A stretch of 64,000 bases of DNA from Tupaia tana (taxonomy: Eukaryota; Chordata; Mammalia; Scandentia; Tupaiidae). Under the pieces are notes generated by a model, which was not told where the DNA came from, searched no databases, and worked only from the letters and a program-made list of their open reading frames with translations. The stretch covers positions 1,240,001-1,304,000 of the forward strand of contig JAKSZU010000013.1 in assembly GCA_026018925.1 (NCBI GenBank), in the 5' to 3' direction. Shown piece by piece: positions 1-64,000 of this stretch (positions within the stretch are counted from its first letter, which is position 1; every line of letters starts with the position of its first letter). The translations under genes and the position numbers were made by a program.

Positions 1-298
1 GGTATCTCACCTTGTTGGTTTTCATTTCCCTAAAACTAATGTTGAGACTGTTTTCATGTGCTTATTTGTAAGCCATCAACACATCTCTTCAGAAATGTGT
101 ATTCAAATCCTTTGCCCATTACTAAATTTGGTTTCTTTTTATAATTGAATTATAATGATCTTTATATATTCTAAATGCAAGTTTCTTATCAGATCCATGA
201 TTTACAAATATTTTCTCCATATCAGTAGGTTGTCTTTTCATTTTATTGGTTATGGCTTTTCAAAAATTATGTCTTTTGGAGCACAAAAATTATAAATT

Positions 299-562
299 TT
301 TTTTTTTTTTGGAGAGGTTTTCGCTATAGGGCATGTGCACTCGCCAGACAGACAGAGAGAGACATAGAGACAGAAAGCGAGAAGTCACCCCCCAGAGGGG
401 ATGGTCACGCCGCAATCCCTTCTCCTCCGTTCTCCTCTCGGGATCTTGGGCACGCACACACACGCGCCCGGCGTGAGTTTTAAGCCACCGGGTCCGGGAC
501 GCGAACCACGGTCGACTACGTGGGAGTCCAGCGACATAGCCATTACGCTAACTGCTGGTTCC
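299..562 (-). mobile_element. long-type tRNA-derived SINE
   Basis: Full-length, with a T-run (A-tail) on the left and tRNA-like head on the right. The target duplication is AAAAATTATAAATTTT on both sides. The body has the family's CCCTATAGC-type 3' segment and GAGACAGAAAGC tract (in reverse). Confidence 0.92.
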
Positions 563-738
563 GAAAAATTATAAATTTTGATAAAGTCCAATTTTGTTTT
601 TTGTTTCAGTGTTTGCCTTTGGTATCATCTCTAAGAAACCATTGCCTAAGGTCACAAGACAAGACTTACTCTTGTCTTTTCTTCTAAGAGTTTTATAGTC
701 TTAGCTCTCACATTTAGGTTTTTGATTCATTTTAAGTT

Positions 739-740
<2 letters not shown>

Positions 741-785
<45 letters not shown>

Positions 786-1036
786 AGAGGTTTTTCGCTA
801 TAGGGCGCGTGCGCTCGCCAGACAGACAGAGAGAGACAGAGAGACAGAAAGCGAGAAATCACCCCCCAGGGGGGATGGTCACGCCGCAATCCCTTCTCCT
901 CCATTCTCCTCTCGGGATCTTGGGCACGCACGCACACGCGCCCGGCGTGAGTTGTAAGCCACCGGGTCCGGGACGCGAACCGCGGTCGACTACGTGGGAG
1001 TCCAGCGACATAGCCATTACGCTAACTGCTGGTTCC
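741..1036 (-). mobile_element. long-type tRNA-derived SINE with a tail of over 40 A
   Basis: Target duplication TTAAGTTAGTTTTT at 731 and 1038. The T-run of over 40 bases suggests a recent insertion. It is very similar in sequence to the copy at 299. Confidence 0.92.
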
Positions 1037-1179
1037 CTTAAGTTAGTTTTTGTAAATAATATGAGGAAGGAGTCCAACTTCATTCTTTTGCATGCGGATA
1101 TGCATTTGTCTCTAGAACCAACCGTTGAGAAACTAGTCCCACTGAACTGCCTTGGCACCCTTGTCAAAATCAGTTGATT

Positions 1180-1385
1180 CTAGGGGTCAGACAGTGCAGC
1201 AGTAAGGCCACATCCTACGTGGAAGGTCTTGGGCACTTCCTATACACACTGGGTGTACACACATGCCTATGATCTCACTGGCTGGGACTAAGAGTGGATA
1301 ATGGTATGAAGGCCCTATTGGTGGTGCCAGTCTATCTCCCTATCTCTCTCTTTGAACAAATAAATAAACTTTAAGGAAAAAAATT
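1180..1385 (+). mobile_element. type III SINE (older, AAATAAATAAACTTT end)
   Basis: A diverged SINE in the LINE-1, ending AAATAAATAAACTTTAAG. It shares layout with the copies at 24905, 28180 and 29145. Confidence 0.6.
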
Positions 1386-2130
1386 TGACTATAAATGTGA
1401 GGGTTTATTTCTGGATTCCCTATTCTATTCCTTTCCATTTTATGTCAGTAACCCAATTTTGATTACTGTAACTTTGTAGTAGGTTTCAAAATTGGGAAGT
1501 ATGAGTCATCCAACTTTGTTCTTCTTTTTGAAGATTGTTTTGGCTATTCTAAGTCTTTTATATTTCTGTATGAGTTTTAGAATCAGCTTGTCAATTTCTG
1601 CATAAAAGGCAGCTAGAATTTTGATGGGGATTGTGTTGAATCTGCAGATCAGTTTGGGAATATTGCCATTTTAACAATATTAAGTCTTCTGATCCATGAA
1701 CATGATACCTTTTTTCATTTATTTAAGTGCTCTCTAATCTCTTTCAACAGTGCTTTATAGTTTTCAGAGTATAAGTTTTGTACTTCTTTTCATGTTTATG
1801 CCTGTGTAATTCTTTTTGATACTATTGTAAATGGAATTGCTTCCTTAAGCTCATTTTCAGTTTGCTCATTGCTGCCGTACAGAAATACTGTTGATTTGGC
1901 TATGTTGCCCTTGTATCCTACAACCCTGCTGAACTTCTTAGTTCTTGTGACTTTTAGAGGATTCCTGAGGATTTTTGGTATACAAAATTGTATCATCTAA
2001 CGGAGATGGTTTTACTTCTTCCTATTCTAATCTGAATGGCTTTATTTTCTTTTCTGCCTAATAGTCTTGCCTCCTGGGTTTTGTTTTTCTTTTCTAATTT
2101 ACCCTTTTGCTGTTGTTTTTTGTCATTGTC

Positions 2131-3140
2131 TTACTAATGTATAAATGTATAAATTTATCTAGAAAAGATCTAGAAAAGATGCTGACCCTCTGTTCCACTT
2201 ACAGTGCAAATACCTATCCCATTGCCTCCACTTCTTGTTCTATGATTAAATTAGTAATCCTAAACGCTGGGTCCAAGGCTGTGCCCCCTTCTCTACCATC
2301 AGGCATTTGGGCAGGTCAGCCTACTTTTCTGAGCCCTGGTTTTCTCATCTGTAGTAACGGTTTCTTCCTGCTGGCCTCTTGGGGTTTTGGTGAGTGTTGC
2401 ACGAGGTGAGGACTGTGTGGCGCTTCTTGAAGAGAACGTCCTGTGTGTGCTTACATTGCACTTGTTAAATAGTAATGGGGATAGTGAAAATTCGCAGACA
2501 GGCAACAGTGAGAATGGGCCCACTCAGAAGTGAGGCCGGCCACCAGGGGGCACTGGAGAGGCAGATAGGATGGGGCACACCAGGAATGGAGTGTCGGAGG
2601 GGCACGTTTGCCCTCTCCGGCTGAACCTCTCACTGGCTGAGTGACCTCGGCATCTTTGAGCCTTGGTTTCTAGGGCTGCAAAACTCGGGTGGAAATTCTT
2701 ACTTCTGAAGATGCCCGTGGCTCTTGCCTCAAAGTGTGCCAAGCACCTTCCCAGCGCCTGGGCATTTCACCTTCTCACACCACCCCCATGGGCACACCAC
2801 CTGCACTGCTTGCACGGCCTGGGCAGGCACCCTTGCTCGGGCCCCCTTCTGTGTGTGGTCAGGTGCTTGCTCTGCATTTTCCCCCACAGCCCACCCAAGT
2901 GCCCAGCACAAGGCCCAGCACAGAGTACTGTCCTGGAATGATTCCTGCTTTGGTTATTATTATTATAATTGCCTTAGACTCTTGGGTAGGCCAGACAGGG
3001 TCCCAAGGGTAAGTAGGACAGTAGACTGAGCTACGTTGACTAAGACTTTTTATCAGGTTTGAATCACCCATTGACCAGCGGTTCCTGCAATGGCTTAGTT
3101 CCAGCTGTTGTTCTCCACGGGGCGGGTGCCATCACGCCCA
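2131..3140. other. unique sequence, no gene recognised
   Basis: A GC-rich single-copy-looking stretch with a short ATT microsatellite near 2955. I see no exon with conserved coding content here. Confidence 0.5.
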
Positions 3141-3144
3141 GCCA

Positions 3145-3382
3145 CTTGTTTTCTAGGTATTCGCCAGGGGGCGCATGTGCTCACCAGAGAGAGACAGGGA
3201 GAGGGATTGTGAGGAATCACTGCCCCGGGGGATGGCCATGCCCCAATCTCTTCTCCTCCATCCTCCTCTTGGGAAAGTCATGCCTGGTGTGATTTTCAAG
3301 CTGTTGGGTCCAGGACTCAAACTGTGGTTGGCCATTTGAGAGTCCAGTGCTTTAACCACCATGCCACCTGCTGGCCCCCCAC
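3145..3382 (-). mobile_element. older long-type SINE
   Basis: Diverged long-type copy; the head is recognisable at its right end (ACCACCATGCCACCTGCTGG). Confidence 0.75.
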
Positions 3383-3384
3383 TG

Positions 3385-4710
3385 TTCTTTATGTCCTCTT
3401 GTTGGCAGCTGAGAGCTAGTCCACTTCACACCTGCGGTCTTTGCTTCCCTGAGTGACAGTGGCTGCAGCAGCTGCACTCACATCCCATTGGCTAGGCTCA
3501 GTCACATGGCTGCTCCCAGCTGTGGGGCAGGCTGGGAAGCGTAGTTTTTCATTTGATCGCCTCCCCAGCTACAGAGCCGGGATGGGAAGACAGGAGGCTG
3601 TGGTAGGCAAGGCCGAGGATGGGAACCAGACAAGGCTGGGGATGGGAACCAGGGTTGGGGCTGCCAAGAAAGAGCTGGGAGGGGAAGGTTCTTCTGAACT
3701 TGGGGTTCTGGACCCGATGTGCTGGGTCCCAGTTCCATCCCTGTCACCTTCCTGCCCAACAGCCCTAGCGTGTCCTCCAGCCTTGCTACAGCTGTTTCCC
3801 CGACTGCCAGGTGGCCGTAGCCGTCCGGCAGCCATTAGGCACCCATGCTATGTGTTCTGGGCCGGCCTCTCTTGCAACCCTGCCCAGCCAAGTGTGCAGA
3901 ACACAGCCCTGCCCCCACCCACGTTCACAAGTGGCCTCATTTTTCAATTATCGGGGCATATAAAACCTTTTTTTGTAAGTGCAGAAGCAGAGTGGCCTGC
4001 CCGAACAGGTTTAGAGCCCCTGAGAGCCACCCTGGCTTCACACTGCTCCCCTCGGGCAGCTCAACTTGTTAAGCCCCCAAGTTCCCAGTGGGACGGGCGG
4101 TCACTGGCAGTGCTGGGGTGGTTGCCGCGGCCTGGCCAAGCACAGCCAGATGCCATCCTCACTGTCTCGGGTATGGGGTAGGACAGGGAGCTGTGTCCCA
4201 CAGACGGAGCCTCCGCTGGGCGCACAGCTGGCCCGTGTGGTAGCTCCCAGGCGGAGATAAATTCGGGTTTGCTATTCAGCCTACTGCAGAAGTCCCTTGT
4301 AAGTGCCAGCTGCCAAGACTGCTACTGCAGACCTGTTCCTGTGGTTGTCCCTGAGTCGGGAGCATCGCTCTGTGTCCGTGTGCCAGGGCACACTGTGACA
4401 CCACGACACTCCATGGGCTCTTCCTTGGCCAGGAGACCAGCGGCTGCCGGAGACCTAGGTGTTTCCCTCCTCTCCTGCCCTGGGTGGCTCTGAGGCTGCC
4501 CTCCTGGCGGGAAGCTGAGCAGCAGAGCCGTCCACACCCTCCAGGAAGGTTGGGGTCCGCCCTGCAGCCTGGGGACCCACACTCGGCCTGGTCCTCTGTA
4601 CTCTGCCATGCTGAAGCCATGCGGCACGGTCTCCCTCTATAAGAGGCTATGTGCATTTCTTTGGTGACTCACTTGATGCATAAGATCTGTTTATAAATGA
4701 AGGGTACTGA
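3385..4710. other. GC-rich unique sequence, no gene recognised
   Basis: GC-rich sequence upstream of SUSD3 exon 2. I looked for the short SUSD3 exon 1 here and did not find a convincing match. Confidence 0.45.
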
Positions 4711-4711
4711 G

Positions 4712-4930
4712 GGGCTGGCAGGTGGCATGGTGGTTAAAGGTGCTGGTCTCCCACATGGCCGACCATGGTTCGGACCCGGACCTGGTGTCAGGCTTTCTCA
4801 CTTTTCTTCTCTCTCTTTTGCTCTGTCCCTCTTTGGTCAAATAAGAAAGAAAGAGAGAGAGAAGAAGGGAGGGAGGAAGGAAGAAAGTTAAATAAAAATA
4901 ATTCTTAATAAATAAATAAATAAATAAATA
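4712..4930 (+). mobile_element. short-type SINE
   Basis: The same tRNA-like head as the long type (GGCATGGTGGTTAAAGGTGC) is followed by a CTTTCTCACTTTTC tract and a purine-rich AAATAAATAAA tail. Target duplication AAGGGTACTGA on both sides. Confidence 0.88.
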
Positions 4931-5019
4931 AAGGGTACTGACTCTTGTCATGGTTTACAAATATCTTTTCCTAATATTTTTCATCTACATTTTTCAATTA
5001 TCAGGGAGTATAAAAAGCT

Positions 5020-5213
5020 TTTTTTAAAGTAATTATTTATTTTATTTTTTATTTACTCATCCATTGATTTTTTTAATTTGACCAGAGAGAGACAGAGGGT
5101 GAAAGTGAGAGAGAGAGGAAGTGAGAAAGCAAGCCACCAGGTCCAGGACTCGAACCCCAGTTGGCCATGTGGGAGTGTCCAGCACCTTAACCACCACGCC
5201 ACCTGCTGGTCCC
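5020..5213 (-). mobile_element. short-type SINE
   Basis: Reverse short-type copy with duplication TAAAAAGCTTTTTTT on both sides; the head at the right ends CACGCCACCTGCTGGTCCC. Confidence 0.85.
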
Positions 5214-5224
5214 TAAAAAGCTTT

Positions 5225-5520
5225 TTTTAAAAAAAGAAAAGTTTATTTGTTACAGGAGAGAGAGACAGTACCCTGAACAGGATCTTGACCACCACGATCC
5301 GCTCCCACCCTCCAGCCAGCCCCATATCAGGGGCTCACAGAGATCTCTGCCCTGGAGCTGGGAGCCTTGCCATGTGGGTGGGCCTCACAAAGATGGCGTT
5401 TTCCTGCGCGCCACCAGCTGGCCTGGCCACAGCAGCCCTTCCTTCCACTTCCCTGGGGTGGTCTGTGTGCTTCCTCTCGTTCCCTTGCTCTCTTGGTCTC
5501 GCCTTTGCGGTGGTGCCTGG
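5225..5520 (-). mobile_element. possible type III SINE
   Basis: AAGTTTATTTGTTACAGGAG and the following AG-rich tract resemble the 3' part of type III copies. The right boundary is uncertain. Confidence 0.45.
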
Positions 5521-5845
5521 GTGACATTCAGTCGGTCCTCACTTCACAGCCTGCTTCGCACCGCCCGCTCAGGCCTGGCTCTGCAGGGCGCCTTTCCCGG
5601 TCCGTCTCACCCCACAGGTGGCTGCTGTCCACCAGCTGGTGTTCGCAGCCGTGGAGACCGTGGGGTTCGCTGGTCCATCAGGGCTCTGCTGCACCCGCAG
5701 CAGCATTCAGGAAAAATGAGGACGGTGACCCCGGTTTGTGTCGTCGTGTTACGGGGTGTCCTGTCGCACTCTCGCACTTTCCTAAAGTATGCTTTTCACA
5801 CGGCTAGAACATTGTTCTGGTGTGATGTCATGTGACAGCTGCTGA

Positions 5846-11939
<6,094 letters not shown>

Positions 11940-12290
11940 CCAGCGCTGTGCCTACCCTCCCTGGGCCGGACCCTGCCTCTACCGGGAGGGCCAGCCGGTC
12001 TCCCGGAACTCGCCTCCGTGTGTGTCTGGCTGGGGGCCGGCTGTGAAGTCGGATCCCAAGCACAGGGACCCCACAGGCCCAGCGGACACCAAAGGCAGGG
12101 CGGCAGGCCCCAGCCAGCAGCGGTCCTGAGCTCCGAGAGCTGAGAGCTCCGGCAGACTGGGGATGGCCGCTGAGGCCCGCCCGCACAGCCGCCCCCAACC
12201 AGGTTCCTTGACGAGACTGGGAGACGTTTGAAGCAAATCTAGTTTCGTAGAGTAAGGCAACAGCAATAAACTTTCCTGCAAGTACAGGGG
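11940..12290 (+). terminator. SUSD3: SUSD3 3' UTR and poly(A) signal
   Basis: An AATAAA hexamer at 12265-12270 lies about 330 bases after the SUSD3 stop codon. Cleavage is expected 10-30 bases downstream, near 12285. The UTR is GC-rich with no repeat in it. Confidence 0.75.
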
Positions 12291-12436
12291 CCGCCTCAGC
12301 CTCTTCCTCTGCCGCCCGCTGCTCCCAGGGTCTCCTTAGGGCTCTGTGTTCATTACCCACAAAGCTGCAGCTGCAGGGCAGTGAGAAAGGCTAGTCCTGG
12401 ATACCGAACAATGCAGGGTAAGAATCACCGTCCCCG

Positions 12437-12672
12437 GGGCCAGGAGGGGGCAGCGTGGCTAAGGCACTGGATCCCACACAGCCAGCTCTGAGTACGAGTC
12501 CCAGACCTGGCAGCTTGAAAATCACACTGGACATGTGTGTGTGCGTGCCCAAAATCCCAAGCGGAGAATGGAGGAGAAGGGATTGTGGCATGGCCATCCC
12601 TCTGGGGAGTGATTTCTCACTTCTCTCTCGCTCCAGTGCACCCTATAGCAAAAAAGAAAAAAAAAAAAAGTC
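12437..12672 (+). mobile_element. older long-type SINE
   Basis: Forward copy lying 3' of SUSD3, with tail AAAAAAGAAAAAAAAAAAAG near 12650. The head is GGCAGCGTGGCTAAGGCACT. Confidence 0.75.
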
Positions 12673-13314
12673 ACTGTCGCATCGTCCACCCGTACTTAGA
12701 ACTTCAAACGCGGCATAAACCCGCTTGTTTATTGCCTCTCAGGGTCGGAGCTTGCCAGGCCTCTGCTGAAGGGGTCTCAGAACCCCGTGTCACTCGGGTC
12801 GCTGCTGCTGGCGCCCGGTGGAGACCTCATGAGGCCTGGGCCAGGAGACCATGAGTGAGCACAGGGGGCCTTTGGGTTTCCTGCTGTGTCTACCCATGGG
12901 AGCCATGAGTATTAAATCATTAACAGGCCCTCTAAAACGTCCCAGCTACCCTGAGCCCAGTAACCACCAAAGCGATTTTGTAGGTGACCCCCTCTTACCC
13001 TGGCCCCACCCCCAGCGGAAGGGACCACTTGTCGGCAGGCCTGCGTGTACTTACGCCTAACAGGGCTGTGGACACGAGATCACTGCTGCAGCCCCAAGTT
13101 TGTTAGGGGCCTGTTAACAATATCCTTGTGGCTTGCCACAGTGTGTGTCGGGGGGCCCTGTCTGACTCCCCTGCTTCCTGGCTGGATCTCAGCAGCCATG
13201 TTGGGGCCATAGGGAGGAAAACCCGCAGCTACGGAGGAGCCTGTGGTGGGAGGAAGCCTGAGTAGTTGCTGGCAACTCGCGTTCTCTCTTTACTAGAGTC
13301 ATGTTTGTTGTATT
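12673..13314. other. intergenic sequence, nothing recognised
   Basis: Single-copy-looking sequence between SINEs. No coding similarity seen. Confidence 0.45.
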
Positions 13315-13494
13315 TTTTTTTTTAAATTTATTTAATTTTATGTATCCATTCATTCATTTTTATTTGACCAGAGAAAGACAGACACACAGAGAGAAGGAAA
13401 GTGAGAAAGCAAGCCGCCAGGTCCGGGACTCGAACCATGATCAACCATGTGGGAGTGTCTAGCACCTTAACCACCATGCCACCTGCTAGCCCCA
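13315..13494 (-). mobile_element. short-type SINE
   Basis: Reverse short-type copy with duplication CATGTTTGTTGTATTTTT on both sides. Confidence 0.88.
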
Positions 13495-13536
13495 TGTTTG
13501 TTGTATTTTTGAGTCCCTTAATAGGGAATCCTTTGG

Positions 13537-13780
13537 GACCAGCAGTTGGTGTAATGGCTATGTCGCTGGACTCCCATGTAGTCGACCGCGGTTTGAGTCC
13601 CGGACCGGTTGCTTAAACTCACACCAGGTGCGTGTGCATGCGTGCCCAAGATCCCAAGAGGAGAAGGGATTGCGGCGTGGCCATCCCCCCTGGGGGGTGA
13701 TTTCTCGCTTTCTGTCTCTCTGTCTCTGTCTGTCTGGCGAGCACACGCGCCGTATAGCAAAAACCTATCAAAAAAAAAAA
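13537..13780 (+). mobile_element. long-type SINE
   Basis: A near-complete forward copy with A-tail at about 13770. Head-to-tail with the next SINE. Confidence 0.9.
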
Positions 13781-13792
13781 GGGGGATACTTT

Positions 13793-14005
13793 GTAGTGGC
13801 ATGGTGGTTAAGGCACTGGATCCCAGTTAGAGTCTCAGACCCAGCAGCTTGGAAATCGCACCAGGTGTGTGTGTGAGACAGAATGGAGAGAGGATTGTGG
13901 CATAGCTACCACCCCTCTCCCCCAACAGGGGCGATTTCTCATGTCCCTCTCTCTAGTGAGTGCATGTTTTAGCAACAACCACAAGAAAATTACAAAAGTA
14001 AATAA
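13793..14005 (+). mobile_element. older long-type SINE
   Basis: A shorter, diverged forward copy that follows the A-tail of the preceding SINE directly. Confidence 0.75.
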
Positions 14006-14370
14006 AACCCACACTGCGCTGTCTCCATGAGCTACACGGAGTAGCCTGCAGATACCCTGTGACATATGTGGAAGGTGTGTGACATGGACCTACCCAGCTA
14101 CAGGGTCCTCAGGTGTGATGTTCTCAGCTGTCACATCAGGGGACTTCCAAGGTCCAGGTGCTGTTGCTGTCTTCCTGGTGGGGCTGTGGAGGACACGCTA
14201 TGCTCGCCTCTGGCCTCCGCGGGGCCCAGCAGGACAAGGCAGGAAGCACAGTCCAGTCCCTGGGGCGGGCCAGCTCTCCTCGTCCACTCCCGTTCTCAGC
14301 TTAGTACAGGGAAGCGGTGCCTTGGCCACACTTCCTCAGGGGCCCGTAGCTCAGTGCCCAGGCCTCTACG

Positions 14371-14428
14371 GTAATGGTGTGTGTGTGTGTGAGAGAGAGA
14401 GAGACAGAGAGACAGAGAGAGAGAGACG
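14371..14428 (+). repeat. (TG)n then (GA)n microsatellite
   Basis: About nine TG dinucleotides run straight into GA/GACA repeats, a compound microsatellite. Confidence 0.85.
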
Positions 14429-16689
14429 GTGTGTGCCTCCGTGTGGGACAGTGCTCGGGCAGAGGTTCAGTGTGGACCACAGATGGCCCCCGGTCCCCCT
14501 TATTCCAAGCACCAGCCCCACCAAGCCCTCTGCCTGCTCCTGCCCTCCAGGGGGGAGCTGGGAGCTGGGAGCCAGGCAGGGCAGGCTGTGGGCTGAAGGA
14601 GGGGCCAAGGGCCGGCCTGTGAAGGCTCAGGGACCTGTAGGGGGACCTGGGTGTTTCGTTCCCAGGTGGCTGCCTTGGGTCACTGGAACAGAGGACAGGA
14701 GATGGGGGCAGAGTCCAGGGAACCGGAGCTGAGAGATGCAGAAATGGGTCCAGATGGCCACGGAGGCTGCAGTGGGCAGAGGGCAGCTCCTTGCCCTGCA
14801 GCATGCCGGAACCCCTCCCCGGTCCTGCACCTGGGATCAGGCTGGACCAGGAATGCCCAGCCCTGAGAGCCACACTCCCCCTCAGGTGTGGTCAGAGCTG
14901 TGAGGTTGTGCCCAAGGGAGAGGGGCTTGCCCCCCATTGCCACTCCCACTGAGCATGGAGAAGACTGAGGGCCCGCCTGTCACGGTGACTTTCCTGCAGT
15001 TTGGACACACGCAGCTCGCTCTCCCTGAAGACTTCGGCGCTGCGTCCCTCTGCCTGGAGTCCTTGGCCCTTGCTGGCCACGTGCTCACCCTCACACTTAC
15101 CCTTGTTGGTGCCAAAAGCAGCCACTCGCTTATAACTCAGTGAGGTGGTGCTGCTCAGACTGCAGAAGGTCCGGGATCCAACACCGAGTGCATCTCCTGC
15201 CCGCTCCGCGGTCCAGCGGGTGGCACAGGCTCTGCTCGGTGGGCGGGCAGGGCCCCAGTGTGCAGCACCCTCAGCTGCGCCCCAGGGCTCCATGGCAGGC
15301 AAGGGCAGGCCTGAGGGGTTGGTACCTCGTGGGAGGAATGCCCATCACCTCCACTCGTGATGCACGCAATACTCCCAGCCCCGCCAGTCACCACTGTTCC
15401 AGAGGGTCACTGTTAGGTGCACAGAAGGAAGGGGCCCAGCTTGCCGTGACCAGCACTTCGGCTCCTGTGTCACCTGTCCTCTGAGGCCTGTGTGTCAGAT
15501 TTGGTGCTGGTGAGACCTCGTTTTCGGTTGATATGAAAGTTATCAAAGAAACACGTTGGCCTTTAATATTGGATGGCGCCTTTCTACCAGCCAGCATGGC
15601 TGAAGTGCTCCGGAATTGGGCTAAGATGTCAACAACAAACATCACTACTCAGCAAAGCTCTCCCAGTTGGAGGACAGTGACTCGTGAATCGCTTCCCCAA
15701 GTTTGGTTACCTACGCATTCTGTTGTTCCGCTGCCGCACTGTGAATAATGCCAGAACTCCATGGCCTCGCCACAATGCTCCCTCCTGGGTGCGTGCATTT
15801 GCTGGGCTTGGCTGGGAGGCTCTGGCCTGTGCCCGCTCACGGCCCAGGCTGCATCACGGGGCTCACTTGTAGGACGGGCAGTGGGGGCTGGCTGCTGTCT
15901 GACCCCAGCTGGAGCTCAGTGGAAACACCTTCCTTCCAGCACGGTGGCAGGACTCGAGACACAGTTCTTAAGGGCCTGGGCTCAGGACTTAGCCTTTACC
16001 ACGCTGTCATGGAATTGTGCGGCTGGCCGACGTGGATAATGAGCAGTGATTCTGGGGCTGGCAAGGCCGAAGGCACGGTGCCGCATCACACCGCGGCCCA
16101 GAGGTGAGGAAGGCAGGCATGTGCGGAGAGGGCGGGGACAGCCTTCCACTCTGTCTCTGTGTCCCTCAGTGCGCCCAGCTGGTGGCACAGTGCCCTGCCA
16201 TTCCGCCCCATCTCTTAAAGGTCTCACCACCTCCCAGAGCCATTACCATGGGGACCTCGCCTCCAGAACACGCACGTTAGGGTACAAATCATATCCAAAC
16301 CTGAGCAAGCAGGCCTTGGGTCCAGATGTAGAGAACTCACGGCTCTCCCTCCGTCCCTCAGGGGTGTCGTGGGAGCTGGGACAAGCGTTCTGGGTGGAGG
16401 CACAGCACACATGAAGGACTGAAGTGGCAGGACGGCTGCTGGAGGAGCAGGAAGGCTGGGAACTGAGGGCCTGCCGCCCAGGGACAGGCTGTGGAGATGG
16501 GCAGGCCAGGGAGCTAGTGAGGAGGCAGTGCCACTGTCCAGGAAGAGATGAGCTGGTCAGAGGCAGGAGTGAGGCTGGACTTGGAGGTCATGAGAGGGCG
16601 AGCTGACGGGGGGAGGGGAGGTGTCGCCCTGCCCATGCAGAGAACCACGTTCTCCTAAGAAATGAGCTTTCTATGTAACTTTATTCTAT
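14429..16689. other. intergenic sequence, nothing recognised
   Basis: GC-rich single-copy-looking DNA between SUSD3 and CARD19. Several open frames on both strands show no recognisable family. Confidence 0.45.
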
Positions 16690-16855
16690 TTTATTTTTTA
16701 TTATATTTATTTAATTTGTTATTATTATTTTAATTCACCAGAGATCACCAGAGAGAGAGAGGGAGAGTGAGAAAGTGAGCCACCAGGCCCAGGACTAGAA
16801 CTGTGGTTGGTCATGTGGGAATCCAACACCTTAACCACCCTGCCCCTTGCTGGCC
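16690..16855 (-). mobile_element. short-type SINE
   Basis: Duplication CTATGTAACTTTA flanks a reverse short-type copy. Confidence 0.85.
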
Positions 16856-16921
16856 GATCTATGTAACTTTAAATTGTGCTTTCTGATCAGATGAAGTTAA
16901 GTCATGGTAAGAATTCTGAAA

Positions 16922-17095
16922 GAAGCAGGTGGTGTGGTGGTTAAGGGCACTGGACTCCCACATGGCCAACTGAGGTTTGAGCCCCAGACCTGGCAGCTTG
17001 CTTTCTCACTTTCCCCCTCTCTCTCTGTCCCTCTCTGGCCAAACTGAAAACAAATAAATAAAGTTAAATAAAATAATTATTTAAAAAGAACAACC
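16922..17095 (+). mobile_element. short-type SINE
   Basis: Forward short-type copy; duplication CTGAAAGAAGCA on both sides; A/T-rich tail AAATAAAATAATTATTTAAA. Confidence 0.87.
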
Positions 17096-17290
17096 TGAAA
17101 GAAGCAAAAGCATGCCATGGAAGCAGATGTGGGGGTGTGTGGTTGCGGCGGGGTTGTCTGTGACCTTGACGAAGCTGCTCTGCTTGCCCCCACTTTAGTA
17201 AGGCTTCTGAATCTTCTAGGCTCATCTGTGCACTCAGTCCGGCTCAGCGGGACCCTCCTCAACCATTTTAGCAAGAACCTTCACACCTTG

Positions 17291-17537
17291 GGGCTAGCAG
17301 GTGGCATAATGGTTATGTCGCTGGACTCCCATGTAGTCAACCGTGATTCGAGCCTCAGGCCTGGTGGCTTCAAACTCGCTGGGAGCATATGCAGGCATGC
17401 CCCAAATCCTGAGAGGACAAGGGATTGCGGCATGGCCGTCACACAGTGTGTGTGTGGGGGTGATTTCTTGCTTTCTGTCTTTCTTTGACTCTCCGGCGAG
17501 CACACACACTTTATTGCAAAAATCTCTCCTAAAAAAA
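17291..17537 (+). mobile_element. long-type SINE
   Basis: Forward copy with imperfect duplication GAACCTTCACACCTTGG / GAACCTGCACGCTTGG. Confidence 0.85.
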
Positions 17538-17539
17538 AG

Positions 17540-19329
17540 AACCTGCACGCTTGGTATCTGAGCCAGGTCTGTGTGACAGTGCTCCTCCGCCCGGCCCCAG
17601 GTGACGTCTGCACCCCCAGCCTGTCTTCAGCAAGGATCCTGAGGGCTCAGTTCAGTCACAGCCTCCTTCACCCCTGGTTTCCTCCGTAGCTTCCCACAAA
17701 CCACCCCCGCCTGCTCGGCCTCAGTCACGCCAGCTCTACCCTGACGTTTACCCTACTGCAAGGGTCCGCGTAGACTCATCACCGTACCGACCTCATGCTG
17801 CCTTTTCGGACAATGTCCGAGGACAAAGCTCCCAGCCTCTCCTGGGTGAGGCCCTCGGTGCTCAGGGAGGTGCTCCCTCCTGGAATGAATGCCTGGGCCA
17901 TGCCCTCCATCCCTCACCCTGGAAGTAGAGTACCTCGGGCCTGTCCCTGGACTCGGCATGCTTGCAGCCGCGGGGAGAGCCACTGGGCTAGTCTAGTATA
18001 TCCCCCTGGCCTCAGCGTCTAGTCCCCTAGCTGCGCCCTGAGGCTGTCCTGTCCCCACCCCCCACATCCTTAATCCACACAGGCCTGGAAGGCATACCCT
18101 GAGGGCTCAGGGTGCCAGGTACGGAGCCTGGGCATGCTGGGGTCTGGTGCTTGGGCCTGTGTGTACTGCACAATCCCTCAGCCCCAGAGGAGGCAGCTGG
18201 CTCTGACGGGGAGGGAGGCCACATCCTGGCTGCTAACCATGGGCAGAGACTCCCGTGGGGCCATGTGGCTGGGTGGGGCTGGGGCTGGGGCTGCAGCAGT
18301 GAATGCATAGGTGGAACCAGCTCTCAGAGGGGACAGTGCCCCCCCACTCCTCACTTCCACCAGCCCCGCCCTATGGCTCTGTCTGACCTTAACTCTTGAG
18401 GGGTGAAATGAACCCTGAGTAGGTGCTAGGCATCAGGACAGTGTGGGGGGTAATGAGTGTGGGTTCAGGCCTCATCCGACCGGAGTGCGAGAGATCCCCT
18501 GGGGAGGCTCCCCAGCGTCTGTGTGGAGCTCCTCGAAGGTGTGTCTGGAGCCGGTGTGCCTGGACTCACCCAGGAATGGTGCAGACGAGCCAGCAGGGAC
18601 CCGTGGGCTGCCCCAGGCAGATCCACAGCGTCTGCAGGGCCTCCCTGGAACTTGAGCAGGGCTCGCCCCAGTTCTGGGAGAGGACAGGTTTCCAAGTAGT
18701 GATCACCATTATTAGGTCTGAGTTTTGGGGCTTCCAGGGAACAACTGCACCCACTCTCTGGGTGCCTGTACTTACCTGTGACCCAGAAGGGGGGGGGGGG
18801 CAGAGGGGAGAACTGAGGCCCAGAGATGAGAGGACACAGAGTCGCAGACCAGATGCTGAGACATGAGCACTGAGCCCGGGGCCCCCCTTTTCGTCTGGGG
18901 CTGGGGGTTGCGGCCAGTACAGGCAGAGAACTGGAATCGATGCCCCAGGCCACGCTGGCTCTGAGGGCTGCTGCTCCTGTCCACAGGGACATTCACGGCG
19001 TATGGGGCTGGGGGCTGCCAAGGCTGGCCCCAGAAAGGGGGAAGCCGGCAGGGACGTGGAAATCTGCCCGAGGTCCCCATTCTACCGCCTGGGAAGCTGA
19101 GACTCAGACCCTAGTGAGGGTTCGGTGGTACCGCCAGGCTACTGTCCCCTTCTGCAGGTGAAGGGGACACCGTCACACACCGAGCCCACTTCCCGGGACC
19201 GCGGGGCCAGTCGCTGTCCAGGCACCGCCGCTTTGGCCGATCCTAGGCCTGGCCCTGTACTCCCCATACCCTTGTCTCCTACACGACCTTGGGTGTGAGT
19301 CTCAGTGTCCTCGTCCCGAGAATGGGGCG
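17540..19329. other. upstream flank of CARD19, nothing recognised
   Basis: GC-rich unique sequence leading into the CpG island. A poly-G run lies near 18789. Confidence 0.45.
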
Positions 19330-20200
19330 CAGCCACCCAGGGCGGGGCGGCCAGCAGAGCCGGAGTGTTCTAACCACCGAGCTCCCAGCCCTGCCGGCGA
19401 ACCGCGGAGCCCAGGGCGGTGCCAAGGGCGGAAGGACGCCAGGGAGGTGCGCGCCGCCTATTGGCGAAGCTGCCCTGGGGGTGGGACTAGAGCGAAGAGC
19501 GGCACTCCACTGAGAGGCGGGACTTAAAGGCCCGGGGAGAGGCGGGGCTCAGGGCGCCCTGCGAAGTCTTAGCCGACGCTGACTGCGGCGGGACGCTGGG
19601 AGCTCGCAGCCGTCGCTCGCGGGGGCGGGGCAGAACAGGAAGGGGCGGGGCCTAGGACTCAGGGCGGGCGGCCGAAGCCGAGGGGCGTCGAGTGGGGGTG
19701 TGGCCTAGGGCCTTAGCGGCGGCGCAGCGGGCGACGGGGGCGGGGTCTGGCGGGAAGGGGCGGGACTGAGCGCTGGCTCGGCGGGCGCGGTCGCCTGAGC
19801 CCGGGGACCCGGCGGCGGATCGAGGGTCAAGCGCGCTGCAGGGCGGACAGCAGGGACTGCAGGGCGGCGCCGTGTCCGTCGCCATGAGAGGTGGGCGTGG
19901 GGCCGCGCCGGGCGTGTGGAGGTGCCCGGCCTGTGATGGGCGCCCCGGCGGGAGGGTCCGGCTGCCCCGCGTGAAGCCCGGCGGCCGCTCCTCGGCTACG
20001 GGGACCGATGACCTTGGCCTGTCAAAAGGTGGTGGCGACGCGGGTGCAGCCGTGCTAGGCAGTGGGCGTGAGCGCCAGGCACAGGACAAGGGCGCGGGCG
20101 GCTGCGCGGCGGTGCTCGGGCTCCGCCACTGCGCGTCGGGGGGTCGGGGCGTGTCCCGGAGTGGGAATTGGGTCTGAGCGTGGGGCGGTGGAATTGACAC
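19330..20200 (+). promoter_or_regulatory. CARD19: CpG island promoter of CARD19
   Basis: This stretch is dense in CpG and carries many GC boxes (GGGGCGGGG and variants near 19540, 19622, 19640 and 19740), with no evident TATA box. It brackets the predicted CARD19 start codon at 19884. It is the only long CpG-dense stretch in the window that is neither a tandem repeat nor a GC-rich mobile element. Housekeeping-type initiation is inferred. Confidence 0.8.
19884..19890 (+). CDS. CARD19: CARD19 exon 1 coding part (start codon)
   Basis: GCC ATG AGA G is followed by GTGGGC at 19891. Spliced to exon 2 (AT CTG ACC TAC) it gives M-R-D-L-T-Y-C; human CARD19 begins M-T-D-Q-T-Y-C. Only seven coding bases lie here, so the call rests on phase, the good Kozak context (GTCGCCATGA), the CpG island and the exact 183-codon total. 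Confidence 0.78.
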
Positions 20201-23200
20201 CCGAGCATTCCAGGCGGCTCTACTGGCGCTCCATCCTGTGGGAGCAACTTGATCCCCGTAGGACTGGTGCCTCCTCGCCCCTCGGGGCCGGGAACAGGCC
20301 TAGGGGAGTCAGGGGCTGTACCTGGGTACCCCCAACCCAGAGCTGTGCTCCAGGCTCCGCAGTGGGGCGGGGGGGCCAGCCCTGCCATCCTTCCCAGAGC
20401 CTCTCAAGTTTGGGGACCAGCCCATTTCCCTCCTGTCCCATCAACCAGGGTGACTGCTCTGTAGACCTTCTCCTGTTGGAGATGCCCACGAGGGTGATGG
20501 GCCGGCAATGAACCCCATGGCAGTGTGGTTGGGGTATGTGGGGGCTCCCAAAAGCTGTACCCCCGTGCCTGAGGATCTCACTGCTCTGCCTCAAAAGGTC
20601 AGGGTTGCCCCAGAAGTCCTCAGTCCTCCCTCCTGGCAATCAGTGGAGTCTTGGCCCGGGTCCTGCACAGACAGGATCTCATGGGCTGGAACCTGGGGGA
20701 ACTTCCTGCACGAATGGGTGGTCCAGCGGGATGCGCAGCCCTGCGGGGGTGCCTAAAGGCTGGGACTGCTGGGCCTCGCCTTTAGGAAAGAATGGAAGTG
20801 GCACCTTCTTTCTCCCTGCTGTCGTCGCTTGCTGGGCCTCGAGATGCCTCTCACAGCCCTTCATTTTCGTGATGGGGATCAGAGGTCCAGCGAATGTAGA
20901 CCTGGGAGGGTCAGCTGGGCAGCCCTGCCAGGCTGCAGACCTGCAGTCCTGGGCTCACTGCCCCATGCTGATGGGGGCCTGCAGGGGGCATGAGTCTGTC
21001 TGCCTGGGGCAGGTGCTGGACAAGTTGCCCCTGTGCAGGGGAGTGAGGGATTGCAGCCAGGCCGGGCATTGGGATGAGAAGCTTTCGAAAGAGATTTGGA
21101 TGGGGAGGTTGGACCCCAGTAGGGTGGGGCCCGGAGAGACTGAGAAAGGCCTCTCGGGGTTGGATGGGAGCTGGGTCTGAACTAACCAGCTGGAAGCCAC
21201 AGGAAAACAGGTACTCAGCAGGGTCCAGGCAACGTGGTGAGGCTGGGGGCTGACAGGCAGGCAGGCTCAGGAGCCTGGGTGCTGTTGCACATGGATGTGG
21301 TGGCTCCCACAGGGCCTCAGCTCCCTTGGGGCATGAGCTGCCAGGCTGCAGACTTTGGTCTTGGCTGAGAAGGAGGCGGCTCTGGTCGGGGTGAAAGGGC
21401 TGGGGTCCACAATCCTGGCACCAGCTGGCCAAGAGTGCAGGGGGAAGGCGGCTTGGTGAGTTTTGTGGCCGAGTGAGCCACTGTCCTGGGACTGGTTTCT
21501 GGGGACCTGGCATTAAGGCAGTTTCCTTTCTCGTGCCGCACCGCGCCTCTAGGCGGCCGCTGTGTGGTTTTCACGCACAGCTCAGGCACCACAGCACAGG
21601 AAGCCATGGCCCGCAGCTGTGCCGCCCCTGCCAGGTGACTCATGGCTCCCAGTGACTCATGGCTCTTGGGCATGAGGCCCTGCCTGGTTAGCAGCTGCAG
21701 GGCAGGAGCAGGCCACCATGGGGCGCGGCTGTTGCCCTCACCCTGGAGCCTCGCCCCGGGGCCTTGGCCTGGCATTCATTTGTTCCAGGGCTCTTCGTGA
21801 ATGCCTGCTGTGTGCACGGGGACCAGTGCGGGGCAGGGTGCCATCAGGCCGGCTCTTGTCGCTGATCCCACGGCTGATCAGTGTGTTAGGGGGCAAAGTC
21901 AGGGTGCTCAGGGCAGCCCCCAACATGGCTATGCCTGCATCCCGACCTTGGGTCTGTCTCTTCCTAGCTGCTGCCACCTTGGGTCGGGCCCCCATCCTCT
22001 CACTGTGCCTCAGTTTCCCTGCCTGAGAACAGGGAGGTGGTGCACCCGTTGCAGGGCTGAAGGGTGGAGGGTGAAGACCATAGGTAGGCGGAGGACACAG
22101 ACTCCCAGCGCACCAGCTTGCTCCTGGGCCTGAGCTGGCCTTCATCTCAACCCTTTGCAGAGCCAGGCTGCAGGCACCCGAGCCACGTCTCCGACAGCCA
22201 GTGTGTGGCCTCAGCATCCGGGAGCTTATCTTCCTCACCAGGGTCGGGGCTGCTAACCAGGTCATGCCCCCTTTGGGGGAACTCAGTGTGGGCGCAGGTT
22301 CAGCCAGTGGTCCCTGCCCCCAGCAGTGGTCCCGTGTGCCCTGGTGAATGGCCTCAGGCAGAGGGAGAGGGCCACAGGTGTCAACCAGAGTACCCCTCAG
22401 TCATTGTTTCCTGAAGGGCTGTGTCTGAGGGTAAGGACACATTTATGGGGTATCTTGGTAAAAGCCAGCCCCGCCTACACAGGGCCCTGAAGGATGAAAA
22501 CAGATCTGCCCTTCCTCCTGGTCTGAGTGCTCCTGGCGTGGGCTGCTGGGCCGAGCGGGGCCGCCATCCCCCGGGTCTCAGTCTGCAAGGCCCGTTCAGC
22601 CCAGAGCACAGCTTTCAGGGAGGGTTCTGAAGGTAGGAGAGCGTCTTCTAGGGGAAGAAAGGCCAGCCGGGAGGAACACAGTCTATCCTGCCTGGGCCCC
22701 AAGGGTGGAGCTAGAGAGGGGCCCCGCTTTTCAGCTTTATTGAGGGATAACTAATTTACTTACAGGCATATGCACTTATTTTTAGTAAACAGTTGGATAC
22801 ATTTGACAGACGTCTGTACTCATGTCATTTCCAGCCCAGGCAGATTTTTCAGTCAAGACAGAGTATCTCCATCCTCCCAGAAAGTTCCTTCGTGCGCCTT
22901 CTCAGGTTACCCCACCCCAGCTAGGCTTTCCTGTCGGTTAACAGACTCGTATTCGGAGTGGCTTGGTTTACAGAGGACTCAGTGCGCAGGGCCCCCCACG
23001 CCCCAGCACCGTGTCCCCGTTTCTCACACCCTGTGTTAGGGCGGCACGGTTAGCATGGTGGATGCATAGCTGATGTCCGTACTGGTACCTGATCCCTAAC
23101 CGACTCCATAGTTCCCCTGCGGTTCACTTCTCCTGTTGTCCTTTCCGTGGGCTTGACCAACGCACGATGTCCCGCGTCCGCCATTGCTCCGCCTTGCTGT

Positions 23201-24061
23201 GAGTGCAGGAAGGGGTCGAGCCCTCAAAGCCCTCTGCTCTGCCATCCTCCCTGCTCCCAGCCCCAGCAGCTGCTGGCCACGCAGTGTCTCCTGCTTCTGC
23301 TCTTCCCGGAGTGTCTGTGGTTGGACTCGACAGCCTTTCAGACGGGCTTCTTCCACCTAGTGCTACACGTTGGAGATGCCTCCGTGGCTCCACGCGGCTT
23401 GAGAGCTCATTTAGTCTCAGTCATGGTCCTCGTGTGACAAACCAGCACATTTACCTGTTCACCTTTTTTGCAGTAAAATATACAGAACAGAAATTTGCCA
23501 TTTTAGCCATTTCCGTGGCATTGTGTGTATTCACGGTGCCGTGCAGCCAGCCCCACCATCTGCCTCCAGCTTCTCACCACCCCGACAGACCCTGTGCCTG
23601 GCAGACACCGAGCTCTCGCCCGCCTCTGGCAAGCTCCCCCACTGTCTCTGTGAACTTCACTCTTCTAACTACAGCCTGCATGAAAGTGGGATCGGGCGAT
23701 ATTTGTCCTTTGTGTCTGGTTTATCACACTGAGCATAACGTGAAAAGTTTATGCATGTGGTAACATCGGTGTATCAGAATTTCATTCCTTTTTATGGCTG
23801 AATAATATTCCATTTTACATATGTTTATACCACATTTTTAAAAAATTTGCCATAGGGCACTAGAGAGAGCAACAGAGGGAGAGAAAATGAGAAAGCACCC
23901 CAGTGGGGATGGCCATACCACAGGCCCTTCTCTATTCTCTCAGCATTTTGGTCATACATGCACATAGTGTGATTTTTAAGCCTCCAGGTCCAGGGCTTGA
24001 ACTGCACAGTTGACCATGTGGGATCCAGCCACTTCAAACACTGTGTCACTGGCTGACCCTC

Positions 24062-24096
<35 letters not shown>

Positions 24097-27000
24097 TTTT
24101 TGCCATAGGGCATGTGCACTCACCAGAGAGTGGCAGAGAGAGGAAAAGTGAGAAATCACCCTTCAAGGAAGATGTCCGTGCTGCAATCCCCTCTCTATTT
24201 TCCTCCCAGGGTTTTGGACACATATGCACATGTGCCTGGTGTGATTTCCAAGCCACTGGGTCCAGGATGTGAACCATGGTTGACCATGTGAGAGTCCAGC
24301 ACCTTAACCACCGTGCACCTACTGGTCCCATGCGTGTGTGTGTGCATGTACGTGTGTGTGTTTTACTTGCCAGAGGGCAGGAGAGAGTGCTCACTCCTCG
24401 GTGGGCGTGGTCATGCCACACTCCTTTCTCTGTTTCCAGCCTGTGGGGATTTGGGGCATGCACACAAACACGCACACACCAGGAACATTTTTCAAAACTG
24501 CTGGATCCAGGATTTGAACCACACAATTGGCATGGGTGGTCTGGCTCTCTTAACCACTAGGTCATGGGCTGTCCCAAGGCCTGGGTGATTTATGATGAAC
24601 AGAAATGTATTGCTCATGGTCTTAGAGGCTTGACAGTTTGAGACCAAGCGGCTCTGTTTGGTAAGGGCCTCCTTTCTGTGCCATCCCACGATGTGCCATC
24701 CATGGTGCAAGGCAGCTGGGCGGGAGAGGGCAAGAGACCGTGGGAGCGGACGCACAGCCTTAGTGCTTCATAGTCGGCGTTGACTGCCCGGGGGAACCAG
24801 GCCACGTGGCCTGGACCTCCCGCGGGCCCACCCCATTGTTGCATGGTGCTTTGTGAGATACACAGCGCATAGCGTTCGCCCTGGTCGCCCTGTCGGTGCG
24901 GGGTACATTCAGGGGACCAGTGGCAATGCAGTGGTAGTGCAGCCTCTGCAAGGCTTTCCCACATGGGAAGGTCTGGGGTTCATATCCCAGGACCCCTGTG
25001 CATGCCAGGCTTGCATGGTTGTGCCTGTGACCTGGGCTGGCTGGGCCTGGGGGGATTGCGGTGTGAGGATCCTCTTTGGGGGGAGTGCCTCTTTCTCACA
25101 ATAACTAAGTAAACTTTAAAAAGATCTGTCTTAATTGCCCGAAGTCTTAACTCATTTCGGCATCAACTCAGCAGTCTTGCGTCTCACCTGAATCCCGTAG
25201 GCCGAGATTTAGGCACGGTTCATCCTGAGGCAGATCCTCCCCAGCAGTGAGCCCGACAGTGGGACAGGTAACATGGCTTCTGGAATACAGTGGGGATGGG
25301 CACAGCCTAGGCGCTTCACCTCCAAAAGAGAGCAGCGAGAAAGAGGAAAGGAGTGACAGGTCACAAACAAGCCCAGCACTAGCGCCACAGACATCGAAGC
25401 CTCAGACTGGGAGCTGCGGCCGAGCTGCACCTGGGCGCTTGAACCCGGGCTGGGTGCAGAGGAGCTGCACCTGCACCTCCGCGCTGAGGCTGGGGGCCGG
25501 CCTGGGCCACGAGCCCTCGGGCAGGGCTGGGAGGGGAGCACCCATGATCGATGACCACTCTCTGGTCTGCACTAGCGTCTGGTTTTGATTTTTTTTTTTT
25601 TTTTTTTGGAGAGGTTTTAGCTATAGGACGCGTGCGCTCACCAGACAGAGAGAGACAGGGACAGAAAGTGAGAAATCACCCCCAGAGATTATGGCCGCGC
25701 CGCAATCCCTTCTCCTCCATTCTCCTCTCGGGATCTTGGGCACGCACGCACACACGCCCAGCGTGAGTTTAAGCCACCGGGTCCGGGACTTGAACCACGG
25801 TCGACTATGTGGGAGTCCAGCGACATAGTCATTATGCTAAGCTCTTTGTCAGAGGTCCCCGTGCCTTCTCCTGAAATGCTCTTTCATTCATTGCCATGCC
25901 ATCGACCGGAGTCTCCTCGGAGTCCTACATTCTGTCCCCACCCACTTTTCTTTCTTCCATGAGCAAGACAGAGAGGGAGAGGGACGGGTGCTCCAGCAGG
26001 TTCCTCACCCCGTGATCTCCCCCAGCTGTAGCCACCCCCAGACGTGGCTCGTGCTTACCTGGCATGTTCATGGAGGTGTCTGGGTGTGAACTCGGGACCT
26101 TCAGAGTGCTGTGTGCCCACAGTGCCCTTGTCTGGTCCCTCTATCTCCCTTTTAATCGTAAATTCCACCTTTAAATCACTCCTTCTTCATCCTACTCTAC
26201 ACAGTTAAAAGAGGCTACACAGGGAACCAGCAGTTAGTGTAATGGCTATGTCATTGGACTGTCATGTAGTTGACCACGGTTCAAGTCCTGGACCCAGTGG
26301 CTTAAAACTTGTGCTGGGTTCATGTACATGCGTGCCCAAGATCCGGAGAGGAGAATGGAGAAGGATTGCAGCGTGGCCATCCACCCGGGGGTGATTTCTC
26401 TCTTTCTTTCTGTCTCTGTCTGCCTGTCTGGCAAGCACATGTACCCTATAGCAAAAACCTTTAAAAAAAAAAAAAGGAGGCCACACGACTGAATGTTTTG
26501 TAGTTTAGATACTGTTTTCTACTAGATAACCTAGTTCCTTGTGCTTAAATGCTGCATTCTACATCCTTGGGCATGGACACGATTTAGCCAAGATCTTTGC
26601 CATGTTGGCCCGGTTCTGGAGGCTGGGCAGACCAAGATCGCGGGCTGGCGTCCTGGTGTTGATGTCACGGTGTCATGGCGAAAGGTGGAAGGAAGGAGGA
26701 GGAGAGCGAGAGTGCAGACTCCTGGCTCGAACCTTTTGTAGTCTGCAAAAGTCTGCCCACCGAACAGAGCGCTCGTGACCTCCGCGTCTCCTCAAGGCCC
26801 CAAGGCCGTCGTTGTTAGGGACAAAATGTCCAGCACGTGCTTTATGCAGGGCACCGTCTGGTCCCCACTGATAGAATGTTCCTGTCAAGAAGAGTGCTGG
26901 TATTTTGTCCACTGCTTTCCTGCGTCAGCCGACACCGTCCTGCGTTGTCCCCGCCATGCTGATCGAGTGCTGTGCTTGACGTGTGTAGGCCGCGCCGTTC

Positions 27001-27715
27001 TCGCACTCCCGGGCAGGCTGGTAAGCCTTACAGTGTGCTGCTGAATTTGCTTTGCTCACTGTTTGTGCAGGGTGTTTGCACCTTTGTCTGAGGATATTCA
27101 GAAAGGGGTTGGTCTGCAGGGTTTTCATCTGATTTTGGTATCAGGCTAATCAGGCTAATGCAGTTTCCTAGAATTCGTTATGAAGTGTTTCCCCTCTGTT
27201 TTTTTTTTTTTTTTGGAAGCGTTTGAAAAGAGTTGGTGTTAGTCCTTTTTAAAATACTTGGTAGAATTCACTAGCAAAGCCATGTAGTCCTGGGGTTTTC
27301 TTTCTGAGGACATTTATTTATTTTTATTTTTAAAAAGTTTATTCATAGGGGACCAGCAGTTAGCGTAATGGCTATGTCACTGGACTCTCATGTAGTCGAC
27401 CGCGGTTCGCATCCCTGACCTGGTGGCTTAAAACTCACGCCGGGCGCGTGTGCGTGTGTGCCCAAGATCCTGAGAGGAGAATGGAGGAGAAGGGATTGCC
27501 ATCCCCCCTAGGGGGTGATTTCTCGCTTTCTGTTTCTCTGTCTCTCTCTGTCTGGCAAGCGTACGCGCCCTATAGCAAAAACAAACAAACAAAAAAAACC
27601 TCTCAAAAAAAAAGAAAAAAAAAGTTTATTCATAGAATCAGCAGATGGCGTAATGGTTATGTCACTGGATTCCCACTTGGCTGACTGCAGTTCGGGTCCC
27701 AGACCTGGCAGCTGG

Positions 27716-27752
<37 letters not shown>

Positions 27753-30452
27753 CTGGCCCAAAATCCTGAAAGGAGAATAGAGGAGAAAGGGTTGCAGCAT
27801 GGCCATCCCCTCATGGTGGGGGGTGATTTCTTGCTTTCTGTCTCTCACCCTATAGCAAAAAAAAAAGAAAAAAAAAGTCTTAAAAAAATGTTTATTTGTT
27901 GGGAACCAGCAGTTAGCGTAATGGCTATGTCGCTGGACTCCCACGTAGTCGACCGCGGTTCGCGTCTCGGACCCGGTGGCTTACAACTCACGCCGGGCGC
28001 GTGTGCGTGCGTGCCCAAGATCCCGAGAGGAGAACAGAGGAGAAGGGATTGCGGCGTGACCACCCCCCTGGGGGGTGATTTCTCGCTTTCTGTCTCTATG
28101 TCTCTCTCTGTCTGTCTGGCGAGTGCACGCGCCCTATAGCAAAAAAAACCTCTCCAAAAAAAAAAAAAAAAAAAAAAGTTTATTTGTTTATTTATTTCAT
28201 GAGCAAGAGAGAGAGACAGGCAGAGAGCGACAACACACCCAATAGGGCCTTCCCTGCTGTGATCTACCCGCAGTGCGCAGACGCCCAGACAGCCCTGGAT
28301 CATGGGCAGGCGTGTGCCCAGCATACTCAGCAGAGCCTCTGGACCTGAGCCAGAAACCTCTCCATGTGAGACCGCCTTGCAGACTGCCACATTTTACCTC
28401 CGCATCACTGGCTACCTCCTCTTAAGGCATTTTTTTTTTTTTTTGAGAGGTTTTCACTATAGGGCGCGTGCACTCGCCAGACAGAGAGAGACAGAAAGCG
28501 AGAAATCACCCCCCAGGAGGGATGGCCACGCCGCAATCCCTTCTCCTCCATTCTCCTCTCGGGATCTTGGGCACGCACGCACACGCGCCCGGCGTGAGTT
28601 TTAAGCCACCGGGTCCGGGACGCGAACCGCGGTCAACTACGTGGGAGTCCAGCGACATAGCCATTACGCTAACTGCTGGTCCCCTCTTAAGGCATTTTTG
28701 ATGGCTGATTTAATCTCTTTACTAGTGATCGTTATAGGTCTATTCAGATTTTCTATTACTTCATCACTTAGTTTTGATAGATTGTATTTTTAGAAATTTT
28801 TCTGTTTTATCTAGGTTTTCTAGTTTGTTGGTGTATAGATGTTCATAGTATCTGGGACCAGCAGATGGCATAATGGCAACGGCGCTGGACTCCCATGTAG
28901 CCGACTGCAGTTCGAGTCCCGGACCCAGTGGCTTAAACTCACTCTGGGCACGTGTGCGTGCGTGCGTGCCCAAGATCCTGAGAGGAGAATGGAGGGGAAG
29001 GGATTGCGGCGTGGCCATCCCCTCTGAGGGGGGGTGATTTCTCGCTTTTTGTCTCTCTGTCTCTCTGTCTTTCTAGTGAGCGCACGTGCCCTATAGCAAA
29101 AACTTCTCAAAAAAAGAAAATCATAACCCATAGTATTTTTTCTCTCTCTTTTAAGTTTATTTATTTACATATTACATGAAAGAGAGAGACAAATTGAGAG
29201 AGAGAGAGAGAGAGAGATTCTCAACAAAGTCCCCACGTTGTCAACCACCCCCAGTCTCAGCTGGCCCAGGTCACAGGCACACACACTCTCCGGAGTGCTC
29301 AGGGAGGTCCCAGGATATGAACCCAGGACTGCCCACGGGGGTCCAGGGTCATTACTGCTGTGCCACTGCCTTACTCCCATAGTATTCTCTAAGAAACCTT
29401 TACCTTTTGTGGGGGAGGGGTTGGCAGGTGGTGCAGAGGGTAAGGCGGTGGATTCCCATGACCAACTATGCAGTTCAAGTCCCAGACCCAACAACTTGAA
29501 AACCATGCTGGTACATGTGCATGACCGAAATCCCATGAGAAATAGAGGAGAAGGAGCTGCGGCATGGCCATCCCCTCCGGGGTGATTTCTCACTTTCCTC
29601 TCTATCTCCCTGGTGGGTGTTCGTGCCCTACTGCAAAACTGAAAACAAAAACAAAACCTTTTTATTTCTGTTAAATCGATTGTAATGTACCCACTTTCAT
29701 TTCCAACATTAATAACTCGAGTTTCTCTCTTTCTTGTCAGTTTAGATAAAGTTTTATGTGTTTTGTTGCGCTTTTCAAAGAATCAACTTTTGCTTTTGTT
29801 TTTCCAGTCTCTATTTCATATATCTTTAATCTTTATTTTTTTCCCTATAGCTTTGGGTTTCACTTGTTCTTTGGCCACTCTAGTCTTTATTTTTTCTTCT
29901 CTTTTGCTAGATTTGTCTTCTTTATCTGGTTTCTTAAGGCATAATGTTAGGTAATTGATTGGAAAGTTTTCTCTTTTAATATATATAAATGAATGTATTT
30001 GTTTATAATTTTCCCTCTCAGTATTGCATTTGCTGCCTTAGATTTTGGTGGGATTGTTTGTTTGTTTTGTTTGCTCTCACTTTGTTTTAATTTGTTTCAA
30101 AATATTTTCTAATATGTCTTAGGATTTCTTCTGTGAGCCACTGGTTGTTTAATTTCCACATATTCGTAAATTTTCGGTTTTCTTTCTGTTATTGATTCCT
30201 AGCTTCTTTCCATTTGATCAGAAAAGGTCCTTGGTATGATTTCAGTCTTTTAAAATATATCATGATTCAGGCCAGCAGATGGCATCATAGTTGGGGTGCT
30301 GGATCCCCACATGACTGACTGCAGTTTGAGTCCCAGACCTGGCAGCTTGCTTTCTCACTCTCTTTCTCTCTCTGTGTCTGTGGTGAGTGTGCCATGTAGC
30401 AAATTTTAAAATAATAATAATAAATAAAATTCAATAAAAATAGTTCTCTCTC

Positions 30453-30524
<72 letters not shown>

Positions 30525-33500
30525 CCTTGACTCACGTTGTGGCCAGATTTGTTTTTTTTTTAATTTAAAATAACTTTATCATAAAATCAATATATACTTA
30601 TTATAAAAATTATATAATACAGATCAACAAAGAACTAGTAAGGCCCACCACATTTCTATATATCCCTATGTACTCACGTACATACAGTCCTATTCATCAT
30701 TTTACCTACTATTAGAAGCTTGCTGTATATACTTTTAGATCTTTTCTACAGGCTTTTTAAAAATGAAAGCAGTTTTTTTTTTTTTTTTGTAACTATGGAG
30801 TAAATTTAGTTATGTACTGAAATCAGTTTTGTTTCTGTTTTTTTGTTGTTGTTGTTTTTGTTTTTTTTTACATTTAATCATTGCACCTCTTTACAGTGTA
30901 CAACATGGTTTTTCCCAGCATGAATACAGTGCACATTAGTCAAGACAATGATTATACCATATACATTATCATCAACAGACAACTTTTCATTTTTGTGTCT
31001 TTTAAGTGTGATGTTTGTTCCCTGAATCCCTCCCTTCTGCCCTCAATTATTTATTCCCATTACCTCTCCCATACTGTCTCTAGTATCTGCAGTTGCCATC
31101 CCTGCTATTATACCTTCCAGTTCTTTCAGTTTCTTTTTTTTTTTTTTTTTCAATTATCAGCTCATATAGTTTTTAACAATAGGGAGCATAGATTCTATTC
31201 AGGGTTGGATTAAGGGTGGGTCTCGTGCAGTTCCACAATTGTAGGTGAGTCTCCATAGAATACAGTTTCAGAAAAGCGGTTCTGAAAAGCAGAGGTGATT
31301 ATCAGTTGATGCAGCACAGCATCCATCTTGTGATTACCGGGAATGGTGTTGTGGGGATCTGCAGCATGAGTCATCCTCGGGTATCTGGCTTCCTTAAGAA
31401 TGGTAGAGTAGTTCTTGATTTTCCCTGAGGTAATGCAGGGCTGGTAACCATCATCTTCTCACTGTCCATAGGCAGAGAAAATCCTCCTATACAATATATT
31501 TCTCAATTGGTTTAAGACAGCTAAAGTTTCTTTCTGTTGCTTGTAGTTGCAAGTTCTTAATTCTAGTTTTTGGCTTCAGTTTGCCGCCTGTGGCCAGCGA
31601 CCACGCACAGGCGCAGGCCCGGGGGGCCACGCGCAGGCCCGGCGGCCACGCGCAGGTGCAGGCCTGGCGGCCATACTCTGGCCCAAAGGCCATGCCCAGG
31701 CCCGGCGGCCACGCCCAGGCCCGGGGACCACGTGCAGGCCCAGCGGCCACACTCAGGCCCGGCGGCCACGCGCAGGCCCGGAGGCCACGCGCTGGCCCGG
31801 AGGCCACGCACAGGCCTGGCGGCCACACGCCAGCCCCGAGCGTGTGAATGTGCGTGGGATCCAGCGCCACCTTCTGCTCGCCCGCCCGGCCTGAGAAAGG
31901 AAGGACGGCGAGCTCGGCCGGTCCGCGCCACTGGCCCGCGTCGGCGCCGAGCACGGGACACACCCAGCGTTGGAGAGGCAGCGGGGGCCGCGCAGGCCCA
32001 GCCACGCAGGGGCACGCGAGGCAGAGCCCCAGCCCGCCGCGCAGGCCCCTGGCCAGATTTGTTTTGTGATCTACTCTGGAGAATGTTCTATTTGCACTTG
32101 AGAAAAAAATGTGTGTTCTTTATTATTGAGTGAGGTGTTCTGTAGATTTTTTTTTTGAGAGGTTTTTGCTATAGGGTGCGTGCGCTCGCCAGACAGACAG
32201 AGAGAGACAGAGAGATAGAAAGCGAGAAATCACCCCCCAGGGGGGATGGCCACGCCGCAATCCCTTCTCCTCCATTCTTCTCTCGGGATCTTGGGCATGC
32301 ACGCACATGTGCCCGGTGTGAGTTTTAAGCCACCGGGTTTGGGATGCGAACCGCAGTTGACTACATGGGAGTCCAGTGACATAGCCATTACGCTAACTGC
32401 TGGTACCTCTGTAGATGTTTTTAAGGTAGAATCGGTTTATGGTGTCATCGAAGTCCTCTGCTTCCTTATTGATTGTCTGATTATTCTATATTTTACTGAA
32501 AGTGAGGTGTTGAGGGCTTCAACTATGGGGGGTGGTCTTCAAAACGTTTGTGGAAAATACATAATATGAAAAAACTATATGTGTGGATTTGAAAAAATGT
32601 TTGCCCCGAAATAAACGCATACTAACTTGCTGTAACACATCTAAACAGACTCTATTGGTAGTCTGAGGCACTGAGCAGGCCACAGTGCAGCCAGAGGTCT
32701 GATTGTATATTTACTAGTTTTAAAAATCTTTTCCAGAGGGCCTGGAGTGAGTCACACCCACAAATATTAACAGAGTATTTTGACTCATTGATAACAAGAT
32801 TCTTTTTACATTGTGTCCCTGGTATAGTATCTTTGTGATTTCAGCAGCGTTTCTTTTCCCACCTAAAAACTATAAAATCCACCTGTAACCTACAAGCCAC
32901 ATGTCCTGCCTGTTTGGGCCAGACCAATGAAAAAACTTGTCACTAAATTCCAAACCCTGTCTCTCACTCTCAAAATCAAATAAAAGAACCCCTGTATCTG
33001 ATCACCCTGAGAAAGGCATGGTTTTTGCTTCCTCTCTGGGCTTAGGTCACACATATTCTGCTTACAAATAAACCGCATTAAGGGAACCAGCAGTTAGCGT
33101 AATGGCTATGTCGCTGGACTCCCACGTAGTCGACCGCTGTTCGCGTCCCGGACCCGGTGGCTTAAAACTCACGCCGGGCGTGTGTGCATGTGTGCCCAAG
33201 ATCCCAAGAGGAGAATGGAGGAGAAGGGATTGCGGCGTGACCATCCCCCCTGGGGGGTGATTTCTCGCTTTCTGTCTCTATGTCTGTCTCTGTCTGGCGA
33301 GCGCACGCGCCCTATAGTGAAAAACCTCTCCAAATAAATAAATAAATAAATAAATAAACCGTATTAATTATTACTTTTGCAGAGTTGTTTATTTCTGTCA
33401 ACAAAGACATCAGTTTGAAAAGAGTCCCTGTCAGAACAGTATGGATTCTGCTAAAACTAAGGCAGGAACAAACATGAAATTAATGGTGAAAACTGGGTGG

Positions 33501-36500
33501 AAAAATGGTGAGATCATTGATGCTTTACCAGAAAACTATGGTGCAGCAAAATCAGCAGTTTACAAAGGACGATTCATTTTAAGCAGGGACAAGAGGTGCT
33601 GAAGATGACACACAGCAACAGTCCATCCACATCGAGTTGTGAGGAACACACTCTTCTTGCCCGTGCCCTCTTTAGGAAGGACAGTGATGAGCAGCACAGA
33701 CAGGAGCTAATACTACAGACACCGTCGTCAGTTCAGTGTGCCCCATTGTTACTGAGGCATTAAAGTTGAGTTAACTTTCTGCTCTATGGGTGGCAAAACT
33801 GTTGCTCTCAGATCAGCTGCAGATGAGAACAGAGCTTTCTTTTCTTTTTTAATTGCCATGAGGCACATGATATGCACTCCTCAGAGAAGGAAGCCACTCC
33901 CAATGGGCTGTCGTGTGCTGTAATCCTTTCTTCCTGTTAGGATTTGGGGCACAGAGACATGGCTCTGGCATGTTTTCAAGCCTCCAGGGATGGGACTTAA
34001 ACCACAGTTTGGCCCTATGTGATTTGGCTCCTTTAACCACCAGGCTGTGGGGCTGGCCCAAGAACAGAGCTTTCTGTGGAAACTTTAGAAAAGTGGGATC
34101 GGGACCAGCAGTTAGTGTAATGGCTATGTCGCTGGACTCCCACGTAGTCGACCGCGGTTCGAGTCCCGGACCTGGCGGCTTAAACTCACGCCGGGCACGT
34201 GTGCATGCGTGCCCAGGATCCCGAGAGGAGAATGGAGGAGAAGGGATTGCGGCGTGGCCATCCCCCCTGGGGGGGGTGATTTCCTGCTTTCTATCTCTCT
34301 GTCTCTCTCTGTCTGTCTGGCGAGCGCACACGCCCTATAGCAAAAACCTCTCCAAAAAAAAAAAAAAAAAAAAAAGAAAAGTGGGATCAAGATCCCGAAG
34401 CATTTCTTTGAGGAATTCGAGCAGGAGGGATGACCCTGAAGCACAGTGACAGCATAGTGCATTGTGGCCAGGCTCATCCCGTGATCTGTTCTGGAGAACA
34501 GTGTACTCTCTCACTAGGTGCAGTGTTCTGCAGCAGGAGCCCACACGGCCAGTCACTGTTCGAATCCTGGACCCACAACTGGAAAAGCATGCTGGTTGCA
34601 TGTGTGTGAATGCCCCTAATCCCGAAGGGGTAGAGAAATGAAAAGGGTTGTGGCATGACCACGTCTTATTGGGGGGTGCCCAGTGCTCTCTTTGGCAAGT
34701 GCATGCACCTTCTGACAACTAAAGGAAAAAAATTGTAACAGGAGATGACATACAGTTGTACTAGTATGGCCTTGAAGACAAAGCAGAAAGTGATGAGTAC
34801 CAAGAAGTGGAGGGGACTAAGTCTTGCACCTGGAAGCCAAATACTACGAGGCTGACCAGGGATCAAGCCCCAGCCCTGGCAGCTTGAAAAACCCTCCGTA
34901 TGTGTGTGTATACACATGTGCACAGCAACCCAACAGAACGGAGAACTGAAGGGGAAGGGTTGTGATCCCCCGCCAGGGAGGCATTTCTCACTTGCCCTCT
35001 CACTGTCTATCACTCTCTAGAGAGCACACACACCCTACTGCCAAAAAAAGGGGGGGGGGGGGAGAAAAAGAAGAAGAAGAAGAAGTGAAAAGAATAATGG
35101 TAGATTCTAGAAGCTGCACAGGGTATAGATTTGGGAGGAAAGGAAGAACAGACACAAGTATGGATGTAAACTAGAGGGATGGGCATGACACAGTGTGTCA
35201 TAGCAGAGGAAAACTGTCATTGACAATTCAGTAAAAAAACTAGTAAAACAGGGGACCGGTGGGTGGAGTGGTGGTTAAGGCGCCGGACTCACACGTGGCC
35301 GACCACAGCTCGTGTCCCAGACCTGGCGGCTTGTTTTCTCACTTTCCCGTTTGCTCTCTCAGGTGTGTGTACGTGATCTATAGCAAATTTTTTAAAAAAA
35401 TAAATAAAAATTAAATAAGTGCTTTTTCACTTTCCTTCTCTTTCGTTGCCTCTCTTGAGTGAGTGCACATGTTTGATAGCAAACTTTGAAAACAATAATA
35501 AATGAAAATTAAATAATTCTTCGAAAAAAGAATATTGAATGTTCATAACATAATGTGATATAAAACAGAAGGTAATGAGTGTGTTTACATCCTTGATTTG
35601 ATTATTGCACACTGTATATATGCCTTTAAAAAGCATGCTCTGGGGAACGAGCAAATGTATTGGTTACATCACTGGACTCCCATGTAGTTGACCGTGGTTT
35701 GAGTCCCAGACCCGGTGGGAGAAAAGGATGAACAGACAGGAGTATGCCTGTAGACAGATGGGATGGGGCATGAAATGGTGTATTACAGCAGAGGAAAAAA
35801 TGTCATTGACAATTCAACTTAAAAAACTAGTAAGGGGCGGCGGCCGGCCCCGCCTCCGCCGGGCCTGCGCGGCGACCTGCCGGGCCTGTGCGCCACGGCG
35901 CTGCATCTCTGGCGCTGGGTATGTCCCATGCTCGGTGCTGGCGCGGACCAGCGGCGTGGACCGGCCGAGCTCGCTGACCTTCCTTTCTTGGGGCGGGCGG
36001 GCGAGCGGGGGGGATGGCGCTGGATCCCGCGCACAGTCGTGCACTCGGGGCTGGCGTGTGGCCGCCGGGCCTATATGTGGCCGCCGGGCCTGCGCGTGGC
36101 CGCTGGGCCTGCGCCTGCGCGTGGCAGCTGGGCCTGAGCATGGTCGCCGGGCCAGTGTGGGGCCACCGGGCCTGCACGTGGCCCCTGGGCCTGCGCGTGG
36201 CCGCCGGGCCTGTGAGTGGCCGCCGGGCCAGCGCCTGCGCTTGGCCGCCGGGCCTGTGAGTGGCCGCCGGGCCAGCGCCTGCGCTTGGCCGCCGGGCCTG
36301 CGCGTGGTCACTGGCCTAGCGCATGACCACCAGGCTTGTGCGTGGCCCCCAGGCCTGCCCGTGGCTGCCGGGCCAGAGCTTGGCCCCCGGGTCTGCGCCT
36401 GGCCTCCGGGCCAGAATGTGCCCGCTGGGCCTGCGCGTGGCCGTTGGGCCTGCGCCTGCATGTGGCCGCCGGGCCTGCACATGCCCGCCGGGCCGGTGCG

Positions 36501-39500
36501 TGGCCCCCGGGCCTGCGCGTGGCCGCCGGGCCTGTGCCTGTGCGTGGCCGCTGGGCCTGCCCGTGTCCGCCGGGTCAGAGCCTGGCCCCTGGGTCTGCGC
36601 CTGGCCTCCGGGCCGGAACGTGGCCGCTGGGCCTGCGCGTGGCCGCCGGGCCTGCGCGTGGCCGTTGGGCCTGCGCCTGCATGTGGCCGCCGGGCCTGCG
36701 CGTGGCCGCCGGGCCGGCGCGTGGCCACCAGGCCTGCACCTGTGCGTGGACACTGGGCCTGTGCGTGGGCGCCGGGCCAGTGCGTGACCGCCGGGCCGGC
36801 GCGTGGCCCCTGGGCTGGCGCGTGGCTGCCGGGCCTGCACCTGCGCGTGGCCACCAGCCTCAGGCGACAAACTGAGGCCGAAAACTAGGACTAACAACTT
36901 GCAACTACAAACAACAGAAAGAAACTTTGGCTGTCTTGAACCAATTGAGAAATATATTGTATAGGAGGATTGTCTCCGCCTATGGACAGTGAGAAGATGA
37001 TGGTTACCAGCCCTGCATTACCTCAGGGAAAGACAAGAACTACTCTACCATTCTTAAAGAAGCCAGATACCCGAGGATGACTCACGCTGCAGATCCCCAC
37101 AACACCATTCCCAGTTACCACAGGATGGATGCTGTGCCGCATCAACTGATAGTCATCTCTGCCTTCAAGAACCGCTTTCCTGAAACTGTCTTACATGGAG
37201 ATTCACCTACAATTGCAGAACTGCACGAAACCCACCCTTAATTCAACCCTGAATAGACTCTATGCTCCCTATTGTTAAAAAAAAAAAAAAAAACTAGTAA
37301 GGGGCCAGCAGGTGGCGTGGTGGTTAGGGTGGCTGGACTCCCACCTGGCTGACTGTGGTTTGAGTCCCAGACCTGGCAGCTTGCTTTCTCACTTTCCTTC
37401 TCTCTCTGTATCTCTCTCTGGTTAACTTCAAAAAACTAAAATAAAATAATGACAATGAATAAAATTAAATAAAATCTTAAAAAAAAAAAACAAAACTAGT
37501 AAAACAAGGGACCGGTAGGTGGAGTGACGGTGAAGACCCTGCATTCAGGGGGGTCCTTAAGGTAGGAGGAGGTCTTGTGTGACTGGGCGTCCGCTCGACC
37601 TCTGTGAGGAGAGTTTTCAGTCTCTGGCCTGGCAGATTTGCTCTTTGCTTTCGGACCCGAGTCCTCCACTGTAAACAGGCTCCGCCAGCTCCTGGGCCAG
37701 GCCAAGAAGCATCCGAGTTTGATTCCCCTGTTTATATTTATTGGAGCAGGAGGCACTGGAGCAGCACTGCCTCTCATGCATTTGGCAATGTTCAATCCTA
37801 ATGTCTCTTGGGACAGAAAGAATAACCCTGAGCCCTGGAACACACTGGGCCCCAATGATCAGTACAAGTTTTACTCAGTGAATGTGGATTCCAGCAAACT
37901 GAAGGAGGAAGGCCCAGACTTCTAAATGAAATGTTCCACTATAAAGCTGCTCATAATGAAGGGCTTCCAGAAGCCATCCGCACAAGTTTCCACTTACCCA
38001 GGAAATACTCTCCTCTAAATGCATGAAGTCATTTTGATGTGTTCAGATTTACATTGGTTAATAGATACCTGAAACTTGGTATGTGTCAGTAGTTAATGCT
38101 GAAATTCTGCTCTGAGCTTTATAACTAGGGTATAGGAAATAAAACATTAGATGAAAAAAAAGACACTGGATTCACACATGGTCGGCCACGGTTTGAGTCA
38201 CAGACCTGGAGACTGGCTTAAAACTCACACCAGGCGTGTGTGCGTGCATGCCCCAAGCCCCGAGAGGAGCATGGGCGAGAAAGGACTGAGGCGTGCCACC
38301 CTCCTGGGGGACAATCTTTCTCTTTCTGTCTGGCGAGTGCATGTGCCATATAGCAAAAATCTCTTTCTAAAAAGAAAAAAACATGCTCCACCCCACGAAG
38401 ATGTGTAACAGTAGTAAGTAATGAGGAACAACAATAAAAAATGTAAAAAGACTGCCTTGATATTTTAAGGGATGGACTAAGTGGCTGGCATCATCACTCT
38501 AAAAAAGCACCTTGGGGATAAGCAGTTGGTGTAATGGCAGTGTCGCTGGACTCCCACGTAGTCAACCACTGTTTGAGTCCCGGACCTGGTGGCTTAAACT
38601 CATGCCACATGCGTATGCATGTGTGCCCAAGATCCCGAGAGGAGAATGAAGAGACTGCGGCATGGCCATCCCTTCTGGGGTGTGATTTCTCGCTTTCTGT
38701 CTCTCTGTCTTTCTGGTGAGCGCACGCGCCCTGTAGCAAAAACTTCTCAAAAAAAAAAAAAAAAAAGCACCTTGAACTTGATGGAGTTTATATTGAGAAA
38801 TAAAGTTTATGGGGGGGCCTGCAGGTAGCATGGTGGTTAAGAGTGCTAGATTCCCATGTGGTTGATTGTGGTTTGAGTCCTAGACCTGGCAGCTTGCTTT
38901 CTCACTTTTCCTGTCTCTCTCTGGTCAAATTAAAATGAACAAATAAATAAAGTTAAATAAAAAATTATTTTAAAAACGTTTTTATTTTTATTTAAAACTT
39001 TTTTTATCTTTAGATTTTTGCCACAGGGCACATGTACTTATTGGAGACAGAGAGAGGGAACGTGAGAAACCGCCCCTGGGGAAGATGGCCATGCCTCAAT
39101 CTCTTCTCTTCTCTTCTCGGGATTTTGGGCATGCACGCAGATGTGCCCAGTGTGTTTTTCAAGCTGCCAGGTCTGGGACTCAAACCGTGGAATCAGCTAT
39201 ATGGGATCCAGAGCCCTAACCATCAAGCCACCTCTTGGCCCCTTATTTTTATCTTTTAATTCCATTATTTTTTTCAGAAACTTTCTGAAGTTTTGTGTTA
39301 TTTCAGAGTTATCTATTTCCCCCTTTAATTCTCCCAATGCTTGATTCATATATTTGAAGGCTTTGATGTTTCATGCATATATATTTTTTTATTTTTTATT
39401 TATTTTTTTTTTTGGAGAGGTTTTTGCTATAGGGCGTATGCGCTTGCCAGACAGACAGAGAGAGACATAGAGACAGAAAGTGAGAAATCACCCCCCAGGG

Positions 39501-42500
39501 GGGATGGTCACGCCGCAATCCCTTCTCCTCCATTCTCCTCGCGGGATCTTGGGCACGCATGCACACGCACCCGGTGTGAGTTTTAAGCCACCGGGTCCGG
39601 GACGCGAACCGCGGTCGACTACGTGGGAGTCCAGCGACATAGCCATTATGCTAACTGCTGGTTCCCATGCATATATGTTATATAGTCTTGGTGTATTGTC
39701 CCTTTTATTACTTTATGATGTGCTTTCTACCTCTTATGCCTTGTAAGGTTTTGACTTCAGTCTCCTTTGATAGGAGAATAGCCACCTCAGCTCTCTTTTG
39801 CTTTCTCTTTGTATGGGTGGTCTTTTCACATCTTTTTCACTTACAGTTTACTTGTGTCTTTAGATCTAAAGTGAGTCTTTCATAAACTACATAGAGTTGG
39901 ATTCGATTTTTTTCCCTTGGGTTTTTGCCATCAGGCGTGTGTGTGCTCATCAGAGAGAGGGAGAGTAAGAAATCACACCCTGGGGGGTGGCCATGGTGCA
40001 CGCCCTTCTCCTTCATTCTCCTCCTGGGATTCCGGGTATGCACGCACATGTGCCTGGCATGATTTTCAAGCCTCCAGGTCTAGGACTCAAACTGTGGTTG
40101 ACCACCTGGGAATCCAACGCCTTAACATCTTATGCCCCCTACTAATCTCAGTTGGATCACATTTTCAAAAATCGATTTTAGGGACCAGCCAGTGGCATAG
40201 TGGTTAGGGTGGCCGGATCACTTATAGTCAACTATGCAATTTGAATCCTGGACCCCACGGCTTGGAAAACATGCTGGGCGCGTGTACGTGTGTGCTCAAA
40301 ATCCAGAGAGGAGGAAGAAGGAGAAGGGATTGCAGTGTGGCCATCCCCCAGGGCAGCGATTTCTCACTTTCTCTCTGTCCCTCTCTGACAAGTACACATG
40401 CAGTATAGAAAAAAAATTCCATTCTGCCAGTCTACTTTTGATTGTAGAGTTTAACCTATTTACATTTAAAGCAGTTGCTGAGAAGAGTGACACACCCCTG
40501 CCAGTTTGTTTGTCTTGTTTCCTGTGTACCTTACAGCTGTTGATAGATCCTTGTTTCCTCCACTACTGCCTCCTGTTATGTTTAGATTTTTGTGTTTTGA
40601 TTCCCTTATCATGGAGATTACATTAACATCCTAAAGTTAGAACAGTCCACTTGAATCGATACCAACTTACCTCTAATCACAGACAGAAACTACCTCTGTG
40701 AAACAGCCCAGCCTGTGTGCCTGGAGAGTGGGATGAGCTGATGTCCCCCTCAGTCCCTGGGCTGGGACCCTCTTGGGATCCAGTGCCCCTGTGATTGTCG
40801 ATCGCCCACTTTCACTTCACCTCTCAGCTTTAAAGGCCTACAACTGTTTTTTAATATACATTCAATGATTTTTTTTTTATGCAAGAGGGTGTGTGTGCTT
40901 GCCAGAGAGTGAAAGCACCCGCCGTGGTCACACTGCCATCCCCTTTCTGCCACTTGACCCCGTCAGGATGTGGGGTATCCATGTACGTGCACCTGGTGGG
41001 TTTTTCAAGTTGCTGGGGGCCGGGACTTGAATCATAGTTGGCCCTATGGGACCTGTTTTTTTGTTTTGTTTTGTTTTTCCAAGAGAGAGGGTTTTGTTTT
41101 TGTTTTGTTTTGTTGTAAGGTGTGTACACTTGCTAGAGAGACACAGAGAGAGGCAGGGACACTTCTGGCTGGGAGGTGACTGGTTTGCAGTTGTGGAAAG
41201 TCTCAAGGCGTTGCAGATGCTGGTCTTAGGAAGATGGGCGTGGCCCACCTGGGGCCGTGGGAGAGAGCTGTGGGCTGGGTTCAGGCCTTCCCTCTGCTGC
41301 CTGCACCATCCCCAGAGGCCCCACGGGTGGCCCGTGGAAAGTCCTGAGTGTTTTCCGGGATGAGCGCTCCGGCACAGGACTGAGGCAGAAGTTGTGGCCC
41401 TTCCCAGCTACTCTGCGCTCGGGCCCACTTCCATCGCCCCACGAGGCAGGTCTCGGGGTGCCCACCATGTGGCTGGGCGTCTGCCATCCTGTGGCCAGCC
41501 CCAGGCCATGGCCCCAGTGCCCTCGGCTGCGCTGGCTCATGCCCTGTGGCCTCCGTTTCAGATCTGACCTACTGTGACCGGCTGGTACAGGACACGCCTT
41601 TCCTGACGGGCCACGGGCGCCTGAGTGAGCAGCAGGTGGACAGGATCATCCTGCAGCTGAACCGCTACTACCCACAGATCCTCACCGACAAGGAGGCAGA
41701 AAAGGTGCTGAGGAGGTGAGGGTGGGGGTGCCCGGACCCCCAGCTCCCTCCCTTTCCACACTGGGAGAAGCCGCACTGGCTCTGGGTTGTCCTCTCAAGG
41801 AAGACACACGGGCGTGTCGGGACAGCTCAGAGGTGACATGCTTGGCCTGGGCCGTGGAGCTGCTGAGCTCTTTGGGCGCCCTAGGGTGGGCCAGGACATG
41901 GCCTTCTGTGTCTGTCTCTTCATATGTCGCTGGGCACACACTGCTCACCTCACCCAGCACTGCCGGCCCCTCTGGGGTTGTTAGGAGGGTTGCAAGAGAC
42001 ACAGATGACAGAACAAGACCAGGGAGAGAGCAGGGGGAGGCTGAGCAGAGGAGGGGAGGCAGAGAGCCGAGGGAGGCCAGAGTGGGGAGCAGGGGGAGCG
42101 GGGGTGGGCAGGAGGAGTAGGAGTGGGGAGCAGGGGAAGCTGGGGGGAGCTGGGGAGCAGGGGTAGCAGGGATGGGGAGCAGAGTGGCAGAGGTGGGGAT
42201 TGGGGAGCAGGGGTGGGGAGCAGGGGTGGGGAGCAGGAGCAGTAGGAGTGGGGAGCAGGGGAGCAGGGGTGGGGAGCAGGAGCAGTAGGAGTGGGGAGCA
42301 GGGGAGCAGAGGTGGGGAGCAGGAGCAGTAGGAGTGGGGAGCAGGAGCAGTAGGAGTGGGGAGCAGGAGCAGTAGGAGTGGGGAGCAGGGGAGCAGGGGT
42401 GGGGAGCAGGGGTGGGGAGCAGGAGCAGTAGGAGTGAGGAGCAGGGGAGCAGGGGTGGGGAGCAGGAGCAGTAGGAGAGGGGAGCAGGAGCAGTAGGAGT

Positions 42501-45500
42501 GAGGAGCAGGGGAGCAGGGGTGGGGAGCAGGAGCAGTAGGAGAGGGGAGCAGGAGCAGTAGGAGTGGGGAGCAGGGGAGCAGGGGTGGGGAGCAGGAGCA
42601 GTAGGAGTGGGGAGCAGGGGAGCAGGGGTGGGGAGCAGGAGCAGTAGGAGAGGGGAGCAGAGGTCCAGCTGGCCATCCGTCAGTGGCACCGGGCTCTCCA
42701 TTCTCAGCTTCCCCTGAGTGTCAGGTACGTGAGGCTGGAAGGCCCAGCCTGTCTCAGGAGGGCCCCTGGGGCTCTGGGGCGTGGGGGGCGCCGAACCATC
42801 CCGCAGCCTGGCCTCACCCTGCGGCCCTGCTTACGGAGGGGCTGGTCCCGCTGGGAGCCTCTGCCCCACACAATTACGCACAGCCCTGGCAGCGGCAGCG
42901 GGTGGTACCTGAGCTCTGCTCCTGCCTGGGCGACAGAGGCCCTGAGGCCCAAGAGCCATGGCTTGCCCGGGGTCACCCATGTCAGCCGTGCCCTGACATG
43001 TGGGAGGGTGCCAGGTGGCTGTCGGGTGGCCCTGCCTCTCTGAGCTTGGACTGGCTGTGTGATGGTATTTGAGGTGCAGCCCTGGCCCTGTCCTGCGAGG
43101 TCAAGTCTAGCCCCACCCGCCAGGTGCCCTGACCTGAGGGCCTCCGGTTTAGGGACGCCCTGGCCACCTCACCCACCCCTCCGCTCACCTCCTACCCCAA
43201 CTGCCTTCTCCCTGGCAACAGTCGTGACACTGTGTGTATGTGTGTGTGTGTGTGTGTGTGCGCGCGCCCGCACACATGGTAGGGGACACAAACCACTAGG
43301 TCTTCAGGGCCCAGGTTCTGTCCCCTGGCCCAGCACCCGCCAAGGCACCCTGCGGGTCCCTTCTCTTGAGTCGAGTCTCCTCACTTGGCGCAGGGTCTGT
43401 CCCTCACTTGGGTCAAGGCATCTCATGGAACCAGGAGATCGGTGTGCCAAGAACTGGACCAGCATCAGCCCGGCTCTTGCTCAGCTCCTGGTCGCGTTTA
43501 GGCTATACGAGGGGACGGGGACAGGGACAGGGACTGTCCGCACACACATTCCTCTCCTAGGAAGCACACAGGGCTCCGAGGCCACCTGTCTGCAGTTTCC
43601 ACATGGCAAATTCCGGAGCCCTGTAAAACAGTCTGCTGCCACCGGGTGGCAGCATCAGGCCACGGCGTCGGGTCCTGGGTCCATGCCAGGTGTCATTCTA
43701 CTGTGTTCAGCACCACACATTGGTCAGACACAGGGAGGGAGAACTGATGTTTAGAAGAATTATTGGCAGAGGGCGTGTGCATTCACCAGTGAGAGAACGA
43801 GACAGAGGAAGAGGGAGAAATCACCCACGATCCCTTCTTCATGTCCCTGTCCTGGGGTGATTTAGGGCATATGTGCACAGGGTGCTTTTCAAGCCCCTGG
43901 GCTGGGATTTGATCCATGGTCGGCCATGTGGGGTCTTGTTTTCTTGGGCTACATGGCTGTACCAAGAACTAACTCTTTTTTTCAGATTTTTAAACTTTAT
44001 TTCAAGAGAAAGAGAACAGCACCCCAGTGGGGCCTCACAGAACAGCCACCCCTCCCTCGCTTCAGCCCCCAGCCATGGCCGTGCGCATGCCCAGTGGACT
44101 CGGGAGGCCCTGGCTGCGGTGCAGGGCCTTCCTGCCTGGGGTGGCCTCACAGGGCACCCATGTACTGCTGCGCACCACCTGGCTCCCTGACTTATTTTAT
44201 TTCATGTTTAAAATGTTCTGCTTGGGGACCAGCATATGGCATAATGGCTACGTCACTGGATTCCCACGTGGTCGACCGCAGTTCGAGTCCTGAACCCGGC
44301 AGCTTGAAACTCAGGCCAACCGTGTGTGCGTGCCCAAGATCCTGAGAGAATGGAGGAGAAGGGATTGTGGAATGGCCATGCCCCCTGGTGGGTGATTTCT
44401 TGCTTTCTGTCCCTCTGGCAAGTGTATACACCCTATAGCAAAAATCTCTCCCAATTTTTTTTTCCTGCTGTTTGCTTGCTATAGGGTGTGTGCATTCGGA
44501 AAGAGATGGGGGTTGTGGGGAGAGATCGCCCCAGCAGCATGGCCGTGCCACACCCCCTTCTCTGTCCTCTCAGGATTTGGGCATGCACACACCTGCCGGG
44601 CATGTTTTCATGCACTAAGCCCAGGACTGGAACTGCACCATTGGCCATGTGGGATTCAGCGCCTCAACCAGCGCACCACCCGCTGGCCCAGTTTTTATTT
44701 TATTCATAATGAACAGTGCATGCACTCATGGGAGAGAGAGGAGAGCCGGGAAGGCGCCCGGCCCACCGCAGCCATTTTCCTGCAGTCCTCCATCCATCAG
44801 GACCTGAGCCGCGTGTGGGAGCCGGGCAGAGCTGATGCCCAATCCTGAGCCCGATGGGGCGCGGGAGCCGGTCTCCTCTGCGTGGCACCTGACGCCGCAC
44901 CGCGGCCAGTGACGCAGAACTGCCAAGCTGGCGCTGCCCCCGGTCCCCGGCCCCTGGAAGCGTCCTGCCATGTGTGTGTATCCTCCCCTCTTACGAATGG
45001 AGAACCTGGGCCTCCGAAGGGTGAAGAGACTGGCCAGGCCACAGGAGGCCTCTGTCCCAGCACTGAGATGTGGCCGCCTACTGGTGCTATCCCAGCGGCC
45101 TCTCCCAGGGACGTCTCCGGGCTCAGCCCTGGCCCACAGGGAGTATGAGGGTCAGGGTGTTGCCCACGGCAGGCGGCGCCACGCCATGTGACTGCCAGGC
45201 CCATGCCACCCGCAGGTGTCCTGACGCTGTGACGAAGCTGAGGATGGGGCTGGAGCCACACGCCCTGACCCACCCCTTCCACCTTGCCCCCCAGTTCCGG
45301 AACCCCAAGGCCTCGCTGCGCCTGCGGCTCTGTGACCTCCTGGGCCACCTGCAGCGGAGCAGTGAGCGGGACTGCCGGGAGTTCTACCGCGCCCTGTCCA
45401 TCCACGCCCAGCCCCTGCACAACCGCCTGCCCAGCCGCCTCGCCCTGCGTAAGTCCACCGGGCTCGCTCGTGCCCCGCCTCGCACCTCCATGGCCCCCAG

Positions 45501-47429
45501 GGAGAGAACTGCAGGCCACTCGGATGTCTCTGTCCCTCTCTGTGTCTCTGTCTCTCCCTCAGCTTTCCACGCTGCCTTGTCATGCCAGTTTATACAGAAG
45601 GCAGCCCCCCTGGATGCCCGGCCCTGTCCCTCCTTCCCGGGCCTCGCTCCCAACAGGCAGCGGCCCCTTTCTGGGGACAGCCTTATCCTCAAGGCCGCTA
45701 GGTGCTCCTGGGTGACCTAGCCTGGGCTTGGTGCTCCTCCTGTGGCATGGTCCCGAAGGACACAAGTGCCCCCACAGGGCACTCTCAGGCCCAGACGGAG
45801 GGCAGAGGTACCTGCGTTCTGGTGTAGAGGGTCAGTCCCCTGGGCCATGGCCCCAGGCCCCAGCGGTTTGCAGACCCCCAGGGTCTGGGGTCCTCTGCGC
45901 TGCTGGGACAGTGGCCCTGACCCAGGGCCTCGGTGCTCAGATCCCAGGAGGAGGCTCCTGCCCCTCAGAGGCCAGCATGGAGGCCAGAGGGACTGCGTAG
46001 CTCACCACAGACCGCAGTGCGGGCACCTGGGTTGCTGTTTCTGACCCTGGGAAGGCCTCCCCAGGCCCCATGACTCCTAGACACCGGGCCGGGAAGTGCT
46101 GAAGGGAAGGACCAGTCTCCCAGTGCCAAGGGCCCCCTGAAACATAGCTGGGTCGAGCCACGGGCCTGCTGGAGGTAGAGCACCTTCCATGGCTGCCAGG
46201 TGCCCCGGGGGCAGGGCAGGAGAGGTCCCTGGAGGAAAGCTTTGCCCCTGTACCCCTGGCAGGGTCACCTGCAGCCTCCGTGGGCTCACCGCGGGCGATC
46301 GCGCTGAGTTTGGTGCCTGTGGCCACCCAGGAGCGAGGGCCCCTCCCTAGGCGATGGCCCTGAAGTTGCAGGAGCTGCACAGGGCTCCCGGAGGGGGCAG
46401 TAGCCTCGGGTCTGCCCGGGGTTCCCCCAGGGCCCCCTGCTCTCTGGGCCCACAACTAACCGCGCTGTGATTTTGTTTCCAGAGGACTCAGATTGCACAG
46501 AGTTAGCCTCGTGCGGCCAGCGCCGAGAGCCCAGGGACAGGGGTAACGCCTCCCCAGCCTCTCCCCACCCCAGGGCTCTGGCTCCGCCTTGCCTCGGGGG
46601 CTGCTCCGTCCCAGGTCTGGCTCCACTCCTGGCTTCCTGCTGGGGGCAATCCAGACAGCACCCCCACCTGGCATCCCCACCCAGTGCAGTCCCCCGCACC
46701 CAGTGCAGTCCCCCGGCCTCAGAACCCCTCCCTGCCCACGGGGCCGGGCCCTGTTCACGCTCCTTTCTCCCCAGGACCCATGAGTTTCCTGGCGGGCCTC
46801 GGCCTGGCCGCGGGGCTGGCCCTCCTGCTCTACTGCTACCCTCCAGGTGGGTGCGGTGCCCCTCTCGGGTCCCTAGCCCAGGCCTGCACCCAGCCACCTA
46901 GTGACTGCTAGGGGGGCCCGGGCCCCTCCACCTCGTCCCCTCGCCTGCACTGGGCGGGCAGGACCCACCTTGCAGGGCCCCTGACGGATAGGGTGTGTGG
47001 GGCCCCAAGCCCTGGGCGGACCAGCTGCCCCCAGGAGTCAGAGTGGTGACCCATCAGCCGGGCTCCTGGCCCGCGACCCCCGCCATGCCTGTGACCTGGA
47101 GCACGTCACCTCCCTGGGGCCTGGAGTCTCTGCCTCCCCACCTCCCCCGTCATGGAGAATCCTGCAGGGTGTGGGGGCACCGGTGCCAGCTCACGTGGCC
47201 CGCAGGTGGCGCTCAGTGGGGACTGGGGCTGGGGTGGAGGGAGGGGAGCGGAAGAGGGGAGTAGGGCTGCGTGGTTTTCAGGCCTTCTCCTGGCCTCTGC
47301 CCTTGTCTTCCAGACCCCAGGGGGCCGCCGGGGGCGCGGCGCGTCCTCGGGTTCTCCCCGGTCATCGTCGACAGGCACGTCAGCCGCTACCTGTTGGCCT
47401 TCTTGGCGGACGACCTCAGGGGCTTCTGA
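19884..47429 (+). CDS. CARD19: CARD19 (BinCARD), CARD and transmembrane protein, six exons
   Basis: Joining 19884-19890, 41562-41704, 45295-45448, 46483-46542, 46775-46846 and 47314-47429 gives 552 bases, exactly 183 codons plus TGA, the length I recall for human CARD19. Residues 1 to about 98 form the CARD ([37 protein letters not shown]). A linker follows, then one membrane helix at about 123-141 ([18 protein letters not shown]), then a conserved C-terminus ([22 protein letters not shown]). In the literature the long-studied human isoforms are reported to bind BCL10 and dampen NF-kB, with the 183-residue form tail-anchored in mitochondria. The role here is inferred from homology. Intron 1 is 21.7 kb and full of repeats. 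CARD19 is convergent with NINJ1. Confidence 0.94.
20201..22727. other. 5' part of CARD19 intron 1, no repeat or gene seen
   Basis: GC-rich and free of recognisable SINEs. This contrasts sharply with the rest of the intron. Confidence 0.5.
22728..23835 (-). mobile_element. LINE-1 relic C (3' end)
   Basis: Antisense old-L1 3' sequence is seen at 22728-22860 (GCTTTATTGAGGGATAACTA) and 23440-23830 (GCTGAATAATATTCCATTTT near 23798). The middle is diverged. It lies in CARD19 intron 1. Confidence 0.75.
23838..24057 (-). mobile_element. older long-type SINE
   Basis: Reverse copy inserted at the edge of LINE-1 relic C. Confidence 0.7.
24060..24333 (-). mobile_element. older long-type SINE with (TG)n
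   Basis: A TG run at 24063-24095 is followed by a reverse copy (TTTTTGCCATAGGGCATGTG), with the head near 24310. Confidence 0.75.
24335..24577 (-). mobile_element. older long-type SINE
   Basis: A third reverse copy in a row, beginning in TG-rich sequence; the head ends CCACTAGGTCATGGGCTG. Confidence 0.65.
24905..25125 (+). mobile_element. type III SINE
   Basis: The head GGGGACCAGTGGCAATGCAG and end AATAACTAAGTAAACTTT mark the older family. Confidence 0.65.
25590..25850 (-). mobile_element. long-type SINE
   Basis: Well-preserved reverse copy with a T-run at 25590. The right junction is slightly diverged. Confidence 0.88.
25955..26145 (-). mobile_element. type III SINE
   Basis: CCATGAGCAAGACAGAGAGG begins a reverse older copy. 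Confidence 0.55.
26223..26475 (+). mobile_element. long-type SINE
   Basis: Forward copy; imperfect duplication AAAAGAGGCTACACAGG / AAAAGGAGGCCACACGA. Confidence 0.88.
26476..27039. other. intronic sequence, nothing recognised
   Basis: Sequence between a SINE and the start of LINE-1 relic B. No coding similarity seen. Confidence 0.4.
27350..27620 (+). mobile_element. long-type SINE, first of a row of three
   Basis: Duplication AAAGTTTATTCATAG on both sides; A-rich tail with AAAC units. Confidence 0.9.
27637..27890 (+). mobile_element. long-type SINE, second of a row
   Basis: Forward copy containing a (TG)n expansion at 27720-27748 in the position of the family's GTGTGCGTGCG segment. Confidence 0.87.
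27900..28177 (+). mobile_element. long-type SINE, third of a row
   Basis: Very well preserved forward copy; duplication around AAGTTTATTTGTT. It sits in the A/T-rich end of the type III SINE that follows. Confidence 0.9.
28180..28430 (-). mobile_element. type III SINE
   Basis: Clearest example of the older family, reverse: AAGTTTATTTGTTTATTTAT then CATGAGCAAGAGAGAGAGAC. Confidence 0.75.
28436..28683 (-). mobile_element. long-type SINE
   Basis: Perfect duplication CTCTTAAGGCATTTTT flanks a young reverse copy. Confidence 0.93.
28855..29115 (+). mobile_element. long-type SINE
   Basis: Forward copy with CATAGTAT on both sides, inserted in LINE-1 relic B. Confidence 0.9.
29145..29382 (-). mobile_element. 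type III SINE
   Basis: Duplication CATAGTATT on both sides; reverse older copy with an AGAGAG run. Confidence 0.7.
29412..29660 (+). mobile_element. older long-type SINE
   Basis: Forward copy with tail GAAAACAAAAACAAAACC. Confidence 0.8.
30268..30450 (+). mobile_element. short-type SINE
   Basis: Forward short-type copy in LINE-1 relic B; its A/T-rich tail leads into a microsatellite. Confidence 0.85.
30452..30525 (+). repeat. (AT)n-(TG)n-(AT)n microsatellite
   Basis: AT repeats flank a central TG run of about 17 units, grown from the SINE tail. Confidence 0.9.
30556..32050 (-). mobile_element. SVA-like composite retroelement, copy 1 (with extended 3' end)
   Basis: The flanks are perfect 15-bp duplications GGCCAGATTTGTTTT at 30541-30555 and 32051-32065, inside a reverse LINE-1 whose uninterrupted sequence is restored when the insert is removed. 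Read on the minus strand the order is: GC-rich leader (32050-31836); a VNTR of roughly 12 GC-rich units of about 18 bp (31835-31605); a unique 3' domain (31600-31155); an A-tract (about 31150-31133); and about 0.57 kb of further AT-rich sequence with two more A-tracts, ending in an A-run at 30560-30556. It is homologous to copy 2 up to the first A-tract. It has no intact gene of its own, so mobilisation by L1 machinery is inferred. Confidence 0.85.
32151..32405 (-). mobile_element. long-type SINE
   Basis: Reverse copy with duplication TCTGTAGATTTTT / CTGTAGATGTTTTT. Confidence 0.9.
32625..33410 (+). mobile_element. candidate solitary retroviral LTR (ERV1-like), SINE-split
   Basis: Within the mariner, a stretch has the order of an LTR: CTATAAAATCC at about 32870, AATAAA-type signals (32979 and 33067), a CT-rich segment, and a TG...CA-like outline. 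A young SINE (33081-33348) interrupts it. No internal retroviral genes are present. The boundaries and class are estimates, and no clear short target duplication was confirmed. Confidence 0.45.
33081..33348 (+). mobile_element. long-type SINE in the LTR-like stretch
   Basis: Duplication AAATAAACCGCATTAA / AAATAAACCGTATTAA; tail of AAAT units. Confidence 0.93.
33842..34062 (-). mobile_element. older long-type SINE in mariner
   Basis: Perfect duplication GAACAGAGCTTTCT on both sides despite the diverged body. Confidence 0.85.
34103..34375 (+). mobile_element. long-type SINE in mariner
   Basis: Perfect duplication AGAAAAGTGGGATC on both sides; young copy. Confidence 0.93.
34500..34725 (+). mobile_element. 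older long-type SINE in mariner
   Basis: Diverged forward copy between two mariner pieces; the left limit is uncertain. Confidence 0.6.
34815..35085 (+). mobile_element. older long-type SINE with AAG-rich tail
   Basis: Forward copy ending in a G-run and GAAGAAGAAGAAG tail. It replaces the central mariner sequence. Confidence 0.65.
35128..35275 (+). repeat. local duplication, copy A
   Basis: About 150 bp closely resembling 35717-35833 plus 37493-37535. Shared landmarks are GTCATTGACAATTCA, AACTAGTAAAACA and GGGACCGGTGGGTGGAGTG (GGTAGG in the other copy). Confidence 0.75.
35253..35420 (+). mobile_element. short-type SINE
   Basis: The head GGGACCGGTGGGTGGAGTGG is followed by a short-type tail. 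Another tail-like fragment follows to about 35520. Confidence 0.8.
35643..35718 (+). mobile_element. truncated SINE head
   Basis: Only the tRNA-like part remains, ending at the border of duplication copy B. Confidence 0.7.
35838..37287 (+). mobile_element. SVA-like composite retroelement, copy 2
   Basis: The flanks are 17-bp duplications AAAAAACTAGTAAGGGG at 35821-35837 and 37288-37304, with a TT/AAAA-type insertion site. Order: GC-rich leader (35838-36050); VNTR of some 40 units of about 18-19 bp built on GTGGCCGCCGGGCCTGCGC (36056-36850); unique 3' domain (36851-37276); poly(A). It is homologous to the minus-strand copy at 30556-32050 in leader, VNTR and 3' domain, with similar 5' ends, so both look full-length. 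Long open frames here (up to 386 codons) only reflect GC-rich repetition. It interrupts the left target duplication of the SINE at 37301. Confidence 0.87.
36056..36850 (+). repeat. GC-rich VNTR of composite element copy 2
   Basis: Roughly 40 head-to-tail units of about 18-19 bp (consensus GTGGCCGCCGGGCCTGCGC with T/C and C/G variants). Larger blocks are themselves duplicated, for example two nearly identical stretches at about 36197-36245 and 36246-36290. In the sister element the same VNTR is only about 230 bp. Confidence 0.9.
37301..37492 (+). mobile_element. short-type SINE
   Basis: Target duplication AAAACTAGTAA. The left copy has since been used as the landing site of the composite element. 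Confidence 0.88.
37506..38375 (+). mobile_element. long-type SINE split by the NDUFA4 retrocopy
   Basis: The head begins at 37506 (GGGACCGGTAGGTGGAGTGA) and resumes at about 38152 after the pseudogene. Confidence 0.75.
37554..38150 (+). pseudogene. NDUFA4: NDUFA4 processed pseudogene
   Basis: An intronless copy of NDUFA4 mRNA: a GC-rich 5' UTR, a coding region at 37677-37925 reading [19 protein letters not shown] through [15 protein letters not shown] at 37923, a 3' UTR, AATAAA at 38138 and a short A-tail. NDUFA4 is a small mitochondrial cytochrome-oxidase-associated subunit. The start codon has become AGG and one extra codon lies in DRKNNPEP (human DRNNPEP), yet the frame is otherwise open. 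It lies inside a SINE with imperfect duplications AAGACCCTGCATTCA and AAGACACTGGATTCA, as expected of an L1-driven retrocopy. Confidence 0.93.
38515..38766 (+). mobile_element. long-type SINE in mariner right end
   Basis: Perfect duplication AAAAAAGCACCTTG on both sides. Confidence 0.93.
38815..38980 (+). mobile_element. short-type SINE at mariner right end
   Basis: Forward short-type copy after the AATAAAGTTTAT of the mariner 3' end. Confidence 0.85.
39010..39242 (-). mobile_element. older long-type SINE
   Basis: Reverse copy filling the gap between the mariner and the LINE-1 resumption. Confidence 0.75.
39405..39665 (-). mobile_element. long-type SINE
   Basis: Young reverse copy; duplication CATGCATATAT on both sides. 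Confidence 0.92.
39915..40145 (-). mobile_element. older long-type SINE
   Basis: Diverged reverse copy in LINE-1 relic B. Confidence 0.75.
40180..40420 (+). mobile_element. older long-type SINE
   Basis: Forward copy; tail AGAAAAAAAATT. Confidence 0.8.
40865..41060 (-). mobile_element. older long-type SINE upstream of CARD19 exon 2
   Basis: Reverse copy with a short T-run; a further fragment (TAAGGTGTGTACACTTGC) follows at about 41115. Confidence 0.65.
41562..41704 (+). CDS. CARD19: CARD19 exon 2 (first half of CARD)
   Basis: The acceptor is CTCCGTTTCAG at 41561. The exon encodes [20 protein letters not shown] through ILTDKEAEK. The donor that keeps frame with exon 3 is the weak site AAG/GTGCTG at 41705. 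A stronger-looking site, AGGAG/GTGAGG, sits 11 bases further on but would shift the frame. Confidence 0.92.
42110..42665 (+). repeat. purine-rich minisatellite in CARD19 intron 2
   Basis: The plus strand is almost pure G/A. It is built from GGGGAGCAGG, GGGGTGGGGAGCAGG and AGCAGTAGGAGTGGG modules repeated some 20-30 times, starting about 400 bp past exon 2. The many GGGG runs could form G-quadruplexes. The long Pro/Leu minus-strand frame over it is a composition artefact. Confidence 0.92.
43230..43272 (+). repeat. (TG)n-(CG) microsatellite
   Basis: About 14 TG units end in CGCGCGCCCGC. Confidence 0.88.
43755..43975 (-). mobile_element. older long-type SINE in CARD19 intron 2
   Basis: Diverged reverse copy with AG-rich tract. 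Confidence 0.65.
43985..44190 (-). mobile_element. type III SINE in CARD19 intron 2
   Basis: AAACTTTATTTCAAGAGAAA begins a reverse older copy. Confidence 0.55.
44224..44455 (+). mobile_element. long-type SINE in CARD19 intron 2
   Basis: Forward copy, CCCTATAGCAAAAATCTC near its end. Confidence 0.85.
44460..44880 (-). mobile_element. two older reverse SINEs in a row
   Basis: A long-type copy (about 44460-44692) is followed by a probable type III copy (about 44695-44880). Confidence 0.55.
45295..45448 (+). CDS. CARD19: CARD19 exon 3 (second half of CARD)
   Basis: The acceptor is GCCCCCCAG at 45294 and the donor is GTAAGT at 45449. The exon encodes [20 protein letters not shown] through LPSRLAL. 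The final single base C joins AG of exon 4 to make Gln, as in human. Confidence 0.93.
46483..46542 (+). CDS. CARD19: CARD19 exon 4 (linker)
   Basis: The acceptor is TTTTGTTTCCAG at 46482 and the donor is GTAACG at 46543. The 60-base exon encodes [19 protein letters not shown], a polar linker that is more diverged from human than the flanking exons. Confidence 0.86.
46775..46846 (+). CDS. CARD19: CARD19 exon 5 (transmembrane helix)
   Basis: The acceptor is TTTCTCCCCAG at 46774 and the donor is GTGGGT at 46847. The exon encodes [19 protein letters not shown] then YCYPP, a membrane helix near-identical to human. Confidence 0.93.
47314..47429 (+). CDS. CARD19: CARD19 exon 6 (C-terminus)
   Basis: The acceptor is TTGTCTTCCAG at 47313. 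It encodes [19 protein letters not shown] then [19 protein letters not shown] and TGA at 47427. The last residues differ slightly from the human GGL ending. Confidence 0.93.
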
Positions 47430-47600
47430 CAGGCCCAGGCCCCGGCCTCACCCTCCTCAACCGAAGAGCGCCGGCCAGCCCGCCGTGGGCCAGGCCCCTT
47501 GCTCTGAGTGCTCGGTGTCTGCCCTCCCTGGTGTCTGCGGGGCGCCTGTTGCCCTGCGGGGTGCTTAGCCGGATTAAACGTCCCACCCTCTCGGCCCGTC
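47430..47600 (+). terminator. CARD19: CARD19 3' UTR and poly(A) signal
   Basis: An ATTAAA hexamer lies at 47573-47578, about 145 bases past the stop, with GT-rich sequence after it. The UTR would be very short. No AATAAA is seen nearby. Confidence 0.65.
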
Positions 47601-47979
47601 TCAGCAGCGTCCAGACGATTCCAGGTGGGGCTGGGCCCTGGGGTGCTCCTGGGCTCCCCAAGTCCAGGCCTCGGCTGGCGCCCCCACAGGCTCCCTGAGC
47701 CCGGGAATCCCTGCGCGGGTCCTCTCCTCTCCCCAGGCCATGCTCCGTGTCCCCAGGCCCCACTCTGAGCCTTTCTGTCCACTCCGTGCCTCCCTACCCA
47801 GCGCTGAGGCCAGGTCGGGGCGGGGGGACTTGGTGACTGCCTAGTAGCTCCGTGGCGCCCCTGCTGCCCTCCGCAGTCCCGGCCCGCAGGGGTGCCGTCT
47901 CCAGTGGACGGCGCTGCTGCCCTCCGTCAGCCATCCCTCTGACAGGGAGCGGGCTCCCAGCTCCTTTCAGTTCGCGTTT

Positions 47980-48197
47980 CTCCCACAGGGTAAGTGTGCT
48001 CCCTGGAGAGACAGAGAGAAAGTGAGAGATCACCCCCGGGGCATGCCACACCGCAGTTCCTTCTCCAGTCTCCTTTGGGATTCTGGGCACATACGCACAC
48101 ACACCCGGTGTGATTTTCATGGTCCGGGACTTGAACCACCCAGTCAACCATGTAGGATCCAGCCCCCTTAATGTCTGTGTCTCCTGCTGGCCCGATC
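47980..48197 (-). mobile_element. older long-type SINE
   Basis: Reverse copy between CARD19 and the large minisatellite. Confidence 0.7.
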
Positions 48198-48577
48198 TCC
48201 ACGTTTACAATGAGGAAACAGGCCCAGGGGACTGGGGGCAGAGGTCACTGCCCAGGTCACTCAGCCAGTGAAGACAGAGGGGGGACATTAGGCCTGGCCT
48301 GAGTTCAAGCCCCCCATCCCTTGTCCCCTTCCTGTGACTGTCCAAGGAGGCCCTGTGGCCCCAGCCCTCTCCCCGTGTCCCTTCTCCTGGCCTCTCGGTC
48401 ACCGTCCAGTTTCAGAGCCCCTCCCCTGCCAGCCTCTGCCCTAGGGTCTGAGGTCTCCAGACCCACATCTAGCCAAGGTTGCTGCCGGGCCGGGTGGGTC
48501 CAGGGACCCACCACCCCACGTGGGGTACAGTCACAGCCAGAGCCTGTGGCTGGAAGTGAGCCTGAGGCCTCTCCACT

Positions 48578-51500
48578 GACCCAATGGCTACGCGTGCCCA
48601 GGCTAGCAGGGGCCAGTCTCTGACCCACAGTGGCTACGCGTGCCCAGGCTAGCAGGGGCCAGTCTCTGACCCACAGTGGCTACGCGTGCCCAGGCTAGCA
48701 GGGGCCAGTCTCTGACCCACAGTGGCTACGCGTGCCCAGACTAGCAGGGGCCAGTCTCTGACCCAATGGCTACGCGTGCCCAGGCTAGCAGGGGCCAGTC
48801 TCTGACCCAATGGCTACGCGTGCCCAGGCTAGCAGGGGCCAGTCTCTGACCCACAGTGGCTACGCGTGCCCAGGCTAGCAGGGGCCAGTCTCTGACCCAC
48901 AGTGGGTACGCGTGCCCAGGCTAGCAGGGGCCAGTCTCTGACCCAATGGCTACGCGTGCCCAGGCTAGCAGGGGCCAGTCTCTGACCCACAGTGGGTACG
49001 CGTGCCCAGGCTAGCAGGGGCCAGTCTCTGACCCACAGTGGGTACGCGTGCCCAGGCTAGCAGGGGCCAGTCTCTGACCCACAGTGGGTACGCGTGCCCA
49101 GGCTAGCAGGGGCCAGTCTCTGACCCACAGTGGGTACGCGTGCCCAGGCTAGCAGGGGCCAGTCTCTGACCCACAGTGGCTACGCGTGCCCAGGCTAGCA
49201 GGGGCCAGTCTCTGACCCACAGTGGCTACGCGTGCCCAGGCTAGCAGGGGCCAGTCTCTGACCCACAGTGGCTACGCGTGCCCAGGCTAGCAGGGGCCAG
49301 TCTCTAACCCACAGTGGGTACGCGTGCCCAGGCTAGCAGGGGCCAGTCTCTGACCCACAGTGGCTACGCGTGCCCAGGCTAGCAGGGGCCAGTCTCTGAC
49401 CCACAGTGGCTACGCGTGCCCACGCTAGCAGGGGCCAGTCTCTGACCCACAGTGGCTACGCGTGCCCAGGCTAGCAGGGGCCAGTCTCTGACCCACAGTG
49501 GGTACGCGTGCCCAGGCTAGCAGGGGCCAGTCTCTGACCCACAGTGGCTACGCGTGCCCAGGCTAGCAGGGGCCAGTCTCTGACCCACAGTGGCTACGTG
49601 TGCCCAGGCTAGCAGGGGCCAGTCTCTGACCCAATGGCTACGCGTGCCCAGGCTAGCAGGGGCCAGTCTCTGACCCAATGGCTACGCGTGCCCAGGCTAG
49701 CAGGGGCCAGTCTCTGACCCACAGTGGCTACGCGTGCCCAGGCTAGCAGGGGCCAGTCTCTGACCCACAGTGGCTACGTGTGCCCAGGCTAGCAGGGGCC
49801 AGTCTCTGACCCAATGGCTACGCGTGCCCAGGCTAGCAGGGGCCACCCACAGTGGGTACGCGTCCCAGGCTGCAGGGGCCCAATGGCTACGCGTGCCCAG
49901 GCTAGCAGGGGCCAGTCTCTGACCCACAGTGGCTACGCGTGCCCAGGCTAGCAGGGGCCAGTCTCTGACCCAATGGCTACGCGTGCCCAGGCTAGCAGGG
50001 GCCAGTCTCTGACCCACAGTGGGTACGCGTGCCCAGGCTAGCAGGGGCCAGTCTCTGACCCACAGTGGCTACGCGTGCCCAGGCTAGCAGGGGCCAGTCT
50101 CTGACCCAATGGCTACGCGTGCCCAGGCTAGCAGGGGCCAGTCTCTGACCCACAGTGGGTACGCGTGCCCAGGCTAGCAGGGGCCAGTCTCTGACCCACA
50201 GTGGCTACGCGTGCCCAGGCTAGCAGGGGCCAGTCTCTGACCCACAGTGGCTACGTGTGCCCAGGCTAGCAGGGGCCAGTCTCTGACCCAATGGCTACGC
50301 GTGCCCAGGCTAGCAGGGGCCAGTCTCTGACCCAATGGCTACGCGTGCCCAGGCTAGCAGGGGCCAGTCTCTGACCCACAGTGGCTACGCGTGCCCAGGC
50401 TAGCAGGGGCCAGTCTCTGACCCAATGGCTACGCGTGCCCAGGCTAGCAGGGGCCAGTCTCTGACCCACAGTGGGTACGCGTGCCCAGGCTAGCAGGGGC
50501 CAGTCTCTGACCCACAGTGGCTACGCGTGCCCAGGCTAGCAGGGGCCAGTCTCTGACCCAATGGCTACGCGTGCCCAGGCTAGCAGGGGCCAGTCTCTGA
50601 CCCACAGTGGGTACGCGTGCCCAGGCTAGCAGGGGCCAGTCTCTGACCCACAGTGGCTACGCGTGCCCAGGCTAGCAGGGGCCAGTCTCTGACCCACAGT
50701 GGCTACGCGTGCCCAGGCTAGCAGGGGCCAGTCTCTGACCCAATGGCTACGCGTGCCCCAGGCTAGCAGGGGCCAGTCTCTGACCCACAGTGGCTACGCG
50801 TGCCCAGGCTAGCAGGGGCCAGTCTCTGACCCAATGGCTACGCGTGCCCCAGGCTAGCAGGGGCCTGTCTCTGACCCACAGTGGGTACGCGTGCCCAGGC
50901 TAGCAGGGGCCAGTCTCTGACCCACAGTGGGTACGCATGCCCAGGCTAGCAGGGGCCAGTCTCTGACCCACAGTGGGTACGCGTGCCCAGGCTAGCAGGG
51001 GCCAGTCTCTGACCCACAGTGGGTACGCGTGCCCAGGCTAGCAGGGGCCAGTCTCTGACCCACAGTGGCTACGCGTGCCCAGGCTAGCAGGGGCCAGTCT
51101 CTGACCCACAGTGGCTACGCGTGCCCAGGCTAGCAGGGGCCAGTCTCTGACCCACAGTGGCTACGCGTGCCCAGGCTAGCAGGGGCCAGTCTCTGACCCA
51201 CAGTGGGTACGCATGCCCAGGCTAGCAGGGGCCAGTCTCTGACCCACAGTGGGTACGCGTGCCCCAGGCTAGCAGGAGCCAGTCTCTGACCCAATGGCTA
51301 CGCGTGCCCAGGCTAGCAGGGGCCAGTCTCTGACCCACAGTGGCTACGCGTGCCCAGGCTAGCAGGGGCCAGTCTCTGACCCACAGTGGCTACGCGTGCC
51401 CAGGCTAGCAGGGGCCAGTCTCTGACCCACAGTGGCTACGCGTGCCCCAGGCTAGCAGGGGCCAGTCTCTGACCCAATGGCTACGCGTGCCCCAGGCTAG

Positions 51501-52250
51501 CAGGGGCCTGTCTCTGACCCACAGTGGGTACGCGTGCCCAGGCTAGCAGGGGCCAGTCTCTGACCCACAGTGGGTACGCATGCCCAGGCTAGCAGGGGCC
51601 AGTCTCTGACCCACAGTGGCTACGCGTGCCCAGGCTAGCAGGGGCCAGTCTCTGACCCACAGTGGCTACGCGTGCCCAGGCTAGCAGGGGCCAGTCTCTG
51701 ACCCACAGTGGGTACGCGTGCCCAGGCTAGCAGGGGCCAGTCTCTGACCCACAGTGGGTACGCATGCCCAGGCTAGCAGGGGCCAGTCTCTGACCCACAG
51801 TGGGTACGCGTGCCCCAGGCTAGCAGGAGCCAGTCTCTGACCCAATGGCTACGCGTGCCCAGGCTAGCAGGGGCCAGTCTCTGACCCAATGGCTACGCGT
51901 GCCCAGGCTAGCAGGGGCCAGTCTCTGACCCACAGTGGGTACGCGTGCCCAGGCTAGCAGGGGCCAGTCTCTGACCCACAGTGGCTACGCGTGCCCCAGG
52001 CTAGCAGGGGCCAGTCTCTGACCCACAGTGGGTACGCGTGCCCAGGCTAGCAGGGGCCAGTCTCTGACCCACAGTGGCTACGCGTGCCCAGGCTAGCAGG
52101 GGCCAGTCTCTGACCCACAGTGGCTACGCGTGCCCAGGCTAGCAGGGGCCAGTCTCTGACCTAATGGCTACGCGTGCCCAGGCTAGCAGGGGCCAGTCTC
52201 TGACCCACAGTGGCTACGCGTGCCCAGGCTAGCAGGGGCCAGTCTCTGAA
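48578..52250 (+). repeat. 3.7 kb minisatellite, about 81 units of 46 or 44 bp
   Basis: Each unit holds TACGCGTGCCCAGGCTAGCA and CCAGTCTCTGACC. Three main types alternate: CACAGTGGCTACG (46 bp), CACAGTGGGTACG (46 bp) and CAATGGCTACG (44 bp). Homogeneity is very high; one damaged unit lies at 49844-49880. It sits between the convergent 3' ends of CARD19 and NINJ1. Open frames here (for example minus 49697-50017) are repeat shadows. Confidence 0.97.
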
Positions 52251-52284
52251 AGCACAGCAGACCACGGACACATCTAGGCCTTCT

Positions 52285-52500
52285 TTTCTTTTTAAATTGT
52301 CTATAGAGCACGTGTGCTCACTGCAGAGAGAGACAGACTTGAGGGAAGGTGAGAAAGCACCCGGGGCGGTGGCCACACCGTAGTCCTCTCCTCCAGTCTC
52401 CTCTCAGGATGCTGGGCATGCACACACGCGCCTGGTGTGCTTTTCACACCTAGGTCATGGGGGACCCAGCCACCTTAACCACCACGCTACCTCTGGCCCC
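52285..52500 (-). mobile_element. older long-type SINE
   Basis: Reverse copy abutting the right edge of the minisatellite. Confidence 0.7.
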
Positions 52501-55500
52501 AGGGTCATGTCGGCCATGTGGGATCCGGGTGCCCTCATGCCAGAATCTCTAGTCCTTTTAGAAATGAAAGTTACCATCTCCTCTGAGGAGCTTGGCACCG
52601 ACTCCCTCACGCTCCTCTGGTCCAGGGCCCTCGCCTGAACCTTGCCTCCTGCCAACCTCAGCCCCAGCATCTCCTGCAATGACCTGGTGGACACAGAAGG
52701 ATGAGCAGCTCCGAGGGGCTGGGGGCCTGCCTCGCCTCCCCTCCCCAGTCCTCGTCCCTGCAGGGGCAGCAGGGCCTGACAGTGACTCCCCCAGTGGGCT
52801 GTGGGTGCCCTGGCCGCCATGGCAACTCCCCGTGGCACGGCGGTGTCCTGCTCGGCGGCTGATCGCTGCCCTAGTCTTACACCAGGGCAGCAGGCTCAGC
52901 CAGATGCCACAGGCGGTGAAGGGCCAGGAGGCTGGGGGCCCAGATGCTCTGGCCCAGGCCGCTGCCACCGCCTCGCCACTCATGCAACAGCTGCACACTC
53001 ACGTGCATGTACACGGCATGTGTGTACGCGTGTGCAAACACACACGATGTGCACGCGTACATGCACGTGTGCATACACGCTGCCCCGGCGACAGGGCCCG
53101 GCTCTCGCTCACTTCCCCGTCAGCTCCTCTCCACCAGCCTGCCTTTGGGGAAATAGGGTGTTTGTCAGATGGAGAGTCACCATGAGTTTGCGTTTTCATG
53201 GGGCTCAGGAGGCACGTGAGCCTGCCCTGGAGCCTGTACTGGGGACACTGGCAGGCCTGCCCCACCCCCACCCCCCCGCCGCTGAGGACACCATGGTGGG
53301 GTGGGGGGGAGGCAAGGTGAGCCTGGGGCCAGGCTCCACTGGGGCTTGACTCAGATCAGATCGACAGAGGCTCAGCTGTGACCACCCTGGGGCCAGGCGC
53401 TCCAGGACTCACGTGAGGGTCCTGCTAGCAGCAGCCCCTGTGTGGTGGCCATGGAGTCAGTGACCTGGGAGGCCAAGGCCAGCCTCGCCCCCAAGCCTGC
53501 CACCGCCCAGCGAGGAGTGGCAGCTTTGGGCCCAGGTCCCTCCTACCTGAGCGGCAGGGCCAGGCCCAGCTCCCAGGCAGGCTCGGCTTCCCGTCTGCAG
53601 AACACGGGTCCTACTCCGGTCCGTTCCCACGGTCTGTGACTACCACTCTGCTGGAAGGTGCACCCAAAGCCTGGCAAAGGTTACATACGCTGAGCGACAG
53701 TGACAGAGACACCGGGTGAGGGTGACACACCTGGTGAAGGTGGCAGATCCTGGGCGAGAGATACCCCCAGGCATGACCTGAGACCAGAAGGCCTTGGCAG
53801 ATTCTGGGGCCTTCAAGTTCCCTGTGTCAGCGAAGGCGGGCGTGCGCAGAGGCAGGCAGGCCACAGCCTATGGCCTGGAGGCCACCCGAGACCTCGGGCA
53901 CACCTCCTCAGGGCTGCCTGAGGCCCTGTGGGGCCCCAACTCCCGGCCGGGGCAGCCGTGAGCGCTTAGAGGACACCCTGTGGCCTGGTCTTGGGCTGAC
54001 CCTGTCCATCCACGACGCCAAGGCCCTGCCCCAAGGACACAGCCTGACAGTATCGTCACCCCCTCCACCATGACCATGAGGCCACAGCTCCTGAACCCAG
54101 GCATGCCTGAACGCAAAGCCTGGGTAAGGGTCTGTGGCATCCGGGCACCAAGCAGCTCCCCTTCTGCTGCCACCCCTGCCTCACCTGGTTGCCCATTCTG
54201 GGCTGAGGCCCTGGGACCCCCCGGGGCATCCAGTCTTAGCCCCCACCAGGCCCTCCCCTGCCAACCGTGGAGGAAGCCATGCCTGAGACTGGGAGTGAGC
54301 CCAGCCCACAGCATCGGCGGTGCCACTGGCCACAGCAGCCTGCTGACACCCCGGGTCCCAAGACAGGCTGGCATCCGCATCCCCGCAATGAGACACCGCC
54401 ATGCTCTGGCCACCGCGGAGCGGGAACACCAGGGGGCACGGAGGCTCCCTTTCCGGCCCACTCCACCCGTTCCCCAGGAGCTCATCCACCCCAGCGACAC
54501 CCCACCTACTCCAGGAGGCCCTGGGCCCGCCCTGCAAGGATGGCGACCCCCAGGCTAGCATGGAGCCAGGAAGCCACCCCCAGGTCCAGGCTGCAGGGGT
54601 GAGGTTTGAGGTTACGGGGAAGGAGGAGAGTATGTGGAATGGAGAGGGCACTGGAGGGAGTGCGGGCGGAGGGGGACCAGGCCAGGGGCACCCCGGGGCA
54701 GGGAGCTGGGGCCCGGAAGTGCAGCTGCCTCTTGCACAAGCTGAGCTTCCCTCCGAGTTGCTGACTGCAGATGTGGGCAGGGGTGCTGACTCCGCTCGGG
54801 GGCCAGCGCTGTTTCCAGTCCCCAGGGTTCGCCCCCCTGCAGATGGCTCACAGCGATCTTATCAATGTCCCCGGTCCTCTGTGGCCACTGGGGCTGACAC
54901 TGCAGACCCCACACACATCCCACCTCTACACACACCTCAGGCCCAGCCAGCCACAGGGTTGTGGCCCACTTGGGTGAGACCTGGACACCCACCTTCACAT
55001 GGGATGATCGGGCGCACTCCCTGCTGTCCCCCCCGGGGTGCTCAGGAGACCAAGTGCTGGGAACACTTGCTGCGCTCATGTCACTGCTCGGAGCCTCGGT
55101 CTCTAGCCTGTGAGGCAAGATGGGGACCCTTTCAGGGAGCAGGTGTGTCAGGAGCAGCTAGGGCCTGGCTTAGGGAAGTGAGTGGCAGTGGGACCCAAAT
55201 CTCCATCCACCTGGAAGCAGAACCCTAACCCCATCTTCAAAGGAGTAGGACACTGGGGGAGGGCTGGGGGCCAAGTCTTGGGGTCCTCTGCTTGGACTCT
55301 CCCGCAGACCCAGCTGCAGCCATGCGTGGCAGGGGATGGGGCTGAAGCAGCCCAAGACCGGCCTGGTGGCACCCGCAGTGGGACGGTGGACGTGCCACAC
55401 TCAAGGGCAGGGATGGTGGCTGGTGGGGGAGCCTCCGTGGCCACCCCCAGGCCAACAGCAACTGGAGTGCATGTCCCAGAATAAGTCCACGCTGGCCGGG

Positions 55501-57734
55501 CACGAGGCCTCGTGGTTAGGGGAGCTGGGCCTCACGTGGCCCACTGGCCGAGTCTGTGCCCCAGGAGTCTGGAAACCCTTTGCACGTCCCAGCAGTATGC
55601 GGGAGCAGGCTTCTCCTCTCTGCCCCTCTGTGAGTACAGGCACCCTCTGGCAAAATTTGAAAAGAAAATAAAAATAAACGTTTGAGAGAGAAGAAAGACA
55701 TGAGCGCATTGGGCTCCCTGATTTGTAAAGTCACAGTGAGGGACTGGGACTGGCACCCCACTGGAAACTGGAGGGGTTGAAGCCTGGGCTGGAGGAGAGG
55801 GGCGCACAGGAGGGGCCTCTGCTCAGTGCACCCGGAGCCGGCCCAGCCTCGTGGCCCAGAACCTCGCTCCTGGCCACCTGCCCACTCTGCCCTGCCTCGC
55901 TCGTGTCAAATGGGCCAGGTCCCCAAAGCCGTGGACACCGAACGAGGGTTCTCACGGGGGCTGGGGCCACCGCCCAGGAAGTTCTCCAGCACCGTCCGCT
56001 TAGTTCATCGCGGCCATCGCCGAGCGCCTGCCCTGTCTGCCCGTCTGCCAGCTGCCGGGCCCGCCTGTCACCTCCTCTCCATTCCTCTCTGCCCGTCTCT
56101 CTCTGCGTCATCTGCCGTCTGTCCACGTACCTAGTGCTATCCACATTACCCGGCTGTCCGTCGTCTGTTCATCTCTATCCACCTCTCCATCTGCCACTTA
56201 ACTGTGCCCCCCATCTCTACCACCTGCCTGCCCGGGTCCGTGTCCACACCTGGCTCCCCCACCATCGGCCATCCTCCCGTCCGATGCCAGGCACCTCGGC
56301 CTGGACTCGCGACTCCCACCTGCCCGCCCCCCATGTAGCCCTCTGTGGCACCCCCGTAACTGGTGGGTACCTACCTCTCCTTGGTCATCAGCCCTCTGGG
56401 CCCCACATGGCACTGTGGGGCAGAGCCGGGTCCCAGGGTAGGGCAGGCCACAGAAGGGTGCAGGGCAGGGTTGGGCCAGAGAAGGCAGGTTAGGGGCCTG
56501 GGATCTCACGGGGTAGTCCCGCCTGCCTGGAGCTGACTCGGTCCCGCGTGGCTCGTGGGTGCCAGCCCCCTGCCCCTCGGTCTCTGTGCCAGTGCACAGG
56601 GCATGGACACACACTTACCGTGTGCCAGATGGCACTGGGACATGCTGTGGGAGGTGATGCTGGCAGGGCCCCTGGCCAAGGATCTGTTAGTAGCACAGAT
56701 GTGAACAAGGGGTGCCCCTCCTCTAACTCCAGAAGAGCCCCTCGGCCCTCAGAGACCCGGGGCAGGGCTCATTCTGGGGTGCCAGTGCTGGACAGGGCGG
56801 GCTCAGACACCAGCCCCTTGGGGACAGTCCACCAGCCTCACTGGCATCTGCCTGCATGGACAGCAATAGCAACCCAAGGCACTGAGGAGGCGTAACCCAG
56901 AGAGGGGCGTGACAGTGACCAGGGAAGGGTGGCTGCGAAGGCGTCCGGAGAGCGTCAGAGCTGAGCTCAGCAGCCCAGCGGGGCTGGGAGGAAGCTCACG
57001 GCCGAGCCAGACCGGCCAGGAGCGGAGTCGGCATGGCGTGGGCATGGCAAGAGACTGAGCGTGGCTGGGGCCGGGGGTGGCCACTAGGGCCGAGCTGGGG
57101 CTGCGGGGCTGGACAGCGCCTCCAGGTGCCCAGTGGAAGATCAGCCCCAGAGCCAGGGTGGGGGTGTGCCATAGCTTCAGTGCGGAGGCCAAGGAAGGAG
57201 GGTCTTGACATGGCAAGACCTTGTCCTTAAAAGGCAGGAAAACCTGCCCTGACCGCCGATCTTCGAGAGGGGAAAGCCATGTCCCCCCCAGGGCCCTGAC
57301 CCTGTGTGTGCAGCCCGCTCGATGGCCGGGTTGGCAAAGCCATCTGGGTCACCCCTCGGCCTTATTGGGGACTTCCTCTCCTGGCCGAGGAGGAACTGGG
57401 CCACGTATTGGCCAACATCCGCCGTGGCCCGTGAGACCGGGCACGCAGATGGAGCCCCGCCACGTGGCTGCTGGCCAGCCACACCGAGCCGCGGCGGGGG
57501 CATGGGCATGGTCGCCAGCCCCTCCTGCTGGCAGCCAAGGCCCATGGAAAGCGTGTTCTGGGCCTGTGTACTCCTGACTCGGGGCACCGGGATCTCAGTC
57601 CACGTGACGACTGCTCGTCTACACTTGCTTATGGGACAGCCCCGACGCGGAGAGTGGAGTCACAGGCCTGGCTTCTGCAGCCACGACCCACTTTCAGCCT
57701 TACTTCATCTGGTTTTCCACGCCCGGCCCGCAGT
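52501..57734. other. GC-rich intergenic sequence between CARD19 and NINJ1
   Basis: No exon with recognisable homology. A diverged SINE-like piece with tail AAAATAAAAATAAACG lies near 55500-55682, and an alternating purine-pyrimidine tract lies at 52997-53080. Confidence 0.5.
52997..53080 (+). repeat. alternating purine-pyrimidine tract with inverted repeat
   Basis: TG/CA/CG alternation over about 80 bp. The 12-bp arms ACGTGCATGTAC (53001) and GTACATGCACGT (53057) are exact inverted copies, with weaker inner arms (GTACGCGTG / GCACGCGTAC). Confidence 0.85.
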
Positions 57735-57930
57735 GTGGCCTTAATTGCTGGAGGGTGCCTGCACTCACCAGTCGGGAAGATTCCAATGGGGCCTCACCAC
57801 AACCCCTTCTCCATGTCTCCACCCTGCAGGACTGGGGACATGCACACACATGTGCCTGGTATGTTTTCCAAGCCTCTGGGGTCAGCCATGTGGGCTCCGG
57901 CTCCTGAACCACTAGGCTGGCTGGCACTGG
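57735..57930 (-). mobile_element. older long-type SINE
   Basis: Diverged reverse copy (CTCACCAGTCGGG, CACACATGTGCCTGG). Confidence 0.55.
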
Positions 57931-58446
57931 AGTATTCTACCCCGTCCCACACGCACCCGCAGAAAAGAGGGAGTGACAAGCATGCGGGACGGGTCTGGTC
58001 ACACCTTGATCCCACCCTCCGGCCAGCTGCGTCCTGGGCACATTGGGGGTGGTTCAGACTGACTGGGGACTTGAACCGTCACCACATGGGATCAGCCTCT
58101 CCTGAGCAGTGCACAGCCGTGCCCCAGCGCACCGCCCTTCCCAGAATATCTTACAGCCTCCCCACAAGCACCCTGCTGCCATCTCTTTAGGAGTAAGCTT
58201 GTGAGACGCTCGGTCAGCCATGAACAAGTCTGTGGGGGTGGGGGTGGTGACAGGGAAGGGGGCCTTGGAAGGCTGCCTGGAGGAGGAGGAGAGGGCAGAG
58301 GCTGGTGGGAGATGCCCAGGTATCTCACCTGGAGGGAGCTGGGGCGGGGGGTCACCTCAGGCCACCCAGCGCCTACGTCCTGGGAGATGAAGGGGCGCAG
58401 GGCAGAGCCAGTGGGGCTCTGGGGAAGAGGGCAAGGGTCAGATGCC

Positions 58447-58575
58447 GGTGGCCTGGGAGCAGGGGCGCCACTGGGTGAGGCTCACGGGGCAGGCAGCCTG
58501 AGTCTGTGCCAGTGGCCTGGGAGCAGGGGCGCCACTGGGTGAGGGCCCCACGGGGCAGGCAGCCTGAGTCTGAGT
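58447..58575 (+). repeat. two-copy tandem duplication of about 64 bp
   Basis: TGGCCTGGGAGCAGGGGCGC occurs twice, 65 bp apart, each followed by CACGGGGCAGGCAGCCTGAG. Confidence 0.9.
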
Positions 58576-59304
58576 CCAGTGCTGCCCCACCTCCACTTCC
58601 ACGTGGAAGGGCAGCGCCATGTGCCACGGCGGAGAGCGGCACACGGAGCAGACACGGGCCCCGGGAGGCTGTAGCGGCGGGAGACACGCATGCGGGAATG
58701 TCACTAGAGGACAAACACAGCTGCCCCACCAGGGGTCACCAGGCCCAGGGTGTTGACAGTGGCCTGAGGACATGGGGTGCACTTGGAGACAAGAGCTGGG
58801 TTGCCCCCCAGTTCACCTCGACTCCCCCGGAAGAGGGGCCCAGGAGGGGAGAGCTCCTGGGCAGCCATGGGAGAAGCCACCCTCCCAGCTCTGAACTGGA
58901 GGGCCCCTGAACGCCGTGGGCCCACAGGGGCAGCAGCCTCCCCACCCAGAGAGGCACGCGGCCAGTGCAGGGCCGGTGGGCGGGCAGGTGTGCTTCGGGG
59001 CTGCGGCAGCTCTGGCCGGCCAGGAGGGCCAGTTTCTAGGGCCGGGCAGGGAAGCGCCCGGGGCCTGCGAGGAGGAGTGCGCACCCCGGCGGGTGCAGGC
59101 TCCGGGAGACCACGCATCCCACAGTAATGAGCACATGGGCACATGAGCCTGGGGCCACAGGGAATTCTAGTGAGGCTGCACTTCTGTGGATCCCAGACAC
59201 ACGGCCCCGGCCTCTGAGCTCACCCGCAGCGTATCAGGAGCCCAAGAACTCCCCAAACCCGAGGCTCTGGAGGGAGGCCCCGGCCCTGGGCGGGGTGGCA
59301 CAGA

Positions 59305-59925
59305 GTAGACAAGGAGCTTTAGCTTTATTGGTCATTCGAGATTAGAAAACGGCTGGGCCCTGCAGGTCTGGGCTCTGCCCACTCACTGCTGGCGGAGGGT
59401 GTGCGGGCCTGCAGCCCACACAGCCAGGTTCCCTCGAGGGCTGCCAAGCCCAGGCATGGAGGCCAGAGCCCGCAGGCAGCACTGGGGCCCAAGGATGTCC
59501 AACGGTCCAGGTCAGGGGTCCTCGAGGTGACCGGGCAGGCCTTGCAGAGGCGGGGTGCTGGTGCACTGGCAGAGTCCTTCTGGAAGGTCCCGAGACAGAC
59601 TGGCTTTGGCCCCGCACCCGGCCCATCCACAGACCTGCTGTGTGTCCTCAGGTGGGTAGCACGCCTTCTCTGGGCACGGGGCTCCAGGGCTGTCCAGTTC
59701 TGGCCTTCTGGCCTTACCCCCCACGGCAAAGAGGGAGCTGCTCCCGGAAAGCGCAGCCAAGCGCCGGGGTCTTGGGCACTTGGTCTCAGTTGGAGTGGCG
59801 GCCTCTCTGGACACGGTCTAGTCCTGGCAGCCAGGACTGGCGGTGCGAGGGAGGTGGCCCCATCAGGGTACAGCAGTCCCTGGCATCTAGGCAGCCAGGA
59901 CATGGGGCCAGGGCAAGCCAGGGTT
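59305..59925 (-). other. NINJ1: probable NINJ1 terminal 3' UTR exon
   Basis: A minus-strand acceptor with a long pyrimidine tract (CTCTTCTCTCCAG) ends at 59926, and a minus-strand AATAAA lies at 59329-59324. Between them is about 620 bp of repeat-free GC-rich sequence, close to the size of the human NINJ1 3' UTR. Assignment as the partner of the donor at 61915 is inference. No reading frame is expected; the open minus frame at 59325-59903 is composition-driven. Confidence 0.55.
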
Positions 59926-62900
59926 CTGGAGAGAAGAGTGAGGAGGGTCAGGGCGCCTGCTGGCTGACGGCTGAGCCAGGGACCAGCCCCTGAGCATCGG
60001 TGCCACTCAGACAGGCTTGGGAGTGGGGAGCCGGGATCTGCCCTGGTGAGTTACCAGAGCGTCCGGGCCTCAGTCTCCCTTCTGGAAACAGGATGAAGAT
60101 ACTCTTCCTGGGCCGTGCCAGGATTCAAAGACCAGGTCTAGCATGGGGCCGGGCAGCTATGACCACAGCACTCACTACCCTGACCTACTCTGACAGCCTC
60201 TGACAGCACGGTGCTCGGTGGCCCTCAGCTCGAGGTCTCTGAGGGCACCGCCGGGTCCCCACGCCCAGGTGCCCACAGGCCCCAGCATCCTCTCAACCGG
60301 CAGACGGCCCATGTCAGGGACAGTCAAGGACGGCACTCGGGGTACACATTCGGCAGTCAGCAAGTGACCTGGCCATCGAGCCGTGACAGAGCTGGCGGGC
60401 ACCCAGCCTCTGCAGGGGGACAACTTATTCAGGCAGGCAGCTGTCGGATGCTACATGGGACACCCAGATCCCACTCTGGCAAGAAGGTGGCCTCAGGTCC
60501 ATGGCCAAGGCATGGGGCCAGGGTGCCCCATGGTGGGGAGGGCCCTGGGTGAGGTGCCCAGCAGGCCACCACAGGATCAGGCACTCCCGACTCACCTGAA
60601 CGCCCAGCACCCAGCGCCCCGGCCCACTGTCCACTGCAGCCTCTCGGGGTCCTCCTGCACAGCTGACGCCCAGCACCCAGGCCCACTGTCCACTGCAGCC
60701 TCTCGGGGTCCTCCTGCACAGCTGACGCCCAGCACCCAGGCCCACTGTCCACTGCAGCCTCTCGGGGTCCTCCTGCACAGCTGACGCCCAGCACCCAGGC
60801 CCACTGTCCACTGCAGCCTCTCGGGGTCCTCCTGCACAGCTGACGCCCAGCACCCAGCGCCCAGGCCCTGTCCACTGCAGCCTCTCGGGGTCCTCCTGCA
60901 CAGCTGACGCCCAGCACCCAGGCCCACTGTCCACTGCAGCCTCTCGGGGTCCTCCTGCACAGCTGACGCCCAGCACCCAGGCCCACTGTCCACTGCAGCC
61001 TCTCGGGGTCCTCCTGCACAGCTGACGCCCAGCACCCAGCGCCCAGGCCCACTGTCCACTGCAGCCTCTCGGGGTCCTCCTGCACAGCTGACGCCCAGCA
61101 CCCAGGCCCACTGTCCACTGCACCCTCTCGGGGTCCTCCTGCACAGCTGACGCCCAGCACCCAGCGCCCAGGCCCTGTCCACTGCAGCCTCTCGGGGTCC
61201 TCGCTGTCCCCAGCACACAGGTACTCTGCCCCATGCCCAGGTGGCTCTGCCCACTCTCCCGTAACCACTAGGCAGGCACCTGCCAGGAGCGCCCACCCCT
61301 CGGCAGGCCTCTCCATGTCTGGGACAAATCCGGGGTCACACGGCCGTGGTGTGTCTGGCCCAGGCACGCCCTACCCACCAGGCCTTCCTGCCCCTGGGCT
61401 GGGTGTCCTCAGGCCGGAGTTTGCCCTCTTAGAGCCAGAGCAGCGGGAGGGCCTGTGTTGTCTGAGAAGCACTTCCCATGGTGGGCCTTGTCCTGTATCG
61501 CAGAAGGGGGAGGTCTGTCTACACCCCGCAGCCAGATCCTGTCCCAGCAGGTGGGCATAGACTGCGAGGCGTGGAAGGGGCAGTTGTGACGTGTTCGATT
61601 AGATCTCACCGCCCTGGTCAGCCCTGGTCAGACGGAGGGAGTCATTCACAGCCCTGCCAGGGATGGCTTGTGTGTTGAGTGGGGTCAGCAGGGGCACAGA
61701 GGCCCTGGTTGACTCAGGGAAGCCAGGCCTCTCAGCTCCAGTGAGCCCTCCAGATGCTGAAAAGCGGGTGGCAGAGCATGGTGCCTGAATCCTGTCACCA
61801 GGGGACCCAGGCAGCCCGTGCCAGGGCAGGCCTGGCGAGTGGACAGTGCCAGAACAGAGTCCGAGGGTGGTAGCCCTCTGCAGGTGGCAGGCAGGCGTGC
61901 CCTCCCCTGGCTCACCTGCGTGCCCTACTGCTGGGGCGCCACGTCCACCATGGGCTTCTGCACCCCGAAGGCCGTGATGAAGATGTTGACCACCACGATG
62001 ATGAACACCAGCCCCGTGGCCAGGTTGTTGAGGAAGTCCAGCGTTGCGTGCTTGGCCGGATTATTCAGGTCGTACTTGACTGCGGGTGAAAGCGGAGTGG
62101 CTGGTGCCGAGGGCAGGCGGGCCCAGCGCCTGGAGACCCTCTCAGGTGGGGCCATGCCATGTTTGCTGCGTCGTAGGCCCTCGGCTGCACTGAGCATTTT
62201 AGGAGAGCTGTTTCCTAAAAGCCCCGATTTGCCTAGGGGCCCACTCTGCACAGCCACCGCACCCCACAGGAGCCGAGGCTTGGGCGGGTCAAGGGCCTGG
62301 GTCTGGCCCCTGCTGGACAGCAAAGGAGGCCCAGGCTCTGCAGGAAGCGTGCTGAGCCTGCGCACCTCGCCCAGCTCTCCCACTGACCACAGCCCTGCCG
62401 GGCGTGTCCCAGGGCTTGTCACCTGCCCAAGGTTGTGCAGGACGAGGTGCAGCAGCTCAGTCCAGTCTGCCTCCCACCTGCCATGGTCCATCTGTCCGCC
62501 CTTCCACCAGAGGAAGTCAGTCCGCGGTCAGGGCGCCCTCGCTCAGTTACTTAGTCCAGGGAAGCATCGGGGTGCAGCCTGCACTCCGGGTCTTCTCTCA
62601 ACAGACTCCCCATGGCAACAGTCAGCGCCAAGGCCTCTCCTGTTTGCTTCTGGGCCCAGGTCTCCACCCCCTACCCCCCCAGCCTCAACCCCACTCGCCT
62701 CCCGAGTAACTTGACACCTCCTTTCTCACTGTACAATCATCACCAGGGATGGCTCATAGCTCATGCTGGGGACATCAAGATTACTGCCCCATCTGTCTCT
62801 CAGGCTGAGGCCATTTGGCAGCATGGCCAGAGCAGGGCCCAGAGAGACAGGCGCTCTGAGTCCCACAGGCCCAGGCCCTGAAGAGCTCTTGCAAAGCTCC

Positions 62901-63206
62901 GGGCTGGGGGAGGAGCCACATCCGGCGGGGAGTGCCCGTCCGGAGGGGTGTGCAAACACCTGGCAGCCGGCACCCACCGAGGAAGATGAGCAGCACGCCC
63001 ACGCCGATCTGCAGCGCCAACGAGATGGAGATGAGCACCACCAGGGGCACGTAGAAGGCGAAGCTGGGGCCCTGCTCCACCACGGCCTTCAGCTGCGAGG
63101 CATTGGCCAGCAGCAGCGCCACGTCCAGCATGCTCTCCGCCGCGCTCTTCTTGTTGGCGTAGTGGTTCATGTTGATGGGCCGGTTCCTCCAGCCCCAGCG
63201 CGGCGG
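59305..63206 (-). CDS. NINJ1: NINJ1, ninjurin-1 (exons 2-4; exon 1 outside window)
   Basis: Minus-strand exons 63206-62978 and 62079-61925 (stop) give 127 residues. With the roughly 25 N-terminal residues of exon 1, not found here, this fits the 152-residue human protein. The amphipathic region INMNHYANKKSAAESMLDVA precedes two membrane helices (FAFYVPLVVLISISLALQIG and NLATGLVFIIVVVNIFI), joined by VKYDLNNPAKHATLD, and the end is VAPQQ. NINJ1 was found as a nerve-injury adhesion protein. It oligomerises through its N-terminal helices to rupture the plasma membrane in pyroptosis and other lytic death. All of that region is intact here. A 3' UTR intron seems to follow the stop codon. Confidence 0.94.
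60601..61205 (+). repeat. NINJ1: minisatellite of 10 units of about 59 bp in NINJ1 intron 3
   Basis: Each unit has TGACGCCCAGCACCCAGG, CTGTCCACTGCAGCC and TCTCGGGGTCCTCC. Some units carry a small AGCGCC insertion or lack part of CCCACTG. The minus strand is open in more than one frame over the whole array (up to 312 codons), which is a repeat artefact. Confidence 0.95.
61925..62079 (-). CDS. NINJ1: NINJ1 exon 3 coding part (second membrane helix and stop)
   Basis: The acceptor CACCCGCAG lies just above 62079. The exon encodes VKYDLNNPAKHATLDFLNN, TM2 and ITAFGVQKPMVDVAPQQ, then TAG at 61927-61925. Nine bases after the stop the minus strand reads GCAG/GTGAGC, a good donor at 61915. Confidence 0.94.
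62978..63206 (-). CDS. NINJ1: NINJ1 exon 2 (amphipathic helices and first membrane helix)
   Basis: On the minus strand the acceptor is CTCCCTGCAG ending at 63207 and the donor is GTGGGT from 62977. The exon starts exactly on a codon, PPRWGWRNRPIN, and ends in L plus one base of Val. It holds the KKSAAESMLD oligomerisation helix and TM1. Confidence 0.94.
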
Positions 63207-64000
63207 CTGCAGGGAGAGGGCATCAGCGGGACCGGGCTCAGTGCCCAAGGAAAGCCCCTACCAGAAGGGCTTGCGGCTAGGAGGGACCCTGAGAATGGGC
63301 CCTTACAGACCCGGAGCAAGCCCTGGTGCGAAAGGGTGGTGGGCCCTGGCGCCCTCCCTCTGCCATGGCCAGCCGGCCTCCCCCTGGGCCTAGCTGGGGC
63401 CAGGAAGGGCGGTGAGATGAGGCAGGCAGGAGGAGCTGAAGGCTGTGCTCGGCCACTGGGCGGCAGGCTGCCCAGCCCCATTAGGGTTGGCCCTGGGAGG
63501 GCATGGCTGCCCAGCCAGGTGGCCGTGAGCAGCAGGTGCTGGTGATGCCGGCACCCAAGCTTGTACCCGGCAGGCGCTCAGATGCAGCCTTGGTACGCCG
63601 TGGGGTGAGTCAGCTCAGCTGCACTTCGTTTTCAGAGCAGTCACGAGGACCTGCATTCAGAACCTCTCCTGGGCTCTAGGCCTCACCCGGGGGGCCCCTC
63701 TGCTGTGCCTTGGGGGGGGGGGGTCAGCCCTCGCCCAGCCTTGGAGGCAGGTCCCTGCCAGCTCCCACCAGCTGAAGCCAGCAGTCAGTGAGGCCTGCAG
63801 CTCACAGTGCCTTTCCATTGCCAGATACCCTAGTGTTCTGAGGCCCTGCCGAGGCCACTCCTCCAGGCAGCCTCCCGGGATCCCCCTGCATGCAGGGCCC
63901 TCCTGCCACAGGAAGTCACCTCTCGGGGCTGGCTTGTTTCCTTCCAAGGTAGCTCTGCGCACTTGGCTTCTTCCTTCTACCAAGCCAGGCTCAGCCCCTC
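63207..64000 (-). other. NINJ1: NINJ1 intron 1 (partial), nothing else recognised
   Basis: GC-rich sequence upstream of NINJ1 exon 2 on the minus strand. The start-codon exon is not in the window. A G-run lies at 63712-63722. Confidence 0.6.

Follow-up and report, generated by a model that had tools for sequence, protein, structure and literature searches.

Two inserts of the same build lie 4 kb apart on opposite strands of a 64-kb stretch of mammalian DNA (the window). Their layout recalls SVA, and the locus raises the question of whether they are members of a separate composite retroposon family, retrocopies of a host transcript, or derivatives of L1. From comparison of the two copies, we favor, with a probability of about 0.6, an L1-mobilized, non-autonomous retroposon family that would have SVA-like architecture, apparently unrelated parts, and two known copies. 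Among the points against a family are that these two are the only copies known and that the descent of one copy from another is something we infer.

Structure of the two copies

We aligned the two inserts and recovered what the preliminary description had claimed: they are in opposite orientation, and each has a GC-rich leader, a VNTR, a 420-bp 3' domain, and an A-tail, in that order. Copy 1, on the minus strand (positions 30556 to 32049), is bounded by a target site duplication (TSD), starts with GGGGCCTGCG, and ends in an A-run. Copy 2 is on the plus strand and extends from leader to A-tail at about 35838 to 37293.

The leader occupies 31841 to 32049 (minus strand) in copy 1 and 35838 to 36053 (plus strand) in copy 2, where its start is ambiguous within 35834 to 35839 and its GC content is 0.77. 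The two leaders are 80% identical over 172 bp (E = 5e-39), with observed/expected CpG ratios of 0.94 to 0.95, the latter in copy 2. They differ at 48 of 210 aligned columns, and 24 of these 48 differences are at CpG; within the leader core the count is 26 of 141, with 23 gapped columns that arise from an imperfect cut of the core. Both copies begin with GGGGC at about the same distance upstream of the common core, so both look 5' complete, but the GGGGC of copy 2 may equally belong to the TSD. The leaders had been described as having nearly the same 5' end, which is true of this start but not of the first ~70 bp, which align poorly between the copies and contain VNTR-like motifs.

The VNTR spans 31597 to 31840 (minus strand) in copy 1, with about 12 units in 244 bp, and 36054 to 36856 (plus strand) in copy 2, with about 40 units in 803 bp. 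It is GC-rich (GC 0.80), as reported earlier, but the unit proves to be 19 bp rather than ~18 bp, with variants of 18 to 25 bp, and this consensus is identical in the two copies. The first junction, which joins GGGGCTGGCGT to GTGGCC, is also common to both, and the last unit is of the same 18-nt type, while the number of units differs.

The 3' domains (31175 to 31594 on the minus strand in copy 1; 36857 to 37276 on the plus strand in copy 2) match with 91.4% identity over 420 columns (36 differences; E = 8e-173) and have diverged less than the leaders. Each has the poly(A) signal variant AATAGA (37252 to 37257 in copy 2) 19 nt upstream of the A-run or tail. The tail of copy 2 (37277 to 37293, plus strand) consists of 17 A's, the last 6 of which are common with the TSD. 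AATAGA and GATAAA are weak poly(A) signals, and the frequency of poly(A)-type hexamers in AT-rich DNA weakens the argument from such signals.

We rejected a coding function for the 3' domain. An 82-amino-acid frame is present in both copies, but it has accumulated 9 synonymous versus 13 nonsynonymous changes, and a frame as long occurred in 470 of 2,000 shuffles. This frame matched no Pfam family, had one PDB match at an E value of 0.48, and had three 5-residue words in common with no candidate in the protein database. On the minus strand at the 3' end of copy 2, a SNORA13 candidate scored 22.9 bits, well short of the cut-off of 53 (E = 0.34), and was likewise discarded as a chance match.

A 3' extension in copy 1

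Copy 1 extends past the end of copy 2, a feature that is new relative to the preliminary description. The extension (30556 to 31169, minus strand) is about 614 bp of AT-rich sequence that lies beyond the shared 3' domain and inside the TSD. It begins directly after a run of five A's (31170 to 31174), at the point where the A-tail of copy 2 starts, and would fit read-through with 3' transduction or the use of a distal poly(A) site. On the sense strand it has internal A-runs of 17, 9, and 16. Runs of at least 14 number 2 in 608 bp, where the composite-free part of the window would predict 0.09 (Poisson P = 0.004). Such an excess could reflect transduction in series, insertions nested within the tail, or a source flank rich in A. 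A nested L1 3' end or fragment is possible, as part of the extension weakly resembles an approximate L1 3' end (score of 56, with 5 of 200 shuffles scoring as high).

Target sites and independent insertion

L1-mobilized retroposons have TSDs of about 7 to 20 bp at an A-rich endonuclease site, and this is what we found around both inserts. Copy 1 is flanked by exact 16-bp repeats of TGGCCAGATTTGTTTT (30540 to 30555 and 32050 to 32065). Copy 2 is flanked by AAAAAACTAGTAAGGGG(C), exact over 17 to 18 bp (35821 to 35838 and 37288 to 37305); the last GGGGC of the left repeat is ambiguous with the 5' end of the element, and the right repeat extends into a resident SINE at its 5' end. Target duplications had been noted before, at 15 and 17 bp; the lengths are instead 16 and 17 to 18 bp. 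LTR elements have TSDs of 4 to 6 bp, and TSDs of 16 to 18 bp together with an A-tail rule out an element of that class. On the sense side of the element, the cut sites read CTT/AAAAAA and CAC/AAAACA, which are A-rich and of L1 type; the L1 endonuclease motif is given as TT/AAAA in the available text of PMC13174262. A SINE at 37304 to 37485 used the same target motif as copy 2.

The target of copy 2 also exists in the window as a diverged local duplicate that lacks the insert (35132 to 35279). Positions 35132 to 35246 of this paralogous empty site are 82% identical to 35716 to 35833, positions 35233 to 35279 are 87% identical to 37489 to 37535, and the two matches overlap in the target motif; the right-hand match is mostly SINE head, its non-SINE share being the short target motif. 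Since this duplicate is unoccupied, we regard the copies as separate insertions.

At the site of copy 1, removal of the insert had been thought to restore an uninterrupted LINE-1. L1-like sequence is indeed present on both sides (30148 to 30268, by comparison with an approximate L1 stretch, and from about 32055 on), but a SINE (30270 to 30439) and a TG/TA microsatellite lie between the halves. Joining the flanks brought no gain in the match to approximate L1 sequence; when the left flank was shuffled 500 times, all 500 versions scored as high as the real one.

Sequence identity and host

To characterize the element, we compared its parts with protein, RNA, and repeat sequences. No Pfam family was found in 9 of 10 chosen reading frames, and the tenth gave a zinc finger at chance level (E = 1.9); the A-tail, and no mobilization coding of its own in these 10 frames, are as in an L1-mobilized retroposon. 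A 349-amino-acid frame through leader and VNTR retrieved no protein at an E value of 0.001 with 8,000 candidates scored, a search in which composition filters may mask repeats. Exact-pattern queries drawn from the 3' domain and the VNTR had no matches in the viral_contigs collection, and this silence means little because a common L1 motif was also without a match there and the collection seems poor in mammalian DNA. One exact pattern from the 3' domain had no match in genome_contigs.

The window is dense in tRNA-type SINEs, and a tRNA-like head was detected in both SINE consensus heads (ARAGORN, lowered threshold); the SINE motifs had no literature match. These SINEs are A-tailed like the composite, but the composite has no sequence match to them, and the preliminary description was right to treat them as a different family. 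It was also right that no Alu-like part can be recognized: against an approximate Alu consensus the best E value for the two copies was 1.2, and copy 2 had no Rfam match better than chance, with none to SRP/7SL at an E value of 1. Over all 64 kb, no Alu was found at an E value of 0.001 with the approximate consensus, and Rfam at gathering scores returned no matches. An exon resembling SUSD3 is at most 81% identical to any of the 75 listed proteins; its best-scoring relative is a Tupaia protein, at 78% across 36% of the reading frame. Taken together, the lack of Alu, the dense tRNA-type SINEs, and the identity of the SUSD3-like exon make the host probably non-hominoid; a colugo, on the strength of its tRNA-type SINEs, would be no more than a guess. 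The window also contains an NDUFA4 processed pseudogene.

Alternative origins

If the inserts belong to a mobile family, a polymerase II transcript would start near GGGGC from the CpG-rich leader, whose promoter activity we infer, and would end at the weak AATAGA (copy 2) or read through to a later signal (copy 1). L1, on which the element presumably depends, would copy this RNA in trans by target-primed reverse transcription. The VNTR could grow or shrink via exchange among units, and daughter copies may serve as new sources.

Alternatively, both inserts could be processed pseudogenes that do not themselves propagate and that were retrocopied from a single host transcript. The first exon of that transcript would be a CpG island with a minisatellite, and a distal poly(A) site in its gene would explain why copy 1 is longer at the 3' end. 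The CpG ratio of the leader agrees with such an exon, the alike 5' starts and the two 3' ends from one sequence agree with such a gene, and the NDUFA4 pseudogene indicates that mRNA retrocopying occurred in this lineage. Yet the shared 82-amino-acid frame has no sign of coding, and the searches above found no homologue, which leaves room for a non-coding parent. Two copies within 4 kb are unexpected if such events are rare, but the spot was chosen for having both, and the three-fold difference in VNTR length (803 versus 244 bp) argues weakly against such retrocopies. We consider this origin unlikely.

The inserts might instead be L1 derivatives, either internally deleted or reduced to the 5' UTR, in which case leader and VNTR would be the 5' UTR of the host's own L1, with its tandem GC-rich units, fused to a 3' sequence of other origin. 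In favor of this, the 5' UTRs of L1 elements are rich in GC and vary widely among lineages, and the window yielded no young L1 of this genome that could speak against it. Swaps of the 5' UTR through recombination with other RNAs are a speculation in the available text of PMC13174262. However, no L1 protein matched in the 10 chosen frames, the 3' domain reached a score of 28 with an approximate L1 3' end (a value without a shuffle control), and the composite does not match the L1 remnant found in the window; that remnant is old and represents another part of L1. An L1 derivative is more doubtful still than the retrocopies. A segmental duplication or assembly artefact, suggested by the 4-kb spacing in opposite orientation and by the old local duplication nearby (35132 to 35246 and 35716 to 35833), is scarcely credible: the copies sit on opposite strands at two different targets, with different exact TSDs, no flank in common outside the inserts, and the duplicate of the copy 2 target unoccupied, which rules out the duplication that the preliminary description had named as the finding's refutation.

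Comparison with SVA and its relatives

SVA carries an A-tail and 3' transductions, the 3' domain of SVA proper derives from HERV-K (SINE-R), and SVA2 consists of a VNTR and a 3' part without an Alu-like head. According to the available text of PMC4432496, SVA has a GC-rich 5' part, a GC-rich VNTR with conserved outer units, a single-copy 3' part, and TSDs, and is mobilized in trans by L1, while the minimal active human SVA is the hexamer/Alu-like 5' region. The same text describes LAVA, PVA, and FVA as variant 3' ends on a common VNTR body, also mobilized in trans by L1, and SVA2, found in macaque and gibbon, as the ancestor that all VNTR composites share, with units mainly of 40 and 39 bp; the composites themselves are given as hominoid specific, with the ancestral SVA2 also in macaque.

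Our element resembles SVA in its order of parts, its TSDs, and its family-specific 3' domain with an A-tail. It differs in lacking an Alu-like region, as judged by the Alu consensus and Rfam comparisons, in its GGGGC start with no CT hexamers as read, in VNTR units of 19 bp, up to 25 bp, rather than 30 to 50 bp, and in an apparently non-hominoid host. The 3'-domain frames that were scanned had no Pfam match. With no Alu-like part and 19-bp units, the element falls outside SVA itself. Like the gibbon elements LAVA, PVA, and FVA, it has its own 3' end on a VNTR body and is presumably mobilized by L1, but their CT-repeat/Alu-like 5' region is absent and the 3' domain here is not recognizably L1. 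The 19-bp unit also sets it apart from the 40- and 39-bp units of SVA2. Of the SVA/LAVA-like family proposed in the preliminary description, what stands is that one element made of leader, VNTR, and 3' domain was retro-inserted twice, independently and in the manner of L1; propagation to many copies and an SVA-type assembly do not follow. Among the matches listed in openly available literature, at the level of titles and abstract openings, none described a VNTR composite outside hominoids.

It is a tentative proposal, to which we give slightly less than even odds, that a VNTR composite arose independently in a mammal outside the hominoids, parasitic on L1, driven by polymerase II, with a leader and a 3' domain of its own, and carrying downstream DNA along. 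Its significance would fall if the element is an L1 5' UTR derivative or a catalogued repeat. If it is true, the SVA architecture would be a recurrent route to L1 copying and not a single assembly around Alu in apes. A second, unrelated origin, lacking an Alu-like part and with repeat units of half the length, would allow a comparison of what an L1 passenger RNA needs, be it its VNTR, its GC-rich start, or nothing more than an A-tail, and the element could yield a family of presence/absence markers for the order to which its host belongs.

Shared architecture of the two copies

A single composite unit entered this DNA twice by RNA-type insertion, once on the minus strand (copy 1, 30556-32049) and once on the plus strand (copy 2, about 35838-37293). 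Both copies were read end to end, and each was compared against the whole window. Their 3' domains (31175-31594 and 36857-37276) are 91.4% identical, with 36 differences in 420 columns (E 8e-173), and have no further match within the window at E 0.001. The leaders share 80% identity over 172 bp (E 5e-39), align poorly over their first ~70 bp, and otherwise match only the variable-number tandem repeat (VNTR) sequence of the two copies at E 0.001. The motif GGGCCTG occurs twice in the first 78 nt of each leader, a count reached in 4 and 8 of 5000 shuffles for the two copies, and is absent from the core after it. Thus, the leader runs from diverged repeat-like sequence through a single-copy core to the VNTR.

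The VNTR is a GC-rich tandem array, as the preliminary description had it, with a consensus unit of 19 bp (variants 18-25 bp) instead of about 18 bp. This consensus is identical in both copies. Segmentation gave 41 pieces in copy 2 (~40 units) and 14 in copy 1 (~12 units), the remainder being edge pieces. Both copies have the same first VNTR junction and close the array, next to the 3' domain, with a unit of the same 18-nt type.

Insertion sites

Both inserts are bounded by exact target-site duplications, as first reported, although the lengths are 16 bp for copy 1 and 17-18 bp for copy 2 and not 15 and 17 bp; the last bases of the copy 2 duplication coincide with GGGGC, a possible element start. 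On the sense side of the element, the cut sites read CAC/AAAACA and CTT/AAAAAA, the latter being a standard L1 endonuclease site.

A diverged duplicate of the copy 2 target region preserves the empty site (35132-35279). Its left part (35132-35246) is 82% identical to the left flank of copy 2 (35716-35833), marking an old local duplication, and 35233-35279 is 87% identical to 37489-37535, past the SINE neighbouring copy 2. This right-hand match is largely the head of another SINE in both duplicates, and its non-SINE part is the target motif. Because the duplicate has a single target motif and lacks both copy 2 and the adjoining SINE, copy 2 inserted into pre-existing sequence. That SINE (37304-37485) sits at the same ACTAGTAA target, and since its first bases form part of the copy 2 duplication, copy 2 is the younger. 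One ACTAGTAA site therefore received two retro-insertions, the SINE and later copy 2. An NDUFA4 processed pseudogene (37680-37922, plus strand; 81 stop-free codons, E 9e-46 against PDB chain 9w2z_N) lies ~0.4 kb past the 3' end of copy 2.

Removal of copy 1 had been thought to restore an uninterrupted LINE-1. L1-like sequence does occur on both sides: 30148-30268 aligns with part of an L1, which the right flank continues. The halves are further separated by a SINE and a microsatellite, and a test of the join did not discriminate.

tRNA-type SINEs are dense in the window and form two families (e.g., 34104-34360 and 37303-37480). In the longer family, 15 copies share 82-99% identity with the consensus derived from them, so some are recent. 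The 8.6% divergence between the composites' 3' domains suggests that they belong to the same broad age span.

3' ends and the copy 1 extension

Copy 2 terminates in CCTATTGTT and a tail of 17 A. Copy 1 continues from CCTATTGTT into five A and ~614 bp of unrelated AT-rich DNA (30556-31169; GC 0.29 over 608 bp) that reaches the target-site duplication, its final bases again forming an A-run. AATAGA lies 19 nt upstream of the A-run in both copies, and GATAAA and ATTAAA lie close to the final 3' end of copy 1. Most simply, the copies had a single weak poly(A) signal that copy 2's transcript used and copy 1's ran past. The extra sequence would then represent 3' transduction from an element copy or, had the source been a gene, alternative polyadenylation. 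It also contains sense A-runs of 17, 9, and 16, exceeding the prediction from window density, and weakly resembles an L1 3' end (5 of 200 shuffles were equally good); it may therefore reflect serial transduction or include a nested piece of L1.

Relatives and comparison with hominoid composites

Searched with an Alu consensus, the two copies gave a best match of E 1.2 and the whole window none at E 0.001. In copy 2, neither 7SL nor any other Rfam family scored above chance, and none reached gathering scores across the window. Ten chosen frames gave no Pfam family in nine and one zinc-finger match at E 1.9. The shared 82-aa frame behaves as non-coding; its best PDB match has E 0.48, and the protein database yielded no candidate for it. 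For the leader-VNTR frame, 8000 scored candidates included no protein at E 0.001, such repeats being easily filtered out. The protein search covers mammals: the window's Sushi exon retrieved 75 proteins, many named SUSD3. The reading frame of this exon (5846-6547, plus strand) has a Sushi domain at residues 121-180 (E 3e-6), and its best-scoring relative is from Tupaia chinensis (78% over 36% of the frame); these matches suggest that the window lies at SUSD3. The window also holds a large minisatellite (48576-52249; ~80 copies of a 46-bp unit, with a 138-bp period called too) and two others, at 42020-42660 (G-rich 43/65-bp units) and 60610-61202 (59-bp unit), neither of which matches the composite at E 0.001.

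Among the literature titles and abstract openings listed, none described such a composite outside hominoids, an absence that carries little weight because Dfam, Repbase, and subscription papers lay beyond the search. Hominoid VNTR composites are described as having a CT-repeat/Alu-like 5' region in common, and SVA as having VNTR units of 30-50 bp (PMC4432496). In contrast, the composite here lacks such a 5' region, and its units are 19 bp (18-25 bp). By the route we infer, polymerase II transcription would start from the CpG-rich leader, the transcript would be polyadenylated at the weak signal, and L1 would copy the RNA in trans, while VNTR length may change through exchange among units. The composite is SVA-like in working, yet is not classed as SVA.
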